Shown in pieces: positions 1-64,000 of a stretch of 64,000 bases of DNA. Source of the stretch: Ruminococcus sp. (GTDB lineage: Bacteria; Bacillota; Clostridia; Oscillospirales; Ruminococcaceae); NCBI GenBank assembly GCA_017626015.1, contig JAGAJO010000009.1:208295-272294 (forward strand), written 5' to 3'. Position 1 is the stretch's first letter; each line of letters opens with the position of its first letter. The notes beneath the pieces were generated by a model, which had not been told where the DNA came from, did no database searches, and saw nothing but the letters and a program-made list of their open reading frames with translations. Position numbers and translations under genes: made by a program.

Positions 1-1
1 A

Positions 2-37
2 ATCGTCGGCAGCGACGTTAAAGAGCTTGACATATAA
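2..37 (+). CDS. C-terminal end of an upstream gene, probably hisZ
   Basis: The window opens inside a frame that reads IVGSDVKELDI and stops at 35-37, 22 bp before hisG. Only eleven residues are visible, so the sequence alone cannot identify the protein. The inference of HisZ (ATP phosphoribosyltransferase regulatory subunit) rests on the next gene: it encodes the short form of HisG, which needs HisZ, and hisZ usually precedes hisG in clostridial operons. Confidence 0.4.
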   Translation: MVGSDVKELDI

Positions 38-59
38 GAGCAGGAGGGACGGATCTTAA

Positions 60-689
60 ATGAATAAACCGCTTAGGATAGCTCTTACAAAGGGCAGGCT
101 TGAAAAGGACACAGTCGGGTTGCTGGAGAAGATCGGCTACGACTGCACATCTATAAGAGAAAAGGGCAGGAAGCTTATTCTTCCCGTGCCGGACGGTAAT
201 CTGGAGGTCGTGCTTGCAAAAGCAAACGACGTTATTACTTATGTTGAACACGGCGTATGCGACATGGGCGTCGTGGGTAAGGATACTATCCAGGAGATGC
301 AGGGAAAGTTTTTTGAACTGGTTGATCTTGGATTCGGAAGGTGTAAATTTGCCCTTGCCACTAAAAAAGGAAATTCTTTTTACGGAGGATATAACGTAAA
401 AACCGTTGCGACCAAATACCCGAACATTACAAGAAAGCATTTTGAAAGCAAGGGTATGGACGTTGAAATAATTAAAATCGAAGGCTCTGTCGAGCTGGCG
501 CCGCTTCTGGAGCTTGCAGACGGTATCGTAGATATAGTGGAGACCGGCACTACTTTAAAAGAAAACGGTCTGGAGGTCATTGAGGATATATGCGCTATTT
601 CCGCAAGACTGATAGTAAACACCGTTAGCATGAAGCTAAGACAGCAGGAAATACAGGATTTTGTGGATCTGGTTGAGAAAAACCTTTGA
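60..689 (+). CDS. hisG: ATP phosphoribosyltransferase catalytic subunit, short form
   Basis: HisG condenses ATP with phosphoribosyl pyrophosphate to give phosphoribosyl-ATP, the first step of histidine synthesis, in the cytoplasm. The protein is 209 aa. This is the short HisG type, which lacks the C-terminal regulatory ACT-like domain of the long form and works with HisZ. Visible family features are an N-terminal RIALTKGRL, the GVCDMGVVGKD loop near residue 65-75 and the phosphate-binding DIVETGTTLKENGL near 160-175. The ATG at 60 follows AGGAGGG at 42-48. It is the first complete gene of the his operon. In the short-form system feedback control by histidine lies in HisZ. Confidence 0.95.
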   Translation: MNKPLRIALTKGRLEKDTVGLLEKIGYDCTSIREKGRKLILPVPDGNLEVVLAKANDVITYVEHGVCDMGVVGKDTIQEMQGKFFELVDLGFGRCKFALATKKGNSFYGGYNVKTVATKYPNITRKHFESKGMDVEIIKIEGSVELAPLLELADGIVDIVETGTTLKENGLEVIEDICAISARLIVNTVSMKLRQQEIQDFVDLVEKNL

Positions 690-730
690 TATCATATTTG
701 TGTTGCGTTAATTAAGGGCGGTGTTATTTT

Positions 731-1210
731 TTGAAAGCTGATATGTGCGTGCCCTGCGATGATGGGATCGTTAATATCCGTGCAGGTGCAATTATTATGA
801 AAGACGGAAAGATACTGATGGTCGGCAATGAAAGATTTGATTATCTTTATTCCGTAGGCGGAAGGATAAAATTCGGTGAAACGGCAGAAGAAGCGGTTAT
901 TCGTGAGGTCGAGGAAGAAACAGGCGTCAGAATGGAAGTGGATCGGCTGGGATTTATCCATGAAAATTATTTTATAGGCGATTCGCCGTCCAATTCAGGT
1001 AAACTTGTATATGAGATCTCATTTTACTTTTATATGAAGGTCCCTGAAAATTTTTCACCTGAAAGCGAAAGCTTTACCGATTGCGGTGAAAAGGAATTCT
1101 TAAAATGGGTGTCTCCCGATGATGAAAACAAGAAATATCCGGATTTTTTTGAGACAGAGCTGCAAAACCCTGTAAATTATGTGCGGCATTTTGTTGAGGA
1201 TGACCGTTAA
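731..1210 (+). CDS. Nudix hydrolase
   Basis: This is a 159-aa Nudix-fold pyrophosphohydrolase. The Nudix box GX5EX7REUXEEXGU is complete: GRIKFGE, seven residues, then REVEEETGV, near residues 44-66. It should hydrolyse a nucleoside diphosphate linked to another moiety, but the box does not show which substrate. It starts with TTG at 731 behind AAGGGCGG and lies 41 bp after hisG and 28 bp before hisD, so it is probably co-transcribed with them. It is not a known histidine enzyme; a housecleaning role is the simplest inference. Confidence 0.85.
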   Translation: MKADMCVPCDDGIVNIRAGAIIMKDGKILMVGNERFDYLYSVGGRIKFGETAEEAVIREVEEETGVRMEVDRLGFIHENYFIGDSPSNSGKLVYEISFYFYMKVPENFSPESESFTDCGEKEFLKWVSPDDENKKYPDFFETELQNPVNYVRHFVEDDR

Positions 1211-1238
1211 ATCTAGTAATTCAAGGAGGAAAATAAAA

Positions 1239-2534
1239 ATGTCATTAATAAAAAAGATCTATGTAAACGGCAAGGACGAAGCCATATTTTTTAAACAGCT
1301 TGCCGAAAGGAACGGCGAGACAGATAAAAAGGTTTCTGCTGTGGTAAATGAAATTATTGAAACTGTAAGAAAAGGCGGAGACAGCGCTGTCAAGGCGTAT
1401 ACCGAGAAATTTGACGGCAGACTTCCTAAGTATTACGAGGTGCCGAGGGAGGTAATCAACGACGCTCTTACCGAGGCAGACCAGTCCTTTGTGGATGCTT
1501 TGCTTAATTCCATTGAGAATATCACCGATTTCCACCAGAGACAGAAATCCCAGAGCTTTGTGAATACAAAGGCGGACGGCTGTATTCTTGGACAGAAGGT
1601 GAGAGGACTGGATAAGGTAGGTCTGTATGTTCCCGGAGGTACTGCGGCTTACCCTTCGTCGGTGCTGATGAACGCTGTTCCTGCAAAAATAGCGGGAGTA
1701 AAGGAGATCATTATGGTCACTCCTCCCCTTAAGGACGGAACCCCCAACAAGGATATTTTAGTTGCGGCGGCTCTCTGCGGCGTGGACAGAATATTTATGA
1801 GCGGAGGAGCGCAGGCTATTGCGGCTCTAGCTTACGGCACGGAGGAGATACCAAAGGTCGATAAGATAGTAGGACCCGGAAACATTTATGTTGCCACCGC
1901 TAAAAAGCTTCTCTACGGCGTAGTGGATATAGACATGGTCGCAGGACCCAGCGAGATACTTGTTATGGCAGACGAAACGGCAGATCCCAAGTACGTTGCC
2001 GCAGATCTCATGTCTCAGGCGGAGCATGACAAGCTTGCTTCCGCAATACTAGTAACTACAAGTGAAAAGCTTGCGGACGAAACTATCGCAGAGCTTGAAA
2101 GACAAATGCAGGATCTGTCCAGAAAGGAAATTATCGAAAGCTCGCTTTCCGATTACGGTGCGATTATCATTTGCAATTCAAAAGACGAAGCATGTGAAAT
2201 GGCGAACAGATTTGCTCCCGAGCACCTTGAGGTACTGTTTGAAGATCCTCTGGAATATGTGGGCAGACTTGACAATGCAGGCTCTATATTCTTAGGAAAG
2301 TACGCTCCCGAGCCTCTTGGCGACTACTATGCAGGACCTAACCACGTTCTTCCTACCAGCGGAACGGCAAGATTCTTCTCTCCGCTGTCGGTAAACAGCT
2401 TTGAAAAGCGTTCAAGCTTTATCTACTACACCGAGGACGCTCTCAGACAGGCTAAGGACGATATTATCCTTGTGGCGGAAAAAGAGGGTCTGACCGCTCA
2501 TGCTAATGCTATTAAGGTGAGATTTTCAAAATGA
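1239..2534 (+). CDS. hisD: Histidinol dehydrogenase
   Basis: HisD oxidises L-histidinol to L-histidine in two NAD-dependent steps. It is zinc-dependent and usually homodimeric. The 431-aa length matches the family. Characteristic stretches are GLYVPGGTAAYPSSVLMNAVP near residue 125, VDKIVGPGNIYVATAK near 205-220, DMVAGPSEILV near 230, and SQAEHDKLASA near 260, which supplies the zinc-binding Gln and His. A longer frame opens 60 bp upstream, but the ATG at 1239 directly follows AAGGAGG and begins MSLIKKIY, so it is the likely start. The last 4 bp overlap the next gene (ATGA), suggesting translational coupling. Confidence 0.96.
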   Translation: MSLIKKIYVNGKDEAIFFKQLAERNGETDKKVSAVVNEIIETVRKGGDSAVKAYTEKFDGRLPKYYEVPREVINDALTEADQSFVDALLNSIENITDFHQRQKSQSFVNTKADGCILGQKVRGLDKVGLYVPGGTAAYPSSVLMNAVPAKIAGVKEIIMVTPPLKDGTPNKDILVAAALCGVDRIFMSGGAQAIAALAYGTEEIPKVDKIVGPGNIYVATAKKLLYGVVDIDMVAGPSEILVMADETADPKYVAADLMSQAEHDKLASAILVTTSEKLADETIAELERQMQDLSRKEIIESSLSDYGAIIICNSKDEACEMANRFAPEHLEVLFEDPLEYVGRLDNAGSIFLGKYAPEPLGDYYAGPNHVLPTSGTARFFSPLSVNSFEKRSSFIYYTEDALRQAKDDIILVAEKEGLTAHANAIKVRFSK

Positions 2535-2839
2535 ACAATTTATATGAACTGGCTGCCGGTCATACAGCAAGATTTCCAAACGGAAACGAGCCTTATCAGA
2601 TCGTGACACGAATACTGGAAGAATGCGGCGAGGTCGCAAGCGAGGTCAATCATTTTGAACGCAGCGGAATTAAAATTCAAAAACACGGCGAGCCGTCAAA
2701 GCAGCATCTGGCAGACGAGATAAAGCAGTCCCTTTGTGCTTTGATACAGCTTGCACAGTATTACGGAATTGAACCTGAACTGGAAATGTCAGTTCAGAAT
2801 TCCATTGACAGGATACATAAAGAACGATCAGGAAAGTGA
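2531..2839 (+). CDS. MazG-like nucleotide pyrophosphohydrolase
   Basis: This 102-aa protein looks like a single-domain all-alpha NTP pyrophosphatase of the MazG superfamily. It has the metal-binding EECGEVASE near residues 30-38 and a later HLADEIKQSL helix near 59-68, equivalent to the second acidic motif. The substrate is unknown. It overlaps hisD by 4 bp and precedes hisB by 10 bp, the place where hisC often lies in other his operons. It is distinct from HisE, a member of the same superfamily encoded at the end of the cluster. It could be a dNTP house-cleaning enzyme. Confidence 0.75.
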   Translation: MNNLYELAAGHTARFPNGNEPYQIVTRILEECGEVASEVNHFERSGIKIQKHGEPSKQHLADEIKQSLCALIQLAQYYGIEPELEMSVQNSIDRIHKERSGK

Positions 2840-2849
2840 CGGTAATAAT

Positions 2850-3428
2850 ATGAGAACAGCCGAAATCAAAAGAAAAACAAAGGAAACCGACATAGAGGTT
2901 TTCGTTAAGCTTGAAGGCAAGGGCAAGGTAAGTGTTAATACAGGTATCGGATTTTTTGACCATATGCTTACCGCCTTCGGCGTACACAGCGGAATAGATC
3001 TGGAAGTCGAATGCACAGGCGATCTTCACGTTGACGGACATCACACCGTTGAGGACGTGGGTATTGTGCTGGGTATGGCATTTGCAAAGGCTCTGGGAGA
3101 TAAAGCCGGTATCGCAAGATACGGTACGGCTTTTGTCCCTATGGACGAGGCTCTTGCATTCTGTTCGCTGGATATAAGCGGGCGTCCTTTTCTTGCCTTT
3201 GACGGAGAATTCCATGACGACAGGATAGGCGGATACGATACCTGTCTTACCGAGGAATTTTTCAGAGCCTTTGCCTTTAATTCCGGCATCACTCTGCACA
3301 TCAGAAAGGAGTACGGTAAAAACGATCATCATATTGCCGAGGCTATGTACAAGGCGGTAGCTCATGCCCTTAAGGACGCAATGAAGATCACCGGTACAGC
3401 CGTACTTTCAACAAAAGGAGTGCTTTAG
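2850..3428 (+). CDS. hisB: Imidazoleglycerol-phosphate dehydratase
   Basis: HisB dehydrates imidazole-glycerol phosphate to imidazole-acetol phosphate, a manganese-dependent step. The 192-aa protein is the monofunctional form, with no histidinol phosphatase domain. Two diagnostic motifs are present: HHTVEDVGIVLG near residues 63-74 and HHIAEAMYKAVAHAL near 160-174. A longer frame starts inside the preceding gene; the ATG at 2850 begins MRTAEIKRKT, the usual N terminus of this family. The TAG stop directly abuts the hisH ATG. Confidence 0.96.
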   Translation: MRTAEIKRKTKETDIEVFVKLEGKGKVSVNTGIGFFDHMLTAFGVHSGIDLEVECTGDLHVDGHHTVEDVGIVLGMAFAKALGDKAGIARYGTAFVPMDEALAFCSLDISGRPFLAFDGEFHDDRIGGYDTCLTEEFFRAFAFNSGITLHIRKEYGKNDHHIAEAMYKAVAHALKDAMKITGTAVLSTKGVL

Positions 3429-4034
3429 ATGATAGCGATAATCGATTACGGAGCAGGCAATATTTTTTCGGTAAAAAACGCCCTCGACTATCTCGGATTT
3501 GAAAATAAGCTGACCGATAAAAAAGCAGACATCGAAAAGGCGGATGCACTTATTCTCCCAGGAGTGGGAGCGTTTCCGTGGGCAATGAATATGCTTAAAT
3601 TAAGCGGACTTACCGATACCATAAAGGAGCAAGCAAAGTTCAAGCCGTTTCTGGGAATATGTCTCGGTATGCAGCTTCTGTTTGAAAAAAGCTACGAGTT
3701 TGAGGAGTGCAAGGGCTTAGGACTTATCGGCGGCTATGTGGATAAGATAAACGAGCCCGATCTGGTCATTCCCCACATGGGCTGGAATAAGCTGGAGTAT
3801 AATCACGACTGCCGCCTTTTCGACGGACTTACCGACAACGAGTACGTTTACTTTGTCCACTCATACAAGGCGTTCTGCGGAGACAGAAATCTGTATGCGT
3901 ACTGTGAGTACGGCTCGAAAGTCCCTGCAGTAGTGTCCGACGGAAACAACGTGTTCGGCTGTCAGTTCCACCCCGAAAAGAGCGGCAAGACGGGACTTAA
4001 AATTCTCGAAAACTTTGCGAAAATGTCAGGCTGA
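3429..4034 (+). CDS. hisH: Imidazole glycerol phosphate synthase, glutaminase subunit
   Basis: HisH hydrolyses glutamine and channels ammonia into HisF, which cyclises PRFAR to imidazole-glycerol phosphate and AICAR. The 201-aa class I glutamine amidotransferase has the nucleophile Cys78 in GICLGMQ, and His181 and Glu183 in FHPEKSG complete the triad. The start is the ATG immediately after the hisB stop. Its partner hisF lies 0.9 kb downstream, with a membrane protease gene in between instead of hisA. Confidence 0.96.
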   Translation: MIAIIDYGAGNIFSVKNALDYLGFENKLTDKKADIEKADALILPGVGAFPWAMNMLKLSGLTDTIKEQAKFKPFLGICLGMQLLFEKSYEFEECKGLGLIGGYVDKINEPDLVIPHMGWNKLEYNHDCRLFDGLTDNEYVYFVHSYKAFCGDRNLYAYCEYGSKVPAVVSDGNNVFGCQFHPEKSGKTGLKILENFAKMSG

Positions 4035-4070
4035 TCCGTTTTTTTCAGTAGAATAGGGGGGATATATCAT

Positions 4071-4886
4071 ATGTCTGATCTAAAAGCAAGCGAGCGGAAA
4101 AGTATCTTAAAAAACAATATCGGAGTTGTTTTTTGCATTCTTTTTAATATAGCGTTCTGGGGGATTGCGGAAATATTTAGAACACTTGGTTTTGACGGTG
4201 CGGCGTGGTATTTTTCAAGCTCTGCACAAAGACTTGTTTTCGGCATATCCGAACTTATGATATTCGTCAGGCTTTTTCGTAAAGAAAAGTGGACGAACGT
4301 TATCAATTTTAAGGGTTCTAAAAGCGCGCTGTTTGCAGGTGCGGGAATAATCGCTATTACGCTGCGTCATACTGCAGTTTTGATTTTCGGTGCGGCGGAG
4401 TTTATAGATACGACATTTGCTATAGTGTTTTCGCGTTTGTTTTGTCAGCAGATAACAACGGGATTATGGGAGGAGCTTACATGCCGTGCTTTTCTTCTGG
4501 AGGGTTATTTTAACGGCGAGCGTACTTGGAAAAGGCGGCTTGGCTACGCTTTACTTTCTTTTATGGTGTTCGGAGCATTACATCTTCCGGGCAGCGCAAG
4601 CATCGGAGATGCTCTGGACACATTTCTGTTTACGGGTACGATGGGATTAGCATACGCAGCTGTTTATATGCACTCTCACAACATTTTGATACCTATGCTC
4701 TTGCATTTTATTTATGACATTCCCGCAAATGCTTTTGATTTTGTAGACGGCTGGAATGACAACGCAGTGTTTAATTTTTTTATTAACGGTTATCTTCAAT
4801 ATGTATTATGGGGTGCAATATTCTTGTGGGCGGTCGTGTTTGTGATCAAAAAGGATAGGGAACAGGCTGAATATAGATCAGACTAA
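4071..4886 (+). CDS. CPBP family intramembrane metalloprotease
   Basis: This is a 271-aa multi-pass membrane protein of the CPBP (Abi, type II CAAX protease/bacteriocin-processing) family. The motifs are in order: EELTCR (EExxxR) near residue 137, FGALH (FxxxH) near 168, and HFIYD (HxxxD/N) near 217, all in hydrophobic segments. Family members are putative intramembrane proteases or bacteriocin self-immunity proteins. The substrate here is unknown. It lies 36 bp after hisH and 30 bp before hisF, so it probably shares the his transcript. A GGGGGG site precedes the ATG. It occupies the position where hisA is commonly found. Confidence 0.85.
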
Positions 4887-4916
4887 GTAATATAAGATTC
4901 CAGAGGAGGAAAAATC

Positions 4917-5672
4917 ATGCTTGCAAAAAGAATTATACCCTGCCTTGACGTCCGCGACGGAAAGGTAGTAAAGGGAGTAAATTTCCAAGGTATCAAAGAG
5001 GTCGGAGACCCTGTTGAGTGCGCTTACGAGTACAATTTGCAGGGAGCTGACGAGATAGTTTTCTACGATATAACGGCGTCCCACGAAAACAGGGGAGTTA
5101 TCCTCGACGTGGTGAGGGAGACTGCTAAAAAGGTGTTCGTTCCCCTGACCGTGGGCGGAGGTATAAAGTCCGTGGACGATATGAGAAATATTCTCCGTGC
5201 AGGTGCGGACAAGGTATCTGTTAATTCTCAGGCAGTCCAGAACCCCAATCTTATAAAAGAGGGTGCGGACATCTTCGGCTGTCAATGTATCTGCGTAGGA
5301 ATTGACGCCAAAAAGGTTGCTGACAACAAGTGGACAGTATACATCAACGGCGGAAGGATCGATATGAAGATAGATCTTATTGACTGGGTCAAAAAGTGCG
5401 AACAGCTTGGTGCGGGAGAGATCTGTCTTAATTCCATAGACACCGACGGGGTGCGGGGAGGCTTTGATCTTCCCATGCTCAAAGCGGTATGCAGTGCGGT
5501 AAAGATACCTGTTATCGCCAGCGGAGGAGCCGGCAAGCTGTCCGACTTTGCGGAGGCTTTTATTGAAACGGACTGCTCGGCGGCTCTTGCGGCGTCGCTT
5601 TTCCACTTTAAGGAGCTTACAGTGGGAGATGTCAAGGCGGACTGCAAGTCCAAGGGCATACTTATCAGATAA
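4917..5672 (+). CDS. hisF: Imidazole glycerol phosphate synthase, cyclase subunit
   Basis: HisF is the (beta/alpha)8-barrel subunit that uses ammonia from HisH to convert PRFAR to imidazole-glycerol phosphate and AICAR. It is 251 aa, the normal length. The catalytic Asp11 lies in [10 protein letters not shown] and the second catalytic Asp in CVGIDAKK near residue 130. Phosphate-binding loops LTVGGGIKS near 80 and IASGGAG near 202 are intact. AGAGGAGG precedes the ATG. The stop abuts the next ATG. Confidence 0.96.
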
Positions 5673-6422
5673 ATGGACGAACGTTATATAAGAAGTGTTT
5701 CTCTTGAAAATATTTCAGGGGACAATTCCTATCTGAGGAAACTCCCTGTTGTGAAAAATCTTGCGTCTGTGGGAGAGCTGGACTTTAACGACAAGGTCAC
5801 GTTTTTTGTGGGTGAAAACGGCACGGGAAAATCCACTCTGCTCGAAGCTATCGCCGTTAATTTCGGGTTTAACGCCGAGGGCGGCACGCTTAACTTTTCC
5901 TTTTCCACGTTTGATTCCCATTCAACGCTGTACAGGTACATAAAGCTTGTCAAATGCTTTAAACGTCCTCGGGACGGATTTTTTCTCCGTGCCGAAAGTT
6001 TCTACAATGCGGCGAGCTATATTCAGGAGCTTGACGATATAATTGCGCCAAGTCCCAAGATAAGCGTAAGCTATGGAGGAAGATCTTTGCATGAGCAGTC
6101 TCACGGAGAAAGCTTTTTTGCTTTAATCACAAACCGTTTCAGCGGAAACGGTATCTATATTCTGGACGAACCCGAGGCGGCGCTGTCTCCTATGCGGCAG
6201 ATGTCGCTGCTGGCGGAGATACATAAGCTTGTAAATAACGGCTCGCAGTTTATTATTGCAACTCATTCACCTATTCTGCTGGCGTATCCTAATGCAAGTA
6301 TATATGAGCTGACGGCTGATGAGATCAGGCTTACTTCATACGAGCAGACCGAGACGTACAGGGTTACAAAGGGTTTCCTTGACGACCCTAAGAGAATGAT
6401 AAGCTATCTTTTTGAAGAATAA
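5673..6422 (+). CDS. AAA ATPase with ABC-type core (SMC-like)
   Basis: A 249-aa soluble ATPase of the AAA_21/AAA_23 type. It has Walker A GENGTGKST near residue 50, a signature-like YGGRSLHEQSHGE near 133-145, Walker B GIYILDEPEAALS near 163-175, and the switch His in IIATHSP near 200. There are no membrane segments, and it lacks a transporter partner nearby. Proteins of this architecture are often annotated only as ATP-binding proteins; the role is unknown. The ATG directly follows the hisF stop, so it is likely translated from the same mRNA. Confidence 0.8.
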   Translation: MDERYIRSVSLENISGDNSYLRKLPVVKNLASVGELDFNDKVTFFVGENGTGKSTLLEAIAVNFGFNAEGGTLNFSFSTFDSHSTLYRYIKLVKCFKRPRDGFFLRAESFYNAASYIQELDDIIAPSPKISVSYGGRSLHEQSHGESFFALITNRFSGNGIYILDEPEAALSPMRQMSLLAEIHKLVNNGSQFIIATHSPILLAYPNASIYELTADEIRLTSYEQTETYRVTKGFLDDPKRMISYLFEE

Positions 6423-6473
6423 CTATGATGAAGTACCTTGTTGCAGACGGTAACATAAAGCGGGGGAGCAAGA

Positions 6474-6848
6474 ATGATCATAATTTACATTTTATGTTTA
6501 ATGCCTGTACCGTTTATAATGATAGGCGCAGGGTGGTTTATAAAAAAATATCCTCCGTCTGTTATAAATAACGCTTACGGATACCGCACGAAACGTGCTA
6601 TGAAAAGTCTCCCTGCGTGGAAATTTGCGCAGGAAAACTGCGGACGTATCTTGATAAAAACCGGTAAGCTTATGATCCTGCCTTCTGCGGAAATTTGCGC
6701 AGTATGCTGTTATGCTCCCAGGATTGCAAAGGCAGGTATTCTTGCAGTTGTTCCGATCTTGCAGACCGCCGTTGTGCTTCTTTCTATTATTCCTATGGAG
6801 AAGCAGCTGAAAGCAAAATTTGATGAAAACGGGGAGGAAATAAAGTGA
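6474..6848 (+). CDS. SdpI/YhfL family membrane protein
   Basis: A 124-aa integral membrane protein with about three hydrophobic segments (near residues 2-24, 62-82 and 87-106). Between the first two it has NAYGYRTKRAMKS followed by WKFAQENCGR, the typical GYRT...SMK...W...N signature of the SdpI family. SdpI of Bacillus is an immunity and signalling protein against the SdpC toxin. No toxin gene is visible here, so the specific role is open. A GGGGGAGC site precedes the ATG. It overlaps the next gene by 4 bp (GTGA). Confidence 0.75.
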   Translation: MIIIYILCLMPVPFIMIGAGWFIKKYPPSVINNAYGYRTKRAMKSLPAWKFAQENCGRILIKTGKLMILPSAEICAVCCYAPRIAKAGILAVVPILQTAVVLLSIIPMEKQLKAKFDENGEEIK

Positions 6849-7231
6849 CGGGTTCAGCCAAAAAATATATGAGAATACAAGGCAGGAAAACCGCCTACCG
6901 TACAGGTAAGCCCGTGGGAGTTTTTATACTCAACTGGAGAAGAATACGAGACGGGATTTACAGCAAAGAGGACGCCGAGCTTTATGACAGAACTCACAAA
7001 TGGTTTCTGGAGAATTTGCCAGAGCCTCCGTTCTACGGGGATAATAACGATAATCCGCAGGGAGCCATAACCTATTTCAAAACCGAAGGCTTTGAGTTAA
7101 TGCGTGAAAAAGTTGAGATACTTATGGAATTGCTCGACAAATATAAAGTGCCGTATGATATTGTGTACACTGATTATGTGGGAAAAATCATCTATGAGGA
7201 CGAGTATCAGGTTGCTGTGATAGACGAATGA
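6845..7231 (+). CDS. Conserved-looking hypothetical protein
   Basis: A 128-aa soluble protein that I do not recognise. It is basic at the N terminus and acidic towards the C terminus, and rich in Tyr, Glu and Asp. It has no signal peptide or membrane segment. It starts with GTG overlapping the stop of the SdpI-like gene, and its own stop overlaps the ATG of the truncated kinase (ATGA). The tight overlaps argue that it is a real gene in the accessory block between hisF and hisI. Confidence 0.6.
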   Translation: MTGSAKKYMRIQGRKTAYRTGKPVGVFILNWRRIRDGIYSKEDAELYDRTHKWFLENLPEPPFYGDNNDNPQGAITYFKTEGFELMREKVEILMELLDKYKVPYDIVYTDYVGKIIYEDEYQVAVIDE

Positions 7232-7392
7232 AGAAGCTGATATTTATCTGCGGAGCAAACGGTATAGGCAAAACTACGATAAGCAGACAGCTTTTATATA
7301 ACATCGAGGATTCTGCTTATGTTGACTCAGACGCCTTGAGAATGATCAACCCGAACGTGCTTGATGACCGGACTATACCCTCTGTGAGATAA
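7228..7392 (+). pseudogene. Truncated P-loop kinase (AAA_33/zeta-toxin-like) remnant
   Basis: A 54-codon frame begins MKKLIFICGANGIGKTT, a clean Walker A motif, and continues through a kinase-like VDSDALRMINPN before a stop at 7390-7392. Nucleoside or zeta-toxin-like kinases that start this way are normally around 180-200 aa. The region after the stop shows no continuation in any frame before the next gene at 7427. It is therefore read as a gene that lost its 3' two thirds. The start overlaps the upstream stop by 4 bp, as expected of a former operon member. Confidence 0.65.
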
Positions 7393-7426
7393 CACACTTG
7401 ACAGGCATATATACGGAGCTATAATT

Positions 7427-8122
7427 ATGGAGGAAAAATTTTTTTACATTGACAATATCCCTGCGGTGCAATACGGCGATCCCAGCGGCAAGGTTTACAT
7501 TTTTGTACACGGAAAAATGGGTCACAAAGAGGAGGCGTCGGATTTTGCGCAAATTGTATGTCCAAAGGGCTGGCAGGTACTGAGTATTGATTTGCCCGGG
7601 CACGGCGAACGCAAAAGTGAAATGACTTTCTTTGTACCGTGGAAAACTGTTCCAGAACTGCGAGCAGTGTTGAAGTACGCCAAATCCCGTTGGAGTACCG
7701 TTGCTCTGAGAGCCAACAGTATCGGAGCGTGGTTCAGTCTGCTGGCATACGGCGGAGAACGGCTTGAAAGATCGCTGTTTGTATCTCCTGTGCTTGATAT
7801 GGTGCGGCTGATTGAAAATATGATGAAATGGTCCTCTGTTACCGCTGAGGAGCTGGAGAAACGAAAGACAATACCTACCGATTTCGGAGAAACTCTCGAC
7901 TGGGATTACTATCAGTATGTCAAATCCAACGGAATATCCGTATGGAATTCCCCGACATCAATTTTGTATGCCGATAGGGACAATTTAACCGAACGGCATA
8001 CCGTTGATGAGTTTGTCAAACATTTCGGCTGTGACTTAGCTGTTATGGAAAACGGCGAGCATTGGTTTCACACGCCAGAACAGTTGAAGTTTTTGAATAA
8101 ATGGATATTGGAAAATTGCTGA
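7427..8122 (+). CDS. Alpha/beta hydrolase
   Basis: A 231-aa alpha/beta-hydrolase fold protein with no signal peptide. Visible elements are the oxyanion-hole strand VYIFVHGKMGHKEE near residues 23-37, SIDLPGHGERKSE near 59, the nucleophile elbow ANSIGAW near 95-101, the acid in ILYADRDN near 180 and the catalytic His in MENGEHWF near 212. The substrate is unknown. GGAG precedes the ATG by 8 nt. It ends 12 bp before hisI, so it is probably transcribed with the his genes. Confidence 0.8.
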   Translation: MEEKFFYIDNIPAVQYGDPSGKVYIFVHGKMGHKEEASDFAQIVCPKGWQVLSIDLPGHGERKSEMTFFVPWKTVPELRAVLKYAKSRWSTVALRANSIGAWFSLLAYGGERLERSLFVSPVLDMVRLIENMMKWSSVTAEELEKRKTIPTDFGETLDWDYYQYVKSNGISVWNSPTSILYADRDNLTERHTVDEFVKHFGCDLAVMENGEHWFHTPEQLKFLNKWILENC

Positions 8123-8134
8123 AGGAGAAAAATT

Positions 8135-8494
8135 ATGAGTAACATCAAAATCAACATTAACGATCTTGACAAATATTTTGAAAAAGGGGAGCTTATCCCT
8201 GCGATATGCTATGAGGTCGATACAAAAACAGTGCTTATGCTTGCCTATATGAATAAGGAGAGCCTAAGGCGTACCCTTGAAACAGGCTATACATGGTTCT
8301 GGAGCCGTTCAAGGCAGGAATACTGGAACAAGGGCGCAACCAGCGGACATCTGCAAAAGGTGGTTTCCATATATGCCGACTGCGACAACGATACCCTGCT
8401 TGTCAACGTCAGACAGACGGGAGTTGCCTGTCATACAGGCTCATATAGCTGTTTTTTCAATGAAATGTATAATGAAAATGAGGAGGAAAAATAA
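8135..8494 (+). CDS. hisI: Phosphoribosyl-AMP cyclohydrolase
   Basis: HisI opens the adenine ring of phosphoribosyl-AMP, the third step of histidine synthesis, using zinc. The 119-aa monofunctional protein carries the family motifs [14 protein letters not shown] near residues 51-64, TSGH near 66, and [13 protein letters not shown] near 82-94. These are followed by GVACHTG, whose Cys and the earlier Cys serve the zinc site. It is 12 bp after the hydrolase gene and directly abuts hisE (TAA then ATG), where in some organisms the two form one fused protein. Confidence 0.96.
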
Positions 8495-8833
8495 ATGACA
8501 GTATATCAGGAAATTTTCGAGGTAATCAAACAGCGTAAGGCTGACTATGAAAACGGCGCAGCTCAGGAAAACAGCTACACCGCCTATCTTTTCGACAAGG
8601 GCGTGGACAAGATCTGCAAAAAGGTTGGCGAGGAAGCTGCCGAAACGATAATTGCCGCAAAAAACGGCGATAACGACGAGCTCATGAACGAAATAAACGA
8701 TCTGCTTTATCACGTTATGGTGCTTGCGGCAAATCAGGGCCTTGACTGGTCAGAAGTTGAAAGAGTGCTTGATGAGAGAAACGAAAAGATCGGAAATCTG
8801 AAAAAATTTCATACAGTGGATAAAAACACTTGA
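8495..8833 (+). CDS. hisE: Phosphoribosyl-ATP pyrophosphohydrolase
   Basis: HisE removes pyrophosphate from phosphoribosyl-ATP, the second step of the pathway. It is a 112-aa all-alpha MazG-superfamily enzyme with the expected SYTAYLFDKGVDKICKKVGEE N-terminal half and the metal-binding EEAAETIIAAKN and ELMNEINDLLYH helices. The AGGAGG site lies within the end of hisI. It is the last gene of the his cluster and is followed by a terminator at 8867-8909. Confidence 0.95.
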   Translation: MTVYQEIFEVIKQRKADYENGAAQENSYTAYLFDKGVDKICKKVGEEAAETIIAAKNGDNDELMNEINDLLYHVMVLAANQGLDWSEVERVLDERNEKIGNLKKFHTVDKNT

Positions 8834-8866
8834 CAGTAAAATGCTTGGGTATTTAAATAGTTATGG

Positions 8867-8909
8867 ATTTATCTCTGTTTCGCCTATGCGGATAAGAGAT
8901 AAATTTTTT
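8867..8909 (+). terminator. Rho-independent terminator of the his operon
   Basis: A perfect 10-bp stem (ATTTATCTCT at 8867-8876 with AGAGATAAAT at 8895-8904) is followed by a run of T to 8909. It lies 34 bp after the hisE stop. Confidence 0.8.
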
Positions 8910-8994
8910 GCCGTTTTGCACACTTTTTTCTCCGGGTGAATATGATGTAGAGAAGTAAGAATACTTCCCAATTTAATTTACAGGAGGATTTATT

Positions 8995-9780
8995 ATGAGC
9001 GAATTTAACTGCAAACCCGGCAGACCGTTTAAAGAAGCTGTTTGTGTGGACGCTATGAGAATTTTTGATTCATGCAGTTCTCAGGACTGTCTTGAGGACG
9101 TGGAGTTTTGCTTTGATCCGCAGGATCAGAATGCCATAAACAATGCGTCTTACATTAAAACAAAGTGCATAGACGTTACCGACGTAAGCTTTGCCGTTGC
9201 ACCGGTTGCGTTTAATCAGGGTTTTTACGCCGTTGATGTAACATATTATTTCAGAGCACAGATCGAGGTTTATTGCAGCGAAAACGTGCCGCCGGTCATA
9301 GTTTTCGGAAAAGCTGCATTTACCAAAAAGGTTATACTTTTCGGCAGCGACGGCAGCACTCAGAGATTTGTTTCAGATGACTGCTGTCCGCCTAAGCAGG
9401 AAACGCCTGTGACAGGCTGCGCCGCCTGCTGCAATGGAGTTTCAACCCTTCCGACCGCAACTGCAAGTGTCGTTTCGCCTATGTGTCTCGATACGAAGCT
9501 TGTTAATTCCTGCACCTGCGCAGAAACTAAAAATGTGCTTATAACCATAGGTCTTTTTGCGATAGTTTCACTTCAGAGACCGGTGCCGATCATGATTCCG
9601 GTTTACGACTACTGCGTCCCCGAAAAGGAGTGTTCCACCAACAGCGACAGTCCCTGTGAGATGTTTGAAAAAATGTGTTTCCCCACGTCGGAATTTTTCC
9701 CGAAAAGTCTGAACGATTATCCGTGCGGCTGCAATGAAGCGGCGGAGTTGTCTGAGGAAACTTCCGAAGGCGATAGCTGA
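8995..9780 (+). CDS. Cysteine-rich hypothetical protein, possible spore-surface protein
   Basis: A 261-aa protein with 21 cysteines (8 per cent), including CC pairs and CGC, CTC and CAACC groups. It lacks a signal peptide. A hydrophobic beta-rich stretch near residues 175-200 (KNVLITIGLFAIVSL) may be buried core. I do not recognise a named family. Clostridial exosporium and coat proteins are often cysteine-rich and crosslinked, so a spore-surface role is a plausible but unproven inference. AGGAGG precedes the ATG. A TGAATA (8937-8942) and GAATACT (8959-8965) pair upstream loosely resembles a forespore promoter. It is monocistronic and ends at paired terminators. Confidence 0.65.
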   Translation: MSEFNCKPGRPFKEAVCVDAMRIFDSCSSQDCLEDVEFCFDPQDQNAINNASYIKTKCIDVTDVSFAVAPVAFNQGFYAVDVTYYFRAQIEVYCSENVPPVIVFGKAAFTKKVILFGSDGSTQRFVSDDCCPPKQETPVTGCAACCNGVSTLPTATASVVSPMCLDTKLVNSCTCAETKNVLITIGLFAIVSLQRPVPIMIPVYDYCVPEKECSTNSDSPCEMFEKMCFPTSEFFPKSLNDYPCGCNEAAELSEETSEGDS

Positions 9781-9818
9781 TACGTTAAACGGTATTGAAG
9801 ATTTATTAGTTAATAAAA

Positions 9819-9848
9819 GCGGACGGCGATCATTTGAACGCCGTCCGC
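9819..9848 (-). terminator. Terminator hairpin for the LCP gene
   Basis: A perfect 10-bp GC-rich stem, GCGGACGGCG with CGCCGTCCGC. On the minus strand it is followed by CTTTTATTAAC, so it best serves the minus-strand LCP gene, although it lies beyond the second hairpin. Confidence 0.55.
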
Positions 9849-9856
9849 CGAAATAT

Positions 9857-9899
9857 AAGAACCTGTATCAGCTTCAACAAATACAGGTTCTTATTTATT
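9857..9899 (+). terminator. Terminator hairpin for the cysteine-rich gene
   Basis: A perfect 12-bp stem (AAGAACCTGTAT at 9857-9868 with ATACAGGTTCTT at 9881-9892) is followed by ATTTATT on the plus strand. It separates two convergent genes and may act in both directions. Confidence 0.6.
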
Positions 9900-9907
9900 A
9901 TTCAAAA

Positions 9908-11212
9908 TTAATACTGATTGTAAATGTTTTCGCCCAGGTAGCGGATATTTGTGTTGAAGTCGATACCAAGTACCGCCATTCCGCTTATTGTCAGGTTCCA
10001 CCATGTGTTGTCTGCCGGAACTCTGCACTGGACTCTTTCATAACCCAGTAATGTGGGAGCGTCAAGAATAAGATCGAAGATCTCGTCACGCTGGATATTC
10101 GTGGTCACATTAGGCAGGATCTCATCCAGCAGATCGCCAAGCTCAGTAATGCTCAGATCATTCATCTTGCTGATGATCTGTTCAAGAACGGTTCTCTGAC
10201 GCTCGGTCCTTCCGAAATCCGTACCAACGTATCTGATCCTTGAGTATGCCAGCGCCTGAGCACCGTTTAGCGTATAATCTCCGCCTCCGGAAAGCTTGTA
10301 AGAGTTGGCGTTGTTTCCTTCCAGATTGTTTATTCCGGTAAGATACTGGTTAAGATATTTTACTTCCTCGTCTGTAACGCTTATGTCAACTCCGCCTACA
10401 GTGTCCACAACCTTTATAAACGAGTAAAAATTGACCTGTACATAGTTATGGATCGGAACCTTGAAATTACTTTCAAGCGTTTCAATAAGCAGATCCGGAC
10501 CTCCGTAAGCATAAGCGTGATTGAGTCTCGTATTAGAAACGTTTGGAATGTAAAGATAAATATCTCTCAGGAAAGATGTCATTATTACCTTTTCGGTAGA
10601 TCTGTTTATGGAAACAAGGATCATGCTGTCAGAACGTCCTCTGGAATTTTTATCTCTTGCGTCGGTACCGATAAGCAGAACATTGTATACGTTTGGATCG
10701 TCGAAATCATAATTGTAAGTCTCTGTGTATTCGACCTGATAGTTTGTTTCGTTATCGTTAGTTTTGACCTCAGTCTTACTGCTGTTTTTATTATCTTTTT
10801 TATCAGTATTTTCTATATTCTGCTTTATCTGTTCGTCGATCTTGTCGATCTCCTCCTGGGGAGAATCCGGTTCGGAGGTTATATCGTCATCAGGTTCTAT
10901 TGAGTCAAGTATCTCGTACTTACTGGTTTCATCTACAATATTGACCTTGTCAATGTAATGATAAATTACCCCGACGCCAACTGCAACCGCAATACCGGTA
11001 AGAACAAGAATAATAAGAAGGATTATCAGAAAGATCCTGAGCTTATTGGTTTTTTTTCTGGGCTTCTGATTTTTACCCGAAGGATTTTCATCCTTCTGTT
11101 CTGCAAGCTTTCCGTCCGGATCGTTAAGATCGTAAAGCTTTTCTCCGGATTTTGATTTATCCATGGTGTCTGAAATTATCTTTTCTATTGAATCGTTTTT
11201 GTTATCAGCCAT
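9908..11212 (-). CDS. LytR-CpsA-Psr (LCP) family cell-wall glycopolymer transferase
   Basis: LCP proteins transfer lipid-linked wall polymers such as teichoic acids or capsule to peptidoglycan at the outer membrane face. This 434-aa protein has a cytoplasmic N-terminal region of about 50 residues, one transmembrane helix near 55-80, an acidic Asp/Glu/Lys linker to about residue 170, and the LCP domain. LCP motifs seen are YNVLLIGTDARD, RSDSMILVSINR, VIMTSFLRDIYL, LNHAYAYGG and YSRIRYVGTDFGRTERQR, which supplies the conserved Arg and Asp residues for phosphate and metal binding. A GGAGGT site precedes the ATG. It is monocistronic with its own promoter. Confidence 0.92.
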   Translation of the reverse strand: MADNKNDSIEKIISDTMDKSKSGEKLYDLNDPDGKLAEQKDENPSGKNQKPRKKTNKLRIFLIILLIILVLTGIAVAVGVGVIYHYIDKVNIVDETSKYEILDSIEPDDDITSEPDSPQEEIDKIDEQIKQNIENTDKKDNKNSSKTEVKTNDNETNYQVEYTETYNYDFDDPNVYNVLLIGTDARDKNSRGRSDSMILVSINRSTEKVIMTSFLRDIYLYIPNVSNTRLNHAYAYGGPDLLIETLESNFKVPIHNYVQVNFYSFIKVVDTVGGVDISVTDEEVKYLNQYLTGINNLEGNNANSYKLSGGGDYTLNGAQALAYSRIRYVGTDFGRTERQRTVLEQIISKMNDLSITELGDLLDEILPNVTTNIQRDEIFDLILDAPTLLGYERVQCRVPADNTWWNLTISGMAVLGIDFNTNIRYLGENIYNQY

Positions 11213-11256
11213 AATTTACCTCCAATGATAAACTCCGATTACAGATATACAAATTA

Positions 11257-11285
11257 ATTATAAACCATTTTACCGAATAAATCAA
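11257..11285 (-). promoter_or_regulatory. Sigma-A-type promoter of the LCP gene
   Basis: On the minus strand TTGATT (11285-11280) and TATAAT (11262-11257) are separated by 17 bp. The initiation point would be about 40 bp before the LCP start codon. Confidence 0.7.
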
Positions 11286-11395
11286 GAGAAATCCTCAAAT
11301 TTTGTACTATTTATTGTATTTCAAATAACGCTGTAACAATATTATAGTAAAAAGCACAAGAATTACAGTAAAATTGCAAAAAGTTATAAATTCTA

Positions 11396-11424
11396 TTGAC
11401 TAATTAAAAGAAAAATGGTATGAT
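11396..11424 (+). promoter_or_regulatory. Sigma-A-type promoter of lysA
   Basis: TTGACT (11396-11401), a 17-bp spacer and TATGAT (11419-11424). The ATG at 11420 lies inside the -10 box, which rules it out as the lysA start. Confidence 0.8.
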
Positions 11425-11473
11425 ATATTATATATTTAATGAACAATTCAATCGGAAAGAGGAAGAATTGGCG

Positions 11474-12751
11474 ATGAAAAAACCATTTATTACAAAACAG
11501 CAGGCTGAGGAAATATCAGCTAAATATCCTACACCCTTTCATATTTATGATGAAAAGGGAATAAGGAAGAATGCCAGAGATCTATATAAGGCGTTCAGTT
11601 GGAATAAGGGTTACAGAGAGTATTTTGCTGTAAAAGCGACTCCGAATCCCTACATACTTAAAATTTTACAGGAAGAAGGCTGCGGAGTAGATTGTTCGTC
11701 CCTTACTGAACTTATGATGAGCGAATGCTGCGGTTTTTCCGGCAGCGATATTATGTTTTCTTCCAATGTTACGCCGCAGGAGGATTATCTTAAAGCGAGG
11801 GAGCTTGGAGCGTATATAAATCTGGACGATTTCACGCATATTGAATATCTTGACAAGCTCTGTGGTATTCCCGAAACAATTTGCTGCCGTTTTAATCCCG
11901 GCGGACATTTCTCTATAGAAAACCAGATCATGGACAACCCCGGCGAGGCAAAGTACGGCTTCACAAAAGAGCAGCTTATCGAGGGCTTTAAGCTCCTTAA
12001 AAGCAAGGGTGCAAAGTATTTCGGCTTACACGCTTTTCTTGCTTCAAATACCGTTTCAAATGCGTATTATCCGAAGCTTGCACGAATCCTTTTTGAACTT
12101 GCCGTTGAGCTTAAGGAGAAAACCGGTGCTGACATTAAATTTATCAATCTTTCCGGAGGAATAGGAATTTCATACGAGCCTGATAAGCCGCAGAATGATA
12201 TTTTTGCCATCGGTGAAGGCGTGCATAAGGCGTTTGACGATATACTTGTTCCTGCGGGAATGGGGGACGTTGCTATTTTTACCGAGCTTGGCAGATATAT
12301 GCTTGCTCCTTACGGACATCTTGTGACCACCTGTGTTCATCAGAAACACATATACAAGGAATATATAGGCGTAGACGCCTGCGCCTGCAACCTTATGAGA
12401 CCTGCGATGTACGGCGCTTATCATCATATTACGGTTCTTGGCAAGGAAAATGCGCCATGTGACCATAAATATGACGTGACCGGAAGTCTTTGCGAAAACA
12501 ACGATAAATTTGCAATTGACAGAATGCTTCCTGAGATCAATATAGGGGATATTCTTGTTATTCACGATACAGGAGCGCACGGATTTTCTATGGGATATAA
12601 TTACAACGGAAGACTTCGCTCTGCCGAGCTTCTGCTTTGCGAGGACGGAACAGTAAAGCTTATCAGACGTGCGGAAACTCCCGCCGACTATTTCGCTACA
12701 TTTGATTTTACTGGAATCATGGACAAGTACCTCGATAAAAACGGTAAATAG
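11474..12751 (+). CDS. lysA: Diaminopimelate decarboxylase-like PLP enzyme
   Basis: LysA removes CO2 from meso-diaminopimelate to give L-lysine. The 425-aa fold type III PLP enzyme has the Schiff-base Lys in YFAVKATPNP near residue 55, the glycine-rich phosphate site LSGGIGI near 235-241, ELGRYMLAPYG near 275-285, and the substrate-side GSLCEN near 338-343 where the family Cys activates catalysis. The frame opens at 11420, but that codon overlaps the -10 element. The ATG at 11474 follows AAAGAGGAAG and begins MKKPFITKQQ. It is monocistronic between its own promoter and terminator. Related decarboxylases for other amino acids cannot be fully excluded. Confidence 0.85.
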   Translation: MKKPFITKQQAEEISAKYPTPFHIYDEKGIRKNARDLYKAFSWNKGYREYFAVKATPNPYILKILQEEGCGVDCSSLTELMMSECCGFSGSDIMFSSNVTPQEDYLKARELGAYINLDDFTHIEYLDKLCGIPETICCRFNPGGHFSIENQIMDNPGEAKYGFTKEQLIEGFKLLKSKGAKYFGLHAFLASNTVSNAYYPKLARILFELAVELKEKTGADIKFINLSGGIGISYEPDKPQNDIFAIGEGVHKAFDDILVPAGMGDVAIFTELGRYMLAPYGHLVTTCVHQKHIYKEYIGVDACACNLMRPAMYGAYHHITVLGKENAPCDHKYDVTGSLCENNDKFAIDRMLPEINIGDILVIHDTGAHGFSMGYNYNGRLRSAELLLCEDGTVKLIRRAETPADYFATFDFTGIMDKYLDKNGK

Positions 12752-12760
12752 GCATACTTT

Positions 12761-12795
12761 AAAATCCGCAGTTAAGGTTATCTGCGGATTTTTTT
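12761..12795 (+). terminator. Terminator of lysA
   Basis: Stem AAATCCGCAG (12762-12771) with CTGCGGATTT (12782-12791), followed by T to 12795. Confidence 0.85.
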
Positions 12796-12825
12796 GTTTA
12801 TTAATAAAAATTACCGCCGAAATAC

Positions 12826-12854
12826 TTGCAATCTGCATGAAAATGTTGTATAAT
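12826..12854 (+). promoter_or_regulatory. Sigma-A-type promoter of the gatCAB-aspS operon
   Basis: TTGCAA (12826-12831), 17-bp spacer, TATAAT (12849-12854). Initiation near 12861 would leave a leader of about 50 nt before gatC. Confidence 0.75.
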
Positions 12855-12912
12855 ATTATATTGAGTTGGTATGCTTAAACATACCCGAATAATCGGAAAG
12901 GTAAGGAATATT

Positions 12913-13191
12913 ATGGATACTAATTTGGTGAAATATCTTGCCGAGCTTGGAAAGCTTGAATTTTCCAGTGAAGAGCTTGAAAAGACTGCGGAGGAAATGA
13001 CAGATATTATTGCCCTTATGGATACCGTCAAGGAAATTGACATAACCTACGATGATCTGAAGGACAACCATAACGTTTATCTTGACAATCTGAGAACGGA
13101 CGAGCCTAAGGCTTCCATGCCTACCTCCAAGGTGCTTCAGAACGCTGAGAATACAAATAACTGCTTTGTCGTTCCAAAGGTAGTTGAATAA
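12913..13191 (+). CDS. gatC: Asp/Glu-tRNA amidotransferase subunit C
   Basis: GatC is the small scaffold subunit that wraps around GatA and GatB in the amidotransferase that converts Asp-tRNA(Asn) and/or Glu-tRNA(Gln) to the amide form. The protein is 92 aa, the normal size. It opens with VKYLAELGKLEFSSEELE, the typical helical pair, and ends with the extended FVVPKVVE tail. The frame opens 42 bp upstream, but the ATG at 12913 follows AAAGGTAAGG and begins MDTNLVKYLA. It is the first gene of the operon and lies 25 bp before gatA. Confidence 0.92.
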   Translation: MDTNLVKYLAELGKLEFSSEELEKTAEEMTDIIALMDTVKEIDITYDDLKDNHNVYLDNLRTDEPKASMPTSKVLQNAENTNNCFVVPKVVE

Positions 13192-13216
13192 TTTAAACAG
13201 AAGGGTAGTGTGTGAT

Positions 13217-14665
13217 TTGGACATTTCTTCAATGAAGCTGAGAGATATGCGCAGGGCGTTAGACGAAAAGAAGATCTCTGCGCCCGAGCTTGCAAAGGAA
13301 TACCTTGAAAATATAAACAAATACGATGAAAAGCTTGAATGCTATATAACAGTAACTGCCGATAAGGCTGCGGCACAGGCAGAAAAGGCTCAGGAAATTA
13401 TTAATAAAGGAGAGGCTAAGGCTCTTACGGGAATCCCTCTTGCAATAAAGGACAATATCTGTACGGAGGGCGTAAGGACTACCTGCGCTTCAAGGATCCT
13501 TGAGAACTTCGTTCCGCCTTATAATGCAACGGTTATGGAAAAGCTGGAACATCAGAATATTGTCATGCTTGGTAAAACATCAATGGACGAGTTTGCCATG
13601 GGCGGTTCTACTCAGACATCGGCATTTAAAAAGACAAAAAATCCATATAACGTTAATTGCGTTCCCGGAGGATCTTCCGGAGGTTCAGCTGCGGTCGTTG
13701 CGGCGGATCTTGCTCCGGCTGCTCTCGGTTCCGATACCGGAGGTTCTATCAGGCAGCCCTCGGCGTTCTGCGGAGTGACGGGTATAAAACCAACATACAG
13801 CCGTGTGTCACGTTACGGTTTGGTAGCCTTCGCTTCTTCGCTGGATCAGATCGGACCTATCGCCAAGGATTCACACGACTGTGCGATCCTCCTTAATGCG
13901 ATCTGCGGTTTCGATCCCCACGACGGTACAAGCTCTGTAAACGAGGTCCCTGATTTTACGGCAAAAATCGGGAAACCGGTAAAGGGTATGAAGATTGCAT
14001 TGCCCAAGGAGTTCTTTGCGGATGGTATCGACAGCGAAGTCAGAGATGCTGTCTTAAAGGCTGCCGACGAATACAAGGCTATGGGAGCCGAGCTGGTGGA
14101 ATGTTCCATGCCGTCACTTAAATATGCCGTCCCATGTTATTATCTGCTTGCCTGCGCTGAAGCCGCTTCCAATCTTTCAAGATATGACGGTATTAAGTAC
14201 GGCCACAGAGCCAAGGGTGCCGACAGCTATGAGGAGCTGGTGATCAGATCACGCTCCGAGGGCTTCGGCGAAGAGGTAAAAAGAAGGATACTTTTAGGAA
14301 ACTATTGTCTTTCCAGCGGATATTACGACGCTTATTACAGAAAGGCTCTTGCTCTGCGCCAGCTCATAAGAAAAGAATATGACGATATTTTTGAGAACTG
14401 CGATGTGATCCTTACGCCCACGACCCCGACGGTAGCTTACAGTCCTGAAATAACTGCCGATCCGGTACAGATGTATCAGGCGGATATCTGCACTGTCACA
14501 GTAAACATAGCAGGTCTTCCCGCAGTGTCAACACCCTGCGGATACGATAAAAACGGAATGCCCATAGGACTTTCAATAATCGGAAGAAAGTTTGACGAGC
14601 AGACCGTTCTTCAGATTTCAGATGCCTACGAGCAGGGATTCACTCCCGTTGCGCCGAAGCTTTAA
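13217..14665 (+). CDS. gatA: Asp/Glu-tRNA amidotransferase subunit A
   Basis: GatA is the glutaminase subunit: it releases ammonia from glutamine and feeds it to GatB. The 482-aa amidase-signature protein has the catalytic triad Lys78 (LAIKDNI), cis-Ser153 (GGSSGGS) and nucleophile Ser177 (TGGSIRQPS), with the usual 24-residue spacing between the serines. The frame is open from a TTG at 13184 inside gatC. The TTG at 13217 follows AGAAGGG by a normal distance and gives LDISSMKLRDMRRA, so it is preferred; the ATG at 13232 is an alternative. It ends 15 bp before gatB. Confidence 0.93.
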   Translation: MDISSMKLRDMRRALDEKKISAPELAKEYLENINKYDEKLECYITVTADKAAAQAEKAQEIINKGEAKALTGIPLAIKDNICTEGVRTTCASRILENFVPPYNATVMEKLEHQNIVMLGKTSMDEFAMGGSTQTSAFKKTKNPYNVNCVPGGSSGGSAAVVAADLAPAALGSDTGGSIRQPSAFCGVTGIKPTYSRVSRYGLVAFASSLDQIGPIAKDSHDCAILLNAICGFDPHDGTSSVNEVPDFTAKIGKPVKGMKIALPKEFFADGIDSEVRDAVLKAADEYKAMGAELVECSMPSLKYAVPCYYLLACAEAASNLSRYDGIKYGHRAKGADSYEELVIRSRSEGFGEEVKRRILLGNYCLSSGYYDAYYRKALALRQLIRKEYDDIFENCDVILTPTTPTVAYSPEITADPVQMYQADICTVTVNIAGLPAVSTPCGYDKNGMPIGLSIIGRKFDEQTVLQISDAYEQGFTPVAPKL

Positions 14666-14680
14666 AGGAGGAAAAGACAA

Positions 14681-17548
14681 ATGGAAAAATGGAAAACCGT
14701 CATCGGTCTTGAAATCCATGCCGAGCTGCTTACAAAATCAAAAATTTTCTGCACCTGCTCTGCCGAATTCGGAGGAAAACAGAACACAAGATGCTGTCCT
14801 GTTTGTACAGGTATGCCGGGTACGCTTCCTGTTATAAACCAGACTGCCGTTGAATATGCGGTAAAAGCGGGATATGCTCTTAACTGCGAAATAAACAAGT
14901 TTTCGGTATTTGACAGAAAGAACTACTTCTATCCCGATCTTCCCAAAGCGTATCAGATCTCACAGCTTTACAGACCTATTGTCGGTGCAGGATATGTGCC
15001 GATCAACGTAAACGGAGAGAAAAAAAATATAAGGATAAATCACATTCATCTTGAGGAAGACGCAGGAAAGCTTGTTCACGATGATTTCAACGGTATATCC
15101 ATGGCGGATTATAACCGCTGCGGAATTCCCCTTATTGAGATAGTTACCGAGCCTGACATTTCCTCTGCGGAGGAGGCTATGGCGTTTGTTGAGCAGATCT
15201 CTCTGCTTTTGCAGTATGCTGGAGTGTGCGATTGTAAAATGGAACAAGGCTCACTGAGATGTGACGTTAACATTTCCCTTATGAGACCTGACGCAAAGGA
15301 GTTTGGTACAAGAGCTGAGATAAAAAACATTAACTCCATAAAATCAGTGGGAAGGGCTATAAAGTACGAGGAAAAGCGTCAGGCTCTTTTACTTGAAGCC
15401 GGTAAAAAGGTCGTTCAGGAGACCAGACGTTACAATGCCAACAGAGATAAGACTACCTCGATGCGTACAAAGGAAAACGCTAACGATTACCGTTATTTCC
15501 CGGAGCCTGATATCCTTCAGGTAAATCTTACTGACAGTCAGCTGGAGGAGATAAGGGCAAAGCTCCCCGAAATGCCTGCTAAGAGAAAGCAAAAGTATAT
15601 GGATTATGGTATTTCTGAGGTCGATGCTAATATTCTTATACAGTCCAAGGTCATATCCGACTTTTTCGAGTCCGTTGTTAAATCATACAATAATCCGAAA
15701 AGCATTGCAGTTTTTGTGCTGGGCGAATTTATGAGACGTGTAAATCTGGGTGAAATAGATGTCAATAACATCACCTTTACACCGGAGGATTTTGCTTCGC
15801 TTGTTGAAATGGCTGACACTGAAAAGGTTTCTAAAAATGACGCCAAGGCGATTTTCAGAGAAATGGTCGAAAGCGGCGGAAAACCTATGGATATCGCTTC
15901 AAATAAGGGTATGCTCATCACTGTGGATACCACAAAGGTAGAAACGGGGATTTGCGAGATTCTTGAGAAAAATGCGGCTCAGGTCGCACAGTATAAAAAC
16001 GGTGAGAAAAAAGTATTCGGATTCATTATGGGGCAGTGTACAAAAGCCCTTAAGGGCATAGCTACTCCCAAGATCATAAAAGAGATCCTTGAAAGCAAGC
16101 TGGAGGAAGCGTCTGTCGAGACTGAGGAAAAGACCGGAAACGCCGCAGCTGAGAGCAGCGTTATCGACGCTTCAAGGCTGACGAAGTATGAAAACACCGA
16201 CAAATATACTCCTGCTGCTGATGGAGATATGCTTATGATCGGTACTGATACCCTTAAGAAGGAATTTACTCTGGAGCAGGCTGTAAGCAGCATGGGCAAG
16301 GACGTTGAATTTTCCGGCTGTGTTCATAAGATCAAAAAAATGGGAAGTATTTCCTTCATACTGATAAGAACATCAAGAAACGTTTTCCAGACTGTTTATT
16401 CTGCTGACAAGTGTAGTGATTCCATTGAGGGTCTACGAGAAGGATTTTTCGTAAATGTAAAGGGTACTGTCAATAAAAATGACAGGGAATTTACAGGTGT
16501 TGAGATCGTGCTTAAATCCATTAAGCTTATTTCAACTTCCGCAGCAGAAACTCCTTTAAAGATCTCTCAGGGCAAGCTTAACTGCACTATTGAGGTAAAC
16601 CTTGACAATAGAGCGACTTCTCTCAGAAATCCCTATGAGCGTGCTATTTTCAAGCTTCAGGAGGGTCTTGTTCAGGGTATGCATAGATTTATGCAGGCTA
16701 ATAATTTTACAGAGATACATTCTCCGAAGATCGTTGCTCAGGGTGCAGAGGGCGGAGCTAACATATTTGCTCTTGACTATTTTGGAAAGCATGCTTTCCT
16801 CAATCAGTCTCCTCAGTTTTATAAACAGACAGCAGTGGCATTCTTTGACAGGGTCTATGAGATAGCTCCAGTTTACAGAGCGGAAAAGCACGCAACTTCA
16901 CGTCATATCAATGAATATATTGGTCTTGATTTTGAAATGGGATATATAGACAGTATGTATGACGTAATGGCGATGGAGATCGCAATGCTCAAATCAATGT
17001 TCTCATATATCAAAGAAAATTATCAGAATGAGATCAGGATACTTGAGGCTGATATTCCCGAGATCGGTGAGGTTCCGTCTGTCAAGTTTGCAGACGCTAT
17101 CAGGCTTCTCAGAGGAGGAGAGAGCAGCGGAAAGAAGTTTGATCTTGATCCTGAGGATGAAGTCAACCTTGGAAAATATGCAAAGGAAAAGTATAATTCC
17201 GACTTTATATTCGTTACACACTTCCCGTCGTCAAAGCCGCCTTTCTACGCAATGAATTCAAGAGAGGATCCAAGGGAAGCGTACAAGTTCGATCTTCTTT
17301 TCAGAGGTCTTGAGATCACCTCGGGCGGACAGCGTATTCACGATTACGATGAACAGGTAGCTAAGATGAAAGCTCAGGGACTTGATCCTGATGATTTCAA
17401 AAATTATCTTGAGGCTCACAAGTACGGCTTGCCGCCACACGGAGGTCTTGGCATAGGACTTGAAAGACTGCTTATGAAGCTGCTTAATAAGAACAACATC
17501 CGTGAGACTTCTATGTTCCCGAGAGATATTAACAGACTTATACCATAA
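14681..17548 (+). CDS. gatB-aspS: GatB fused to archaeal-type (non-discriminating) aspartyl-tRNA synthetase
   Basis: One uninterrupted 955-aa frame holds two enzymes. Residues 1-477 are a complete GatB: the GLEIHAEL start, four cysteines in CTCSAEF and CCPVCTG for zinc, the YFPEPDI strand, and the C-terminal YqeY-like tail ending near AMQ-type GFIMGQCTKALKG and KIIKEILESK. Residues 478-516 are a Glu/Ala/Ser-rich linker. Residues 517-955 are an archaeal/eukaryotic-type AspRS: OB-fold (SGCVHKIKKMGS near 546-557), motif 2 YRAEKHATSRH at 732-742 and motif 3 GLGIGLERLL near 923-932. His549 aligns with Trp26 and Phe604 with Lys85 of discriminating Thermococcus AspRS, which fits a relaxed enzyme charging tRNA(Asn) with Asp. 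GatB then phosphorylates and amidates it. GGAGG precedes the ATG. A GGAG at 16223-16226 lies 8 nt before in-frame ATG 16235 (Met519) and could give a 437-aa free AspRS. Confidence 0.93.
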   Translation: MEKWKTVIGLEIHAELLTKSKIFCTCSAEFGGKQNTRCCPVCTGMPGTLPVINQTAVEYAVKAGYALNCEINKFSVFDRKNYFYPDLPKAYQISQLYRPIVGAGYVPINVNGEKKNIRINHIHLEEDAGKLVHDDFNGISMADYNRCGIPLIEIVTEPDISSAEEAMAFVEQISLLLQYAGVCDCKMEQGSLRCDVNISLMRPDAKEFGTRAEIKNINSIKSVGRAIKYEEKRQALLLEAGKKVVQETRRYNANRDKTTSMRTKENANDYRYFPEPDILQVNLTDSQLEEIRAKLPEMPAKRKQKYMDYGISEVDANILIQSKVISDFFESVVKSYNNPKSIAVFVLGEFMRRVNLGEIDVNNITFTPEDFASLVEMADTEKVSKNDAKAIFREMVESGGKPMDIASNKGMLITVDTTKVETGICEILEKNAAQVAQYKNGEKKVFGFIMGQCTKALKGIATPKIIKEILESKLEEASVETEEKTGNAAAESSVIDASRLTKYENTDKYTPAADGDMLMIGTDTLKKEFTLEQAVSSMGKDVEFSGCVHKIKKMGSISFILIRTSRNVFQTVYSADKCSDSIEGLREGFFVNVKGTVNKNDREFTGVEIVLKSIKLISTSAAETPLKISQGKLNCTIEVNLDNRATSLRNPYERAIFKLQEGLVQGMHRFMQANNFTEIHSPKIVAQGAEGGANIFALDYFGKHAFLNQSPQFYKQTAVAFFDRVYEIAPVYRAEKHATSRHINEYIGLDFEMGYIDSMYDVMAMEIAMLKSMFSYIKENYQNEIRILEADIPEIGEVPSVKFADAIRLLRGGESSGKKFDLDPEDEVNLGKYAKEKYNSDFIFVTHFPSSKPPFYAMNSREDPREAYKFDLLFRGLEITSGGQRIHDYDEQVAKMKAQGLDPDDFKNYLEAHKYGLPPHGGLGIGLERLLMKLLNKNNIRETSMFPRDINRLIP

Positions 17549-17553
17549 AATTT

Positions 17554-17583
17554 AAGACCGGGCGTATTTTGCGCTCGGTCTTT
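17554..17583 (+). terminator. Hairpin after gatB-aspS
   Basis: An 11-bp stem with one G-U pair (AAGACCGGGCG with CGCTCGGTCTT), with only a short T tail. It lies 5 bp after the stop. Confidence 0.6.
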
Positions 17584-17600
17584 ATACGTCAAGTTACAGT

Positions 17601-17633
17601 AAAGGCAGAGTTTTAACGCTCTGCCTTTATTTA
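17601..17633. terminator. Bidirectional terminator between convergent genes
   Basis: A perfect 10-bp stem, AAAGGCAGAG (17601-17610) with CTCTGCCTTT (17619-17628). It is followed by ATTTA on the plus strand and by ACTGTAAC on the minus strand. It sits directly against the stop of the minus-strand SDR gene at 17634. Confidence 0.7.
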
Positions 17634-18533
17634 CTATAATAAGTTGTTTCTGATATATTCAATATAATTTTTTCTTCGTATCAAGTCTTTGTTATTCTTA
17701 TACCACTTATAGGAGTGTGACAATCCGTCGGATAAATCCTTGGTATCAGACATTATAGCTAGTTGTTTTGAAACATCGAGCATATAAGCATAGTTACGGA
17801 AAGGAAAGTACTCATATATTGGAATACTTTCATTAACATATGTTAATTCAGGACATTTTCCTAAAACCGTGTAACACAGCTTTACCCATTGTTCTGTACT
17901 TATTGTATGAGGATTTCCCACATTGAAAATACGCTGTTCAGGTTGTTTTTCAAGTATTATTTCAATAAATCTGCATAAATCGTTTATGTGGAAAAATTGC
18001 AGGGGTAATTTACCGTCCTCAGGAAGGAAAAAAGGCATATCATTTTCTGCACATTCAAACACAAATGCCTCACGGTAAAGATTATTCATCTCGCCGTACA
18101 GATAGGGCGGTCTGAGCACATAAGCATTTGGTACTTTATTCAACAGATAATTTTCCGCCGCAAGCTTGTTTATTCCATATTCTCCCCAGTACAAATTAGG
18201 ACCGCAGATCTGCTTCTCATTAAATGGCTGTGGAAGTGTTTCAGGATAAACTGCACTGGAGCTTATCAAAATATAATTTTTAAACTTTTCCAGAGCATTA
18301 ATAAGCGTTTCAACATCATATTTTGTATATGCGGTAATATCCAAAACAGCGTCAAATTCATATTTTTTCAGAATATTTCTAAGGTTATGTCTATCGCATT
18401 GAATGAGTGTTACACCCTTTGATTGAGGACGTGTTCCTCTATTTAAAACATAGACATTGTGACCTTTTTTGGAAAAATATTCTGCAGTATAACGGCTGGC
18501 AAAAACTGTTCCGCCTGTTATTAATAAATTCAT
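17634..18533 (-). CDS. NAD-dependent epimerase/dehydratase-family (extended SDR) protein
   Basis: A 299-aa extended short-chain dehydrogenase-like protein. The N-terminal nucleotide-binding turn is LLITGGTVFASRYTAEYF, a GGTxFxS variant seen in the CSP41/mRNA-binding subgroup rather than the classical GGxGxxG. The Ser of ISSSAVYPE near residue 93 and the Tyr-Lys pair in YGINKLAAENYL near 119-123 form the active site. The substrate is unknown; nucleotide-sugar epimerase activity is only a family-level guess. TAGGAGT precedes the ATG. It stands alone, with about 145 bp to the upstream ung gene. Confidence 0.75.
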   Translation of the reverse strand: MNLLITGGTVFASRYTAEYFSKKGHNVYVLNRGTRPQSKGVTLIQCDRHNLRNILKKYEFDAVLDITAYTKYDVETLINALEKFKNYILISSSAVYPETLPQPFNEKQICGPNLYWGEYGINKLAAENYLLNKVPNAYVLRPPYLYGEMNNLYREAFVFECAENDMPFFLPEDGKLPLQFFHINDLCRFIEIILEKQPEQRIFNVGNPHTISTEQWVKLCYTVLGKCPELTYVNESIPIYEYFPFRNYAYMLDVSKQLAIMSDTKDLSDGLSHSYKWYKNNKDLIRRKNYIEYIRNNLL

Positions 18534-18678
18534 AGAAACTAACTCCTATTATTTGATTACAGAAACAATTCTGTGTTACAAAGGATTTTACAGCAGTAAA
18601 ATGAAATTGCGCCCTCGATTTTCTCCACAAAGGAGAAGGTTATCTCTTTTAGAAAACCTTTGAAAGCTTTTCTATTCA

Positions 18679-19353
18679 TTATTTATTGCTTATCCTCCAG
18701 TCGATAGGCGGAATTCCGTTATCAGTCAAGAATTTATTCACCAGTGAGAAGTGATGGCAGCCGAAAAATCCGTTGTAAGCAGACAGGGGAGACGGATGCG
18801 CCGCCTTGAAGATCCCGTGAATTGGATTGGTTATAAGGGGAGCTTTCGCTTTTGCATTTCCGCCCCACAGCATGAACGCTATCGGCTTGTCACGCTCGTT
18901 GAGCTTTCTTATTATCTCGTCTGTGAGAATCTCCCAGCCTTTGCCCTTGTGAGAATTTGCCATACCCTCACGTACAGTAAGTACGCTGTTGAGCATAAGG
19001 ACGCCCTGATTTGCCCAGTCTGTAAGCTCTCCGTTGTTCGGCGGATCAATTCCCAGATCTGATTTCAGTTCTTTAAAAATATTCTGCAGTGACGGTGGCG
19101 GAGCAACCCCCGCTTTAACAGAGAAGCACAGTCCGTGAGCCTGTCCCGGGCCATGATATGGATCCTGACCTATGATGACTGCTTTGACTTTTTCGTATGG
19201 CGCATATTTCAGGGAGTTAAAAATATCATACATATTGGGATAAACGTTATAATTTGCATACTCCCGCTTTAAAAACTCCCTCAGATCAAGATAGTATTCT
19301 TTCTTAAACTCTTCCGCTAAGATATCGTCCCAGCTGTTTCCTATGTGTACCAT
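18679..19353 (-). CDS. ung: Uracil-DNA glycosylase
   Basis: Ung excises uracil from DNA as the first step of base-excision repair. The 224-aa protein has the catalytic water-activating GQDPYHGPGQAHG motif near residues 62-74, the uracil-binding LMLNSVLTVREG near 120, and the HPSPLSAYNGFFG motif near 185-197. The frame is open 51 bp further upstream, but the ATG at 19353 shares its A with the stop of the preceding gene (TAATG), a standard coupled start, and begins MVHIGNSWDD. It is the last gene of the MoxR-DUF58-transglutaminase operon. Confidence 0.96.
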   Translation of the reverse strand: MVHIGNSWDDILAEEFKKEYYLDLREFLKREYANYNVYPNMYDIFNSLKYAPYEKVKAVIIGQDPYHGPGQAHGLCFSVKAGVAPPPSLQNIFKELKSDLGIDPPNNGELTDWANQGVLMLNSVLTVREGMANSHKGKGWEILTDEIIRKLNERDKPIAFMLWGGNAKAKAPLITNPIHGIFKAAHPSPLSAYNGFFGCHHFSLVNKFLTDNGIPPIDWRISNK

Positions 19354-19565
19354 TATACTGCAAGCACCGCCCCTACTACTATTCCAAGCACCATTACAGC
19401 ACATATTGCAACAACAAAAATGCGCATAAGCAGCGGTTTCTCTTTCTCAATTGGGGCAAAAGCCTTTTTCTGAGAAGTGTTCTGCATTGCTTCGACAGAA
19501 ACGTCAGGTTTGTTTACGTTAGTTTTTTTTCTGTGATTAGAGTTTGATCTCTTTTTTTTTGCCAT
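19353..19565 (-). CDS. Small single-pass membrane protein
   Basis: A 70-aa protein with a very basic N terminus (MAKKKRSNSNHRKKTN), a short hydrophilic linker and one C-terminal transmembrane helix near residues 47-70 (MRIFVVAICAVMVLGIVVGA). The basic side should stay in the cytoplasm. GAAAGGATC precedes the ATG at 19565; an upstream in-frame ATG inside the previous gene has no ribosome site. It lies 22 bp after the transglutaminase gene and overlaps ung by one base. The function is unknown. Confidence 0.7.
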   Translation of the reverse strand: MAKKKRSNSNHRKKTNVNKPDVSVEAMQNTSQKKAFAPIEKEKPLLMRIFVVAICAVMVLGIVVGAVLAV

Positions 19566-19587
19566 TTTGATCAGATCCTTTCTATAA

Positions 19588-22290
19588 TTAATATAAGCAT
19601 TGAATAAACTTTGCAAAGAAGCTGTTAAATTCTGAAAGTGCAGGTGCAACTATTTCATCTGAGATAAACTTCATTGTTTTTTCAGCCTTTTCAGCGTCTT
19701 GCTGAGTTATACCGTCATCGCTCAGATGAGCCTTTACTGCAATTTCACAAAATTCGGTAAGACGGTCGTCAAGCTCGTTGATATGTTTTTCATGACATTT
19801 TTCCAACAAAACGCCGCACATCTGCATATCGGACAGATTAAGCTCGGTGCTTATTCCCAGCAATGAAAGATATTTCATTGTGTATCTGAAAATTTCCAAT
19901 ACCCGCTTGTTTACATCCGGTTGAGTGCATTTTTCATTCATTATTTTCAGTCTGCGCTTTCGGTTCAGAATAACCGCAACTGCTGCCGCTGCAATACCCA
20001 ACAGCATTATAAGCAGGGATTTTACGATAGGAGGTATTTTAAACGGCTTGTCTGATCTGTCGGTTCTGACGGCGCTGACTTTTTTGGTCGTGCCGACTCC
20101 TCCCTGCGAGTTTCCTCCGCTGCCAACGGTAGTCACCTTTCCGACATTTACGGAGCCTGTTTTATCGGTGGATCTTCCGCCTGTTCCCGTGTTGTTCTTA
20201 TTTCCGTTATTTAATGCCGTTGTAGATGATTTGTTGTCAGATCCGGTAACGGAAGCTGTTGTCGTTGTGACTGTGGTTGAAGTGATATCAGGATCCTTTT
20301 CCTTTTCAGTAAGATTGGGATTGTCATTGTCATAGCCCGGAGTAAATTCCGCAGGCATCCAGCCGCAGCCGTCTATAAATACCTCTGCCCATGCGTGAGC
20401 GCATTTATCCGGAACAGTGATCTCATACTTTCCCTCAGAATCGGGAGAGCTGCCTTTCTGCGAAGGAAGGATCATGTATCCTTCAACATATCTTGCCGGA
20501 TATCCGAACATTCTCAGCAGCTGCGTGCCTACCGTTGCATAATAGGTGCAATATCCTTCTTTCTGTACCGTAAGGAAATAGTCTATGAAATCCTCACCTC
20601 TCGGGGTCGCTCCGGGAGTAAGCTCGTAGGTAAAATTATTGTCGGAAAAATAATACTTTATGGCTCTGTATATCTCATCATAGCTATATCCTTCAGCTGA
20701 ACCGTCAAAATAAGTGTCAACAATTTCATCATATACGGCTTTAAGGGAATCTATATCCGCAGCTTCCGTATAGCTGTTATAAACATACGATTCATATTCA
20801 TATAAAGCATTATCGGCTTCAGTAGTATTAATTACAGGAGTATTTCCGATTTCATATATTTTGTCCAGCCAACCGGAGCCTCCTACGTTTGAAAGATTAA
20901 GATATTCAAAGCTGTATTTTGTATTATTCTTTTTTGTTTTTACATATGACTCGTTAAACGGAGTCATTTCGTCGTCATCTATATTTTCCGCAATGGTATA
21001 GTGAGCACCATAAGGAGCGTATACAAATTTTTTGCAGGCGCCTTTTACCGTTATATCAATATTCTGAATATCTTTTTCACCAAGCTTTGATAAAAGGGTC
21101 ATATACCCGTGATCCTGAGGCCACAGACCGTTATCCTCAAACAGGTCGGTAAAGCTCTCCGATCCCTTATTTTTGGGAAATGCCGTCCATGTGTTATTTT
21201 CATATCTGCCCGCAACATATCCCCTGAGATACATGGTGTAGTCAAATCCGCCGGTTTTGATCTTAAGAGCGGTTACTCCGTTGAAGCTTATACCGTTGCT
21301 GGTTCCCAGATTTCCTCCGTTGGTTCCGCCTACGGTCGTAATTCCGTAAAGATCGGCTCCTCCCTCGATGTCAGACATGATCTCATCAAGATTTGTGATA
21401 TCGAAATTAGTAAGAGTATGATGCAGATTAGTCCTCATAGCGTCAAAGGACTGAGGACGCACAAATCCTGTCAGGGCAGAAAAAAGGATGATCACCGTAA
21501 ATACGATAGCAGTCATGACGCTTACAAATGTCATAAATACCGGATAAAACGCCGCCTTTGCGTTTGCTGAGGTAAAAAAGAAGGATCTTGAACGCTCATG
21601 GACTGCAAAGGTATTTTTTCGTCCCGCTTTATTGGTGGTATGGTTAATGATATGCATAGCAAGAACAGTTATCCAGCAGATAAACAGTCCGACTACAGAA
21701 ATTGTCGAAGCCTCCATGCCCTGATACATACCAATCTCGAAAATCGGAAAAGTAAATATAAACAGCAGCGGGAAATCGATCCTGTAGACGCAGGCAATAG
21801 AAGTACCTATAGCTATAATAAGAATCAGCGCCATAAAAAAGTAAAACATATACTGGGGATCTGTTCGGTCTATGCTGCTAGTATAAGTTCCCCAGGCGCC
21901 CCATGGTATATTTGCCTTGGTCATATAATTTCCAACGGCAATAAAAAAACCGTATCTGACTTCATCAAACATGACCGCCAGCGTTGAAAGATAAATTGCC
22001 GTGACAATGCCGGCGCATATCTTGATTATTGCATATTTTGATTTAAAAAGACATAGGGCTGCGGTTGCTACAATGCTGTGAAACAAAATAACAGTAGACA
22101 TTACTCCGCCGCCGATAAAACGGCTGCCCATAAGCGCCGTGCAGAATGTGGCAATAAAAGCCAGAACGGTTCGCAGTATAAGATATCTGCCCGGACTATG
22201 CTCATGCTCACAGTTAAGAAGAATATCGCCGTCTATGCATATTCCGCTTCCGCTGACAAGTCCTATATCCTTATTGATTTCTTTTTTCAT
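19588..22290 (-). CDS. Transglutaminase-like membrane protein (TgpA/YebA type)
   Basis: A 900-aa protein with about six transmembrane helices in the first 225 residues and one more near residues 265-290. An extracytoplasmic transglutaminase-like domain follows, then a Thr/Ser/Gly-rich linker and another transmembrane helix near 760. The cysteine-protease-like triad is Cys in EGYCTYYATVG near 571, His in KCAHAWAEVF near 612, and an acidic residue in GWMPAEFTPGY near 626, where Glu replaces the more common Asp. The cytoplasmic C terminus is about 120 aa. It sits between DUF58 and the small membrane gene, the standard MoxR-DUF58-transglutaminase neighbourhood. The substrate is unknown. Confidence 0.88.
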   Translation of the reverse strand: MKKEINKDIGLVSGSGICIDGDILLNCEHEHSPGRYLILRTVLAFIATFCTALMGSRFIGGGVMSTVILFHSIVATAALCLFKSKYAIIKICAGIVTAIYLSTLAVMFDEVRYGFFIAVGNYMTKANIPWGAWGTYTSSIDRTDPQYMFYFFMALILIIAIGTSIACVYRIDFPLLFIFTFPIFEIGMYQGMEASTISVVGLFICWITVLAMHIINHTTNKAGRKNTFAVHERSRSFFFTSANAKAAFYPVFMTFVSVMTAIVFTVIILFSALTGFVRPQSFDAMRTNLHHTLTNFDITNLDEIMSDIEGGADLYGITTVGGTNGGNLGTSNGISFNGVTALKIKTGGFDYTMYLRGYVAGRYENNTWTAFPKNKGSESFTDLFEDNGLWPQDHGYMTLLSKLGEKDIQNIDITVKGACKKFVYAPYGAHYTIAENIDDDEMTPFNESYVKTKKNNTKYSFEYLNLSNVGGSGWLDKIYEIGNTPVINTTEADNALYEYESYVYNSYTEAADIDSLKAVYDEIVDTYFDGSAEGYSYDEIYRAIKYYFSDNNFTYELTPGATPRGEDFIDYFLTVQKEGYCTYYATVGTQLLRMFGYPARYVEGYMILPSQKGSSPDSEGKYEITVPDKCAHAWAEVFIDGCGWMPAEFTPGYDNDNPNLTEKEKDPDITSTTVTTTTASVTGSDNKSSTTALNNGNKNNTGTGGRSTDKTGSVNVGKVTTVGSGGNSQGGVGTTKKVSAVRTDRSDKPFKIPPIVKSLLIMLLGIAAAAVAVILNRKRRLKIMNEKCTQPDVNKRVLEIFRYTMKYLSLLGISTELNLSDMQMCGVLLEKCHEKHINELDDRLTEFCEIAVKAHLSDDGITQQDAEKAEKTMKFISDEIVAPALSEFNSFFAKFIQCLY

Positions 22291-22305
22291 TTTGTCACCT
22301 TTAAT

Positions 22306-23493
22306 TTAAAAACACATATCCTGTACCGATTCAGCAACTCTGCCCGGTACAATTGGAACAATATCGGCAAACTCATCGTAAATATACGTTTTCTGAGGAT
22401 CTACAAGCATATAGGAATATTTGTACGACAAGTCGCCGTCGTTCATCAGTGCGGTAAGATTTTCATTATATACTGAGGAAAAATACATAAGATGACCGCA
22501 TTTGGCTCTTTCGGTCTCATTTATATAATTTATCATCGAAAGATCCCTGTCCTTGTATAGCGGAGCCTGAAGCAGCATACTTACAAGTACACTGTGCGTT
22601 TCCTCGTCATAAACATTTACCGTTACAAGCTGAGATTTATCCGAATCGAACCATATTACTTTATGGGGAGTATCGTTGATCGTAAGATAATTTGAGATCG
22701 TAGCGGCAGTCTCGATAATAGTGTCGTATCTATTAAGATAATCGGCTTCATTTATATCGATGTTGAGATCTATCATGAGTATTATGGAATTTGAAATGGG
22801 CAGCGAATAATCCTTTACCATAGTTTTATCCTGCTTAGCCGAAAGCTTCCAGTGTATGCGGCTGATCTTATCACCGTCCACATACTCGTGAATATCGAAT
22901 ATCTCCGACGGATCGTCGCCCTTTGAAGTCTTTGAATACTCGTTGGTCTCCAATCCCATTTCCGAGTAATTTGCAATTTTATTTTCTATAGGCAGATAAT
23001 CGGGAACGATCGTAAATGTGCTTTCCTTAAAAATCTCTTCCGATCTGGGATACCTTACCTTGAATTTGAAAAGCCTGAGAATATCCACTATCCTGCATCT
23101 TTTTATACGCATTTTTACCGTGCCGTAATGCATACCGGAAATATGCAGCGTAAGATACTGGGTTTCCTGGGGAAAAACAGGCGTGTTGATCTTCATAAGA
23201 TTTTTTTTGCTGTCAAGCGAATTAAAGTATTCTATTTCAATGATCATATTTGCAACCGGCAGTCTGGTTTCATTGGTGATCTTCACCACCAAAGGTATTT
23301 TCGATGCTCTGCCCGCCGCTTTCTGCACCGTAACGAATCTTACCCTTACACGCTTTGCAGTATACTTACCCATAACAAAAAGAACTATGGGTGCGATAAG
23401 CAGAAATGCGAAAAGATAAAAGGAAAACGCCGGCTCATACAATATATAGAACAGTACTGACGTTATAAAAAGAATAATGTAAAGAATCAGCAT
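22306..23493 (-). CDS. DUF58 domain membrane protein
   Basis: A 395-aa protein with two N-terminal transmembrane helices (residues 1-45) and a DUF58 domain. The diagnostic stretch IHEYVDGDKISRIHWKLSAK is near residues 195-214, followed by a VWA-like core that opens SIILMIDLNID. DUF58 proteins are encoded with MoxR ATPases and are thought to work with them as metal-dependent scaffold or chaperone pairs. The gene lies 16 bp after the MoxR gene and 15 bp before the transglutaminase gene, so the three are co-transcribed. Confidence 0.88.
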   Translation of the reverse strand: MLILYIILFITSVLFYILYEPAFSFYLFAFLLIAPIVLFVMGKYTAKRVRVRFVTVQKAAGRASKIPLVVKITNETRLPVANMIIEIEYFNSLDSKKNLMKINTPVFPQETQYLTLHISGMHYGTVKMRIKRCRIVDILRLFKFKVRYPRSEEIFKESTFTIVPDYLPIENKIANYSEMGLETNEYSKTSKGDDPSEIFDIHEYVDGDKISRIHWKLSAKQDKTMVKDYSLPISNSIILMIDLNIDINEADYLNRYDTIIETAATISNYLTINDTPHKVIWFDSDKSQLVTVNVYDEETHSVLVSMLLQAPLYKDRDLSMINYINETERAKCGHLMYFSSVYNENLTALMNDGDLSYKYSYMLVDPQKTYIYDEFADIVPIVPGRVAESVQDMCF

Positions 23494-23509
23494 TGGCAGT
23501 TATCCTCTG

Positions 23510-24478
23510 TTACTTGTTTATTCTGGGGATCTGCACTGATGCAATAATGTCCTTAAGGACCTGCTCGCCCGAAACCCCATTGATCTTGGCTTTGGAGCTG
23601 AGGATGATCCTGTGGAGAACGACATCGTTGAAAGAATAAATAACGTCGTCGGGAATAACGTAGTCCCTGCCCTTAAGTAAAGCGGTCGCTTTGGTCATAC
23701 GCAGCAGAGCGATAGTTCCTCTTGGCGAAAGTCCCAGCTTTATGTACTGGTGATTTCTGGTGGATTCTGCCAGCATTGCAATATAACTGAAAACCTGATC
23801 GGCTACAAAAATATTATCTGTCTCCCGCCTTGCATCAATAATATCCTTTGCGTTTGCGACAGGATTAACGCTGTCCACCGGAACAAGGCTCTGTTTCGAT
23901 TTAAGCATTGTTATTTCGTTTTCAATGCTGGGATAACCCATAGTCAGGCGGACAATAAATCTATCCATCTGAGACTCGGGGAGCATTTGCGTACCTATAG
24001 AACCTATTGGATTCTGCGTTGCAATTACAATATAAGGGTCCGGAGCCTTATAAGTAACTCCGTCTACCGTTACCTTACCCTCCTCCATGATCTCCAGCAG
24101 AGCGGACTGTGTTTTGGACGACGTTCTGTTGATCTCATCCGCAAGAAAAAGGTTTGTAAGTGCTGCGCCCTGCTTGTACTCAAATTTCTGCGTATGCTTG
24201 TTAAGTATCGTAAAGCCGGTAACGTCTGTAGGAAGTACGTCAGGCGTAAACTGCAGTCTTTTATAGTCCAGCGAAAGCGCTTTGGACAACGCAACCGCAA
24301 GAGTGGTTTTTCCTACGCCGGGAATGTCCTCGATAAGAACATGTCCGCCTGCCAGAATAGACAAAAGCACCTTTATTATGATGTCATCCTTACCGATTAT
24401 GACCTTCTTGACCTCTCGTATAATATTCTGGGACATATTAAGAACCTTGATCTGTTCTTCAGTTAAATTTGTTCTCAT
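23510..24478 (-). CDS. MoxR-family AAA+ ATPase
   Basis: A 322-aa AAA+ ATPase of the MoxR branch. Walker A is EDIPGVGKTTLA near residues 55-66, Walker B is LFLADEINR near 111-119, and sensor 1 lies in IVIATQNPIG near 150-159. The C-terminal lid domain (GLSPRGTIALLRMTKA near 248) is complete. MoxR proteins are believed to act as chaperone-like factors for partners with VWA domains, here presumably the DUF58 protein encoded next. AAAGGAGAT precedes the ATG. It is the promoter-proximal gene of a five-gene operon ending in ung. Confidence 0.93.
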   Translation of the reverse strand: MRTNLTEEQIKVLNMSQNIIREVKKVIIGKDDIIIKVLLSILAGGHVLIEDIPGVGKTTLAVALSKALSLDYKRLQFTPDVLPTDVTGFTILNKHTQKFEYKQGAALTNLFLADEINRTSSKTQSALLEIMEEGKVTVDGVTYKAPDPYIVIATQNPIGSIGTQMLPESQMDRFIVRLTMGYPSIENEITMLKSKQSLVPVDSVNPVANAKDIIDARRETDNIFVADQVFSYIAMLAESTRNHQYIKLGLSPRGTIALLRMTKATALLKGRDYVIPDDVIYSFNDVVLHRIILSSKAKINGVSGEQVLKDIIASVQIPRINK

Positions 24479-24517
24479 TTTTATATCTCCTTTTCTTTTA
24501 TGTTACATATATCAATA

Positions 24518-24546
24518 ATTATATCATATATTTTAATTTATTTCAA
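24518..24546 (-). promoter_or_regulatory. Sigma-A-type promoter of the MoxR operon
   Basis: On the minus strand TTGAAA (24546-24541) and TATAAT (24523-24518) are 17 bp apart, about 40 bp before the MoxR start codon. Confidence 0.75.
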
Positions 24547-24643
24547 GGCAGCTTACTGGTTTTTTTGCACAATTTTGCATAAAAAAATATGTGTTTATTA
24601 ACTATTGACAGAACATCTCATGATCCTGTCTTTATAGTGGATA

Positions 24644-24672
24644 GCATAATCAACGGACAAGCGGCATATTTA
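24644..24672 (+). promoter_or_regulatory. Candidate sigma-E promoter of the spoIIIA operon
   Basis: GCATAAT (24644-24650) and CATATTTA (24665-24672) are separated by 14 bp. The layout resembles the mother-cell sigma-E consensus (ATA box, about 14 bp, CATAcaaT), and spoIIIA is sigma-E controlled in Bacillus. The match is by eye only. Confidence 0.4.
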
Positions 24673-24703
24673 TAGATCAGGACAGGAAAACGGAGGAATG
24701 CTT

Positions 24704-25645
24704 ATGAACACAAAATTCCAAAATGCGCTGGGACTTTTTCCGCCTCGGCTCGCATACGCTTTGACAGAGGCAAAAAAACAATGCTGCCATGATATATATG
24801 AAATAAGAATGCGTCTTGGCAGGAATTTTACCGTTACCGATGCGGTCGGAGAAAAGGAACTTGGGGAAACCGGCATATATTTTACAAGGGAACGTAAGAT
24901 ACGGATATCATCGTCTGATATTGAAACAGTGATTTCCAGAGCTTTCAGAAATTCGGTTTTCAGCTATAAAAGGGAGCTTGCCAGCGGATACATGACCTGC
25001 GATGGCGGCTGTAGGGTAGGTTTCTGCGGAACGGCAGCCGTAAACCACAGTGAAGGAGACCGTATCGAAAGCGTAAAAAATATTTCTTCCGTGAATGTGC
25101 GTATTTCAGCGGAGATCACAGGCTGTGCGGACGAGCTTTTTTCAAGAGTTTATTCGGACGGATTAAAGGGTCTGCTGATCGCAGGCGCACCCTCAAGCGG
25201 CAAAACAACGATCCTGCGGGATCTTACAAGGCAGCTAGGAAATATATACAAGGTATCTCTTATTGATGAGCGTGGAGAGATTGCCGCCAGCTCAGATGGA
25301 ATACCTCAGAACGACGTTGGCAGCTTTACAGACGTTTTTGACGCCTATGGAAAATATCAGGGAATAATGACTGCTGTCAGGGTCATGTCTCCGAAAATTA
25401 TAGTATGCGATGAGATAGGTTCACATGAGGATCTGAAGGCGCTTGATTACGCTATTAATTCCGGAGTGAAACTTTTAGCCTCATGTCATGCCGAAAGCTT
25501 AGAGGAGCTGAAAAATAAAAGGGAAATATACACCCTTCTGAAATCAGGAGCCTTTGATCGCTGCGCATTCTTGAAGGACTGCGGAAGGATCGTAAAAATA
25601 TCCGATCTGAGGAATGAAAAATGCTTGTCCTTGCAGGGTGTATAA
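24704..25645 (+). CDS. spoIIIAA: Stage III sporulation protein AA (secretion-like ATPase)
   Basis: SpoIIIAA is the cytoplasmic ATPase of the SpoIIIA-SpoIIQ channel that links mother cell and forespore after engulfment. It resembles type II/IV secretion ATPases. The 313-aa protein has Walker A AGAPSSGKTT near residues 163-172, LIDERGEIA (Asp/Glu box) near 190-198, and the Walker B-like KIIVCDEIGSHED near 229-241. An in-frame ATG at 24698 has GGAGG only one base away. The ATG at 24704 has a proper 7-nt spacing and is preferred. It overlaps spoIIIAB by 25 bp. Confidence 0.95.
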   Translation: MNTKFQNALGLFPPRLAYALTEAKKQCCHDIYEIRMRLGRNFTVTDAVGEKELGETGIYFTRERKIRISSSDIETVISRAFRNSVFSYKRELASGYMTCDGGCRVGFCGTAAVNHSEGDRIESVKNISSVNVRISAEITGCADELFSRVYSDGLKGLLIAGAPSSGKTTILRDLTRQLGNIYKVSLIDERGEIAASSDGIPQNDVGSFTDVFDAYGKYQGIMTAVRVMSPKIIVCDEIGSHEDLKALDYAINSGVKLLASCHAESLEELKNKREIYTLLKSGAFDRCAFLKDCGRIVKISDLRNEKCLSLQGV

Positions 25646-26112
25646 TGCTTCTAGCTGCCGGAACGGGAGCCGGTTTTTATAAAGCGGATAAGCTTAAGGC
25701 TCAGGCAGATTATCTGAGAGACATTTTAAATATGGCTGAAAAAATCAAGATATATGTCGCCTCAGATTATATGACCTCCGAAGAAATATTTCAAAGGCTT
25801 GCCGACGATGAAAGTCTTTGCGGACTTGAATTCCTTCGCTGCGGTTTTTCAAGGGATATAACAGACGATCTTAGGAAAAGCGTCGGTTCGGACGAATGCG
25901 AGTATCTTCTGTGCATAAAAAATAAACTCATGGAGTACTTTGGAAGCTTCGGAAAAACAGATATGCAAGGACAGCTTGCAAGGACCGAAACACTTCGGCG
26001 TGACGCAGAGGAGCTGTGGAAGTTTCATCAGGACAGATATAATAAGTACGCACGGCTTTACCGTGTAATTGGTTTTCTTGGCGGACTGCTTGCAGCCGTA
26101 GTGCTTATATGA
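25621..26112 (+). CDS. spoIIIAB: Stage III sporulation protein AB
   Basis: SpoIIIAB is a mother-cell membrane protein of the channel, similar in fold to GspF of type II secretion. The 163-aa protein has an N-terminal hydrophobic helix (residues 1-22), a helical soluble region and a C-terminal hydrophobic helix (GFLGGLLAAVVLI). Motifs YLRDILNMAEKIK and the terminal RYNKYARLYRVIGFLGG match the family. It overlaps spoIIIAA by 25 bp with a GAGGA ribosome site inside that gene. Confidence 0.92.
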   Translation: MLVLAGCIMLLAAGTGAGFYKADKLKAQADYLRDILNMAEKIKIYVASDYMTSEEIFQRLADDESLCGLEFLRCGFSRDITDDLRKSVGSDECEYLLCIKNKLMEYFGSFGKTDMQGQLARTETLRRDAEELWKFHQDRYNKYARLYRVIGFLGGLLAAVVLI

Positions 26113-26261
26113 CAGCAGACATACTGACTATGTCAAGGAGGATCATGGTAATATGACGGAAAGATATGCAGCGTTTGATCAAGATCAAGCGCCGCAAGAC
26201 GAACGCAAAGCCGTCAGGCGGCGGTTGTACAGTTTTGCTTTAAGGACGGTGCGCAGCTTAA

Positions 26262-26459
26262 ATGGATATAGATTTTATTTTCAAAATTGCGGCGATAGGA
26301 ATAATTGTTGCAGTGCTTAACCAGCTGCTTAAACGTGCCGAACGTGACGAGCAGGCTATGATGACAACTCTTGCAGGACTTATTGTCGTACTCATGATGA
26401 TCGTAAATCAGATAGGAAATCTGTTTGAGACCATCAAAAGTATTTTCGGTCTGTATTAA
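26262..26459 (+). CDS. spoIIIAC: Stage III sporulation protein AC
   Basis: A 65-aa membrane protein with two transmembrane helices (near residues 5-22 and 36-58), joined by the short basic LLKRAERDEQA loop. This size and sequence are typical of SpoIIIAC, a small membrane component of the feeding-tube channel. It is separated from spoIIIAB by 149 bp, an unusually wide gap in this otherwise tight operon. Its stop shares a base with the spoIIIAD start (TAATG). Confidence 0.92.
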   Translation: MDIDFIFKIAAIGIIVAVLNQLLKRAERDEQAMMTTLAGLIVVLMMIVNQIGNLFETIKSIFGLY

Positions 26460-26845
26460 TGGATATAATTGTAATTATTGGCTTTTGTATAGTATCAACA
26501 GTAATATGCAAAACGGTCGAAAAGGAAAGCGGAGAAATAAAGATCCTGCTTATGCTGGCTGCTGTGTGCGTTGTTTTTATTAAGACAGCAGACACGTTGG
26601 GTGCGGTTTTCGCCCAGATCAGATCTCTTTTTTATCAGGCTGAAATTGACAGCCAATACATAAAGATCCTTTTTAAAGGTCTGGGAATATGCTATATAAC
26701 CCGTCTTGCCTGTGATTTCTGTAAAGACTGCGGAGAAAATGCACTGGCAGGACAAGCTGAACTGGCTGGAAAAATTTCGCTTCTTATTATTTCCCTCCCA
26801 CTGTTCAATGCGCTTATTGAAATTGTAAAATCTCTGCTGATATGA
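26459..26845 (+). CDS. spoIIIAD: Stage III sporulation protein AD
   Basis: A 128-aa polytopic membrane protein with hydrophobic helices near residues 2-20, 28-50, 70-85 and 106-126. The loop YITRLACDFCKDCGENALAGQ is characteristic of SpoIIIAD, which together with SpoIIIAC and AE forms the membrane part of the SpoIIIA channel. It overlaps spoIIIAC by one base and spoIIIAE by four (ATGA), implying coupled translation. Confidence 0.93.
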   Translation: MDIIVIIGFCIVSTVICKTVEKESGEIKILLMLAAVCVVFIKTADTLGAVFAQIRSLFYQAEIDSQYIKILFKGLGICYITRLACDFCKDCGENALAGQAELAGKISLLIISLPLFNALIEIVKSLLI

Positions 26846-28017
26846 GGAAATTTATGAAAAAAATTATTATGACGATCTTTACTGTCCTTTATGTATTATT
26901 ATTTTTTCCGGCGGGATATATATCTGTATCGGCGCAGGATCAGCAGGATATTACTGCGGAAGAAATTAATGAGGAGCTTTCCGATATTACCGATGAAATA
27001 AACGGCGAGCTGAGAGATGCGCTTGACGAGCAATCGGAAGATCTATGGGAACAGCAGAATTTTTCCGCCGGAGATCCCGACAGTATAACGGGAATAAAGC
27101 CACAGAGCGTTTTTAAAAAGCTGCTCTCATATTTTACCGATGTGATAAAGGAACCTGTTGTCATGCTGGGAAAGATCCTGGCGGTTTCCATAGTTTATGC
27201 GGCATTGAAAAGTATGTACCTTGAAAGCGGTCCGGCTGAACGCACATACGGAGTCATATGCGTTTTATGTATAATAATTGTTATGTCAGATACTGTATCC
27301 GGCAGCTTTGAATCCTTAAGGGACGGAATAGAGAGCATAAACCGTTTTATGACCGCATATATTCCTGTATTTGCGGCATCGGCAGCGGCTGGCGGACACG
27401 CTGCTGCCGCAGGCTGTTACAGCGCATCAACGCTTTTTGTATGCGAAGGGGCGGCGCTTGTTTCATCGAAGCTGCTTTTGCCATTCCTGTCTGCTGTTAT
27501 GGCTGTAACAGTAGTCAGCGCCGTAAATCCGAGATTGAAATTTGCCGGAGTGGCGGATTCTGTGAAAAAGCTTACAACATGGCTTCTGGCAACGCTTATG
27601 ATAATTTTTGTAGGACTTATGGCGCTTCAGGGAGTTACCGGTTCTGCAGCGGACAATCTTACATACAGGACTCTCAGATTTGCCGCTGCAAGCTTTATAC
27701 CGGTAATAGGAAATTCGGTATCCGAGGCTTTTCTTGCCGTAAAGGGAGGCATGGGAGTGATCAGCTCGACTACCGGAGCGATAGGTGTTATCGTTGTTTT
27801 TGTGACCGCAGTAAAGCCGTTCCTTTCGCTGCTGGCGATTAAGCTGTGCATATGGCTGGGAAGGATATCAAACGATCTGCTGGGTATTACAGAGACCTCT
27901 GAATTTCTGAGAAACACTAATTCGGTGCTTTCGATAGGTCTGAGTATACTCATAGCATTTTCATCGGCTTTTATTATCTCGACGGCTGTGGTAATGGCTT
28001 CGGCGGGAGGCATTTAA
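26842..28017 (+). CDS. spoIIIAE: Stage III sporulation protein AE
   Basis: A 391-aa membrane protein. It has an N-terminal signal-like helix (residues 5-28), an acidic Gln/Glu-rich extracytoplasmic segment to about residue 85, and then seven or more transmembrane helices. Motifs KAISVIY-like KILAVSIVYAALK, FMTAYIPVFAASAAAGG and GRISNDLLGITETSEFLRN match SpoIIIAE. It is the largest membrane component of the SpoIIIA complex. It starts within the end of spoIIIAD. Confidence 0.94.
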   Translation: MRKFMKKIIMTIFTVLYVLLFFPAGYISVSAQDQQDITAEEINEELSDITDEINGELRDALDEQSEDLWEQQNFSAGDPDSITGIKPQSVFKKLLSYFTDVIKEPVVMLGKILAVSIVYAALKSMYLESGPAERTYGVICVLCIIIVMSDTVSGSFESLRDGIESINRFMTAYIPVFAASAAAGGHAAAAGCYSASTLFVCEGAALVSSKLLLPFLSAVMAVTVVSAVNPRLKFAGVADSVKKLTTWLLATLMIIFVGLMALQGVTGSAADNLTYRTLRFAAASFIPVIGNSVSEAFLAVKGGMGVISSTTGAIGVIVVFVTAVKPFLSLLAIKLCIWLGRISNDLLGITETSEFLRNTNSVLSIGLSILIAFSSAFIISTAVVMASAGGI

Positions 28018-28018
28018 A

Positions 28019-28513
28019 ATGGAAACTGTAAAAAACGTGATATTCATAGCCTGTGCATTGGGGATAGTAAGTACGCTCCTTGATATTTCCGCACCCGAGG
28101 GAAGCGCTAAAAATCAGCTTTTGGTCATAGCAGGAATAATAACTCTGCTTTGCGTGATCTCACCGTTTACAGGCGGCGGGTTCAAGCTTGCAGTAGATGA
28201 ATTTTCCCTTGAGGAAAAGACGGAATATTACAGCGGAAAGCTTGATGAAAAAACAAGGGAAGCAGTGCTTTCATCGGCACGGGAGCAATACGAGGAATAT
28301 TTTATAAATAAGCTTAATAGTAATAATATAGAAACCGAATATGTCAGCATATTGTTAAATATATCCGCAAATAATCAGGTAAATGCGGATAAGCTTACGG
28401 TAAAGCTGTCCGACCCGGAACAGTCGCAGGAAGCGGAACGTCTGATAAAGCAGGATCTGCCGCTGATACAAATTGTTTTTGTAACGGAGGATAATAATGA
28501 AGCTGAAGCTTGA
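28019..28513 (+). CDS. spoIIIAF: Stage III sporulation protein AF
   Basis: A 164-aa protein with two N-terminal transmembrane helices (residues 4-24 and 31-50) and a soluble domain with the SpoIIIAF/FliF-like ring-building motif fold. EQYEEYFINKLNSNNIE opens the domain. GGGAGG at 28004-28009 precedes the ATG. It overlaps spoIIIAG by 17 bp. Its role in the channel is structural. Confidence 0.9.
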   Translation: METVKNVIFIACALGIVSTLLDISAPEGSAKNQLLVIAGIITLLCVISPFTGGGFKLAVDEFSLEEKTEYYSGKLDEKTREAVLSSAREQYEEYFINKLNSNNIETEYVSILLNISANNQVNADKLTVKLSDPEQSQEAERLIKQDLPLIQIVFVTEDNNEAEA

Positions 28514-29048
28514 CAGGGATTTTTTTAAACGGCTGTTATCCAAAGACAACCGTATGCGGATCATAGCTGCGATGGGCATTATTGGAATTATTTTGATAAT
28601 GCTTTCGGAAATGATACCGCAGACGGAGGATAAAAAAGCTCCGGCAAAAGAAGATCAGAGCGTATCCGGCGACGATACCGAGCTGTTCAGAAAACAGACG
28701 GAAAAGGAGCTTAAAGCTCTGCTTGAGCAGATCAACGGCGTAGGCGAATGCAGCGTAATGGTAACAGTCGAAGGCACTACCGAGTATGTTTATGCTGAAA
28801 ATATCAGCAGGGACACTGACAACGATACGGACAGAACCAGCGACAGATATGAAAACGACATAGTTTTTACGGAAAAGGACGGTGAAAAGCAGGCGCTTGT
28901 AAAGAAGATCATAAAACCGAAAATCAACGGAGTCGTGGTGGTATGTAAGGGGGGAGGAAACATAAGGATCAGCGAAAGAGTGATAAAGGCTGTTTCAACA
29001 GCGCTTGACCTGTCCTCAGGCAGCATCTGCGTTGAGGAAAAAATATAA
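28497..29048 (+). CDS. spoIIIAG: Stage III sporulation protein AG
   Basis: A 183-aa single-pass membrane protein with a transmembrane helix near residues 21-39. It has an acidic linker and a C-terminal ring-forming domain: LKALLEQINGVGECSVMVTVEG near 68-89, then KPKINGVVVVCKGGG and a final SERVIKAVSTALDL helix. SpoIIIAG builds a large ring in the intermembrane space. GGAGG lies in the end of spoIIIAF ahead of the ATG. Confidence 0.93.
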   Translation: MKLKLDRDFFKRLLSKDNRMRIIAAMGIIGIILIMLSEMIPQTEDKKAPAKEDQSVSGDDTELFRKQTEKELKALLEQINGVGECSVMVTVEGTTEYVYAENISRDTDNDTDRTSDRYENDIVFTEKDGEKQALVKKIIKPKINGVVVVCKGGGNIRISERVIKAVSTALDLSSGSICVEEKI

Positions 29049-29071
29049 TAATTTTGAAAGAGGTATTTTAA

Positions 29072-29614
29072 ATGAAAAAACCAAGCTTTATAATCGGAAA
29101 AAAACAGATCCTTCTGGCGGGTATGACTCTTGCGCTGGGTATTGCAATTTACATAAACTACGCTGTCTCCTCGTCCGGAAATGAGATTAAATCCACGAAA
29201 AAGGTAGAAAATCAAAGCGTTAATTACGGCGACGCAGAGCTTGTAAACGCTGAGCAGGGAGAGGACTATTTTGCTCAGGCAAGGATAGACAGAATGACCG
29301 CAAGGGATGAAGCGGAGGAGACCCTTAAAAGCATTATAGGCGGAGGAGATTCCACCGAAGAAGAAAAAACTGTCGCTTCTGAAGAAGCCGCAGCAATGAC
29401 AGGTCTTATAGAGTCTGAATCCAAGATAGAAACCCTTGTAAAGGCGGCGGGCTTTGCAGACTGCGTATGCTATCTTGACGGAGATAATGCCAATATCGTG
29501 GTAAAATCAGGTTCCGAAGGACTTGTGGCAAGCGAGGCTGCTCAGATAAAGGATATTCTTCTCAGCGAGGTTTCCGTTCCTGCTGAAAATATCAGGATAT
29601 TCGACGTTACCTGA
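29072..29614 (+). CDS. spoIIIAH: Stage III sporulation protein AH
   Basis: A 180-aa single-pass membrane protein with an uncleaved helix near residues 10-29 and a C-terminal EscJ/PrgK-like ring domain (residues 70-180). It has the long helix FAQARIDRMTARDEAEETL and the terminal AAQIKDILLSEVSVPAENI. SpoIIIAH binds SpoIIQ from the forespore to close the channel. AAAGAGGT precedes the ATG. It is the last gene of the operon; no strong terminator follows, only a promoter for the next gene. Confidence 0.93.
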   Translation: MKKPSFIIGKKQILLAGMTLALGIAIYINYAVSSSGNEIKSTKKVENQSVNYGDAELVNAEQGEDYFAQARIDRMTARDEAEETLKSIIGGGDSTEEEKTVASEEAAAMTGLIESESKIETLVKAAGFADCVCYLDGDNANIVVKSGSEGLVASEAAQIKDILLSEVSVPAENIRIFDVT

Positions 29615-29652
29615 AAAAAATAGACCTTTCCAAAAAATCCTGAAAAAAGTAC

Positions 29653-29681
29653 TTGTAAGTACGAGTAAAATATGTTATAAT
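29653..29681 (+). promoter_or_regulatory. Sigma-A-type promoter of the Asp23-nusB cluster
   Basis: TTGTAA (29653-29658), a 17-bp spacer and TATAAT (29676-29681). It likely drives the asp23-nusB-xse-ispA-dxs-recN run of genes. Confidence 0.75.
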
Positions 29682-29700
29682 ATAAATAATTATACAAGGC

Positions 29701-29728
29701 GGACTTTGTCTTGCCGGCAAAGTCCTTT
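29701..29728 (+). promoter_or_regulatory. Leader hairpin ahead of the Asp23 gene
   Basis: A perfect 8-bp stem, GGACTTTG (29701-29708) with CAAAGTCC (29718-29725), is followed by TTT. It lies in the untranslated leader between the promoter and the ribosome site. It could be an attenuator or a leftover terminator of spoIIIA. Confidence 0.45.
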
Positions 29729-29753
29729 CAGGATAGCATTTGGAGGTTTTACT

Positions 29754-30107
29754 ATGTCTGAGGTTTCCAGAAAAATTGAAAAAAGTCTGCATATTAGTCA
29801 GGACGTTGTTGCACAGATAATCACCAACTGCGTGGCTGAGATAGACGGGGTATATTCTATAGCTCCGGTCATGAAAACTCCGCGTCAGATCTGGCTGAGA
29901 CAGGAGAGCTTCGGTAATATCAGGATAGGGCTTGTCGATGACGTTCTGTCAGTTTCAATAGGCATAATTCTTGAAAGCGGGACCAAGGCGGTCTCCGTAT
30001 CCGAAAAGATCCAGGAAAAGGTAAAATCTTCGGTTCAGACAATGCTGGGACTGACCGTGGCAAAAGTCAACGTTACTGTTTGCGGCGTACATTTTGAGGA
30101 AAGCTGA
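29754..30107 (+). CDS. Asp23/Gls24 family envelope-stress protein
   Basis: A 117-aa Asp23-domain protein. The HISQDVVAQIITNCVAEIDGVYSI opening and the VSEKIQEKVKSSVQTMLGLTVAKVNV helix-strand end are typical. Asp23 proteins associate with the membrane through partners and respond to envelope stress. In clostridial genomes a copy is often found just before nusB. The ATG at 29754 follows TTTGGAGGT; the frame upstream to 29706 runs through the leader hairpin and is not used. Confidence 0.88.
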   Translation: MSEVSRKIEKSLHISQDVVAQIITNCVAEIDGVYSIAPVMKTPRQIWLRQESFGNIRIGLVDDVLSVSIGIILESGTKAVSVSEKIQEKVKSSVQTMLGLTVAKVNVTVCGVHFEES

Positions 30108-30179
30108 CTTGCGTTATTCGCAGGTCGGCTTTGCGCCGTTTAATTATAAATAACAGAATTATATTAAGGAAGTGTTAAT

Positions 30180-30599
30180 GTGGCTGCAAGAAGAGAAGTA
30201 AGACAGGCTGCGCTTATTATATCGTTTGAAAAGCTTTTCCTGAACGACGCTCTGGAGGATATTTTCAATACTGCCGAGGAATCGGGAGAGATACTTGTTG
30301 ATGACGAGGTAAGAAACATTGTAACGAGCATATTTGAGAGACAGGAAGAGATCGACGGTATTATCGGAAAATTTTCCGATAAAAGAGCGGTAAGCCGTAT
30401 ACCTAAAATCGATCTGGCAATACTCAGACTTGCAATTTACGAGGCTCTTTACGATGATAAGGTTCCTGTTAACGTAGCTATCAGCGAGGCTGTTGCGCTT
30501 ACGGAAAAATACGCTCTGGACGCTGATATTTCCTTTGTCAACGGCGTGCTTGGCTCGTTTGCAAAAAAGCTTTCAGGCAAGGAAGCAAGTAAACAATGA
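30180..30599 (+). CDS. nusB: Transcription antitermination factor NusB
   Basis: NusB binds NusE (S10) and boxA RNA to keep RNA polymerase antiterminating on rRNA operons. The 139-aa all-helical protein has the N-terminal RREVRQAALIISF and the C-terminal RIPKIDLAILRLAIYEALY and PVNVAISEAVALTEKYA helices, all diagnostic. It starts with GTG at 30180 after AAGGAAG. Its stop overlaps the next ATG by 4 bp (ATGA). Confidence 0.95.
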   Translation: MAARREVRQAALIISFEKLFLNDALEDIFNTAEESGEILVDDEVRNIVTSIFERQEEIDGIIGKFSDKRAVSRIPKIDLAILRLAIYEALYDDKVPVNVAISEAVALTEKYALDADISFVNGVLGSFAKKLSGKEASKQ

Positions 30600-31537
30600 G
30601 CTTGTTTCTGGGGATAGATACGAGTAATTATACGACCTCCTGCGCCCTGTACGACAGTGAAACAGGTGATGTAAGATCACGCAGAAGACTTCTGCCGGTT
30701 AAAAAAGGCGAAAGGGGACTGAGGCAGTCCGAAGCTGTTTTTCATCATACAAAACAGCTTCATGTGCTGATCAAGGATCTGCTCTCTCCGACTGTAAAAA
30801 TAGAGGCTGCCGCATATTCCTTTGCTCCGAGACTTGCCGAGGGTTCGTATATGCCCTGCTTTCTTGTAGGAGAAAGCGTAGGCGAATCTATTGCCGCTGC
30901 AATGGGAATATCCGTTTTCCGGACGTCTCATCAGATCGGACATATTCTTGCAGCGCTGTATTCCTGCGGGAGACTTGATTTTTTAAAAAATAAGCAGCGC
31001 TTTCTGGCATATCATGTCAGCGGAGGAACTACCGATCTGCTGCTGTGTGAGCCGGGAGAAGAAAATATTCTTGATATTACCCGCATAGGCGGTTCAAAGG
31101 ATCTAAAAGCGGGACAGTGCATTGACCGGATAGGTGTAAAGCTGGGGCTTGATTTTCCATGCGGATCACAGCTGGAAAAACTGGCGGTGAAAAGCGATGG
31201 GAATTTTAAAATAAAGCCTTGCGTAAACGGCTTGGACTGCTGCCTTTCGGGAGTTGAAAATCTTTGCATAAAAATGCTTGATAACAGCGAAAAGCCGGAG
31301 AATACAGCTAGATTCTGTCTTGATTATATAGGCGAGTCTATCTGTCTGACAGTAAAAAACGCTATAAAAAAATACGGAAACCTGCCTGTGGTCTTTGCGG
31401 GGGGAGTTATGTCAGATCTGATTATCCGCCGCCGTCTGGAATGTGAGTTCTACAGCTTTTTTGCCAAGCCGGAATTTTCAAGCGATAATGCAGCGGGTAT
31501 TGCTGTTTATGCCGCCAAAATGAAAGGAATGATCTAA
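30596..31537 (+). CDS. TsaD/Kae1-like protein (M22 family paralogue)
   Basis: A 313-aa ASKHA-fold protein related to TsaD, the enzyme that adds threonylcarbamoyl to A37 of tRNA. The N-terminal LGIDTSNYTTSCALY, metal-ligand HxxxH as His112 and His116 (SHQIGH), VSGGTTDLLL near residue 137 and a GGV-MSD ATP motif near 275 are visible. It is shorter than typical TsaD (about 335-340 aa) and diverges around the central motifs. It is more likely the clostridial paralogue found between nusB and xseA than TsaD itself. The true tsaD should lie elsewhere. It overlaps nusB by 4 bp and xseA by one. Confidence 0.75.
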   Translation: MSLFLGIDTSNYTTSCALYDSETGDVRSRRRLLPVKKGERGLRQSEAVFHHTKQLHVLIKDLLSPTVKIEAAAYSFAPRLAEGSYMPCFLVGESVGESIAAAMGISVFRTSHQIGHILAALYSCGRLDFLKNKQRFLAYHVSGGTTDLLLCEPGEENILDITRIGGSKDLKAGQCIDRIGVKLGLDFPCGSQLEKLAVKSDGNFKIKPCVNGLDCCLSGVENLCIKMLDNSEKPENTARFCLDYIGESICLTVKNAIKKYGNLPVVFAGGVMSDLIIRRRLECEFYSFFAKPEFSSDNAAGIAVYAAKMKGMI

Positions 31538-32745
31538 TGAGTTCCGTTCTTACGGTTTCTCAGCTTAACAATTATATATCGTTTAAACTCAGATCGGATC
31601 TTAAGCTTAAAGGGATAGCCGTCAAAGGCGAGATCTCGAATTTTACTGTACATTATAAATCCAAACACGCATATTTCACAGTAAAGGACGAGAACAGCGC
31701 CGTTAAAGCCATAATGTTTTCAAGTAACTTTTCCAGGCTTAAATTTATGCCTGAAAACGGTATGAGCGTACTTGTTATCGGCAATGTGGAGGTTTATGAA
31801 CGTGACGGAATCTATCAGATAATCGCTACGGAGATCACCCCTCTGGGAGCAGGACTACTGCACACACAGATAGAGCTTGTTAAGGAAAAATTGCGAAAAA
31901 GCGGAGTCTTTGATATTTCCAGGAAAAAAGCAATACCGCTTGTTCCGAAAAAAATTGCTGTCGTGACTTCTCTTACCGGGGCGGCTTTGCAGGATATCCT
32001 GCACATAGTGCAGCGACGTTATCCGTTGTGTACTGTTGATATTTTTCCGGCGCAGGTACAGGGAAGCTGCGCCGTGGATTCGATCTGTCAGGCGTTGTCC
32101 GAAGCAGACAGAGACGGGGCGGATACAATTATTCTTGCCAGGGGAGGAGGATCGCCTGAGGATCTGATGCCGTTCAATTCGGAAAAGGTTGTCCTTGCGG
32201 TAGCTAACTGCAATACGCCTCTGATCTCCGCCGTTGGACATGAAACTGATACCTCGCTGTGCGATTACGCCGCAGACAAGCGGGCGCCTACGCCTTCCGC
32301 AGCCGCTGAACTTGCGACGCCGGACAAGCAGGAAATGGTAAACTCAGTTATACTTTTGAAAAACAAGCTTGACAGAGCCGTTAAAAGGATCATAGAAAGC
32401 CGATTGGAACAAATAAATTCGGTTGACAGTAAACTTAATATACTTTCTCCTGACAAAAAACTTGCAGAATCGATCAAGCGGGCAGACGAGCTTCGTGTCA
32501 GGCTTGATACGCTTATGGACAGGAAGCTTGAGATACTGTCGCTTAATCTTGATTCCGCAGTTTCACAGCTTCAGATACTGAGTCCTCTTAACGTTCTCGA
32601 ACGAGGTTATTCCATAACGCAAAAGAACGGAAGAACGATTTCCAGCGTAAATGAAATTTCATCCGGCGACAGGCTGACTATACGGCTTTCAGACGGTTGT
32701 TTACAGGCTGACGTAATTGATACTCAAATAAATCCGAAAGGCTGA
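31537..32745 (+). CDS. xseA: Exodeoxyribonuclease VII large subunit
   Basis: XseA is the catalytic subunit of exonuclease VII, which degrades single-stranded DNA from both ends. The 402-aa protein has an N-terminal OB-fold (VKGEISNFTVHYKSKHAYFTV near residues 29-49). The nuclease core includes VVTSLTGAALQDILH, the ILARGGGSPEDLMPFN motif near 199-214 and SAVGHETDTSLCDYAADKRAPTPSAAAE. It ends in a long coiled-coil region. It starts at TAATG overlapping the preceding stop and lies 5 bp before xseB. Confidence 0.96.
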   Translation: MSSVLTVSQLNNYISFKLRSDLKLKGIAVKGEISNFTVHYKSKHAYFTVKDENSAVKAIMFSSNFSRLKFMPENGMSVLVIGNVEVYERDGIYQIIATEITPLGAGLLHTQIELVKEKLRKSGVFDISRKKAIPLVPKKIAVVTSLTGAALQDILHIVQRRYPLCTVDIFPAQVQGSCAVDSICQALSEADRDGADTIILARGGGSPEDLMPFNSEKVVLAVANCNTPLISAVGHETDTSLCDYAADKRAPTPSAAAELATPDKQEMVNSVILLKNKLDRAVKRIIESRLEQINSVDSKLNILSPDKKLAESIKRADELRVRLDTLMDRKLEILSLNLDSAVSQLQILSPLNVLERGYSITQKNGRTISSVNEISSGDRLTIRLSDGCLQADVIDTQINPKG

Positions 32746-32750
32746 TATAT

Positions 32751-32948
32751 ATGACTTTTGAAGAAAAAATGACGAGACTTAACGAGATCGTTGCTATGCT
32801 GGAAAAGGACGGACTTCCACTGGACAAGTCTCTGGACTTTTACAGGGAAGGCATTGATCTGTCTGTTGACTGCAAGAAAATGCTTGAAAATGCAAAGCTT
32901 ACGGTCAGGACTATGAATGGAGAAGGTGAAGATGAACAAAAGCAATAA
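32751..32948 (+). CDS. xseB: Exodeoxyribonuclease VII small subunit
   Basis: XseB is the small helical subunit that assembles on the coiled coil of XseA. The 65-aa protein has the typical FEEKMTRLNEIVAMLEKDGL followed by PLDKSLDFYREGIDL. It lies 5 bp after xseA and overlaps the start of ispA by 17 bp. Confidence 0.93.
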   Translation: MTFEEKMTRLNEIVAMLEKDGLPLDKSLDFYREGIDLSVDCKKMLENAKLTVRTMNGEGEDEQKQ

Positions 32949-33825
32949 ACTTATCCTTGACGCATATATTGAAAAGATCGAGCAGCAGCTTATATCATTT
33001 ACTGCGGACAAGCCGGAGCTTCAGGGCATCGTGCTGGAGGCTATGGAATATTCGCTCACTGCCGGGGGAAAAAGGCTGAGACCTGTGCTTGTGCTTGAAT
33101 TTTACCGTATGTGCGGAGGAAAGGATCTTGACAGTATACTTGATGTGGCGTGTTCCGTGGAGCTTATACACACCTATTCGCTTATTCACGACGATCTTCC
33201 CTGCATGGATAACGATGACTACCGCAGAGGAAAGCCTTCCTGTCATAAAGCGTTCCCGGAAAATATTGCATTGCTTGCAGGAGACGCTCTTAATACTCTT
33301 GCGTTCGAGGTTATTTCAAACGCCGCTATCGAAGGGAGGATTTCTGCCAAGAACGCTGTCATGCTTATTTCTGTCCTTGCAAAGGCGATCGGCACAGAGG
33401 GTATGATCGGCGGTCAGGTCATAGATCTGCAAACTGAAAATGAGACGGTGGACGTTGAGACCCTCAACACCCTTCAAAGCTGCAAGACAGGTGCTCTTAT
33501 AGAAGCGTCATGTGTTATGGGTGTTATCCTTGCGGGAAAATTTGATATGATCCCGATAGCTGCGGATTATGCCATGACTATGGGCAGAGCTTTTCAGATA
33601 GTTGACGATATTCTTGACGTTACAGGCACCTTTGAAGAGCTTGGAAAGCCCATAGGCAGCGATAAAGAGCAGAATAAAAACACCTATGTTACCGTTATGG
33701 GGATAGAAAAATCAAAACGTATGGCAAGGCAGCTCACCGTTCAGGCTATGGCAGCTTTAAGGTACTTTGAAAACAACGAATTAATGCAGGAGCTTACAGG
33801 TGATTTGCTCGAAAGGCGTTCATAA
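32932..33825 (+). CDS. ispA: Farnesyl/geranyl diphosphate synthase
   Basis: IspA condenses isopentenyl diphosphate with allylic diphosphates to make farnesyl diphosphate for quinones and the undecaprenyl carrier. The 297-aa protein has the first Asp-rich motif HDDLPCMDNDDYRRG near residues 84-98, the second VDDILDVTG near 224-232, TAGGKRLRP near 43-51 and the GDALNTLAFE helix. The frame opens at 32917, but the ATG at 32932 follows GGAGAAGGTG and begins MNKSNKLILD. It ends 38 bp before dxs, its pathway neighbour. Confidence 0.94.
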   Translation: MNKSNKLILDAYIEKIEQQLISFTADKPELQGIVLEAMEYSLTAGGKRLRPVLVLEFYRMCGGKDLDSILDVACSVELIHTYSLIHDDLPCMDNDDYRRGKPSCHKAFPENIALLAGDALNTLAFEVISNAAIEGRISAKNAVMLISVLAKAIGTEGMIGGQVIDLQTENETVDVETLNTLQSCKTGALIEASCVMGVILAGKFDMIPIAADYAMTMGRAFQIVDDILDVTGTFEELGKPIGSDKEQNKNTYVTVMGIEKSKRMARQLTVQAMAALRYFENNELMQELTGDLLERRS

Positions 33826-33863
33826 AGCGGCGCATACGCCGCCAGATTGGAGATATTGGTCAG

Positions 33864-35714
33864 ATGTCAGAAAAAAACACCGATTTATATAAATTGAATT
33901 TACCGTCGGATCTGAAAAAGCTATCCTTAAAGCAGTGTGATAAGCTTTGCGGTGATATCCGCAGACTGCTTATAACCACCGTTTCAAAAAACGGAGGTCA
34001 TCTTGCGTCAAATCTTGGTACAGTGGAGCTTACTATGGCTCTGCACAGGGTTTTTGATTCACCGGCGGATAAAATTGTGTGGGACGTAGGTCATCAGGCA
34101 TATACACACAAAATCCTGACGGGCAGGCTTAAGGATTTTAATACGCTGAGGCAAGAGGGCGGGATATCAGGCTTCTGCCGCCCTGACGAGTCGGAACATG
34201 ACGCTTTTATAAGCGGACACAGCTCCACTTCTATTTCCGTTGCGCTTGGAATTGCCTCTGCCATGAAGCTCAATGGGGACAGTCACCACGCTATTGCCGT
34301 TATGGGCGATGGAGCGTTTACCGGCGGAATGATCTATGAAGGACTTAACAATGCCGGAAAAAGCGATACCAATATAATTGTAATACTTAATTATAATGAG
34401 ATGTCAATATCAAAAAATGTGGGAGGTATGGCAAAATACCTCTCGACCATGCGTACAAAAGAATCCTATAAGAAAACAAAAACGGTCGTTCAGCGTATGC
34501 TTGATGTTACACCGCTGGTCGGAAAGCCTATAAAAAATGCGGTGAGAGAATCCAAAAATGCATTTAAAGGGGCTATCCTTCACAGTACAATGTTTGAGGA
34601 ACTGGGTTTTGAGTATATCGGACCGCTGAACGGTCACAATCTTGAGGAGCTTGAGGCCGGTCTTAAAGCGGCAAAGGCGATAAACAAACCGGTATTTGTT
34701 CATGTCAATACTGTCAAGGGAAAGGGTTACGCTCCCGCAGAGGAAAACCCGGGAGAATACCACGGCGTCGGATCCTTTGAAATTTCCACAGGAAATCCCG
34801 ATGTAGTGCTTGCCGACAGCTTTTCATCGGTAATGGGAAAAGAGCTTTGTCGGTTGGGGAGGAAAAACAAAAAACTGTGCGCAGTTACCGCTGCAATGAA
34901 ATACGGCACGGGCTTGCAGTATTTTGCTAAAAGCTTTCCTGAAAGATTTTTTGATGTCGGCATTGCAGAGGAGCATGCGGTTACTTTTTGCGGAGGTCTT
35001 GCTTCAATGGGTTATACGCCTGTTTTCGCAGTTTATTCCACCTTTTTGCAGCGTTCGTATGATCAGCTTATACATGATCTTGCTATCAGCAGGATACACG
35101 CAGTTCTATGCGTGGACAGAGCGGGCGTGGTAGGCAGCGACGGAGAAACGCATCAGGGTCTTTTCGATATTGCTTTTCTGACGTCCGTTCCGTCTGCGGT
35201 CATATTTTCTCCGTCAAATTATGAAGAACTTAAGCTTTGTCTGCACCGTGCAGCAGAAACCGAAAAGGGTATTGCGGCTGTAAGGTATCCAAGGGGAGCG
35301 GACAAATCAGTTTATTCAAAAGCCGATGCAAATACCGATTATATACATAAAAAAAACGGAGGGAAAATACTGATCGTTACCTACGGACGTCTGTATAATA
35401 ATGTTTATTCGGCCATAGAAATACTTAAAAACCACGATATTATATGCGATACCCTTAAGCTTGTTAAGGTCTTTCCGATTGAAAATAAAATCATTCAGAT
35501 CATAAACAAATACGACAGTGTTTTTTTCTTTGAAGAATCATATAAGTACGGTTCAATATCTGAAAAATATTCTGCGGTGTGCAAAAATATAAATTCGTAT
35601 ACTATAGACAAATTTGTTACTCACGGAGAATGTGACGATCTTTTAGATGAGCTGGGATTTTCGTCAGAAAAAATTGCCCGGACGGTAGGGGAAAATATAA
35701 AAAATGAGACTTGA
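33864..35714 (+). CDS. dxs: 1-deoxy-D-xylulose-5-phosphate synthase
   Basis: Dxs joins pyruvate and glyceraldehyde 3-phosphate using thiamine diphosphate, the first step of the MEP isoprenoid route. The 616-aa protein has SKNGGHLASNLG near residue 42-53, VWDVGHQAYTHKILTGR, the ThDP motif GDGAFTGGMIYEGLNNAG near 149-166, and the transketolase DRAGVVGSDGETHQG near 416-430. It is complete for the family and shows no truncation. It overlaps the tlyA-like gene by 11 bp. Confidence 0.95.
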   Translation: MSEKNTDLYKLNLPSDLKKLSLKQCDKLCGDIRRLLITTVSKNGGHLASNLGTVELTMALHRVFDSPADKIVWDVGHQAYTHKILTGRLKDFNTLRQEGGISGFCRPDESEHDAFISGHSSTSISVALGIASAMKLNGDSHHAIAVMGDGAFTGGMIYEGLNNAGKSDTNIIVILNYNEMSISKNVGGMAKYLSTMRTKESYKKTKTVVQRMLDVTPLVGKPIKNAVRESKNAFKGAILHSTMFEELGFEYIGPLNGHNLEELEAGLKAAKAINKPVFVHVNTVKGKGYAPAEENPGEYHGVGSFEISTGNPDVVLADSFSSVMGKELCRLGRKNKKLCAVTAAMKYGTGLQYFAKSFPERFFDVGIAEEHAVTFCGGLASMGYTPVFAVYSTFLQRSYDQLIHDLAISRIHAVLCVDRAGVVGSDGETHQGLFDIAFLTSVPSAVIFSPSNYEELKLCLHRAAETEKGIAAVRYPRGADKSVYSKADANTDYIHKKNGGKILIVTYGRLYNNVYSAIEILKNHDIICDTLKLVKVFPIENKIIQIINKYDSVFFFEESYKYGSISEKYSAVCKNINSYTIDKFVTHGECDDLLDELGFSSEKIARTVGENIKNET

Positions 35715-36513
35715 TTCGTACCTTGTGGAAACAGCTCTTGTAAAAAGCCGGGAAAGGGCAAAGAAACTTATTAAAGACGGATGCGTTTCAGTAAACGGAG
35801 AGATAAGGCTAAAGCCTGCCTTTGATGTCGGTGGCAATGATACTGTTTATGTTGATGACAGCAGTCCCGATTACGTCGGCAGAGGGCGCTTCAAGCTGGA
35901 AGAAGCGTTTCAAGCATTTGACCTTGACATTTACGATAAGGTGTGTGCAGACATTGGCGCTTCAACAGGAGGTTTTACACAATGTATGCTCAGCCGTGGA
36001 GCAAGGCTTGTTTACGCTGTGGACGTAGGTCACGGGCAGCTTGACGAAAAAATAGCAGAAGATTCCAGAGTCGTAAACTGTGAAGGCGTAAATGCAAGAT
36101 ACTTGACAGCTGACTTTTTTGAATATCCTCCTGAATTTATAAGTATAGATCTTTCCTTTATATCGCTTTCTCTGGTAATTCCGGCAATTTCTGAATGTCT
36201 GGCGTGTAACGGCGAAATCGCCGTGCTTATCAAGCCTCAGTTTGAAGCCGGAAAATCTGCGCTTAATAAAAAGGGGATCGTAAAAAGTAAAAAGGATCAT
36301 ATAAGAGTGCTTGAAAATGTATTCGCACTTTTTAAAAGCTGCGGACTCACGCTTATAGGAGCGGTTTCGTCACCTATAATGGGAGGAGACGGAAATATTG
36401 AATATCTGGCGTATGTCAGAAAACGTGGTGTAAAGTCAGATAGCTTTACAGTAAATATTCTTCCGGAAAAGCTTGTTGATACCGCATTTTCTTTATTTGA
36501 TAAAAAAGGATGA
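35704..36513 (+). CDS. tlyA: TlyA-family rRNA 2'-O-methyltransferase
   Basis: TlyA proteins methylate ribose in 16S and 23S rRNA. The 269-aa protein has an N-terminal S4 RNA-binding domain (MRLDSYLVETALVKSRERA, residues 1-60). A RrmJ/FtsJ methyltransferase domain follows, with the SAM site DIGASTGGFTQCML near 81-94, AVDVGHGQL near 103-111, and IDLSFISL near 146. It overlaps dxs by 11 bp and nadK follows directly, the usual clostridial order. The family is often annotated as hemolysin, which is misleading. Confidence 0.9.
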   Translation: MRLDSYLVETALVKSRERAKKLIKDGCVSVNGEIRLKPAFDVGGNDTVYVDDSSPDYVGRGRFKLEEAFQAFDLDIYDKVCADIGASTGGFTQCMLSRGARLVYAVDVGHGQLDEKIAEDSRVVNCEGVNARYLTADFFEYPPEFISIDLSFISLSLVIPAISECLACNGEIAVLIKPQFEAGKSALNKKGIVKSKKDHIRVLENVFALFKSCGLTLIGAVSSPIMGGDGNIEYLAYVRKRGVKSDSFTVNILPEKLVDTAFSLFDKKG

Positions 36514-36518
36514 CTGTA

Positions 36519-37403
36519 ATGAACGTTTATTTATTTCCTAACCTAAGCAAAACAAATTGCATGGAATATACCGAAGTTGCCTGCAAAATCTTAAATTCCA
36601 GCGGGATAGGCATTTTTGCAAGCGAGATATACAAGGAAAGTTTAAAAGACATAAAAAATATTAAATTCGCTACTGAGGAAAACTGCATACAAAACTGCGA
36701 TATAATAATTGCAGTCGGCGGTGACGGAACTATTCTTAAATGCTCGGTGAAGGCCGCAAGGTTTCACAAGTCCATACTCGGAATAAACTGCGGCAGACTG
36801 GGTTTTATGGCATCGCTGGAGCATTCCCAGCTTGAACGTCTCAGAAAGCTTTCTGCGGAGGATTACACCCTGAGCAAACGAATGATGCTTGAGGTATCTG
36901 TGGGTAAGCCGGGAAAAGAAACCGTAAAGCTTTCTGCGCTGAACGACGTTGTGGTCGCCCGCAGCGATGACTGCAAGATAGCAGATTTTGAGGTGTCAAA
37001 GAACGGTCAGAAAATCTCTTCACTGAGAGCGGACGGGGTTATTTTTTCTACCGCCACCGGAGCTACCGCATACTCTATGTCGGCCGGAGGTCCTATAATA
37101 GAGCCTGAAATGGAATGTATTGAATTTACGCAGATATGTCCTCATTCCCTATTTGCCAGGTCTATGATACTTTCTGCACAAAGCAGGATTGATGTTAAAT
37201 GTCATACCTATGAGGGATGTCATATCCGTCTCAGCGTTGACGGAAACAGCGTCTACACGCTTTCCGACGGCGATGTGGTCACTGTTACGAAATCTGAAGA
37301 ATATGTGAATATAATCGATATTAACGGCGGCAGCTTTTTTTCGTCTGTCAACAGCAAGCTCATGCAGCCGCTTAAAGACGACCCGGAGGATTCAAAAAAA
37401 TGA
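36519..37403 (+). CDS. nadK: NAD kinase
   Basis: NadK phosphorylates NAD to NADP with ATP. The 294-aa protein has the catalytic AVGGDGTILK motif near residues 66-75, INCGRLGFMA near 95-104, the NAD-binding LNDVVVAR near 139, and DGVIFSTATGATAYSMSAGGP near 173-193. An in-frame ATG at 36510 overlaps the tlyA stop. AGGA at 36507-36510 fits the ATG at 36519 better, so that start (MNVYLFPNL) is preferred. It overlaps argR by 4 bp. Confidence 0.93.
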   Translation: MNVYLFPNLSKTNCMEYTEVACKILNSSGIGIFASEIYKESLKDIKNIKFATEENCIQNCDIIIAVGGDGTILKCSVKAARFHKSILGINCGRLGFMASLEHSQLERLRKLSAEDYTLSKRMMLEVSVGKPGKETVKLSALNDVVVARSDDCKIADFEVSKNGQKISSLRADGVIFSTATGATAYSMSAGGPIIEPEMECIEFTQICPHSLFARSMILSAQSRIDVKCHTYEGCHIRLSVDGNSVYTLSDGDVVTVTKSEEYVNIIDINGGSFFSSVNSKLMQPLKDDPEDSKK

Positions 37404-37861
37404 AGGAACAGCGGCAGAAGCTGATTTTGCAGCTTGTAAACGAAGAATTTATCGGAACTCAGGAATCCCTGCAGAAAGCGCTTGAAAAACACGGCATGAA
37501 CGTAACTCAGGCTACGCTTTCCAGGGATATAAGAGAGCTTTCGCTTATCAAGTCGGCTATCGGTACCGGCGAATACAAATACAGCGTTCCTCAGCTTGGC
37601 AGAGAAAAGCTTAAAAAGGACAGCAGCTCTGTACTTTCACTTATTGCAGACGCAGTTATTTCGGTGGATTACGCCTTAAATACTGTTGCGGTAAAATGTC
37701 ATACCGGAATGGCTCAGGCAGTATGTGCAAAGCTTGACAAAACGGGCATTGAAAACGTGGTCGGAACTCTTGCGGGAGATGATACGATTTTTATTCTTAT
37801 GAGAACGGTTCAGGATGCAGATAGGCTTACAAGAGAGCTTAACTCAATTATTGCAGGATAA
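37400..37861 (+). CDS. argR: Arginine repressor ArgR
   Basis: ArgR is the hexameric arginine-responsive regulator of arginine genes. The 153-aa protein has the N-terminal winged helix (QESLQKALEKHGMNVTQATLSRDIRELSLIK region, residues 18-48) and the C-terminal oligomerisation and arginine-binding domain with GTLAGDDTIFILMR near 124-137. Placement between nadK and recN is standard in Gram-positive genomes. It overlaps nadK by 4 bp. Confidence 0.95.
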   Translation: MKEQRQKLILQLVNEEFIGTQESLQKALEKHGMNVTQATLSRDIRELSLIKSAIGTGEYKYSVPQLGREKLKKDSSSVLSLIADAVISVDYALNTVAVKCHTGMAQAVCAKLDKTGIENVVGTLAGDDTIFILMRTVQDADRLTRELNSIIAG

Positions 37862-37877
37862 CGGGAGCGGATCAGGA

Positions 37878-39569
37878 ATGTTAAAAGAGCTTTATATTGA
37901 AAATCTGGCTGTTATCGAAAAAGCGTCTATTGATTTTACCGGAAGCTTCAATGCTTTTACCGGCGAAACCGGTGCGGGTAAATCAATACTTATTAACGGT
38001 ATCAATGCTATTCTCGGGCAGCGTGTTACCAAGGATATTGTAAGAACCGGCGAAAGCAAGGCGGTAATATCTGCACTGTTTACTGATCTTGGAAAAAATG
38101 TGACTGACAAGCTTGCGGAGCTTGGTATAAACGCAGAGGAGGGACAGCTTGTCCTTACCCGTGAGATCAGATCGGATGGGGGCAGCGTTGCAAGAATAAA
38201 TCAGAGGGCTGTCAATGTGTCGGTGCTTCGTGAAATAGGGGAGCAGCTGGTAAATATCCACGGTCAGCATGATAATCAGATACTTATGTCTCCTGAAAAA
38301 CATATTCAGATTCTGGATGCCTACGGAGAATCAGAACCGCTTCTTGAGGATTACCGCAAATCCTTCAGGGAGCTTCAGAAAATAGCAAAGAAAATAAATA
38401 CTGTCAGAGCCGATAACAGCAGAAAGGAATTCCGGATCGCAGATCTGAACGAGATCATTAAAGAGATCGGGGTTCTCGATATTACAAACCCTGAGGAGGA
38501 TATAGAAATTTCGGCTGAATTAGAGCTTTCAAAAAATGCTGTAGCTATTTCCGAGGCGCTTTATGCGGCAAAAATGATCCTTTCGGGAGATGACGATAGC
38601 TCGGGAGCGGAAGAAATGGTTTCAGATGCGGCATCGAGACTCGAGGGATATACCGAGATCATGCAGGAGCTTTTGCCGGTTTACGAGCGCCTTAATTCTG
38701 CGGCAATTGAACTGGAGGACATATCTGAGGAAATTTCATCTCTGCTTGACGGGCTGGACGTCGATCCACAAAGGTTTGAATGGCTGAATCAGCGTTATGA
38801 CAGTCTTAAACGTGTTTGCAGGAAGTACGGTCCTGAACTTTCTGACGTCATAAAAACATATGAAACTTCATTGAAAGAGCTGGAAGAGCTTGAAGGAAGC
38901 GAACAAAACCTTGCTGCTCTGTGCGAAGAAAAGAATAAACTGCTTACCGAGGTATCACTTAAGGCAAAAGCACTTTCGGAACACAGACGCAGATCAGGAG
39001 ATAGATTTGTAAAGCAGGTTACATCGGAGCTTGAATTTCTCAATATGCCGAACGTCAGACTTGTAGTAAGCTTTAATCCGGGAAAGCTGACGATAAACGG
39101 AATGGACAGCATTGAATTTTTAATTTCTGCAAATTTAGGGGAAGAACCTAAGCCAATTGCTAAAATCGCATCCGGTGGAGAGCTTTCAAGGATCATGCTT
39201 GCGCTAAAAAATGTTATTGCAGAAAAGGATTCCATTGCAACGCTTATTTTCGATGAGATCGATACGGGCGTAAGCGGCAGGGCGGCTCAGAAGATCGGAC
39301 TTAAACTGAAACAGATATCCGGGCTGAGACAGGTACTTTGCGTTACACATCTTGCTCAGATCGCCGTTATGGCGGACAATCATTTGCTTATTGAAAAAAA
39401 TATTGTCGGAGACAGGACATCTACTACTGTAAAAAAACTTGATTTTGAAGGCAGAAAACAGGAAATTGCAAGAATTATGGGGGGCGACAATATCTCAGAG
39501 CTGACTCTGGAAAATGCTGAGGAAATGCTTAATTCTGTAAAGGATCCGTTCCAGGAAAATGCTGATTAA
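37878..39569 (+). CDS. recN: DNA repair protein RecN
   Basis: RecN is an SMC-like ATPase that gathers DNA ends in double-strand break repair. The 563-aa protein has an N-terminal Walker A FTGETGAGKSIL near residues 28-39, a QxxxIL-type GQHDNQIL near 133-140, a long central coiled coil, and the C-terminal signature KIASGGELSRIMLALK near 427 with Walker B LIFDEIDTGVSG near 454. The frame is open back to 37815 inside argR, but MLKELYIENLAVIEKA is the standard N terminus, at ATG 37878. Confidence 0.95.
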   Translation: MLKELYIENLAVIEKASIDFTGSFNAFTGETGAGKSILINGINAILGQRVTKDIVRTGESKAVISALFTDLGKNVTDKLAELGINAEEGQLVLTREIRSDGGSVARINQRAVNVSVLREIGEQLVNIHGQHDNQILMSPEKHIQILDAYGESEPLLEDYRKSFRELQKIAKKINTVRADNSRKEFRIADLNEIIKEIGVLDITNPEEDIEISAELELSKNAVAISEALYAAKMILSGDDDSSGAEEMVSDAASRLEGYTEIMQELLPVYERLNSAAIELEDISEEISSLLDGLDVDPQRFEWLNQRYDSLKRVCRKYGPELSDVIKTYETSLKELEELEGSEQNLAALCEEKNKLLTEVSLKAKALSEHRRRSGDRFVKQVTSELEFLNMPNVRLVVSFNPGKLTINGMDSIEFLISANLGEEPKPIAKIASGGELSRIMLALKNVIAEKDSIATLIFDEIDTGVSGRAAQKIGLKLKQISGLRQVLCVTHLAQIAVMADNHLLIEKNIVGDRTSTTVKKLDFEGRKQEIARIMGGDNISELTLENAEEMLNSVKDPFQENAD

Positions 39570-39570
39570 A

Positions 39571-39660
39571 GTGTCTCTCCCCAGCCGAAAGCGGGGGAAA
39601 GACGCACCTGAATGCGTTATCTTCGACACAGTGAATTGTTCAGTGTTTCCCTAGTTTTTA
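39571..39660 (+). other. Structured RNA candidate downstream of recN
   Basis: GTGTC (39571-39575) can pair with GACAC (39625-39629) and enclose two hairpins: TCCCC-A-GC/GC-G-GGGGA around a CGAAA loop (39578-39598), and ACGCA/TGCGT (39602-39606 with 39613-39617). A third hairpin, ACAgTGAA with TTCAgTGT (around 39626-39646), uses the same GACAC bases, so it excludes the closing stem. A T-rich CTAGTTTTTA follows. It may be the recN terminator region or a structured 3' RNA. I do not recognise a known family. Confidence 0.4.
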
Positions 39661-39742
39661 TTATGTAAAACGGTATGCAGAACCTTACTTTTTATGGAAA
39701 ACAATATAAATAATTATATTTTGTAAAAAAAATATGAACTAC

Positions 39743-39771
39743 TTGACAATGGGTAAAATAAATGATATAAT
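39743..39771 (+). promoter_or_regulatory. Strong sigma-A promoter of rpmE
   Basis: Perfect consensus TTGACA (39743-39748), 17-bp spacer, TATAAT (39766-39771). Initiation near 39778 gives a leader of about 104 nt. Confidence 0.88.
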
Positions 39772-39777
39772 ATTTAG

Positions 39778-39863
39778 GTCAATGGTATTAAGTTATTGAC
39801 TGCTGCATAGAACTACTGTCTGAACTAAGGATGATGGGCTTCTATGAGCCATAATTTTTAGTT
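39778..39863 (+). promoter_or_regulatory. Structured rpmE leader, candidate L31 autoregulatory element
   Basis: The leader folds by eye into hairpin 1, GTCAAT (39778-39783) with ATTGAC (39795-39800). A second, longer hairpin has an outer stem AACTAA (39823-39828) with TTAGTT (39858-39863) and an inner stem around GGCTTCTATGAGCC. The ribosome site GGAAGGGGG follows at once. Ribosomal protein L31 leaders that bind L31 are known in Firmicutes; whether this one belongs to that class is inference. Confidence 0.5.
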
Positions 39864-39881
39864 TGGAAGGGGGTTTTACTG

Positions 39882-40082
39882 ATGAGAGAGGGTATTCATC
39901 CTGCATACGAGGAGACAACTATTACTTGCGCTTGCGGTAATGTTATAAACACTCGTTCTACAAAGAAGAATATCAAGGTTGAAATCTGCTCGAAGTGTCA
40001 TCCGTTCTACACGGGAAAGCAGAAGCTTGTTGACTCAGGCGGACGTGTTGACAGATTCAAGAAGAGATTTAAGCTTGACTGA
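39882..40082 (+). CDS. rpmE: Ribosomal protein L31, zinc-binding form
   Basis: L31 is a small 50S-subunit protein bridging to the 30S head. The 66-aa protein is the zinc-containing form, with Cys16 and Cys18 (CACGN) and Cys37 and Cys40 ([13 protein letters not shown]). It ends [18 protein letters not shown] precedes the ATG. It stands alone between a consensus promoter and a strong terminator. Confidence 0.96.
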
Positions 40083-40091
40083 TCATGATTT

Positions 40092-40125
40092 AAAAGGAGC
40101 GGAGCTTGTTTCCGCTCCTTTTTTA
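40092..40125 (+). terminator. Terminator of rpmE
   Basis: Stem AAAAGGAGCGGA (40092-40103) with TCCGCTCCTTTT (40111-40122), followed by more T. It is 9 bp after the rpmE stop. Confidence 0.9.
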
Positions 40126-40142
40126 TTTTTAGGAGAATTGCT

Positions 40143-40763
40143 ATGAGCTACATAACAGTAAGCGGTTTTGCAAGAGACAGCTTTGTCGAAAAAAAGTCCG
40201 AATTTATCGGAAGTATCGCTCCTGTAAGAACTTCCGAGGAGGCAATGGAATTTATCAATAAAATAAAGGCTGAAAACCGCAAGGCAAGGCACAACGTTTT
40301 CGCATATGTTCTGAGGGAGGGCAATGTTTCACGCTATTCCGATGACGGCGAACCGCAGGGAACAGGCGGAGTGCCGGTTCTGGACGTTATAAAAAAAGCA
40401 GGGCTTACCGATGTCTGCGTCGTTGTCACGAGATATTTTGGCGGCATCCTTCTGGGTGCAAGCGGACTTGTCAGGGCTTATTCTCAGGGCTGTTCTCTGG
40501 CAGTCAGCGCCGCAAAAAAAATGGTTATGTGCGAATGTTCACGAATTTCATTTTCCTGCGATTACAGTCTGTACGGAAAAATTTCTTATGTTTTGCCTGA
40601 GTTTGAAATACTCACGGAAAAAGAAGATTTTGCAGACTCTGTAAATATATCGGTACTTGTAAAAAACGAAAAGCTTGAAGGTTTAAGAAACAAACTTACG
40701 GATATTTCCAACGGAAAGCTTGAATTGTCAGAAGAAACAAATCTTTGGGCGGATTTCTCTTGA
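40143..40763 (+). CDS. yigZ: YigZ/IMPACT family protein
   Basis: A 206-aa protein of the YigZ/IMPACT (UPF0029) family. The N-terminal IMPACT domain has KKSEFIGSIAPVRTSEEA, the conserved ARHNVFAYV, DDGEPQGTGGVPVLDVI near residues 61-77, and VVVTRYFGGILLGASGLVRAY near 93-113. A C-terminal ferredoxin-like DUF1949 domain follows. YigZ proteins are linked to translation control; the molecular role is unsettled. It lies between two terminators, so it is probably monocistronic. Confidence 0.9.
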   Translation: MSYITVSGFARDSFVEKKSEFIGSIAPVRTSEEAMEFINKIKAENRKARHNVFAYVLREGNVSRYSDDGEPQGTGGVPVLDVIKKAGLTDVCVVVTRYFGGILLGASGLVRAYSQGCSLAVSAAKKMVMCECSRISFSCDYSLYGKISYVLPEFEILTEKEDFADSVNISVLVKNEKLEGLRNKLTDISNGKLELSEETNLWADFS

Positions 40764-40791
40764 ATGTTATATAAAATGATGAAATAATGAG

Positions 40792-40819
40792 GCCTTTATG
40801 ATAAAATAAAGGCTTTTTT
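40792..40819 (+). terminator. Terminator of yigZ
   Basis: Stem GCCTTTAT (40792-40799) with ATAAAGGC (40806-40813), then six T. Confidence 0.8.
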
Positions 40820-40885
40820 AAGGTTTTCAAGGTATTATATTATAGGGGTTAAAATAAGTAGTCATTTGCTTGGAGGGATCTTACC

Positions 40886-41920
40886 GTGCTTCCCAGAGAA
40901 CGTTACGAATATTATGAAAAGCAAATCCTTTGCAGCTATGCCTGTCTGTCAAGCGAGACAAAGGGCAGACTTCGTCAAGCCGAAAAATGTGATCTTCGTA
41001 CAGAATTCCAAAGGGACAGAGACAAGATCCTTCATTGTAATTCCTTCAGACGGCTGAAGCATAAAACTCAGGTTTTTCTTTCTCCGGCGGGGGATCATTA
41101 CAGGACCAGATTAACGCATACATTAGAGGTCAGCCAGATCGCCAGAACGATCGCAAGGGCTTTGCAGCTTAACGAGGATCTTACTGAGGCTATAGCGTTG
41201 GGTCACGATCTGGGTCATACTCCCTTCGGACACGCAGGCGAGAGAATGCTCAATCAGCTTAATCCCGACGGCTTTCATCATTACGAGCAAAGTCTTCGTG
41301 TGGTGGACTGTCTTGAAAACGACGGCAGGGGACTTAATCTCACAGCCGAGGTGAGGGACGGTATTTTAAAGCATACAAATTCCATTGCCGATACGCTTGA
41401 GGGCTATGCTGTACGGTATGCGGACGTTATTGCGTACATAAATCACGATATCGACGATTCTATCCGTGCGGGTATCATTACGGAAAACGATATTCCCTCG
41501 GAAATAACAAATATTTTGGGGCATTCAAAATCACAGCGCATCACTACTCTGGTGACTTCTATAGTGGAGTCCGGGATTACTCCGTGTAACGGAGAACCCG
41601 GATACGAGGGGCATAAGGTAACGCTGAAAATGCAGTCCGAGGTCGACAAAGCATATAAAAAACTGCACAAATATATGTTTGACAGCGTTTATACCAACCC
41701 TAAGTGTAAATCGGAGGAGTCTAAGGCGCAGGAGATGATCGGGAATCTTTACAATTATTATGTCGATCATTTGGAAAATCTGCCGTCAATGTATATCAAC
41801 CTGGCATATAAATACGGTATTGACAGAGCGGTCTGCGATTATATTTCAGGCATGACTGACGGATTTGCCATTCAGACCTTTAAGGAATTGTTTATTCCCG
41901 AGGGCTGGACTAAATACTGA
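40886..41920 (+). CDS. dgt: Deoxyguanosinetriphosphate triphosphohydrolase-like HD protein
   Basis: A 344-aa HD-domain phosphohydrolase of the dGTPase family, which cleaves dNTPs to nucleoside and triphosphate. The metal-binding residues are in RLTHTLEVSQIA near 76 (His) and LGHDLGHTPFGHAGE near 111-125 (His-Asp). The N-terminal TEFQRDRDKILHCNSFRRLKHKTQVF is the family signature. It starts with GTG at 40886 after TGGAGGG. In Clostridia this gene commonly precedes dnaG and rpoD, as here with one extra gene between. Confidence 0.92.
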   Translation: MLPRERYEYYEKQILCSYACLSSETKGRLRQAEKCDLRTEFQRDRDKILHCNSFRRLKHKTQVFLSPAGDHYRTRLTHTLEVSQIARTIARALQLNEDLTEAIALGHDLGHTPFGHAGERMLNQLNPDGFHHYEQSLRVVDCLENDGRGLNLTAEVRDGILKHTNSIADTLEGYAVRYADVIAYINHDIDDSIRAGIITENDIPSEITNILGHSKSQRITTLVTSIVESGITPCNGEPGYEGHKVTLKMQSEVDKAYKKLHKYMFDSVYTNPKCKSEESKAQEMIGNLYNYYVDHLENLPSMYINLAYKYGIDRAVCDYISGMTDGFAIQTFKELFIPEGWTKY

Positions 41921-41921
41921 T

Positions 41922-42548
41922 ATGAGTTCAAGTAATACGTTTGATATGACGGAGGTTTCTAAAGAAGAACTTCCGGAAGGCTTTATAGATTCGTTTTCAT
42001 TTTTCGATAATGAAAAAACCGGCAAAAATATCTGCTGCTTTGACGTTTCCGAAAACAGTGATATCATTGTTAGCTTTACTGATAATTCTGTTAATGTATA
42101 TAATCAGACGCTTGAATTTGAGTATGGCTTTACATTCAGGATCAACGGTACTGCAAGAGCTTTTTGGCACAATGGATATCCTGCGGTATACCTTGATAAA
42201 AGCGATATGCTTGCGGTCGTTGAGCCTAAGGGAGAAATAATTCAAGCTTATTCGGTGGAGAACAGTGTAGAAAATTCTAAGATTTACAGAGAAATCATTC
42301 AAAAGTCTGAATTTCAGAATGGGAATTATTTTTACTGTCTTGAATTTTCAAGCATATTTACAAAATTATTCAGTCCCAATTATACCTGTTTGGTTAGGAA
42401 AGAATTGAATACGGACATTGAAAAGACGGTATATGAAAATCATAACGCTGATCTTTCTCTTGGTATATCTATGACCTTGATAATAGCTTTTATTGCTTGT
42501 GTGGTCAAATTTGGATTTATTAACGGAATAAAAAAACGTAGAAACTAA
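41922..42548 (+). CDS. Hypothetical membrane-anchored protein between dgt and dnaG
   Basis: A 208-aa protein that I do not recognise. The N-terminal three quarters are beta-rich with aromatic and Asp/Asn residues (propeller-like short repeats such as ICCFDVSENSDIIVSF). One C-terminal transmembrane helix lies near residues 182-203 (GISMTLIIAFIACVVKFGFI), followed by KKRRN. The topology suggests a tail-anchored or type I arrangement with an external domain; there is no clear signal peptide. It starts one base after the dgt stop region. The ribosome site is weak, so translation may depend on dgt. It interrupts the usual dgt-dnaG pair. Confidence 0.6.
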   Translation: MSSSNTFDMTEVSKEELPEGFIDSFSFFDNEKTGKNICCFDVSENSDIIVSFTDNSVNVYNQTLEFEYGFTFRINGTARAFWHNGYPAVYLDKSDMLAVVEPKGEIIQAYSVENSVENSKIYREIIQKSEFQNGNYFYCLEFSSIFTKLFSPNYTCLVRKELNTDIEKTVYENHNADLSLGISMTLIIAFIACVVKFGFINGIKKRRN

Positions 42549-42576
42549 ATGCTATAGGTAAAAGGAGGGATATGCA

Positions 42577-44355
42577 ATGGCTTTGCCTGTGGAATTTATA
42601 GAGCGTCTTAAGGCTGCAAATCCCATAGCGGAGGTTATGGGCAGTTACGTTACATTGAAAAGAACAGGCAGAGATTATATTTGCCTTTGTCCCTTTCATA
42701 ATGAAAAGACCCCCTCCTGTCATGTACACCCGGATAAGGAATATTTTCATTGCTTTGGCTGCGGAGCAGGCGGGGACGTTATCACATTCGTGATGAAGTA
42801 TAACAATCTGGATTATTGGGAGGCTGTTAAGCAGCTGGCGGAAAGGGGAGGATTACCTCTTCCCGAGGATAACGGCTATAATTCGGGACGAAGTGACCTA
42901 AGGAAAAGAATGTATGAGATGAACAAGACTGCGGCCAGATTTTTTTACAGCCAGCTTAAGACTCCGCAGGGTCGGGAATGTCTCGATTATCTTATAAATA
43001 AAAGGCACTTGTCTGTGGATACAATTAAGAAATACGGAATGGGGTACGCCCCGAACAGCTGGAGCGCTCTTAAAAGCTATATGCTGGGAGAGGGTTATAC
43101 TGAGGCGGAGCTTGAATCAGGCTCGCTTATCTCACGTTCCCAGAGAAATACAAGAAATACTTTTGATTTTTTTGTAAACCGGGCTATGTTTCCGTTTATT
43201 GATCTTTCAGGACATATAGTCGGGTTCGGCGGACGTGCTCTTTCCTCCGACGATAAAAGGAAATATCTTAATTCAAAGGATACTGCGTGCTATTCAAAAA
43301 ACAAGTTCCTGTTTTCAATGAATATTGCAAAAAATGCCGCAGTAAAGGACAGAACCATACTTCTTTGCGAGGGAAATCTTGACGTGATCTCACTCAATCA
43401 GGCGGGCTTTGAAAATGCGGTAGCATCATGCGGAACTGCGCTTACGCCGGAACAGGCTAAAATTATTTCCAACTATGCCGACAAAGCCGTTATATGCTAT
43501 GATTCGGACGGAGCGGGACAAAAAGCAACTTCAAGAGCGATCCCTATCCTCAGTAAGGCGGGTCTGAAGGTCAGCGTTATAAAAATGTCGGGCGCTAAGG
43601 ATCCGGACGAGTATATTGTAAAATTCGGGGCAGATCATTTCAGAAATCTTATAAATAATTCTGACGGAGCTATTAATTTTGAGCTTGGCAAGTGCCGAGA
43701 GGGTATAGATACTGACAGTGAGCAGGGAAAAATAGACTATCTGAAAAAAGCATATGTAGTGATCGCCGGGATAAATTCACCAATGGAACGGGATGTTTAT
43801 ATTTCCAGGCTTTCTTCTGAAACCGGAGTCAGCAAAACCGCAATAGAACAGGAAATAGCCGCTCTCATTCGTAAGCAGCGGTATTCATACAACAAAAGGG
43901 ACTGGACCAGAACGGTAACTTTTGCAAACCGACCTAAGGACGAGATCAACCCGGAAGCAGACCGTCACCCAAGAGAAGCTCAGGCTGAAAGCGGGATCAT
44001 TTATTATCTGTACAATAATCCGGACACTTGTGCAGGTATAGTCTCAAGGCTCAAGGGAGATGATTTTGTTACTGAGTTTAACCGACGGGTCTTTGAAAGC
44101 CTGACTGCAAAAATTCAAAATTTTGAAGATTACTCAATTTCCTCGTTTAACGGTGAATTTTCTCCCGATGAAGTGGGCAAAATAACCGGGATTATTGAAA
44201 AGTTCGACAAGCTTGCGGTCAATATAGATGTGGTGAACGACTATATTTCCGTTCTGCTTGATTATAAAAATAAACAAAAAAGGACTGACTATCAGTCCGA
44301 TGATGATTTTCTCACGGAAATAGCCAGATTGAGGAATGAAAAAGGTAAAATGTAA
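42577..44355 (+). CDS. dnaG: DNA primase
   Basis: DnaG makes RNA primers at the replication fork. The 592-aa protein has the N-terminal CHC2 zinc finger ([14 protein letters not shown] near residues 38-51, CFGCGAGG near 59-66). The catalytic RNA polymerase core with Toprim motifs is [12 protein letters not shown] near 264 and [11 protein letters not shown] near 305-315. The C-terminal helicase-interaction region is present. AAAGGAGGG precedes the ATG. It lies 11 bp before rpoD, the conserved primase-sigma operon. Confidence 0.95.
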
Positions 44356-44366
44356 GGAGAGTTATT

Positions 44367-45467
44367 ATGACGGAAAAAAAATCAATTATGGATACTCTTA
44401 TGGAACACGGAAAGCAAACCGGAAAGCTTACCACAAAGGAAATCACAGACGCACTGGAAAAGCTTGATTTTGACGTTGAGCAGATGGATAATTTCTATGA
44501 TACCTGCGCAAGCCTGAACATAGAGATCATAGACGATGTAGTTGTTGACGATTCTCTTGATTTTGTAAATCCTGAGGACGAGCTTGAACCGGACGGAGTT
44601 GATATTTCTCTCTCCACCGACGGGATCGCTATAGATGACCCTGTAAAAATTTATCTTAAGGAGATAGGAAGGGTTCCGCTGCTTACCTCTGAGGAGGAGA
44701 TCCAGCTGGCTGAAAAAATGTCCGGCGATAATGAAAAAGAAGCCTCTAAGGCAAGGAAAAGACTTGCGGAAGCTAATCTGCGTCTTGTTGTATCTATCGC
44801 AAAGAGATATGTCGGCAGAGGAATGAGCTTTTTGGATCTTATCCAGGAAGGAAATATGGGACTTATCAAGGCTGTGGAAAAGTTTGATTACAAAAAGGGA
44901 TTTAAATTTTCTACCTACGCTACATGGTGGATAAGACAGGCAATTACAAGAGCAATTGCCGATCAGGCAAGAACTATCAGGATCCCTGTTCACATGGTCG
45001 AGACGATCACAAAGGTAAAAAAGGTTTCTTCTCAGCTGCTTCACAAAAACGGTCACGATCCGTCTCCCGAGGAGATAGCGGAGGAGCTTGACATGAGCGT
45101 TGAGAGAGTCAGGGAAATTATGAGAATAGCTCAGGATCCCGTTTCACTTGAAACTCCGATAGGTGAGGAGGAGGATTCTCACCTTGGCGATTTTATTCCC
45201 GACGACGATGCACCGGCTCCCGCAGAGGCGGCTTCTCTTGTGCTGCTTAAGGAACAGATCAATCAGGTGCTTTCAACTCTTACCGAAAGGGAGGAAAAGG
45301 TTCTCCGTCTTCGTTTCGGACTTGAGGACGGAAGGTCACGTACTCTTGAGGAGGTTGGTCAGGAATTCAAGGTGACAAGAGAAAGAATCCGTCAGATTGA
45401 GGCAAAGGCGCTGAGAAAGCTGCGTCATCCCAACAGAAGCAACAAGGTAAGAGATTATCTTGACTAA
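44367..45467 (+). CDS. rpoD: Primary sigma factor RpoD/SigA
   Basis: The housekeeping sigma factor directs RNA polymerase to the TTGACA/TATAAT promoters seen throughout this window. The 366-aa protein has region 1.2 ([17 protein letters not shown]), region 2 with [35 protein letters not shown] and [16 protein letters not shown], region 3, and region 4 with [17 protein letters not shown] and [18 protein letters not shown]. The N-terminal region is short, as in Firmicutes. It is 11 bp after dnaG and 11 bp before the Rrf2 gene. Confidence 0.97.
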
Positions 45468-45478
45468 CGGAGGATCAG

Positions 45479-45895
45479 ATGTTTATAACGCTCGAAACCG
45501 ACTACGCTGTCAGGATCGTTGCCTTAATGTGCAAGGAACAGGTAAAACTGGATGCCAGGACGATTTCCGAAAGAGCGTGCGTTACCCTACGCTTTGCGTT
45601 AAAAATATTGCGCAAGCTGGTAGCCTCCGGTATTGTCAGATCCTATAAGGGGACTCAGGGCGGATACGAAATAAATATGTCTCCACGGGATATAACACTT
45701 AAGATGGTTGTTGAATCTATCGAGGGTACATACTGCTTTTCAAGATGCCTTGCTCCGGACGGAGTATGTAACAGAAATGCATCGGGGAAATGCAGCTATC
45801 AAAGAGCATTTTATGAAATATCAAAGTCTGTCAGAGATAAAATGGATGAATATACCTTTGACAGACTCATTCCCGATTTGGAGGAAAATATCTAA
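45479..45895 (+). CDS. Rrf2-family transcriptional regulator
   Basis: A 138-aa Rrf2 winged-helix regulator. The N-terminal ITLETDYAVRIVALMCKE and the recognition region with LRFALKILRKLVASGIVRSYKGTQGGYEI are typical. Four cysteines in CFSRCLAPDGVCNRNASGKC near residues 85-105 could bind an Fe-S cluster as in IscR, NsrR or RirA-like members. The target genes are unknown; no isc or suf genes are adjacent. GGAGG within the end of rpoD provides the ribosome site. Confidence 0.85.
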   Translation: MFITLETDYAVRIVALMCKEQVKLDARTISERACVTLRFALKILRKLVASGIVRSYKGTQGGYEINMSPRDITLKMVVESIEGTYCFSRCLAPDGVCNRNASGKCSYQRAFYEISKSVRDKMDEYTFDRLIPDLEENI

Positions 45896-45898
45896 GCA

Positions 45899-46771
45899 AT
45901 GTCATTACTATTTCATCGGCGGAGCGGAAAAAAGAAGAAATTCAGACTTGATAAGGAAGCTGTAAGGAAAATCGAAGCGGAGTATGACGATTGTGACGAA
46001 TTTGCTGAAGCGGACGTCTACGAAGAAAAGCCTAAACACAGGCGGCTGCGCAGAATTGTGTTCAAGCTGGTTTTGTTTTGTTTGCTTATTATGCTTATTA
46101 ATGTTGGAATTCTGCTTTTTACCGGACGTCTTTGGTTTAACGAACCCAGAAAACGCGACTATCCTATCAGAGGTCCGGTGGTGAGCGAAAGCATGGGAAA
46201 TGTTCAGTGGGAGCGTTTTTCAAAGCAGAATATTCAAATGGTATATATCCGTGCAACCAAAAGCACAGCTTACGATGATAAAAATTTTAAGAAAAATAAA
46301 AAAGGTGTAAACGGTACGGAACTGCCGGCAGGTGCGCTGCACATTTTTGATTTGAGTATGGACGGCAAAGAGCAGGCAGAGCATTTTGCCAAAACAGCCG
46401 GAAAAATGTCCGGCTGGCTGATACCGGCAGTGGAAGTAAAGATTGCAGATCTATATAGGGCGATCACTGTAGATTATGACAAGGCAAGTGTAAGGCTCCT
46501 TGAATATGTGGAAACAATAAAAGAAAAATACGGGGTTTGCCCGGTAATCAAATGCGATAAAAGAACCTATGAAAACATAGTTTCCCGAGAGGAGTTTGAA
46601 GACTGTCCCATATGGTATGAAAGCCGTTTTTCAGAGCCGGATGAAAGCATAGACTGGGATTTCTGGGGTTACAGCAACAGAGTGAAGTTTGATTATTACG
46701 AAAGCGAAGACTATTTGGAAATGACATTGTTTAACGGAAACAAGGAAAAATTTACGGATATGTTCATATAA
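45899..46771 (+). CDS. Membrane-anchored GH25-like protein with altered catalytic residues
   Basis: A 290-aa type II membrane protein: basic cytoplasmic N terminus, one transmembrane helix at residues 53-76, and an external domain resembling GH25 lysozymes. GH25 traits are GNVQWERFSKQNIQMVYIRAT (residues 100-120), DDKNFKKNKKGVNG, and the late WDFWGYS strand. The usual acidic residues are changed: Val94 stands where the first Asp is expected, and Glu179 and Lys181 replace the Asp-x-Glu pair (IPAVEVK). Muramidase activity is therefore doubtful; it may bind peptidoglycan. It lies 3 bp after the Rrf2 gene and ends at a strong terminator. Confidence 0.65.
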   Translation: MSLLFHRRSGKKKKFRLDKEAVRKIEAEYDDCDEFAEADVYEEKPKHRRLRRIVFKLVLFCLLIMLINVGILLFTGRLWFNEPRKRDYPIRGPVVSESMGNVQWERFSKQNIQMVYIRATKSTAYDDKNFKKNKKGVNGTELPAGALHIFDLSMDGKEQAEHFAKTAGKMSGWLIPAVEVKIADLYRAITVDYDKASVRLLEYVETIKEKYGVCPVIKCDKRTYENIVSREEFEDCPIWYESRFSEPDESIDWDFWGYSNRVKFDYYESEDYLEMTLFNGNKEKFTDMFI

Positions 46772-46812
46772 ACAATAAAAGGACGTAAAAATGCGTCCTT
46801 TTATTGTTTATA
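46772..46812 (+). terminator. Terminator of the dgt-dnaG-rpoD cluster
   Basis: A perfect 14-bp stem (ACAATAAAAGGACG at 46772-46785 with CGTCCTTTTATTGT at 46794-46807), with a T-rich 3' arm and tail. Confidence 0.88.
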
Positions 46813-46870
46813 TTTTTATTTCGGCATATGTCAAAGTTCTAATTGCTATGTACAAGCATATAAATAAAGT

Positions 46871-46901
46871 AAAAGCAGGGCAAGCAGCAAGCCTGTCCTG
46901 C
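46871..46901 (-). terminator. Terminator of the AbrB-like gene
   Basis: Stem GCAGGGC (46875-46881) with GTCCTGC (46895-46901), including one G-U pair. On the minus strand it is followed by TTTTACTTT, 26 bp beyond the gene's stop. Confidence 0.55.
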
Positions 46902-46926
46902 ACTTACAATGTAATCATGTTTTTAA

Positions 46927-47172
46927 TTACTTATTGCCTTTGATCTCAGCAATACAGTTAGCACAAATAGATTTACCCTTATAGTCAACAAGATTTTCAG
47001 CTTCTCCGCAGAAAATACATGTCCTCTGGAATTTTTTAAGGATAATCTTATCGTCATCTGTATAAATTTCAACAGAATCCTTAACCGCTAACTCATAAGT
47101 TCTTCTAAGCTCGATAGGAAGTACTATTCTTCCAAGCTCATCAACTTTTCTTACAATACCTGTAGATTTCAT
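46927..47172 (-). CDS. AbrB/SpoVT-type regulator with C-terminal zinc ribbon
   Basis: An 81-aa transition-state-type regulator. The N-terminal swapped-hairpin AbrB domain (STGIVRKVDELGRIVLPIELRR, residues 3-24, quoted here only as the family hallmark) is followed by a small zinc ribbon with Cys52, Cys55, Cys70 and Cys73 (CIFCGE and CANCI). This AbrB-plus-zinc-ribbon form is common in Clostridia. It likely binds DNA as a dimer or tetramer. AAAGGGGAT precedes the ATG. It is monocistronic, divergent from spmA. Confidence 0.9.
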   Translation of the reverse strand: MKSTGIVRKVDELGRIVLPIELRRTYELAVKDSVEIYTDDDKIILKKFQRTCIFCGEAENLVDYKGKSICANCIAEIKGNK

Positions 47173-47248
47173 AAAATCAATCCCCTTTTAAGTTTTACTT
47201 AGGCTGAGTATATAATCAACCATTATAAATCTTATTATTACAAAACTT

Positions 47249-47277
47249 ATTATAACAGTAATATCGTTTTTTGTCAA
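47249..47277 (-). promoter_or_regulatory. Consensus sigma-A promoter of the AbrB-like gene
   Basis: On the minus strand a perfect TTGACA (47277-47272), 17-bp spacer and perfect TATAAT (47254-47249), suggesting strong vegetative expression. Confidence 0.88.
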
Positions 47278-47367
47278 GCAATTTCACCAATTTTTCACAC
47301 AAAACAGAAGTGAAAACTATTAATTGATCATAATTTAACAAAAAGTTTACAATTTGGAGGAGCAAAA

Positions 47368-47958
47368 ATGCTGGGTATTTTGATTGTAATTCTTACAATG
47401 CTGTCGATCGTTTTCGGCATTAAAAACGGAACTCTCGGAGAGGTTTCGGCAGCTTCTATAGATTCCTGCACCAAAGCGGTAGAGCTTACTGTATATCTTG
47501 CCGGATCAATGGCTTTATGGGGAGGATTAATGCGTGTGGCTGAAAAAAGCGGAATCACCGCTGTTATCGAACGTCTTATCATGCCTGTGGCAAAGCGTAT
47601 CTTCAAGGGACTGGACAGAAATCCGAAAGCGGCAAAGGCCGTGTGTATGAATATAACCGCAAATCTTCTGGGATTGGGGAACGCTTCTACACCGCTTGGA
47701 ATAGAAGCTGCAAAAGCACTGAGCAATCCGTCGTCGGACAGAAATTCAAAAAGGAACATTGCAATGCTGGTTGTACTTAACACTACGTCTATTCAGTTAA
47801 TTCCCGCAACAGTTGGTGCAATGAGAATGTCTCACGGTGCGGCAAGTCCATTTGATATAACTTTGCCGGTTCTGATAGTGTCGATCCTTTCAGCCGCAGC
47901 CGGCTGTATAACAGTATATGCACTGTATATTACAGGAGCGAAGAAAAATGAGATTTAG
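47368..47958 (+). CDS. spmA: Spore maturation protein A
   Basis: SpmA works with SpmB in spore core dehydration and heat resistance. The 196-aa polytopic membrane protein belongs to the nucleoside-recognition (Gate) domain family, with MNITANLLGLGNASTPLGIEA near residues 90-110 and NTTSIQLIPATVGAMR near 132-147. TTGGAGGAG precedes the ATG. It overlaps spmB by 11 bp. Confidence 0.94.
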   Translation: MLGILIVILTMLSIVFGIKNGTLGEVSAASIDSCTKAVELTVYLAGSMALWGGLMRVAEKSGITAVIERLIMPVAKRIFKGLDRNPKAAKAVCMNITANLLGLGNASTPLGIEAAKALSNPSSDRNSKRNIAMLVVLNTTSIQLIPATVGAMRMSHGAASPFDITLPVLIVSILSAAAGCITVYALYITGAKKNEI

Positions 47959-48466
47959 CGATATCCTTATTCCCGCAATAATTGCTTTTATACTTTTATG
48001 CGGAGCAGTTAAACGTGTAAATATTACTGAAGAATTTGCTGCGGGAGCAGGAGAAAATCTGAAAACCGCAGTTGCTATTCTTCCGTCGCTTATACTTCTT
48101 ATGACGTCAGTGGGAATGTTTATAGCATCAGGGGCTGCGGACTGTATAGCTGATATCATCTCTCCTTTAATTTCATTTCTGGGATTCCCAAAGGAATGTG
48201 TTTCTCTCGCACTTATCCGTCCGGTTTCAGGAAGCGGAGCGCTTGCCGCATTGGAAAATATATTCAGTTATGTTTCTCCCGACAGCTATCCGGGAAGAGT
48301 TGCAAGCGTACTTATGTCGTCTACAGAAACCACATTTTACACTATAACCGTATATTCCGGAGCATTGAAAAAAAAGCCTGACAGCCGCATATTCATTGCG
48401 GCTGCCGCAGCTGATCTGACAGGATTTGTACTTTCCTCATTGACGGTAAGACTTTTTTTCGGATAG
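47948..48466 (+). CDS. spmB: Spore maturation protein B
   Basis: SpmB is the partner of SpmA. The 172-aa protein has about five transmembrane helices and the Gate-domain signatures GENLKTAVAILPSLILLMT, LALIRPVSGSGALA near residues 75-88, and STETTFYTITVYSGALK near 116-132. The frame is open 30 bp further upstream; the ATG at 47948 begins MRFSDILIPA, the usual start. The stop is one base away from that of the convergent DUF2130 gene. Confidence 0.93.
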   Translation: MRFSDILIPAIIAFILLCGAVKRVNITEEFAAGAGENLKTAVAILPSLILLMTSVGMFIASGAADCIADIISPLISFLGFPKECVSLALIRPVSGSGALAALENIFSYVSPDSYPGRVASVLMSSTETTFYTITVYSGALKKKPDSRIFIAAAAADLTGFVLSSLTVRLFFG

Positions 48467-48467
48467 G

Positions 48468-49853
48468 TCAGTCTCCGTTAAGAGCCTCAAATTTTGCTGC
48501 CATTGTCGGACTGTTCTTGGTTAGTTTTTTTATGTTGAGCTGCTGATCTGCCTTATCGTTGGCAAGCCTTAGATTACGTTCGGACGAAAGCAGATTTTCC
48601 TTGATCTTATTAAGGTGATCGATCGATTTGTCGATCTCCTCTATCGCAGTCTGGAACTGTCTGCTTGCAAGCTCAAAATTTCTGGCAAATCCCTTTTTGA
48701 AATTATTGATGTTTTCCTCAAAATTTGAAATGTCCAGATTTTCATTTCGCACTCTCGCCAGCTCTTTCTTGTAAGACATTGAATTCAGCGCTGCGTTTCT
48801 GAGAATAGTAATTATAGGTATGAAGCACTGGGGTCTTATAACGTACATTTTTTCATATCTGAAAGAAACGTCCACAATGCCGGCATTATAATATTCACTG
48901 TCAGGCTCCAGTAAAGAAACCAGAACAGCATATTCACAGTGCTTTTCATTTCTGTCCTTGTCAAGCTCCTTGAAAAAGTGCTCATTTTTCTTCTTGGTTG
49001 CAGTGGTTTCCTGTTCGTTTTTCATTTCAAACATGACAGACAGTATCTCATTGCCTTCGTTATCTTCCTCACGGTAAATAAAATCGCCCTTGCTGCCTGT
49101 CCTGGCGTCGTTATCCTTATCAAAATACGCATTTGGAAAAGCAGCCATGCGTATTTTATTAAACTCGGTAAGGCAGTGCTGCTCCAGACTTTCTCCTACC
49201 ATTTTGGTGGAAAGCTGAGTTTTGAAGTCCTTGTAGTAATCGACCTCTGCCTGAAGCTTTGCGATCTGAGTGTTTTTACTGTTTTCAACAACGGCAACAG
49301 CGTTTTTCAGTTCAAGTTCTTTTTCAGTTTCTTTAAGTCTTATATCTCCGTTCAGCTTTGCGATCTCGGATTCCTTATTCGCAAGCTGCTGTTCAAGATC
49401 TTTTTTCTGAACCTCAAATTCTTTTTCTGCCGAATTTAAAGCCTGACTTACTGCAAGCTGCCTTTCGATTTCCTTGTTGTTCGCCTGAGCGTTAAGCTCG
49501 GCGATCTTTTTTTCGCTTTCTGCGATCTTCGCTTTCAATTCTTCTATTTCCGAGTCGTGCTTTACGTTTACTTCTTCAAGTGCGCTCCTGATAGCAAGAT
49601 TTTTTTCATTTTCATGATTCTCTGCCGAAGATCTCAGCTTCTGGATCTCCATATCCTTTTGTGAAACGGTATCGCTCAGTTTTTTTTCAAAATCCAGCTG
49701 AGCTATCTGCAGAGCCTGTTTTTTTTCATCGTCAGCTTTTTTTTCAAGTTCTTTTTCAAATTCCGCATTACGCACCTGTGCTACAATAGCGGCATAGCCC
49801 TGTTCGTCAACTGTAAAAACCGTTCCGCAGTTGGGGCATTTAATTTCCGGCAT
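48468..49853 (-). CDS. DUF2130 coiled-coil protein
   Basis: A 461-aa protein. It has a short N-terminal zinc-knuckle-like CPNCGTVF (Cys6, Cys9), a long charged coiled coil (residues 25-225, rich in Lys, Glu and Gln) and a C-terminal DUF2130 domain with FKTQLSTKMVGESLEQHCL, GSKGDFIYRE, MFEMKNE and HCEYAVLVSLLEPDS. The DUF2130 core has nuclease-like acidic and lysine residues (Asp in GDFIYR, Glu-x-Lys in FEMK) reminiscent of a PD-(D/E)XK arrangement. That functional reading is inference. The cellular role is unknown. Confidence 0.85.
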   Translation of the reverse strand: MPEIKCPNCGTVFTVDEQGYAAIVAQVRNAEFEKELEKKADDEKKQALQIAQLDFEKKLSDTVSQKDMEIQKLRSSAENHENEKNLAIRSALEEVNVKHDSEIEELKAKIAESEKKIAELNAQANNKEIERQLAVSQALNSAEKEFEVQKKDLEQQLANKESEIAKLNGDIRLKETEKELELKNAVAVVENSKNTQIAKLQAEVDYYKDFKTQLSTKMVGESLEQHCLTEFNKIRMAAFPNAYFDKDNDARTGSKGDFIYREEDNEGNEILSVMFEMKNEQETTATKKKNEHFFKELDKDRNEKHCEYAVLVSLLEPDSEYYNAGIVDVSFRYEKMYVIRPQCFIPIITILRNAALNSMSYKKELARVRNENLDISNFEENINNFKKGFARNFELASRQFQTAIEEIDKSIDHLNKIKENLLSSERNLRLANDKADQQLNIKKLTKNSPTMAAKFEALNGD

Positions 49854-49879
49854 AACGATACCTCCCGTATTTAATTATT

Positions 49880-49946
49880 TTAAGGCGATCTTACGAAAAA
49901 TCTGACTGCGCAATGCACACACAATGGTTGTGTGGTATTGCCTTAA
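49880..49946. repeat. TTAAGGC-ended palindromic repeat, copy A
   Basis: A 67-bp unit begins TTAAGGC (49880-49886) and ends GCCTTAA (49940-49946). The core is an inverted repeat, CACACAA-TGG-TTGTGTG, and the right arm reads GGTATTGCCTTAA. A second, shorter copy lies at 55525-55566. Copy A overlaps the end of the AraC gene, and its terminal TTA (minus-strand TAA) provides that gene's stop codon at 49943-49945. Confidence 0.65.
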
Positions 49947-50761
49947 GCCTTGATTTTTCTGTATTCACCCGGTGTGACATTTTCATACTTTTTGAATACG
50001 ACAGAAAAATATGAGCTGTCCTGAAATCCGGTTTCCTCGCATATTTCTCCTATAGATTTTTCAGAATATACCAGCAGATCCTTGGCATGTGCAATTCTTA
50101 CCTGAGCCAGGTATTCCATTGGTCTCAGCTGAAAGTTTTTCTTAAATAGCCTGCAAAGATGCTGCTCTGTAAAACCGGCGACCTGCGCTAAGTCGCTTAA
50201 TTTGATCTGTGACGAATAGTGTTCCTCGATAAATTGAAGCACGTCTGCCAGAGCAATTGAATGAGCGGTGTAGAAGGAGGAAAGTCTGTTGTCTGCAATT
50301 TTTCTGTATTCTATAAGCAGATCGTAAAGCTGTGCAGACGCATAATGATTTCCGTAAAGGCGGTCGCTTTTTATCGTGTAGTAGGTGCGGTTCATTATCC
50401 TGTGAAGACGTTCTGCGTCGCAGTTTGGGAAATACATAAATTTGTTCAGTTTCCACTTATCAAGAAGCGGTATAACCTCGCTGCCGCTCATACATATCCA
50501 ATTAAGAGTCCATGATTCTGTCAGTGCATGATAAGAGTGGGGGCAATGCGGCGGTATGTAAAATACGCAGCCCTTTGGAAGCTTATAAGTCGATCCGTCT
50601 ATCGTGATCTCGCCTTCTCCGTCACGGGAAATAAAAAGCTGCGGATATTCGTAACCGTCAGGACGTTTTACCGGATATTGCCAGCACTCGATGCCTATTC
50701 CTATAACATAAAAAGGCAGATCTTTTTCATCGCCTATTACTGGATAAATTTGTTTTAACAT
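49943..50761 (-). CDS. AraC-family transcriptional regulator
   Basis: A 272-aa regulator with an N-terminal cupin-type ligand domain (GYEYPQLFISRDGEGEI, GCVFYIPPHCPHSY near residues 63-76). The C-terminal double helix-turn-helix (residues 175-270) includes IKLSDLAQVAGFTEQHLCRLFK and GFQDSSYFSVVFKKYENVTPGEYR. It likely senses a sugar, as most members of this class do, but no sugar genes adjoin it. The frame opens 48 bp earlier; the ATG at 50761 follows GGGGGAAT. The stop codon lies inside the palindromic repeat copy A. Confidence 0.9.
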   Translation of the reverse strand: MLKQIYPVIGDEKDLPFYVIGIGIECWQYPVKRPDGYEYPQLFISRDGEGEITIDGSTYKLPKGCVFYIPPHCPHSYHALTESWTLNWICMSGSEVIPLLDKWKLNKFMYFPNCDAERLHRIMNRTYYTIKSDRLYGNHYASAQLYDLLIEYRKIADNRLSSFYTAHSIALADVLQFIEEHYSSQIKLSDLAQVAGFTEQHLCRLFKKNFQLRPMEYLAQVRIAHAKDLLVYSEKSIGEICEETGFQDSSYFSVVFKKYENVTPGEYRKIKA

Positions 50762-50799
50762 TTCATATTCCCCCAAATCGCAGAATGTTAATATATATA

Positions 50800-50828
50800 A
50801 TAATACCATTTTCTGTTCGTTTTGTCAA
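50800..50828 (-). promoter_or_regulatory. Sigma-A promoter of the AraC gene
   Basis: On the minus strand TTGACA (50828-50823), 17-bp spacer, TATTAT (50805-50800), about 39 bp before the start codon. Confidence 0.75.
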
Positions 50829-50980
50829 GAAATTTTAAAATAAATAGAAATTATTTACCTCCCATGCGTTTGCCCATATAACGGAATATTCGCTTTTTAA
50901 GCTTTAGGTGTTAAGATGAAAAACAGGCAAACGTTACTGCGCTGTATCAGCCGGTATATGTATGTCCCAATGGAATATTT

Positions 50981-51008
50981 AAAAAATCCGGACAAAATTT
51001 TGTCCGGA
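50981..51008 (-). terminator. Terminator of the downstream membrane-protein gene
   Basis: An 11-bp perfect palindrome stem, TCCGGACAAAA with TTTTGTCCGGA (50987-51008). On the minus strand it is followed by TTTTTTAAAT. The stretch between here and the AraC promoter (50829-50980) holds no gene I can support. Confidence 0.8.
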
Positions 51009-51023
51009 AAAAAATTCGATTTT

Positions 51024-51572
51024 TTATTTACCGTGCTTGTAAACAACCTTTTCTTTTACGTCTACCTGATTGTAGGTCAATCTGAATCCTATCCAGCCGG
51101 AGATAAGATACAGCAGCGGAAAAAGTCCTGTCATTATAAACGTCAGGTTTGACATCTCAGAAACCTTTGCCGAATGTGCTGCAATATCAATGAACGGAAA
51201 GTAGCAGGCGTTAAGGATCTTATATGCCGGCAGGAAATTTCCGACCGCACCTGCCTTGGACAATACGAGAACAAGCATGGTAATATAACTGGGTATCATT
51301 GCGACGCCTCCGATCGCAAGACCAAAGCTTTCCTTTACATCGTCGCCGTGAAGTCTTGCACGTTCTCTGGCGATCTCTCCTTGCTTCATAGCATAATCAG
51401 CCATAATGCATACCACGCACATGAGTCCTGTAAACCCGAATATGATATTTGCGAAAAGTCCCATTGCTTTTGCCACTGCCCAGAAAAACAGCATGACAAA
51501 GATCCCGAAAAATTCAGTCTGAAGCGCTTTTAACAACGAGAAAAGCAAGACCTTCTTTTTATTGTATTCCAT
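51024..51572 (-). CDS. Multi-pass membrane protein of unknown function
   Basis: A 182-aa protein with about four hydrophobic segments (near residues 15-40, 42-62, 85-108 and 142-165) and charged loops (KQGEIARERARLHGDDVKE). I do not recognise the family. AGGGAGAT precedes the ATG. It is monocistronic, with a promoter upstream and a strong terminator 16 bp after the stop. Confidence 0.7.
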   Translation of the reverse strand: MEYNKKKVLLFSLLKALQTEFFGIFVMLFFWAVAKAMGLFANIIFGFTGLMCVVCIMADYAMKQGEIARERARLHGDDVKESFGLAIGGVAMIPSYITMLVLVLSKAGAVGNFLPAYKILNACYFPFIDIAAHSAKVSEMSNLTFIMTGLFPLLYLISGWIGFRLTYNQVDVKEKVVYKHGK

Positions 51573-51602
51573 AAAACGATCTCCCTAAAAAATTATAGAT
51601 AC

Positions 51603-51631
51603 ATTATATCACAAAAAAAAAATGATTTCAA
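51603..51631 (-). promoter_or_regulatory. Sigma-A promoter of the membrane-protein gene
   Basis: On the minus strand TTGAAA (51631-51626), 17-bp spacer containing a T run, TATAAT (51608-51603). Confidence 0.75.
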
Positions 51632-51729
51632 CCGTTATGTATAATTTTCATCTTTCAAACACAAAATAACATAGCCGGTATATTTGTAATAACGGCAGAA
51701 GGTTCTAAAAAACGGAAAGGAATACGGTT

Positions 51730-51900
51730 ATGAATAATTCTTTCTACCCTCATGGAATTACTCCCAATAACGGTGACGGAACAAAAATTTATCTACCCAC
51801 GGGACAGCAGTACACGCTTGGAGAGTATCTTGCCAAACTAAACGACGAGACAAAGGATTCAGACGATAGCGGAACAAACATGGGAAATATTATCGGCTGA
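51730..51900 (+). CDS. Small acidic hypothetical protein (56 aa)
   Basis: A 56-codon frame begins MNNSFYPHGITPNNGDGTKI and ends GTNMGNIIG. It is hydrophilic and rich in Asn, Asp, Gly and Thr, with no membrane segment. A GGAAAGG ribosome site at 51714-51720 precedes the ATG, and the frame fills the space between two promoters, supporting a real gene. The function is unknown. Confidence 0.55.
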   Translation: MNNSFYPHGITPNNGDGTKIYLPTGQQYTLGEYLAKLNDETKDSDDSGTNMGNIIG

Positions 51901-51904
51901 CAGG

Positions 51905-51933
51905 TTGAAAAAATTATCCTCCTATGATATAAT
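51905..51933 (+). promoter_or_regulatory. Sigma-A promoter of the fabG-like gene
   Basis: TTGAAA (51905-51910), 17-bp spacer, TATAAT (51928-51933). Confidence 0.75.
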
Positions 51934-51993
51934 ATTGCTGAAAGATAACAGACGGCTCCGGAAAATTCCGACCGGGTCGAAAGGAAGGATAAT

Positions 51994-52725
51994 ATGAAAA
52001 AAACAGCCTTGGTAACAGGCGGTTCGGGAGGAATAGGCAGTGAGATCTGCGTTAAGCTTGCAGCAGACGGCTGGAATACGGCAGTATGCTACAACTCGTC
52101 AAGGGGATCGGCAGAGGAGACTGTAAAAAGGATCTCAGAATTCGGAGGCTGCGCAAAGTCATTTCACTGCGATATTTCTTCCAACAACAGCATTAAACGC
52201 TGCGTTTCTCAGGTAAAAGAGGAATACGGCGATATTTCGCTGCTTGTCAATAACGGAGGCATCGCAGATATTGACCTTTTTACTCACATTACCGATGAAA
52301 GAATGTGCGAGCTTATAAATGTAAACCTTCTGGGTGCAATGCGCCTTAGCAGGGAAGTCCTGCCGTCAATGATCTATTGTCACAGCGGAGCGATAATTAA
52401 TATTTCCTCAGTATGGGGAGAGTGCGGAGCTTCATGTGAGGTGGCATATTCTGCTGCAAAGGCGGGGATCATAGGATTTACAAAAGCACTTGCCAGAGAG
52501 GTAGCTCCAAGCGGGATACGTGTGAACTGCGTTTCCTGCGGACTTATCGACACAAAAATGAATTCAGAGCTTTCAGCGGAAGAATTGAACGCCGTCATTG
52601 AGGATATCCCTGCAGGCCGTATGGGTACCCCATCCGACGCTGCGGAGGCTGTCCGATTTCTGGCGAGTGAAAACTCAGCCTACATACAGGGACAGGTTTT
52701 GCGGGTAGACGGATGCTGGATATAA
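51994..52725 (+). CDS. FabG-like short-chain dehydrogenase/reductase
   Basis: A 243-aa classical SDR. The nucleotide site is TGGSGGIG near residues 8-15, the NNGG motif is LVNNGGIAD near 85, and the catalytic Ser, Tyr and Lys lie in IINISSVWGE near 135 and AYSAAKAGIIGFTKALARE near 151-169. The C-terminal YIQGQVLRVDGCW is typical of 3-oxoacyl-ACP reductase (FabG). The gene stands alone, not in a fab cluster, so it may serve another substrate. GAAAGGA precedes the ATG. Confidence 0.85.
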   Translation: MKKTALVTGGSGGIGSEICVKLAADGWNTAVCYNSSRGSAEETVKRISEFGGCAKSFHCDISSNNSIKRCVSQVKEEYGDISLLVNNGGIADIDLFTHITDERMCELINVNLLGAMRLSREVLPSMIYCHSGAIINISSVWGECGASCEVAYSAAKAGIIGFTKALAREVAPSGIRVNCVSCGLIDTKMNSELSAEELNAVIEDIPAGRMGTPSDAAEAVRFLASENSAYIQGQVLRVDGCWI

Positions 52726-52772
52726 GAGAACGTCCCGCAAATCATATCTATCAGTTTTATGTGTTTGCCGTA

Positions 52773-53471
52773 CTAGCGTTCACACTCAAGCTTTATCGGC
52801 ACAGGATTTCCTACGGTAAGACTTTCGCCTGTGACGTTGCAGTCGAAGCATAGGATCTTTACGCCTTTTTTCTTTGCTTCCTTAAGCTTTTCTCCAAATT
52901 CGGGATGAGTTTTGTAATTTGGAGAAAAATACTTTACGTTGTTCATTTGGATCAGCATAAGGATTGCCGCTTCAGATCCTGCTTCAGTGCATTTTATTAG
53001 CTCGTCAAGATGCTTTATGCCACGCAGAGTGGGAGCGTCCGGAAAATATACTGCGCCGTTTTCCTCAAGCGTACACCCTTTGACCTCCAGAAACAGTTTT
53101 CTGTCCGTTTTATTGGACTTAAGTAAGAAATCCAGTCTTGAATTGCCGTATGTAAATTCGGGATAGATCTCCATATCTTCTCCGAACGGTTTTACAGCCT
53201 CCAGCCACTCCCTTACAGCTTTGTTAGGAGCCTGACTGTCTATATTTATCAGCTTTTCACCCTTTTGTACTGCTATCAGGTCATATTCGGTCTTTCTCAG
53301 GGGATTATCTGACCGTTCAAGATAAACAGTGCTTCCTTTTATCAGAAGCTCCTTGCATCTTCCGGTATTTTTGACATGACATACATGTATTTCTCCGTTA
53401 ATCTCAACATTGGCGATAAAACGGTTAGGGCGGTCGATAAATATTCCTCTGCTTATATTTTTGTACTTCAT
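52773..53471 (-). CDS. sfsA: SfsA family DNA-binding/nuclease-like protein
   Basis: SfsA was named as a sugar fermentation stimulation protein and has an OB-fold plus a PD-(D/E)XK nuclease-like domain. The 232-aa protein has FIDRPNRFIANVEINGEIHVCHVKNTGR at the N-terminal half (shown in parts at residues 10-37), the core RLDFLL, LEVKGCTLEENG near 128-139 with the Asp-Glu-x-Lys cluster, and DAPTLRGIKHLDEL near 145-158. GAGGGATT precedes the ATG. An extended -10 (TGATATAAT) lies on the minus strand near 53508-53516. Confidence 0.93.
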   Translation of the reverse strand: MKYKNISRGIFIDRPNRFIANVEINGEIHVCHVKNTGRCKELLIKGSTVYLERSDNPLRKTEYDLIAVQKGEKLINIDSQAPNKAVREWLEAVKPFGEDMEIYPEFTYGNSRLDFLLKSNKTDRKLFLEVKGCTLEENGAVYFPDAPTLRGIKHLDELIKCTEAGSEAAILMLIQMNNVKYFSPNYKTHPEFGEKLKEAKKKGVKILCFDCNVTGESLTVGNPVPIKLECER

Positions 53472-53624
53472 TCTTAATCCCTCACACTTGTCGTGAATTT
53501 TATTTATATTATATCACGTTAAAGCGCAAGATTTTTTATTAATTTTTTAGCTTTTTGTTTCCTCAATTTGTACAAAAAATATAAATCATTTTTGTTTTTG
53601 TTAATATTTTCGTTATTAAGTACA

Positions 53625-53653
53625 TTGACGAATGCTTTCAGTTATGATAAAAT
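53625..53653 (+). promoter_or_regulatory. Sigma-A promoter of the lipoprotein pair
   Basis: TTGACG (53625-53630), 17-bp spacer, TAAAAT (53648-53653). Confidence 0.7.
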
Positions 53654-53724
53654 ATCAGTAAAGCTCAAAAGGCTTGATTATGAACCGTCAATAAACAGGT
53701 TCTAAGAAATGAGGTAATTTTCCA

Positions 53725-54537
53725 ATGAAAAAAATAACAGCAATAATCTGTTCGCTGATCATGACCTGCACTGTGTTGGCTTCATGTTCAAATTCAGCTG
53801 AAAGCAATAAGGATTCAAGTTCTTCCAAGACAACATCCTCAGCAGTTTCAGCAGACGAAGATTCAAAATCCGAAGACGGCGAATCTAAGGACAGCAAATC
53901 GGAGGACGGAGAACAGTCCTCAGGCAGCTATGCAGAGGCTTATACCCAAAAGCTCAGAGATAAGAATTTTTCGCTTGTAATGACAATCGAGTCCGATCTG
54001 GCAGGCAAAAACACTATGACAATGGAATACGGCGGCGAAAATTATCATATGTGTCTTACCAGCGGTGATTATGTTGTGGATACATATCTTGTAGACAGCA
54101 AGATGTACATTCTTGACAGCGAAAATAAAGCATATTCCGTACTCGATTATTCCAGGGATCTTTATGGAGAAGAGGATCCGGCAGTATCAAGTTTCGGAAT
54201 ACAGGAAGATTTTGAGTTCGTAGGCTCTGAAGAGACAGAGGACGGTCTTGTATGTGAAACATATAAATATGTTGATCCGGTCACTGAAGATCCAGGCTCT
54301 GAGGATTCTTCATCAGGAGACGTCGGCGCTATCGAGTACAAATATTATTTTGATAAGGAATCCGGAGATCTTAAAAAGATAGATGTATCGGATACGGGAA
54401 TAACTCAGACTGTTACTGTCGATTCATTTACGGTAGGTTCTACAGAGGTGGCTCTTCCCGATCTGACAGGATGGACCGAGGAATCCATGTTCAACGCCGA
54501 CACACTGACTGACGAGGGAACAGAGTCGGCAGAATAA
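53725..54537 (+). CDS. Putative lipoprotein, first of a paralogous pair
   Basis: A 270-aa secreted lipoprotein with a basic and hydrophobic signal peptide and lipobox LASC (Cys21), expected to be anchored outside the membrane. A Ser/Glu/Asp/Lys-rich low-complexity linker spans residues 22-70. The C-terminal domain (about 75-265) is beta-rich and resembles LolA/LppX-type lipoproteins: EYGGENYHMCLTSGDYVVDT and a final ALPDLTGWTEE. The function is unknown. TGAGGTAAT precedes the ATG. It lies 18 bp before its paralogue and shares its transcript. Confidence 0.75.
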   Translation: MKKITAIICSLIMTCTVLASCSNSAESNKDSSSSKTTSSAVSADEDSKSEDGESKDSKSEDGEQSSGSYAEAYTQKLRDKNFSLVMTIESDLAGKNTMTMEYGGENYHMCLTSGDYVVDTYLVDSKMYILDSENKAYSVLDYSRDLYGEEDPAVSSFGIQEDFEFVGSEETEDGLVCETYKYVDPVTEDPGSEDSSSGDVGAIEYKYYFDKESGDLKKIDVSDTGITQTVTVDSFTVGSTEVALPDLTGWTEESMFNADTLTDEGTESAE

Positions 54538-54555
54538 ATAGGGAGGTATTACGCA

Positions 54556-55419
54556 GTGCGATTAAAAAAATTTTTTGCGTGTGCGGCTGCCGTTGTAATT
54601 GCTGCATCATTTGCAGCCTGCGGCAACAGCGATGACAGCAGCAAAAACGAAGGCTCCAAATCAAGTGTTTCAGACAGCGAGATCTCATCTGCAGCAGAAA
54701 AGACGGAAAATACAGACTCTGACAGTGTCGGAGCAAGTTCCGACGTTGCGTCAAAAACCGAAAATCCAGAAGACTCCGCATCATCTGACGCTGCTGATAC
54801 AGAGGATAAAACAGAGACAGGCAGCGGTTCATCATCAGAAGAAGATACCGATAAAAACAACGGAGAAAGCGCTGAGCTTTACGATGTCAAGGAAGGAGAA
54901 AGACAGTACGATAAGCTTTTTGAGACATATGCGAACAGCTACACTATAGAGCTTACTGCTGAGCTTTCCGGTCAGGAATGTGAGATGAATTTCACCAAGA
55001 GCGGTGATCAGGCTTATAATTCCGTAGTAATAAGCGGAATGAAGTCATACACCGTGCTTCCCGGAGACGGAATTGTGTACAGCGTTTCCGAGGCTACTAC
55101 TACATACACAACGGCTGATGAAACAGAGCAAATGCTTGTTTCCGCTGATTTTCTGTTCGGTACACCGGGCGAGTTCATAGGTGCCGAGAAGGATGAAAAA
55201 TCGGGTGAGGTATCCGAGCATTTCGCCTTGAATATGGATATTTTCGATTCAGAGGGTGAGATCGTATTTGTTTTCAGCGGTGATAAAAACGAGCTTACCA
55301 AAGTCATCGTCAGCGCCGAAGGTGTTGAAACGAATTATACCGTTAAAAGCTTGTCTAAGGCAGACGAATCTCTTGTAGCAATGCCTGACCTTTCGGCATA
55401 TACAGATGCTACCGCTTAA
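54556..55419 (+). CDS. Putative lipoprotein, second of a paralogous pair
   Basis: A 287-aa lipoprotein with signal peptide and lipobox FAAC (Cys22). A Ser/Glu/Asp/Thr-rich linker extends to about residue 112. A C-terminal domain follows with the same order of features as the first protein, including SYTIELTAELSG near 132 and a closing VAMPDLSAYTD. This points to an old tandem duplication. It starts with GTG at 54556 after GGGAGGT. The operon ends at the terminator at 55436. Confidence 0.75.
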   Translation: MRLKKFFACAAAVVIAASFAACGNSDDSSKNEGSKSSVSDSEISSAAEKTENTDSDSVGASSDVASKTENPEDSASSDAADTEDKTETGSGSSSEEDTDKNNGESAELYDVKEGERQYDKLFETYANSYTIELTAELSGQECEMNFTKSGDQAYNSVVISGMKSYTVLPGDGIVYSVSEATTTYTTADETEQMLVSADFLFGTPGEFIGAEKDEKSGEVSEHFALNMDIFDSEGEIVFVFSGDKNELTKVIVSAEGVETNYTVKSLSKADESLVAMPDLSAYTDATA

Positions 55420-55435
55420 TTAAAACGTTTATATG

Positions 55436-55464
55436 GGACTGTTCAGCCGAACAGTCCTTTTTTA
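55436..55464 (+). terminator. Terminator of the lipoprotein operon
   Basis: A perfect 9-bp stem, GGACTGTTC (55436-55444) with GAACAGTCC (55449-55457), followed by six T. Confidence 0.9.
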
Positions 55465-55491
55465 TTTGAAACATCACATAGTTTTCCGGTA

Positions 55492-55520
55492 TTGTAAAAT
55501 GCGTTTATGTATGATATAAT
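55492..55520 (+). promoter_or_regulatory. Sigma-A promoter of the VanRS-like operon
   Basis: TTGTAA (55492-55497), 17-bp spacer, TATAAT (55515-55520). The expected start of transcription falls at the left edge of repeat copy B. Confidence 0.7.
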
Positions 55521-55524
55521 TTAC

Positions 55525-55566
55525 TTAAGGCAATATTCACACAATAGTTGTTCGGTATTGACTTAA
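55525..55566. repeat. TTAAGGC-ended palindromic repeat, copy B
   Basis: A 42-bp imperfect palindrome. The left arm is TTAAGGCAATA, the centre is ACAA-TAG-TTGT, and the right arm reads GGTATTGACTTAA. It shares both ends and the CACACAATxGTTGT core with copy A at 49880-49946 but lacks the 25-bp insertion in the left arm. In RNA it would form a hairpin in the 5' leader of the following response-regulator gene. Confidence 0.6.
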
Positions 55567-55646
55567 GAAATAATTAAGAATTATCACCGCTGTAATTTAA
55601 GTATTTGACATTATAATTTAAGCGTGTAAGAAAGGAATGTACATAT

Positions 55647-56354
55647 ATGGAAAATCTCACCCCGAATATCCTTGTTGTTGATGATGACAGGGATATAGTA
55701 AGAGCAATAGCTAAGCTGCTGGAAATGGAGGGCTACAATACTGTCAAAGCGTATGACGGGATCGATGCTCTTGAAAAGCTTAGTGGGAACAGCATACAGC
55801 TTATTCTTATCGACGTTATGATGCCCAAGCTTGACGGGCTTTCGGCTATGATGAAGATAAGAGCGACTAAAAATATACCTATCCTGGTGCTGTCGGCTAA
55901 ATCGGAGGATACAGACAAAATTCTGGGACTTTCCATGGGTGCAGACGATTATATAACCAAACCTTACAATCCTATGGAGCTTGTTGCACGGGTAAAAAGC
56001 AATCTTCGCAGGTATATGCAGCTGGGTTCGATCGACACAAAAGACAAAACGGACGTTATAAAAATAGGCGGACTTGAGCTTGACGTGGAGGCAAAGCTTC
56101 TTATGGCAGACGGCGAACCTGTCAAGCTCACCGCTACTGAACTTAAGATCCTTGAACTGCTTATGAGAAACGCAGGAAGAATTTTTTCTGCTGAGGAGAT
56201 CTATCAGAGAGTGTGGAACGAAGACGCCTACGCTGTGGAGAACACAGTTATGGTACATATCAGGCATATAAGGGAAAAGATAGAAATAAATCCCAAGGAG
56301 CCGAGATATCTTAAGGTGGTGTGGGGAATTGGGTATAAAATTGAAAAAATCTGA
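55647..56354 (+). CDS. OmpR/VanR-type response regulator
   Basis: A 235-aa response regulator with receiver domain (acid pocket VVDDDRD, phospho-acceptor Asp56 in LILIDVMMPK, Lys in VLSAKSED near 90). A C-terminal OmpR-type winged helix (residues 138-233) includes LTATELKILELLMRNAGRIF and VHIRHIREKIE. It resembles VanR-like regulators. It overlaps the kinase gene by 26 bp, so the two are translated together. No VanH, VanA or VanX genes are present. Confidence 0.92.
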   Translation: MENLTPNILVVDDDRDIVRAIAKLLEMEGYNTVKAYDGIDALEKLSGNSIQLILIDVMMPKLDGLSAMMKIRATKNIPILVLSAKSEDTDKILGLSMGADDYITKPYNPMELVARVKSNLRRYMQLGSIDTKDKTDVIKIGGLELDVEAKLLMADGEPVKLTATELKILELLMRNAGRIFSAEEIYQRVWNEDAYAVENTVMVHIRHIREKIEINPKEPRYLKVVWGIGYKIEKI

Positions 56355-58902
56355 TAAAAAAACCTCGCTTATATGGAAGAAAATATTCGTCAGGCCTCTG
56401 AGGTTCGCTGCGCTGGTACTTGCCTGCGTCTTTGCGGGAATTTCGATCACAAGCTATAAGTATGCCGAGTCCATAGGCATTGACGACTTTGAGCCCGATT
56501 ATCTGATATCCGATGAATACAGCCGTCAGAAAACAGAAATGTACGAGCAGCTGTGTGTGCTGTCCGCCTGCTATCTGAGCAATGTGGACAACGAATGGAA
56601 CTTTGTTGGCGAAAAAAATCTGTTGTCCGATTTTCTGTACTATATGGACTACAATAACTATAAGTATATGAAAACGGATAACGGGATACTGCCGGTATCC
56701 TCTATGTTTGATTACTATGTATCCTACGATAACGGCGGGAGCGAGGTACGTTATGTCACCAATATCGGCAACAGCCATACGCTGGAGAATATGAGCGAGG
56801 ACGAACGTATCGAGTACTTCAAGAAAAACTATAGTAGTTATCTCCTGAGAAGAAACGGCGTGGTAACAAGCGACATAGCGTCCTCGGGGAACATTCGCTA
56901 TTACCAGTATATCAATGCAGAAACAGGCTTTTACGGCGGATATTACGGCGACTATAATGATTATTATTACGGCTTTGAACCCTATGAAGAGACCTATCCC
57001 CGTGAATTTGTCCCCATAGGAAGCTGGTACTATGACAACTACGGCAGATATTTTTACTGCTTCGGAAACGAAGAGCCAATAAGGTTTTTCATATATCCCA
57101 AGAATACCGAAAAGGGACGGATCGCCCGGGAAGGACTGGTGAACGTTCTTACCAATGAAAATACCGGGAGGGAAATTTCCAACGAATGGGACGGTATCCT
57201 CAACGTTGACGAGGTACCGGAAGATGAAGAAGGAAAGGAAACAAATACAGTCGTATATGAGGTGTTTCTCGAAGAAACCGAAAGATATGAAGCTACTCCG
57301 GGAGACGACGCTCCTATAACCGTTTTTATAAGTCCAAAGGCGGACGTGCTTGAAGCTGCGGCGGCAAGCTATAAAAGCATAGTGAGTGTTTACAAGAATA
57401 CAAAGCTTTTATTTATAGTAAGTATAGTGCTTATGGCATTGTGTGCTGTATACCTGTTGGCTTCCTGCGGGTTTGAGGAGGTCACCGAGGAGGGTATCAG
57501 ATGGAGCAAGCCTGCGTTTTTCGGCAAACGGTCGGTACTGCTTTACTGCACTGTGGGACTTTTTTATTTACAGCTTTGCGGTACACTGCTGTTTAGGTAT
57601 TATAATGATATAACCTACTATGTAAATTCCCTATTAAGCGGAAAGTATGTGGGCTATATATTTTTCGGCCTTCTGTGCAGCGTTTTATCTTTCCCTGTTT
57701 TCTTTATTGCAATGCAGCTTGCCGAAAAGGTCAAGACCCGTACGATCAAGGACGGTTTACTTACTCTTCGCATTTTCAGGAAAATAAAAAATGTATATCT
57801 TAACAGTGAATTATATGCAAATTATCAGAAACAGTCAATGGGAGATAAGCTGAAACACCGTTCGTTAAAGGTCATAGGCGTATGCGTATTTGTGGGATTG
57901 TCGTTTTTCTTTTCGATCGCTGTCGGAAATGACGTGGAGATCTTCTTTGTCTGCGCCATTTTGGGATTTATAGCGGTAATGTACCTTGAAATAAAGAATA
58001 TTCTCAGTTACAGGGATCTGTCCAAGATCAGCAGACAGATAAAGCTTATCGGTACAGACGAGCCGTTTGAGGAGAAAATTTCCGAGAGATCGGCAGTTTA
58101 TAACGACAGCTTAACGCTTACTCAGATCTCAGAAAAGGTAAAAAAATCGGTTGAGGAGCAGATCAAGTCGGAGAGAATGAAAATAGAGCTTGTGGCGAAT
58201 GTTTCCCACGATCTGAAAACGCCGCTGACATCAATTATCGGCTATGTTGATCTGCTGAAAAAGCTGGAGCTTGACGATGAGGCAAGCAGCTATGTTCAGA
58301 TACTTGATAAAAAAGCCCAGAAGCTGAAAGGTATTGTTTCTGACGTATTTTCACTTGCAAAGGCAACCAGCGGTATTGAAGTAAACCTGGCAAAGCTTGA
58401 TTTTGTAATGCTGTTTAATCAGGCTTTTGCCGACGCTGACGATAAGATCAAGGCAAGCGGAAAAATAATAAAAACCGATATTTATGAACCCACTGCAATG
58501 GTAATGGCTGACGGAGACAAAATGTACAGGGTTTTTCAGAACCTTCTTGACAACGCTCTGAATTATTCTCTGGAGGGTTCGAGGATCTTCCTTGAGATAA
58601 GAAAATCCGGAGACAGTATAAAATTTATTACGAAAAATATATCGTCATCTCCTATTGATTTTACCGCTGAGGAAATTGTTGAACGTTTTGTCCGTGGGGA
58701 TAAATCACGTACCGACGGCGGAAACGGACTCGGACTTTCCATTGCAAAAAGCTTTACCGAAGCCTGCGGAGGAGAATTTGAGATCCGTCTTGACGGAGAT
58801 ATGTTCAAAACGATAGTTTCACTGCCGATATATAAAGAGGAGCAGGAAGATAAAGAAAAGCAGGTAGAAACGGATATCCAGGCTGTAATATCGGATTCAT
58901 AA
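56329..58902 (+). CDS. Membrane histidine kinase, VanS-like core with large sensor
   Basis: An 857-aa sensor kinase. It has one N-terminal transmembrane helix (about residues 22-43), a large Tyr/Asp-rich extracytoplasmic region (about 45-350), five to six further transmembrane helices between about 360 and 560, then the kinase core. The phospho-acceptor His627 lies in NVSHDLKTPLTSIIGY, the N box in FQNLLDNALNYS near 735-746, and G boxes in GNGLGLSIAKSF near 798-809. The extra membrane block between sensor and kinase is unusual for VanS. The TTG at 56329 follows AAGGTGGTG; TTG 56341 is an alternative start. The ligand is unknown. Confidence 0.88.
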   Translation: MGIKLKKSDKKTSLIWKKIFVRPLRFAALVLACVFAGISITSYKYAESIGIDDFEPDYLISDEYSRQKTEMYEQLCVLSACYLSNVDNEWNFVGEKNLLSDFLYYMDYNNYKYMKTDNGILPVSSMFDYYVSYDNGGSEVRYVTNIGNSHTLENMSEDERIEYFKKNYSSYLLRRNGVVTSDIASSGNIRYYQYINAETGFYGGYYGDYNDYYYGFEPYEETYPREFVPIGSWYYDNYGRYFYCFGNEEPIRFFIYPKNTEKGRIAREGLVNVLTNENTGREISNEWDGILNVDEVPEDEEGKETNTVVYEVFLEETERYEATPGDDAPITVFISPKADVLEAAAASYKSIVSVYKNTKLLFIVSIVLMALCAVYLLASCGFEEVTEEGIRWSKPAFFGKRSVLLYCTVGLFYLQLCGTLLFRYYNDITYYVNSLLSGKYVGYIFFGLLCSVLSFPVFFIAMQLAEKVKTRTIKDGLLTLRIFRKIKNVYLNSELYANYQKQSMGDKLKHRSLKVIGVCVFVGLSFFFSIAVGNDVEIFFVCAILGFIAVMYLEIKNILSYRDLSKISRQIKLIGTDEPFEEKISERSAVYNDSLTLTQISEKVKKSVEEQIKSERMKIELVANVSHDLKTPLTSIIGYVDLLKKLELDDEASSYVQILDKKAQKLKGIVSDVFSLAKATSGIEVNLAKLDFVMLFNQAFADADDKIKASGKIIKTDIYEPTAMVMADGDKMYRVFQNLLDNALNYSLEGSRIFLEIRKSGDSIKFITKNISSSPIDFTAEEIVERFVRGDKSRTDGGNGLGLSIAKSFTEACGGEFEIRLDGDMFKTIVSLPIYKEEQEDKEKQVETDIQAVISDS

Positions 58903-58936
58903 AAGCCAAAGATGACAGGCTGTAAGGAGACGCAAA

Positions 58937-59794
58937 ATGAAAAGAAAAAGAATTGTCCGCAGTATTTTTCTGTGGGTATTGATAGCTATGCTTATTTTTA
59001 CGGTAGGGATGCTGATTTTACGTCCCGATTTCAGATTTACCGCAAAACAGACGCTGGCTTCTATCGCTGCAAATGAAAAGCCTGAGGAGATTTCCTCAGA
59101 TCGTCTGACGTTAAATAAAATCCCGACAGACGATCTGTCAGGATTCACTGTAGATCAGAGCCTTATGCTTGTAAACAGGGAAAACATTCTTCCGGATGAT
59201 TTCAGCGCTGACATTGTTGAGTATAAGGACAGCGGCGTTGAAATGAACCGATGCATAACAGACAGCTATTCAGAGCTTTCAAAGGCTGTGGCTGATAACT
59301 TCGGTGAAAATTTATATATTATTTCTTCCTACAGGACTGCCGAGGAGCAGAACGAGATCGAGGACGAGCAGGGGAGCGATACGGCAATGCCTTCAGGCTC
59401 CAGCGAACATCAGACTGGACTTGCGCTGGACGTATATGTTGACAAGTATGCGGGAAAAGCTTTTATTAAATCCGAAGCAGGAAGATTTGTAAACGAAAAT
59501 TGCTGGAAATACGGTTTTATTATCCGTTATCCTGCGGCAAAAAAATCTGTGACCGGTATAGACTACGAGCCTTGGCATATACGCTATGTAGGCTCTCCTC
59601 ATGCGGAGCTTATTTCAAAGGGCTGTGTAACACTTGAGGAATATTACGAGGAACTGGAGTACGGAAAATTTTATAAATACGACGGTTACATAATCACCAG
59701 ACAGAATGGAGAATTTCTTGAGATCCCTCAAGGTAAAAACTGCGTTATATCTTCCGACAATATGGGAGGATATGTTATCACGGTAAAGGAATAA
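58937..59794 (+). CDS. VanY-like D-alanyl-D-alanine carboxypeptidase
   Basis: A 285-aa M15B zinc peptidase with an N-terminal membrane anchor (residues 9-29) and an external domain. The zinc site and catalytic residues lie in SGSSEHQTGLALDVYVD near residues 153-169 (His, Asp) and DYEPWHIRYVG near 212-222 (Glu, His). SSYRTAEEQNEI near 132 is the family start. Such enzymes trim the terminal D-Ala from peptidoglycan stems. It lies 34 bp after the kinase gene, so the RR-HK pair probably regulates it. Confidence 0.9.
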   Translation: MKRKRIVRSIFLWVLIAMLIFTVGMLILRPDFRFTAKQTLASIAANEKPEEISSDRLTLNKIPTDDLSGFTVDQSLMLVNRENILPDDFSADIVEYKDSGVEMNRCITDSYSELSKAVADNFGENLYIISSYRTAEEQNEIEDEQGSDTAMPSGSSEHQTGLALDVYVDKYAGKAFIKSEAGRFVNENCWKYGFIIRYPAAKKSVTGIDYEPWHIRYVGSPHAELISKGCVTLEEYYEELEYGKFYKYDGYIITRQNGEFLEIPQGKNCVISSDNMGGYVITVKE

Positions 59795-59826
59795 CTAAAA
59801 ACTTTTGTAAGTATGTTGCTTCCCAC

Positions 59827-59855
59827 TTGAAATACTAAATGTGTTATGGTATAAT
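59827..59855 (+). promoter_or_regulatory. Sigma-A promoter of pyrE
   Basis: TTGAAA (59827-59832), 17-bp spacer, TATAAT (59850-59855). The leader is short (about 28 nt), with no room for a pyrimidine attenuator. Confidence 0.75.
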
Positions 59856-59889
59856 AATATCAGAAAATATGGTTATCGGAGGTTTAAAT

Positions 59890-60549
59890 ATGACTTACAA
59901 GGAAGAATTCATTAAATTCATGGTTGACAGCGGTGTACTTACCTTTGGTGATTTCACCCTCAAAAGCGGAAGAAAAGCCCCTTATTTCATTAACTGCGGA
60001 AATTATAAAACCGGTTCTCAGCTTGCAAAGCTGGGCGGATTTTATGCAGATTGCATTGCGGATAATAAGATCCCCGTGGAAACCCTGTTCGGACCTGCGT
60101 ATAAGGGAATCCCTCTTGCCGTATCGGCAGTAACAGCTCTTGCTACAAAGTACGGTATCGACGCTTCCTATTGCTTTGACAGAAAAGAGGTAAAGGACCA
60201 TGGCGAGGGCGGTATGTTTGTCGGTAAAAAGCTTGAGGATAATGAAAAGGTGATCATTATCGACGATGTAATGACCTCGGGCAAGGCTCTGAGAGAATCC
60301 ATGCCAAAGCTTAAATCGGCGGCGGACGTTGATGTTACTGCAATGGTCATTACAGTTGACAGAATGGAAAAGGCTCTCGATACTGAGCTTTCGGCAGTAC
60401 AGCAGGCTTATGCTGACTTCGGCGTTAAGGTTTATTCGATCGTAAACATCAACGATATTATCAAGGCTATCGAGGACGGCGTTGTGGAAGGCAAGGAGTA
60501 TCTTGGAAAAATGCGTGAATACCGTGAAAAATATGGTGTGGAAGCATAA
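59890..60549 (+). CDS. pyrE: Orotate phosphoribosyltransferase
   Basis: PyrE joins orotate and PRPP to give OMP in pyrimidine synthesis. The 219-aa protein has GDFTLKSGRKAPYFINCG near residues 20-37, GPAYKGIPLA near 73-82, FDRKEVKDHGEGG near 100-112 and the PRPP-binding VIIIDDVMTSGKA near 124-136. The frame opens upstream at 59839 within the -10 region, so the ATG at 59890 after TCGGAGG is the start. It is separate from any other pyr gene in view. Confidence 0.95.
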   Translation: MTYKEEFIKFMVDSGVLTFGDFTLKSGRKAPYFINCGNYKTGSQLAKLGGFYADCIADNKIPVETLFGPAYKGIPLAVSAVTALATKYGIDASYCFDRKEVKDHGEGGMFVGKKLEDNEKVIIIDDVMTSGKALRESMPKLKSAADVDVTAMVITVDRMEKALDTELSAVQQAYADFGVKVYSIVNINDIIKAIEDGVVEGKEYLGKMREYREKYGVEA

Positions 60550-60614
60550 TTTCCAATAGTTACATTTTGAAATCTTTTGTAATATTATTGTAGCAATATG
60601 TAATATATCTGTTC

Positions 60615-60643
60615 TTGAAAAATTTTCGTTACAGTATTATAAT
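60615..60643 (+). promoter_or_regulatory. Sigma-A promoter with no following reading frame
   Basis: TTGAAA (60615-60620), 17-bp spacer, TATAAT (60638-60643). It is followed within about 110 nt by a terminator and no coding frame with a ribosome site. Confidence 0.7.
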
Positions 60644-60649
60644 GTTAAC

Positions 60650-60762
60650 TGTAGAACAGAGAAAGAAAAAGAATGTAAACACTAAGATATAACTCTTAGC
60701 TCGTTTCATCCTCTCCAAAATTTTTACACAAGCAGGAGGCAGTCAATAGACTGCCTTTTTGT
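60650..60762 (+). ncRNA. Candidate small RNA downstream of pyrE
   Basis: A unit of about 110 nt lies between the promoter at 60615-60643 and the terminator at 60737-60768. It contains a small CTGT/ACAG hairpin near the 5' end and a CTAAGA/TCTTAG hairpin with loop TATAAC (about 60682-60699). An unpaired pyrimidine-rich TTTCATCCTCTCC follows; it is complementary in kind to GGAGG-type ribosome sites. No credible ORF is present; the only ATG after the -10 overlaps it. I do not recognise a known RNA family. The length and free pyrimidine stretch suit a trans-acting sRNA. Confidence 0.55.
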
Positions 60763-60768
60763 TTTTTT
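60737..60768 (+). terminator. Terminator of the candidate sRNA
   Basis: Stem AGGCAGTC (60737-60744) with GACTGCCT (60749-60756), loop AATA, then TTTT-G-TTTTTTT. Confidence 0.9.
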
Positions 60769-60773
60769 AGCAT

Positions 60774-60802
60774 AAAAAAAGGACGGTTTGAAGCCGTCCT
60801 TT
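60774..60802 (-). terminator. Terminator of the 50-aa membrane-protein gene
   Basis: Stem AAAGGACGG (60778-60786) with CCGTCCTTT (60794-60802). On the minus strand the 3' arm runs into TTTTTTTATG. Confidence 0.88.
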
Positions 60803-60821
60803 AATATTGCCGTGTACACCT

Positions 60822-60974
60822 TTACTGGATCCCGCACTCGTCGTAATCCTTCCATTTTTCGTAATAGGCTTTATCCTCAAAATATTTGTATACGAACAGA
60901 GCCGTTGAAGCTACCACAAGAATAAGCGCACCCATAACTGCCCAGAAGGACTTTCTCTGTGAATTCTTTGACAT
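60822..60974 (-). CDS. Small single-pass membrane protein (50 aa)
   Basis: A 50-aa protein begins MSKNSQRKSFWAVMGALI. It has one transmembrane helix at about residues 10-29 and a charged, Tyr-rich tail (YKYFEDKAYYEKWKDYDE). GAAAGG lies 7 nt before the ATG at 60974. A consensus promoter and a strong terminator flank it, so it is a genuine monocistronic small gene. The function is unknown. Confidence 0.75.
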   Translation of the reverse strand: MSKNSQRKSFWAVMGALILVVASTALFVYKYFEDKAYYEKWKDYDECGIQ

Positions 60975-61006
60975 ACCGAAACATCCTTTCATTTTTACTT
61001 GTAAAT

Positions 61007-61035
61007 ATTATACTACACATATTCTTCAAAGTCAA
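61007..61035 (-). promoter_or_regulatory. Sigma-A promoter of the 50-aa membrane protein
   Basis: On the minus strand TTGACT (61035-61030), 17-bp spacer, TATAAT (61012-61007). Confidence 0.8.
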
Positions 61036-61040
61036 TGATT

Positions 61041-61634
61041 TCACAGAATTTTCATTGAGGAAATATATTTATCGGAATAAAAATGAAGAAACTCCTCGAA
61101 GCAGATTCCGCTGCCGTTTATTATCTTTGCTGCTTCTGTTCCGACATATCTGTAATGCCACGGCTCAAAATCTATACCGGTTATCTGTTCCTTAAGTCGC
61201 GGATATCTGAGAATGAAACCGTATTCGGCAGCATACCTGCTTAACCAGCGTCCCTGAGGCGTACGGTGGAAATTATCCTCTACATCGTCTGCACTTTCAG
61301 TTCCAAGATCCGCCGCCAGACCGGTGTTATGTTCGCTTGAACCGGGGAGAGCAAGAGTTCTTCCTACCTTTTTCACAGCCTCATCATAGCTGAGTCCTCC
61401 CCACATTTCACAGGAAATACTGCGTTCCCACAGCAGCTGCTGGTAGTCAGGTGAACGGTAGCCTGATATCACCTTTATAGATATGCCCTGACCAAGAGCG
61501 CTGTCGATCATTTTTTTCAGCTGATCTCCCGCTTGCTTTTCCATAAGTATTCCCTGAACCTGACAAAATTCTGTTTTATCCGCATAATCGGGCGGTACGG
61601 TGTTGAATTTGTCTACTAAAATGAGATAATCCAT
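61041..61634 (-). CDS. M15B (VanY-like) D,D-carboxypeptidase, second copy
   Basis: A 197-aa zinc peptidase of the VanY/M15B family. ISGYRSPDYQQ near residue 55, ALPGSSEHNTGLAADLG near 94-110 (His and Asp zinc ligands) and DFEPWHYRYVG near 154-164 (Glu and His) are all intact. Unlike the copy at 58937 it has no signal or membrane anchor, so it may act in the cytoplasm or be exported in another way. The frame is open to 61694, but the ATG at 61634 follows GGGGGAGG. The gene is divergent from spoIIP. Confidence 0.88.
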   Translation of the reverse strand: MDYLILVDKFNTVPPDYADKTEFCQVQGILMEKQAGDQLKKMIDSALGQGISIKVISGYRSPDYQQLLWERSISCEMWGGLSYDEAVKKVGRTLALPGSSEHNTGLAADLGTESADDVEDNFHRTPQGRWLSRYAAEYGFILRYPRLKEQITGIDFEPWHYRYVGTEAAKIINGSGICFEEFLHFYSDKYISSMKIL

Positions 61635-61705
61635 AGAAATTCCTCCCCCTGTGTAAAAGTTCCTTTTCCCATTATAATTATATGCAGAAGGCATAGCTTT
61701 AGTGC

Positions 61706-61734
61706 GGAATATTAAGGCATGTCCCGAATATAAT
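61706..61734 (+). promoter_or_regulatory. Candidate sigma-E promoter of spoIIP
   Basis: GGAATATT (61706-61713) and AATATAAT (61727-61734) are 13 bp apart, similar to the sigma-E layout. spoIIP is sigma-E dependent in Bacillus. By-eye match only. Confidence 0.35.
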
Positions 61735-61753
61735 TTACTGAGGGGTGAGTTAA

Positions 61754-62881
61754 ATGGATTTAAAGCAGGCTTGTCTGAGATCGCTGGCAGTCTTTTCAGC
61801 TGTGTTTATTATTCCGATGGGCATTTTTTATTACAGTAAAAATAACGGACGTTTTTCGGCATATGCGGCAGTATCTGCGGGATTGATCCTTGGTATGGAA
61901 GAGAAAAACGACAGCGGAGCAGAAACTGACAGTTTTCCCAGAGGTACTGAGCTTTCACGTCAGACCTGCTGGGATATAGATATGGCGAGAGAGGAAACAG
62001 AACCTCCTGCAACGACATCTGAAATACCAAGTCCGCTTCCTGCGGAAGACGTATCCGATGAGATACCATATCCAAGCTCTCTTGAAAACCAAGACGGAGT
62101 GATCGAGAGCTTTACCTACGGATATTACGATGGTACCCAGTATTTCGATCTGGACGGCGGAGGACAGGTAAGAAATTGCACTGAGATCTCCAACGATGAT
62201 CTTTACAAAATAAGTAAAAATAAACTGCCATTTGCTCTCGAAAAATATTCCGAAGAACCTCAGATATTGATATATCACACTCATGCAACGGAAAGCTTTG
62301 AGCCGAGAGAAAGAGATTGGTACGACAGCTCCTTTACCTGCAAAACAACTGAGCGTGATAAAAATATAATTTCCGTCGGAGACAAGATCTGCGAGCAGCT
62401 TGACCAGGCGGGGGTCGCATATATACACGATACTCTTGTTCACGATTATCCCAGCTATGACGGATCTTATCAGTCCAGCAGGATAGCGGTGCAGGAAATA
62501 CTTGAAAAATATCCTTCAATAAAGATCTGTCTTGATATTCACAGGGACGGCATTGAGCGTGAAGACGGAACAAGGATTGCTCCGGTTACGGAGATCAACG
62601 GAAAAAAAGCAGCTCAGATCATGATAATTTCATGCTGTGATGACGGAAGCGGCAGCATACCAAATTATCTTGAAAATTTTACCTTTGCATCTCATTTACA
62701 GTCGGCTCTTGAAAGTGACTGGCAGGGACTTACACGTCCCGTACTGTTTGACTGCCGCTTCTATAATCAGGATCTTACCTCCGGTTCGCTTCTTATAGAG
62801 GTAGGAAGCCATGGAAATTCATTGGAACAGGCACAGTATTCTGGGGAGCTTATAGGAAAAACTCTTGCGGAATTTTTCTGA
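61754..62881 (+). CDS. spoIIP: Stage II sporulation protein P (amidase/endopeptidase)
   Basis: SpoIIP is an N-acetylmuramoyl-L-alanine amidase and endopeptidase that, with SpoIID and SpoIIM, degrades septal peptidoglycan to drive engulfment. The 375-aa protein has an N-terminal membrane helix (residues 10-28), a variable Ser/Glu/Pro linker, and the SpoIIP domain. Zinc-site elements are ILIYHTHATESF near 174-185, KICLDIHRDG near 256-265 and the catalytic LIEVGSHGNS near 347-356. GAGGGGTGAG precedes the ATG. Confidence 0.94.
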   Translation: MDLKQACLRSLAVFSAVFIIPMGIFYYSKNNGRFSAYAAVSAGLILGMEEKNDSGAETDSFPRGTELSRQTCWDIDMAREETEPPATTSEIPSPLPAEDVSDEIPYPSSLENQDGVIESFTYGYYDGTQYFDLDGGGQVRNCTEISNDDLYKISKNKLPFALEKYSEEPQILIYHTHATESFEPRERDWYDSSFTCKTTERDKNIISVGDKICEQLDQAGVAYIHDTLVHDYPSYDGSYQSSRIAVQEILEKYPSIKICLDIHRDGIEREDGTRIAPVTEINGKKAAQIMIISCCDDGSGSIPNYLENFTFASHLQSALESDWQGLTRPVLFDCRFYNQDLTSGSLLIEVGSHGNSLEQAQYSGELIGKTLAEFF

Positions 62882-62918
62882 AAAATGCTCAAAAAGTCAA
62901 GCATAGTAACAAAGTATA

Positions 62919-62947
62919 TGCTATAATATAATTACAGTAACGTTACT
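62919..62947 (+). promoter_or_regulatory. Extended -10 promoter with palindromic operator candidate
   Basis: TGCTATAAT (62919-62927) is an extended -10 element with no good -35. Right after the expected start of transcription lies a perfect 12-bp palindrome, AGTAACGTTACT (62936-62947), with a central CG. It is well placed to be an operator for repression of the following gene. Confidence 0.5.
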
Positions 62948-62967
62948 AATTGCAAAAGGATGATAGT

Positions 62968-63813
62968 ATGAACAGTTCGGACTATAAAAAAAGAGGTTCA
63001 GGCTTTGCAGTATTTACCGCAGCTCTGGAATATATGGAAGATAATCTTTGCGAAGATTTCACACAGGACGAGGTCGCTGCCGCCTGCTGCTGTTCGCTGT
63101 CATCACTGCAAAAAATATGGAGATATTCCACTCACACCAGTATTAAGGAATACGTCACAAAGAGAAGACTGACTCTTGCAGGCAGGGATCTGCTTAGTAC
63201 GAATATGACCGTACTGGACATTGCCGTTAAATACGGTTATAATTCCCATGAAACATTTACAAGAGCCTTTACAAAGGTGTGGGGAATGTCACCTACAAGC
63301 TTTAAAATAAACTGGAATGGAAACTGTGGACTTTATCCCAAACTTAATCCACAGTATATTGAAGGAGTTGAATTAAACATGAAAAAATTTGACATTACTG
63401 AACTTTTTGATTATATGCATGACAGGATCGGTACATATGTGCTTTGCTTTGACATTCGTGGTCTTCATGCCGTAAACTGCGAAATAGGCAGAGATGCGGG
63501 AGACAAAATGATACTGGAAAGCCTTAAGCGTATTACAGATGTCTGCACCGAAGACATGATAGCTATGCGTATTGGCGGAGATGAATTTGTTATCGTCACT
63601 GGTTTAAGCGATGCTGACGAAGTTGAAAAGCTTGGCAGATCTGTTTTGGAGCATAACGGAGAAAAAATTAAATATCCAGGTGGGGAACTGCCTTTGTCCC
63701 TTACAGCGGGAGCGTTTAAAATATGCCGTCCTCTGAAATATTCGGGACTTTGCTCTGATTTTAAAATTGTGACCGATAAGGCAAAAAGCACGGGTAAATT
63801 AGAGTTTGCATAA
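62968..63813 (+). CDS. AraC-type DNA-binding domain fused to a GGDEF domain
   Basis: A 281-aa two-domain protein. Residues 15-115 are an AraC double helix-turn-helix, with FTQDEVAAACCCSLSSLQKI and YGYNSHETFTRAFTKVWGMSP. Residues about 135-281 form a compact GGDEF domain with the intact motif IGGDEF (GGDEF at 203-207) and the usual upstream Asp and Asn in FDIRGLHAVNCEIGRDAGD. The order is inverted relative to most AraC proteins, where the sensory domain comes first. It could make or bind cyclic dinucleotides to tune DNA binding. A TTG at 62950 is in frame, but the ATG at 62968 follows AAAAGGA. Confidence 0.85.
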   Translation: MNSSDYKKRGSGFAVFTAALEYMEDNLCEDFTQDEVAAACCCSLSSLQKIWRYSTHTSIKEYVTKRRLTLAGRDLLSTNMTVLDIAVKYGYNSHETFTRAFTKVWGMSPTSFKINWNGNCGLYPKLNPQYIEGVELNMKKFDITELFDYMHDRIGTYVLCFDIRGLHAVNCEIGRDAGDKMILESLKRITDVCTEDMIAMRIGGDEFVIVTGLSDADEVEKLGRSVLEHNGEKIKYPGGELPLSLTAGAFKICRPLKYSGLCSDFKIVTDKAKSTGKLEFA

Positions 63814-63943
63814 CAGATATGTTTAATATTCATATCAGCCACTAAATTTGCAGATACAGGCTTGTCTGTATATTCTCACTACCTATAAAATGGTTCATGT
63901 ATTCTTTAAAACTTATTTGATCTGCTAAATAAGCAGACAACAA

Positions 63944-63977
63944 AAGCCTCTTTTGCCATGAAAGACAAAAGAGGCTT
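63944..63977 (-). terminator. Terminator downstream of the edge tRNA
   Basis: A perfect 12-bp stem, AAGCCTCTTTTG (63944-63955) with CAAAAGAGGCTT (63966-63977). On the minus strand it is followed by TTGTTG, and it lies 6 bp after the CCA end of the partial tRNA. On the plus strand it could also stop the AraC-GGDEF transcript. The stretch 63814-63943 holds only a small TCTGCT/AGCAGA hairpin (63921-63937). Confidence 0.7.
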
Positions 63978-63983
63978 AATTTA

Positions 63984-64000
63984 TGGCGGAGAGTCAGGGA
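63984..64000 (-). tRNA. 3' end of a tRNA, probably tRNA-Ser (cut by the window edge)
   Basis: Read on the minus strand the last 17 bases are TCCCTGACTCTCCGCCA. This fits the 3' T-stem, the acceptor strand ACTCTCC, discriminator G73 and encoded CCA. G73 is a serine identity element in bacteria, and the acceptor would pair with a GGAGAGT start typical of tRNA-Ser. The rest lies outside the window, so the anticodon is unseen. Confidence 0.65.

Follow-up and report, generated by a model that had tools for sequence, protein, structure and literature searches.

Here we report a protein that carries GatB and an aspartyl-tRNA synthetase (AspRS) in a single polypeptide, encoded within a 64,000-nucleotide stretch of Ruminococcus DNA (hereafter the window). 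The fusion is genuine and is conserved among relatives. We consider it likely that the protein acts as a covalently tethered asparagine transamidosome, and in some genomes the same enzyme appears to serve glutamine as well.

The fused gene, gatB-aspS2, occupies positions 14681..17548 of the forward strand (955 aa) and is delimited by its open frame, by Pfam and NCBIfam matches to its two halves and by its relatives. It belongs to one operon with the order gatC-gatA-gatB::aspS2, in which all genes lie on the forward strand. The first gene, gatC (12871..13191; Pfam GatC 42.5 bits, cut-off 23; start codon provisional), overlaps gatA (13184..14665; TIGR00132 610.9 bits, cut-off 481; TTG start as listed) by 8 bases, and the end of gatA lies 15 bases before the ATG of the fusion. 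A ribosome-binding-like AGGAGG, read from the sequence, stands upstream of that ATG at 14666..14671 (+). The TIGR00132 and Pfam GatC matches place the fused GatB in a gatC-gatA-gatB operon. No T-box or other leader RNA scored above the Rfam gathering score within the window, and no T-box was found in nine further loci, including the second gatCAB operon of the same genome. Directly before gatC lies a diaminopimelate-decarboxylase-like gene (11420-12751) that scores 282.9 bits, slightly below the lysA cut-off of 297.9. Elsewhere in the window, an 857-aa frame at 56329-58902 resembles a VanS-type histidine kinase over its C-terminal 290 residues (157 bits against a cut-off of 400); it is probably a sensor kinase of the common kind whose N-terminal region is long.

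The N-terminal half is GatB (TIGR00133 535 bits, cut-off 314.8). Its catalytic domain (residues 6-288, 14696..15544, +; Pfam GatB_N, 406.6 bits) and its YqeY tail (residues 327-474, 15659..16102, +; Pfam GatB_Yqey, 128.5 bits) both exceed the curated cut-offs, and the CxC...CxxC cysteines 24, 26, 39 and 42, which we take to be zinc ligands, are invariant in 55/55 distinct fused sequences. The C-terminal half falls within the aspartate--tRNA(Asn) ligase model TIGR00458 (387.4 bits, cut-off 368.4) and also exceeds NF003483 (520 bits, cut-off 353). Its OB-fold anticodon-binding domain (residues 543-617, 16307..16531, +), which contains His549, scores 25.9 bits with Pfam tRNA_anti-codon, slightly under the 27-bit cut-off; the region lies within the TIGR00458 match (539-955), and in a fold comparison it lines up with archaeal and Thermus AspRS, beginning at model residue 51-53. 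The class II catalytic core (residues 638-949, 16592..17527, +; Pfam tRNA-synt_2) is one unbroken stretch with no Pfam match to the GAD insertion anywhere in the fusion protein, and the residues of motif 2 (R733, E735) and motif 3 (G924, G926, E928, R929) are invariant in a 41-sequence alignment. Judged by its sequence, the C-terminal half is an archaeal-type AspRS (AspRS2). The 955-codon frame with both halves complete, the GatB cysteines, the YqeY tail and class II motifs 2 and 3 were all described correctly by the first-pass annotation, made on the window's letters without database searches.

Relatives carry GatB and AspRS as one frame, which excludes an assembly error or frameshift in the window. 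A protein search of genome contigs yielded 78 distinct loci from the best 80 of 145 relatives, and both halves share one single frame, on separate records, in 53 of the 78 (6 of the 53 end at a contig edge), a proportion that is not a frequency since the list is ordered by similarity to the fused query and leans towards close kin. Within the same best 80 of 145, gatB and aspS2 form two frames at 23/78 loci, and in 2/78 the record contains no AspRS half: L072 leaves its contig in an open frame and L073 has a GatB stop followed by about 520 bases. The fused loci include the chromosome of R. bicirculans 80/3, recorded as a 'complete sequence' (L009), and R. callidus ATCC 27760 (L071). The sequence nearest to that of the window comes from a Ruminococcus genome (91 % identity over GatB, 92 % over AspRS), and identities among fused proteins go down to 65 %.

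A survey of 297 genomes of the family, in which AspRS2 was counted only above the curated TIGR00458 cut-off, found it in 56, of which 27 are fused; 13 genomes with sub-cut-off scores of 338-368 bits, all unfused, were excluded and would make this 27/69. The fused frames are 873-979 aa long, also contain GatB and span 12 genus codes. Where the first-pass annotation took absence from all close relatives as the sign of a false fusion, the fusion is present both in these 27/56 family genomes and in the 53/78 loci. In unfused relatives gatB and aspS2 are mostly neighbours, lying on different contigs in G090 and G194. At one such separate pair (L053) a NiCo riboswitch match of 81.3 bits (1074-1170) lies about 4.9 kb upstream. 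Under the genus code of the window itself the fusion is present in G065 and G279 and absent from G158 and G226. Both of these unfused genomes have AsnRS. G226 has GatB and lacks any AspRS2-type match; G158 yielded no GatB and no GlnRS over the cut-off, which leaves its source of Gln-tRNA unexplained, and its TIGR00458 match is just 36 % identical to the AspRS half of the fusion. A phylum sample of 398 genomes gave TIGR00458 matches over the cut-off in 24 and at E 1e-80 or better in 105. Two of the matches lay in frames above 900 aa, the genome of the window and G352 (979 aa). The G352 frame was rejected as a second fusion lineage, being a spurious long frame in G+C-rich DNA, 971 aa when counted from the start codon, and a BLAST of the locus gave no GatB match. 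No second fused lineage was therefore found among these 398 genomes, a thin sample of the phylum.

The junction was examined in an alignment of 55 distinct fused sequences. The first-pass annotation had described a 40-residue linker; a linker region is indeed present, but its flexible part is just about 20 residues and the rest is a conserved arm predicted to be ordered. Residues 475-494 (16103..16162, +) form a hypervariable tether of 19-25 residues in 55/55 sequences, acidic on average. The AspRS half then opens with an N-terminal arm (residues 495-527, 16163..16261, +) that was seen in fused proteins only and carries the motif LTxYxNxxxYxP at 500-511. T501 (48/55), Y503 (49/55), N505 (47/55), Y509 (46/55) and P511 (54/55) are conserved at 84-98 %. 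The strict form of TxYxNxxxYxP occurs in 36/55 fused sequences and a relaxed form in 48/55; in L148, likewise fused, the motif is entirely missing. The motif was found in 0/36 separate gatB/aspS2 neighbours, a set that includes some records twice. An AlphaFold2 model of the tether and AspRS (57 sequences; overall pLDDT 85.4) gives pLDDT of about 93 for residues 495-524 and below 50 for 475-491, predicting an ordered arm after a disordered tether. The high model confidence of residues 495-524 leads us to infer docking of the arm on AspRS. A model of the whole fusion (pLDDT 68) is too weak to give the relative placement of the halves. In fold comparisons, LysRS and eukaryotic AspRS align from the arm onwards whereas archaeal and Thermus AspRS2 align only after it, which suggests that the arm was gained together with the fusion, aligned ranges alone being no proof of homology.

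The AspRS half is probably non-discriminating, charging tRNA-Asn with aspartate, a reading that draws on its family membership, on His549, on the missing AsnRS and on the separate AspRS described below. Two positions, a His and a Pro position, are reported to bear on AspRS specificity in work on the T. kodakarensis and D. radiodurans enzymes. His549 aligns with T. kodakarensis Trp26, and the position is His in 50/55 and Tyr in 5/55 fused sequences; His549 agrees with the presumed non-discriminating state, as does T. thermophilus AspRS2. The Pro/Lys position holds Phe604, varies among fused sequences and is uninformative.

The gene content of the genome points the same way. In this 99.48 % complete genome, the four matches to PF00152 are a bacterial AspRS, LysRS, the fusion and HisRS; with all four otherwise accounted for, the genome shows no AsnRS, in line with the absence of asnS named as a check at first pass. 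The accompanying expectation of a second, discriminating aspS holds to the extent that a genome profile search finds a separate aspS of bacterial type. The genome encodes a single GluRS-type enzyme, named from its sequence, and profile searches found no GlnRS over the cut-off in it. It has two GatCAB operons. The second, a stand-alone gatC-gatA-gatB operon on contig C14 (L116:2246-5443), encodes a GatB that shares about 44 % identity with its fused counterpart and may be the set that serves Gln. An AsnB-type asparagine synthetase gene is also present; its product would open no route to Asn-tRNA because free asparagine would have no AsnRS to use it. With no AsnRS or GlnRS found, and with a second GatCAB present alongside a bacterial-type AspRS, the fusion is likely the sole route to Asn-tRNA in this genome.

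The tRNA-Asn gene itself was not found in the assembly: of the assembly's 38 tRNA matches ARAGORN named none as tRNA-Asn and returned no tRNA for one weak match, and the R. bicirculans tRNA-Asn used as a query gave only 75 % matches over 56-57 bases. That R. bicirculans gene (L180:3591-3666) has U1-A72, the pair looked for in the tRNA-Asn of an Asn-transamidosome, as do both tRNA-Gln genes of the genome of the window. In R. bicirculans tRNA-Ala and tRNA-Ile lie about 3.2 kb upstream of it, a layout taken for a putative rRNA operon. Repeats of the rRNA-operon type tend to drop out of draft assemblies.

Across the fused genomes, exclusive service to Asn, as implied at first pass, is weakened. 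A second GatB is present in 16 of the 27, was not found in 10 and is split by contig ends in one (G213), which is not counted among the sole-GatB genomes as its GatB_N match is divided between two contigs. A fused GatB acting on Asn alone would predict GlnRS wherever a second GatB is missing, yet GlnRS over the cut-off occurs in 0/27 fused genomes, as against 8/70 of all genomes searched. Hence, judging from gene content, the fused GatB in 10/27 fused genomes must also amidate Glu-tRNA(Gln) from a separate GluRS. Five of these ten genomes are at least 97 % complete, the clearest being G113 (2 contigs, 99 % completeness), and the presence of a second GatB changes 7 times within the fused genomes (tree, 26 rows). 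AsnRS occurs in 2/27 fused and 17/29 unfused genomes (18 counting a fragmented gene in G194; Fisher p ~5e-5). A tie between the fusion and the absence of AsnRS is suggested by these raw counts but was not retained: with kinship allowed for, 2 independent pairs remain (sign test p = 1). The two fused genomes with a full AsnRS are G111 (L162) and G190 (L163), where both routes to Asn-tRNA coexist.

We propose that the AspRS half would charge tRNA-Asn with aspartate, and that the GatB half, assembled with the operon's own GatA and GatC, would amidate the aspartate of Asp-tRNA(Asn) to asparagine while it is still tRNA-bound. The GatB tail, which grips the tRNA elbow, and the ordered LTxYxNxxxYxP arm, linked by some 20 flexible residues, would hold the enzymes close and at 1:1, such that Asp-tRNA(Asn) could be handed to GatCAB before release. 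Relatives of the AspRS half are dimers, and an AspRS dimer would place two GatCABs in each particle. Handover, 1:1 stoichiometry and arm docking are all inferred. Nor would the tether be exclusive: where a second GatB is missing, the tethered GatCAB would also accept Glu-tRNA(Gln) from free GluRS. Of the transamidosome proposed at first pass, the covalent link stands, as a single conserved frame, and the restriction to Asn is weakened, the fused GatB being the sole GatB found in 10/27 fused genomes. Passages from two papers back the general idea that closeness within a transamidosome limits errors (PMC8406222; PMC8762117).

The trees and the separate loci bear on how the fusion arose. In 5 of the 23 separate loci (L044, L050, L055, L060, L061) the open frames of gatB and aspS2 adjoin each other in the same register, and losing a single stop codon would be enough to fuse them. 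The fused GatB clusters with GatBs adjacent to aspS2 (all of 30 such rows except L176), and the second, stand-alone GatB that fused genomes carry is only distantly related, a paralogue with 43-46 % identity to it. The fused state changes 4 times on the GatB tree, 3 times on a 97-row AspRS tree and twice on the 93-row and 41-row AspRS trees, and a one-clade constraint on the fused AspRS rows is marginally rejected (p-AU 0.041). The arm motif common to fused proteins argues for one fusion event followed by splits or transfer. L148 (genome G056) is fused on a long branch with a shorter junction of 42 residues and is possibly an independent or degenerating fusion.

A rival account is a fusion that is real but neutral, a stop codon lost harmlessly between operon neighbours that gives co-expression and 1:1 amounts with no handover beyond that of an ordinary tRNA-mediated transamidosome. 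The 23/78 separate neighbours (best 80 of 145), five of them abutting in frame, and the mere 2-4 changes of the fused state on the trees are what this account would expect. However, a fused state that spans 12 genus codes with identities down to 65 %, and a fused-only arm whose T, Y, N, Y and P stay at 84-98 % beside hypervariable residues, are not, and we regard neutrality as improbable.

Cleavage of the polypeptide, or an additional internal start of AspRS, would leave free GatB and AspRS to do the work. The predicted disorder of the tether would make it accessible to proteases, and in the window's own linker a GGAG lies eight bases upstream of Met519. A conserved internal start finds no support: the linker is not clearly richer in start-like sites than the remaining frame (6/70 linker ATGs vs 68/1317 in-frame ATGs elsewhere), and only 6/55 fused genes have one; we hold this account to be very unlikely. 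Slightly less credible still is an AspRS half that is discriminating or serves tRNA-Asp, with Asn-tRNA made by another route. The specificity positions are only half diagnostic and the asparagine synthetase gene could hint at such a route, but tRNA-Asp has a bacterial-type AspRS of its own and the nearly complete genome shows no AsnRS. The tethered transamidosome remains our preferred reading. A fuller scenario, on which we are evenly divided, is that a covalent Asn-transamidosome arose by stop-codon loss in Ruminococcus relatives and was then refined by a variable tether and a new docking arm that fixes the GatB tail beside the AspRS anticodon-binding domain; the indirect pathway could then be the only source of Asn-tRNA, and the same GatCAB could still take Glu-tRNA(Gln) from free GluRS where a second GatCAB is missing.

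Arguments about whether transamidosomes channel mischarged tRNA usually draw on complexes whose chains are separate, and a natural, permanent fusion makes channelling directly testable: the tether can be cut or lengthened, and unfused close relatives serve as controls. For structural studies the fusion supplies an enzyme of simple genetics, and it illustrates how Asn-tRNA can come to depend on a mischarging step as its only source.

The first-pass annotation knew of no described fusion of this kind. A search of titles, abstracts and passages of mostly open-access papers gave no description of a GatB-AspRS fusion; an AspRS-GatC fusion is, however, named in NCBIfam NF009460 (PRK12820), by name a bifunctional AspRS / GatC and likewise a union of AspRS with an amidotransferase subunit. 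That family joins a bacterial-type AspRS to GatC, whereas the protein of the window joins an archaeal-type AspRS to GatB and, at 85.2 bits against a cut-off of 1379, is not a member; the bacterial-type AspRS of the same genome (L001) scores 576 bits, over the AspRS part only. Clostridium acetobutylicum has an extra AspRS and an extra GatCAB, with no fusion mentioned in the accessible portion of the source, and the window has no T-box match. In Mycobacterium smegmatis, GatC-GatA fusion mutants (PMC7541841) join products of the indirect pathway by stop-codon loss, as proposed here; as far as the available text of that paper goes, they are laboratory mutants with raised mistranslation and no synthetase, in contrast to a conserved natural fusion. 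Fusions of SepRS with a ThrRS-type editing domain and of PSTK with aSelB, given in the accessible part of PMC8762117, also place steps of indirect charging in one chain, with amino acids and enzymes that differ from those of GatB-AspRS. A close counterpart is the Thermus thermophilus Asn-transamidosome (PDB 3KFU), built of an archaeal-type ND-AspRS, GatCAB and tRNA-Asn. In 3KFU AspRS and GatB are separate chains, whereas in the window AspRS, known from sequence alone, sits on the C-terminus of GatB. What is new is that the two enzymes of the transamidosome, AspRS and GatB, are joined in one chain.
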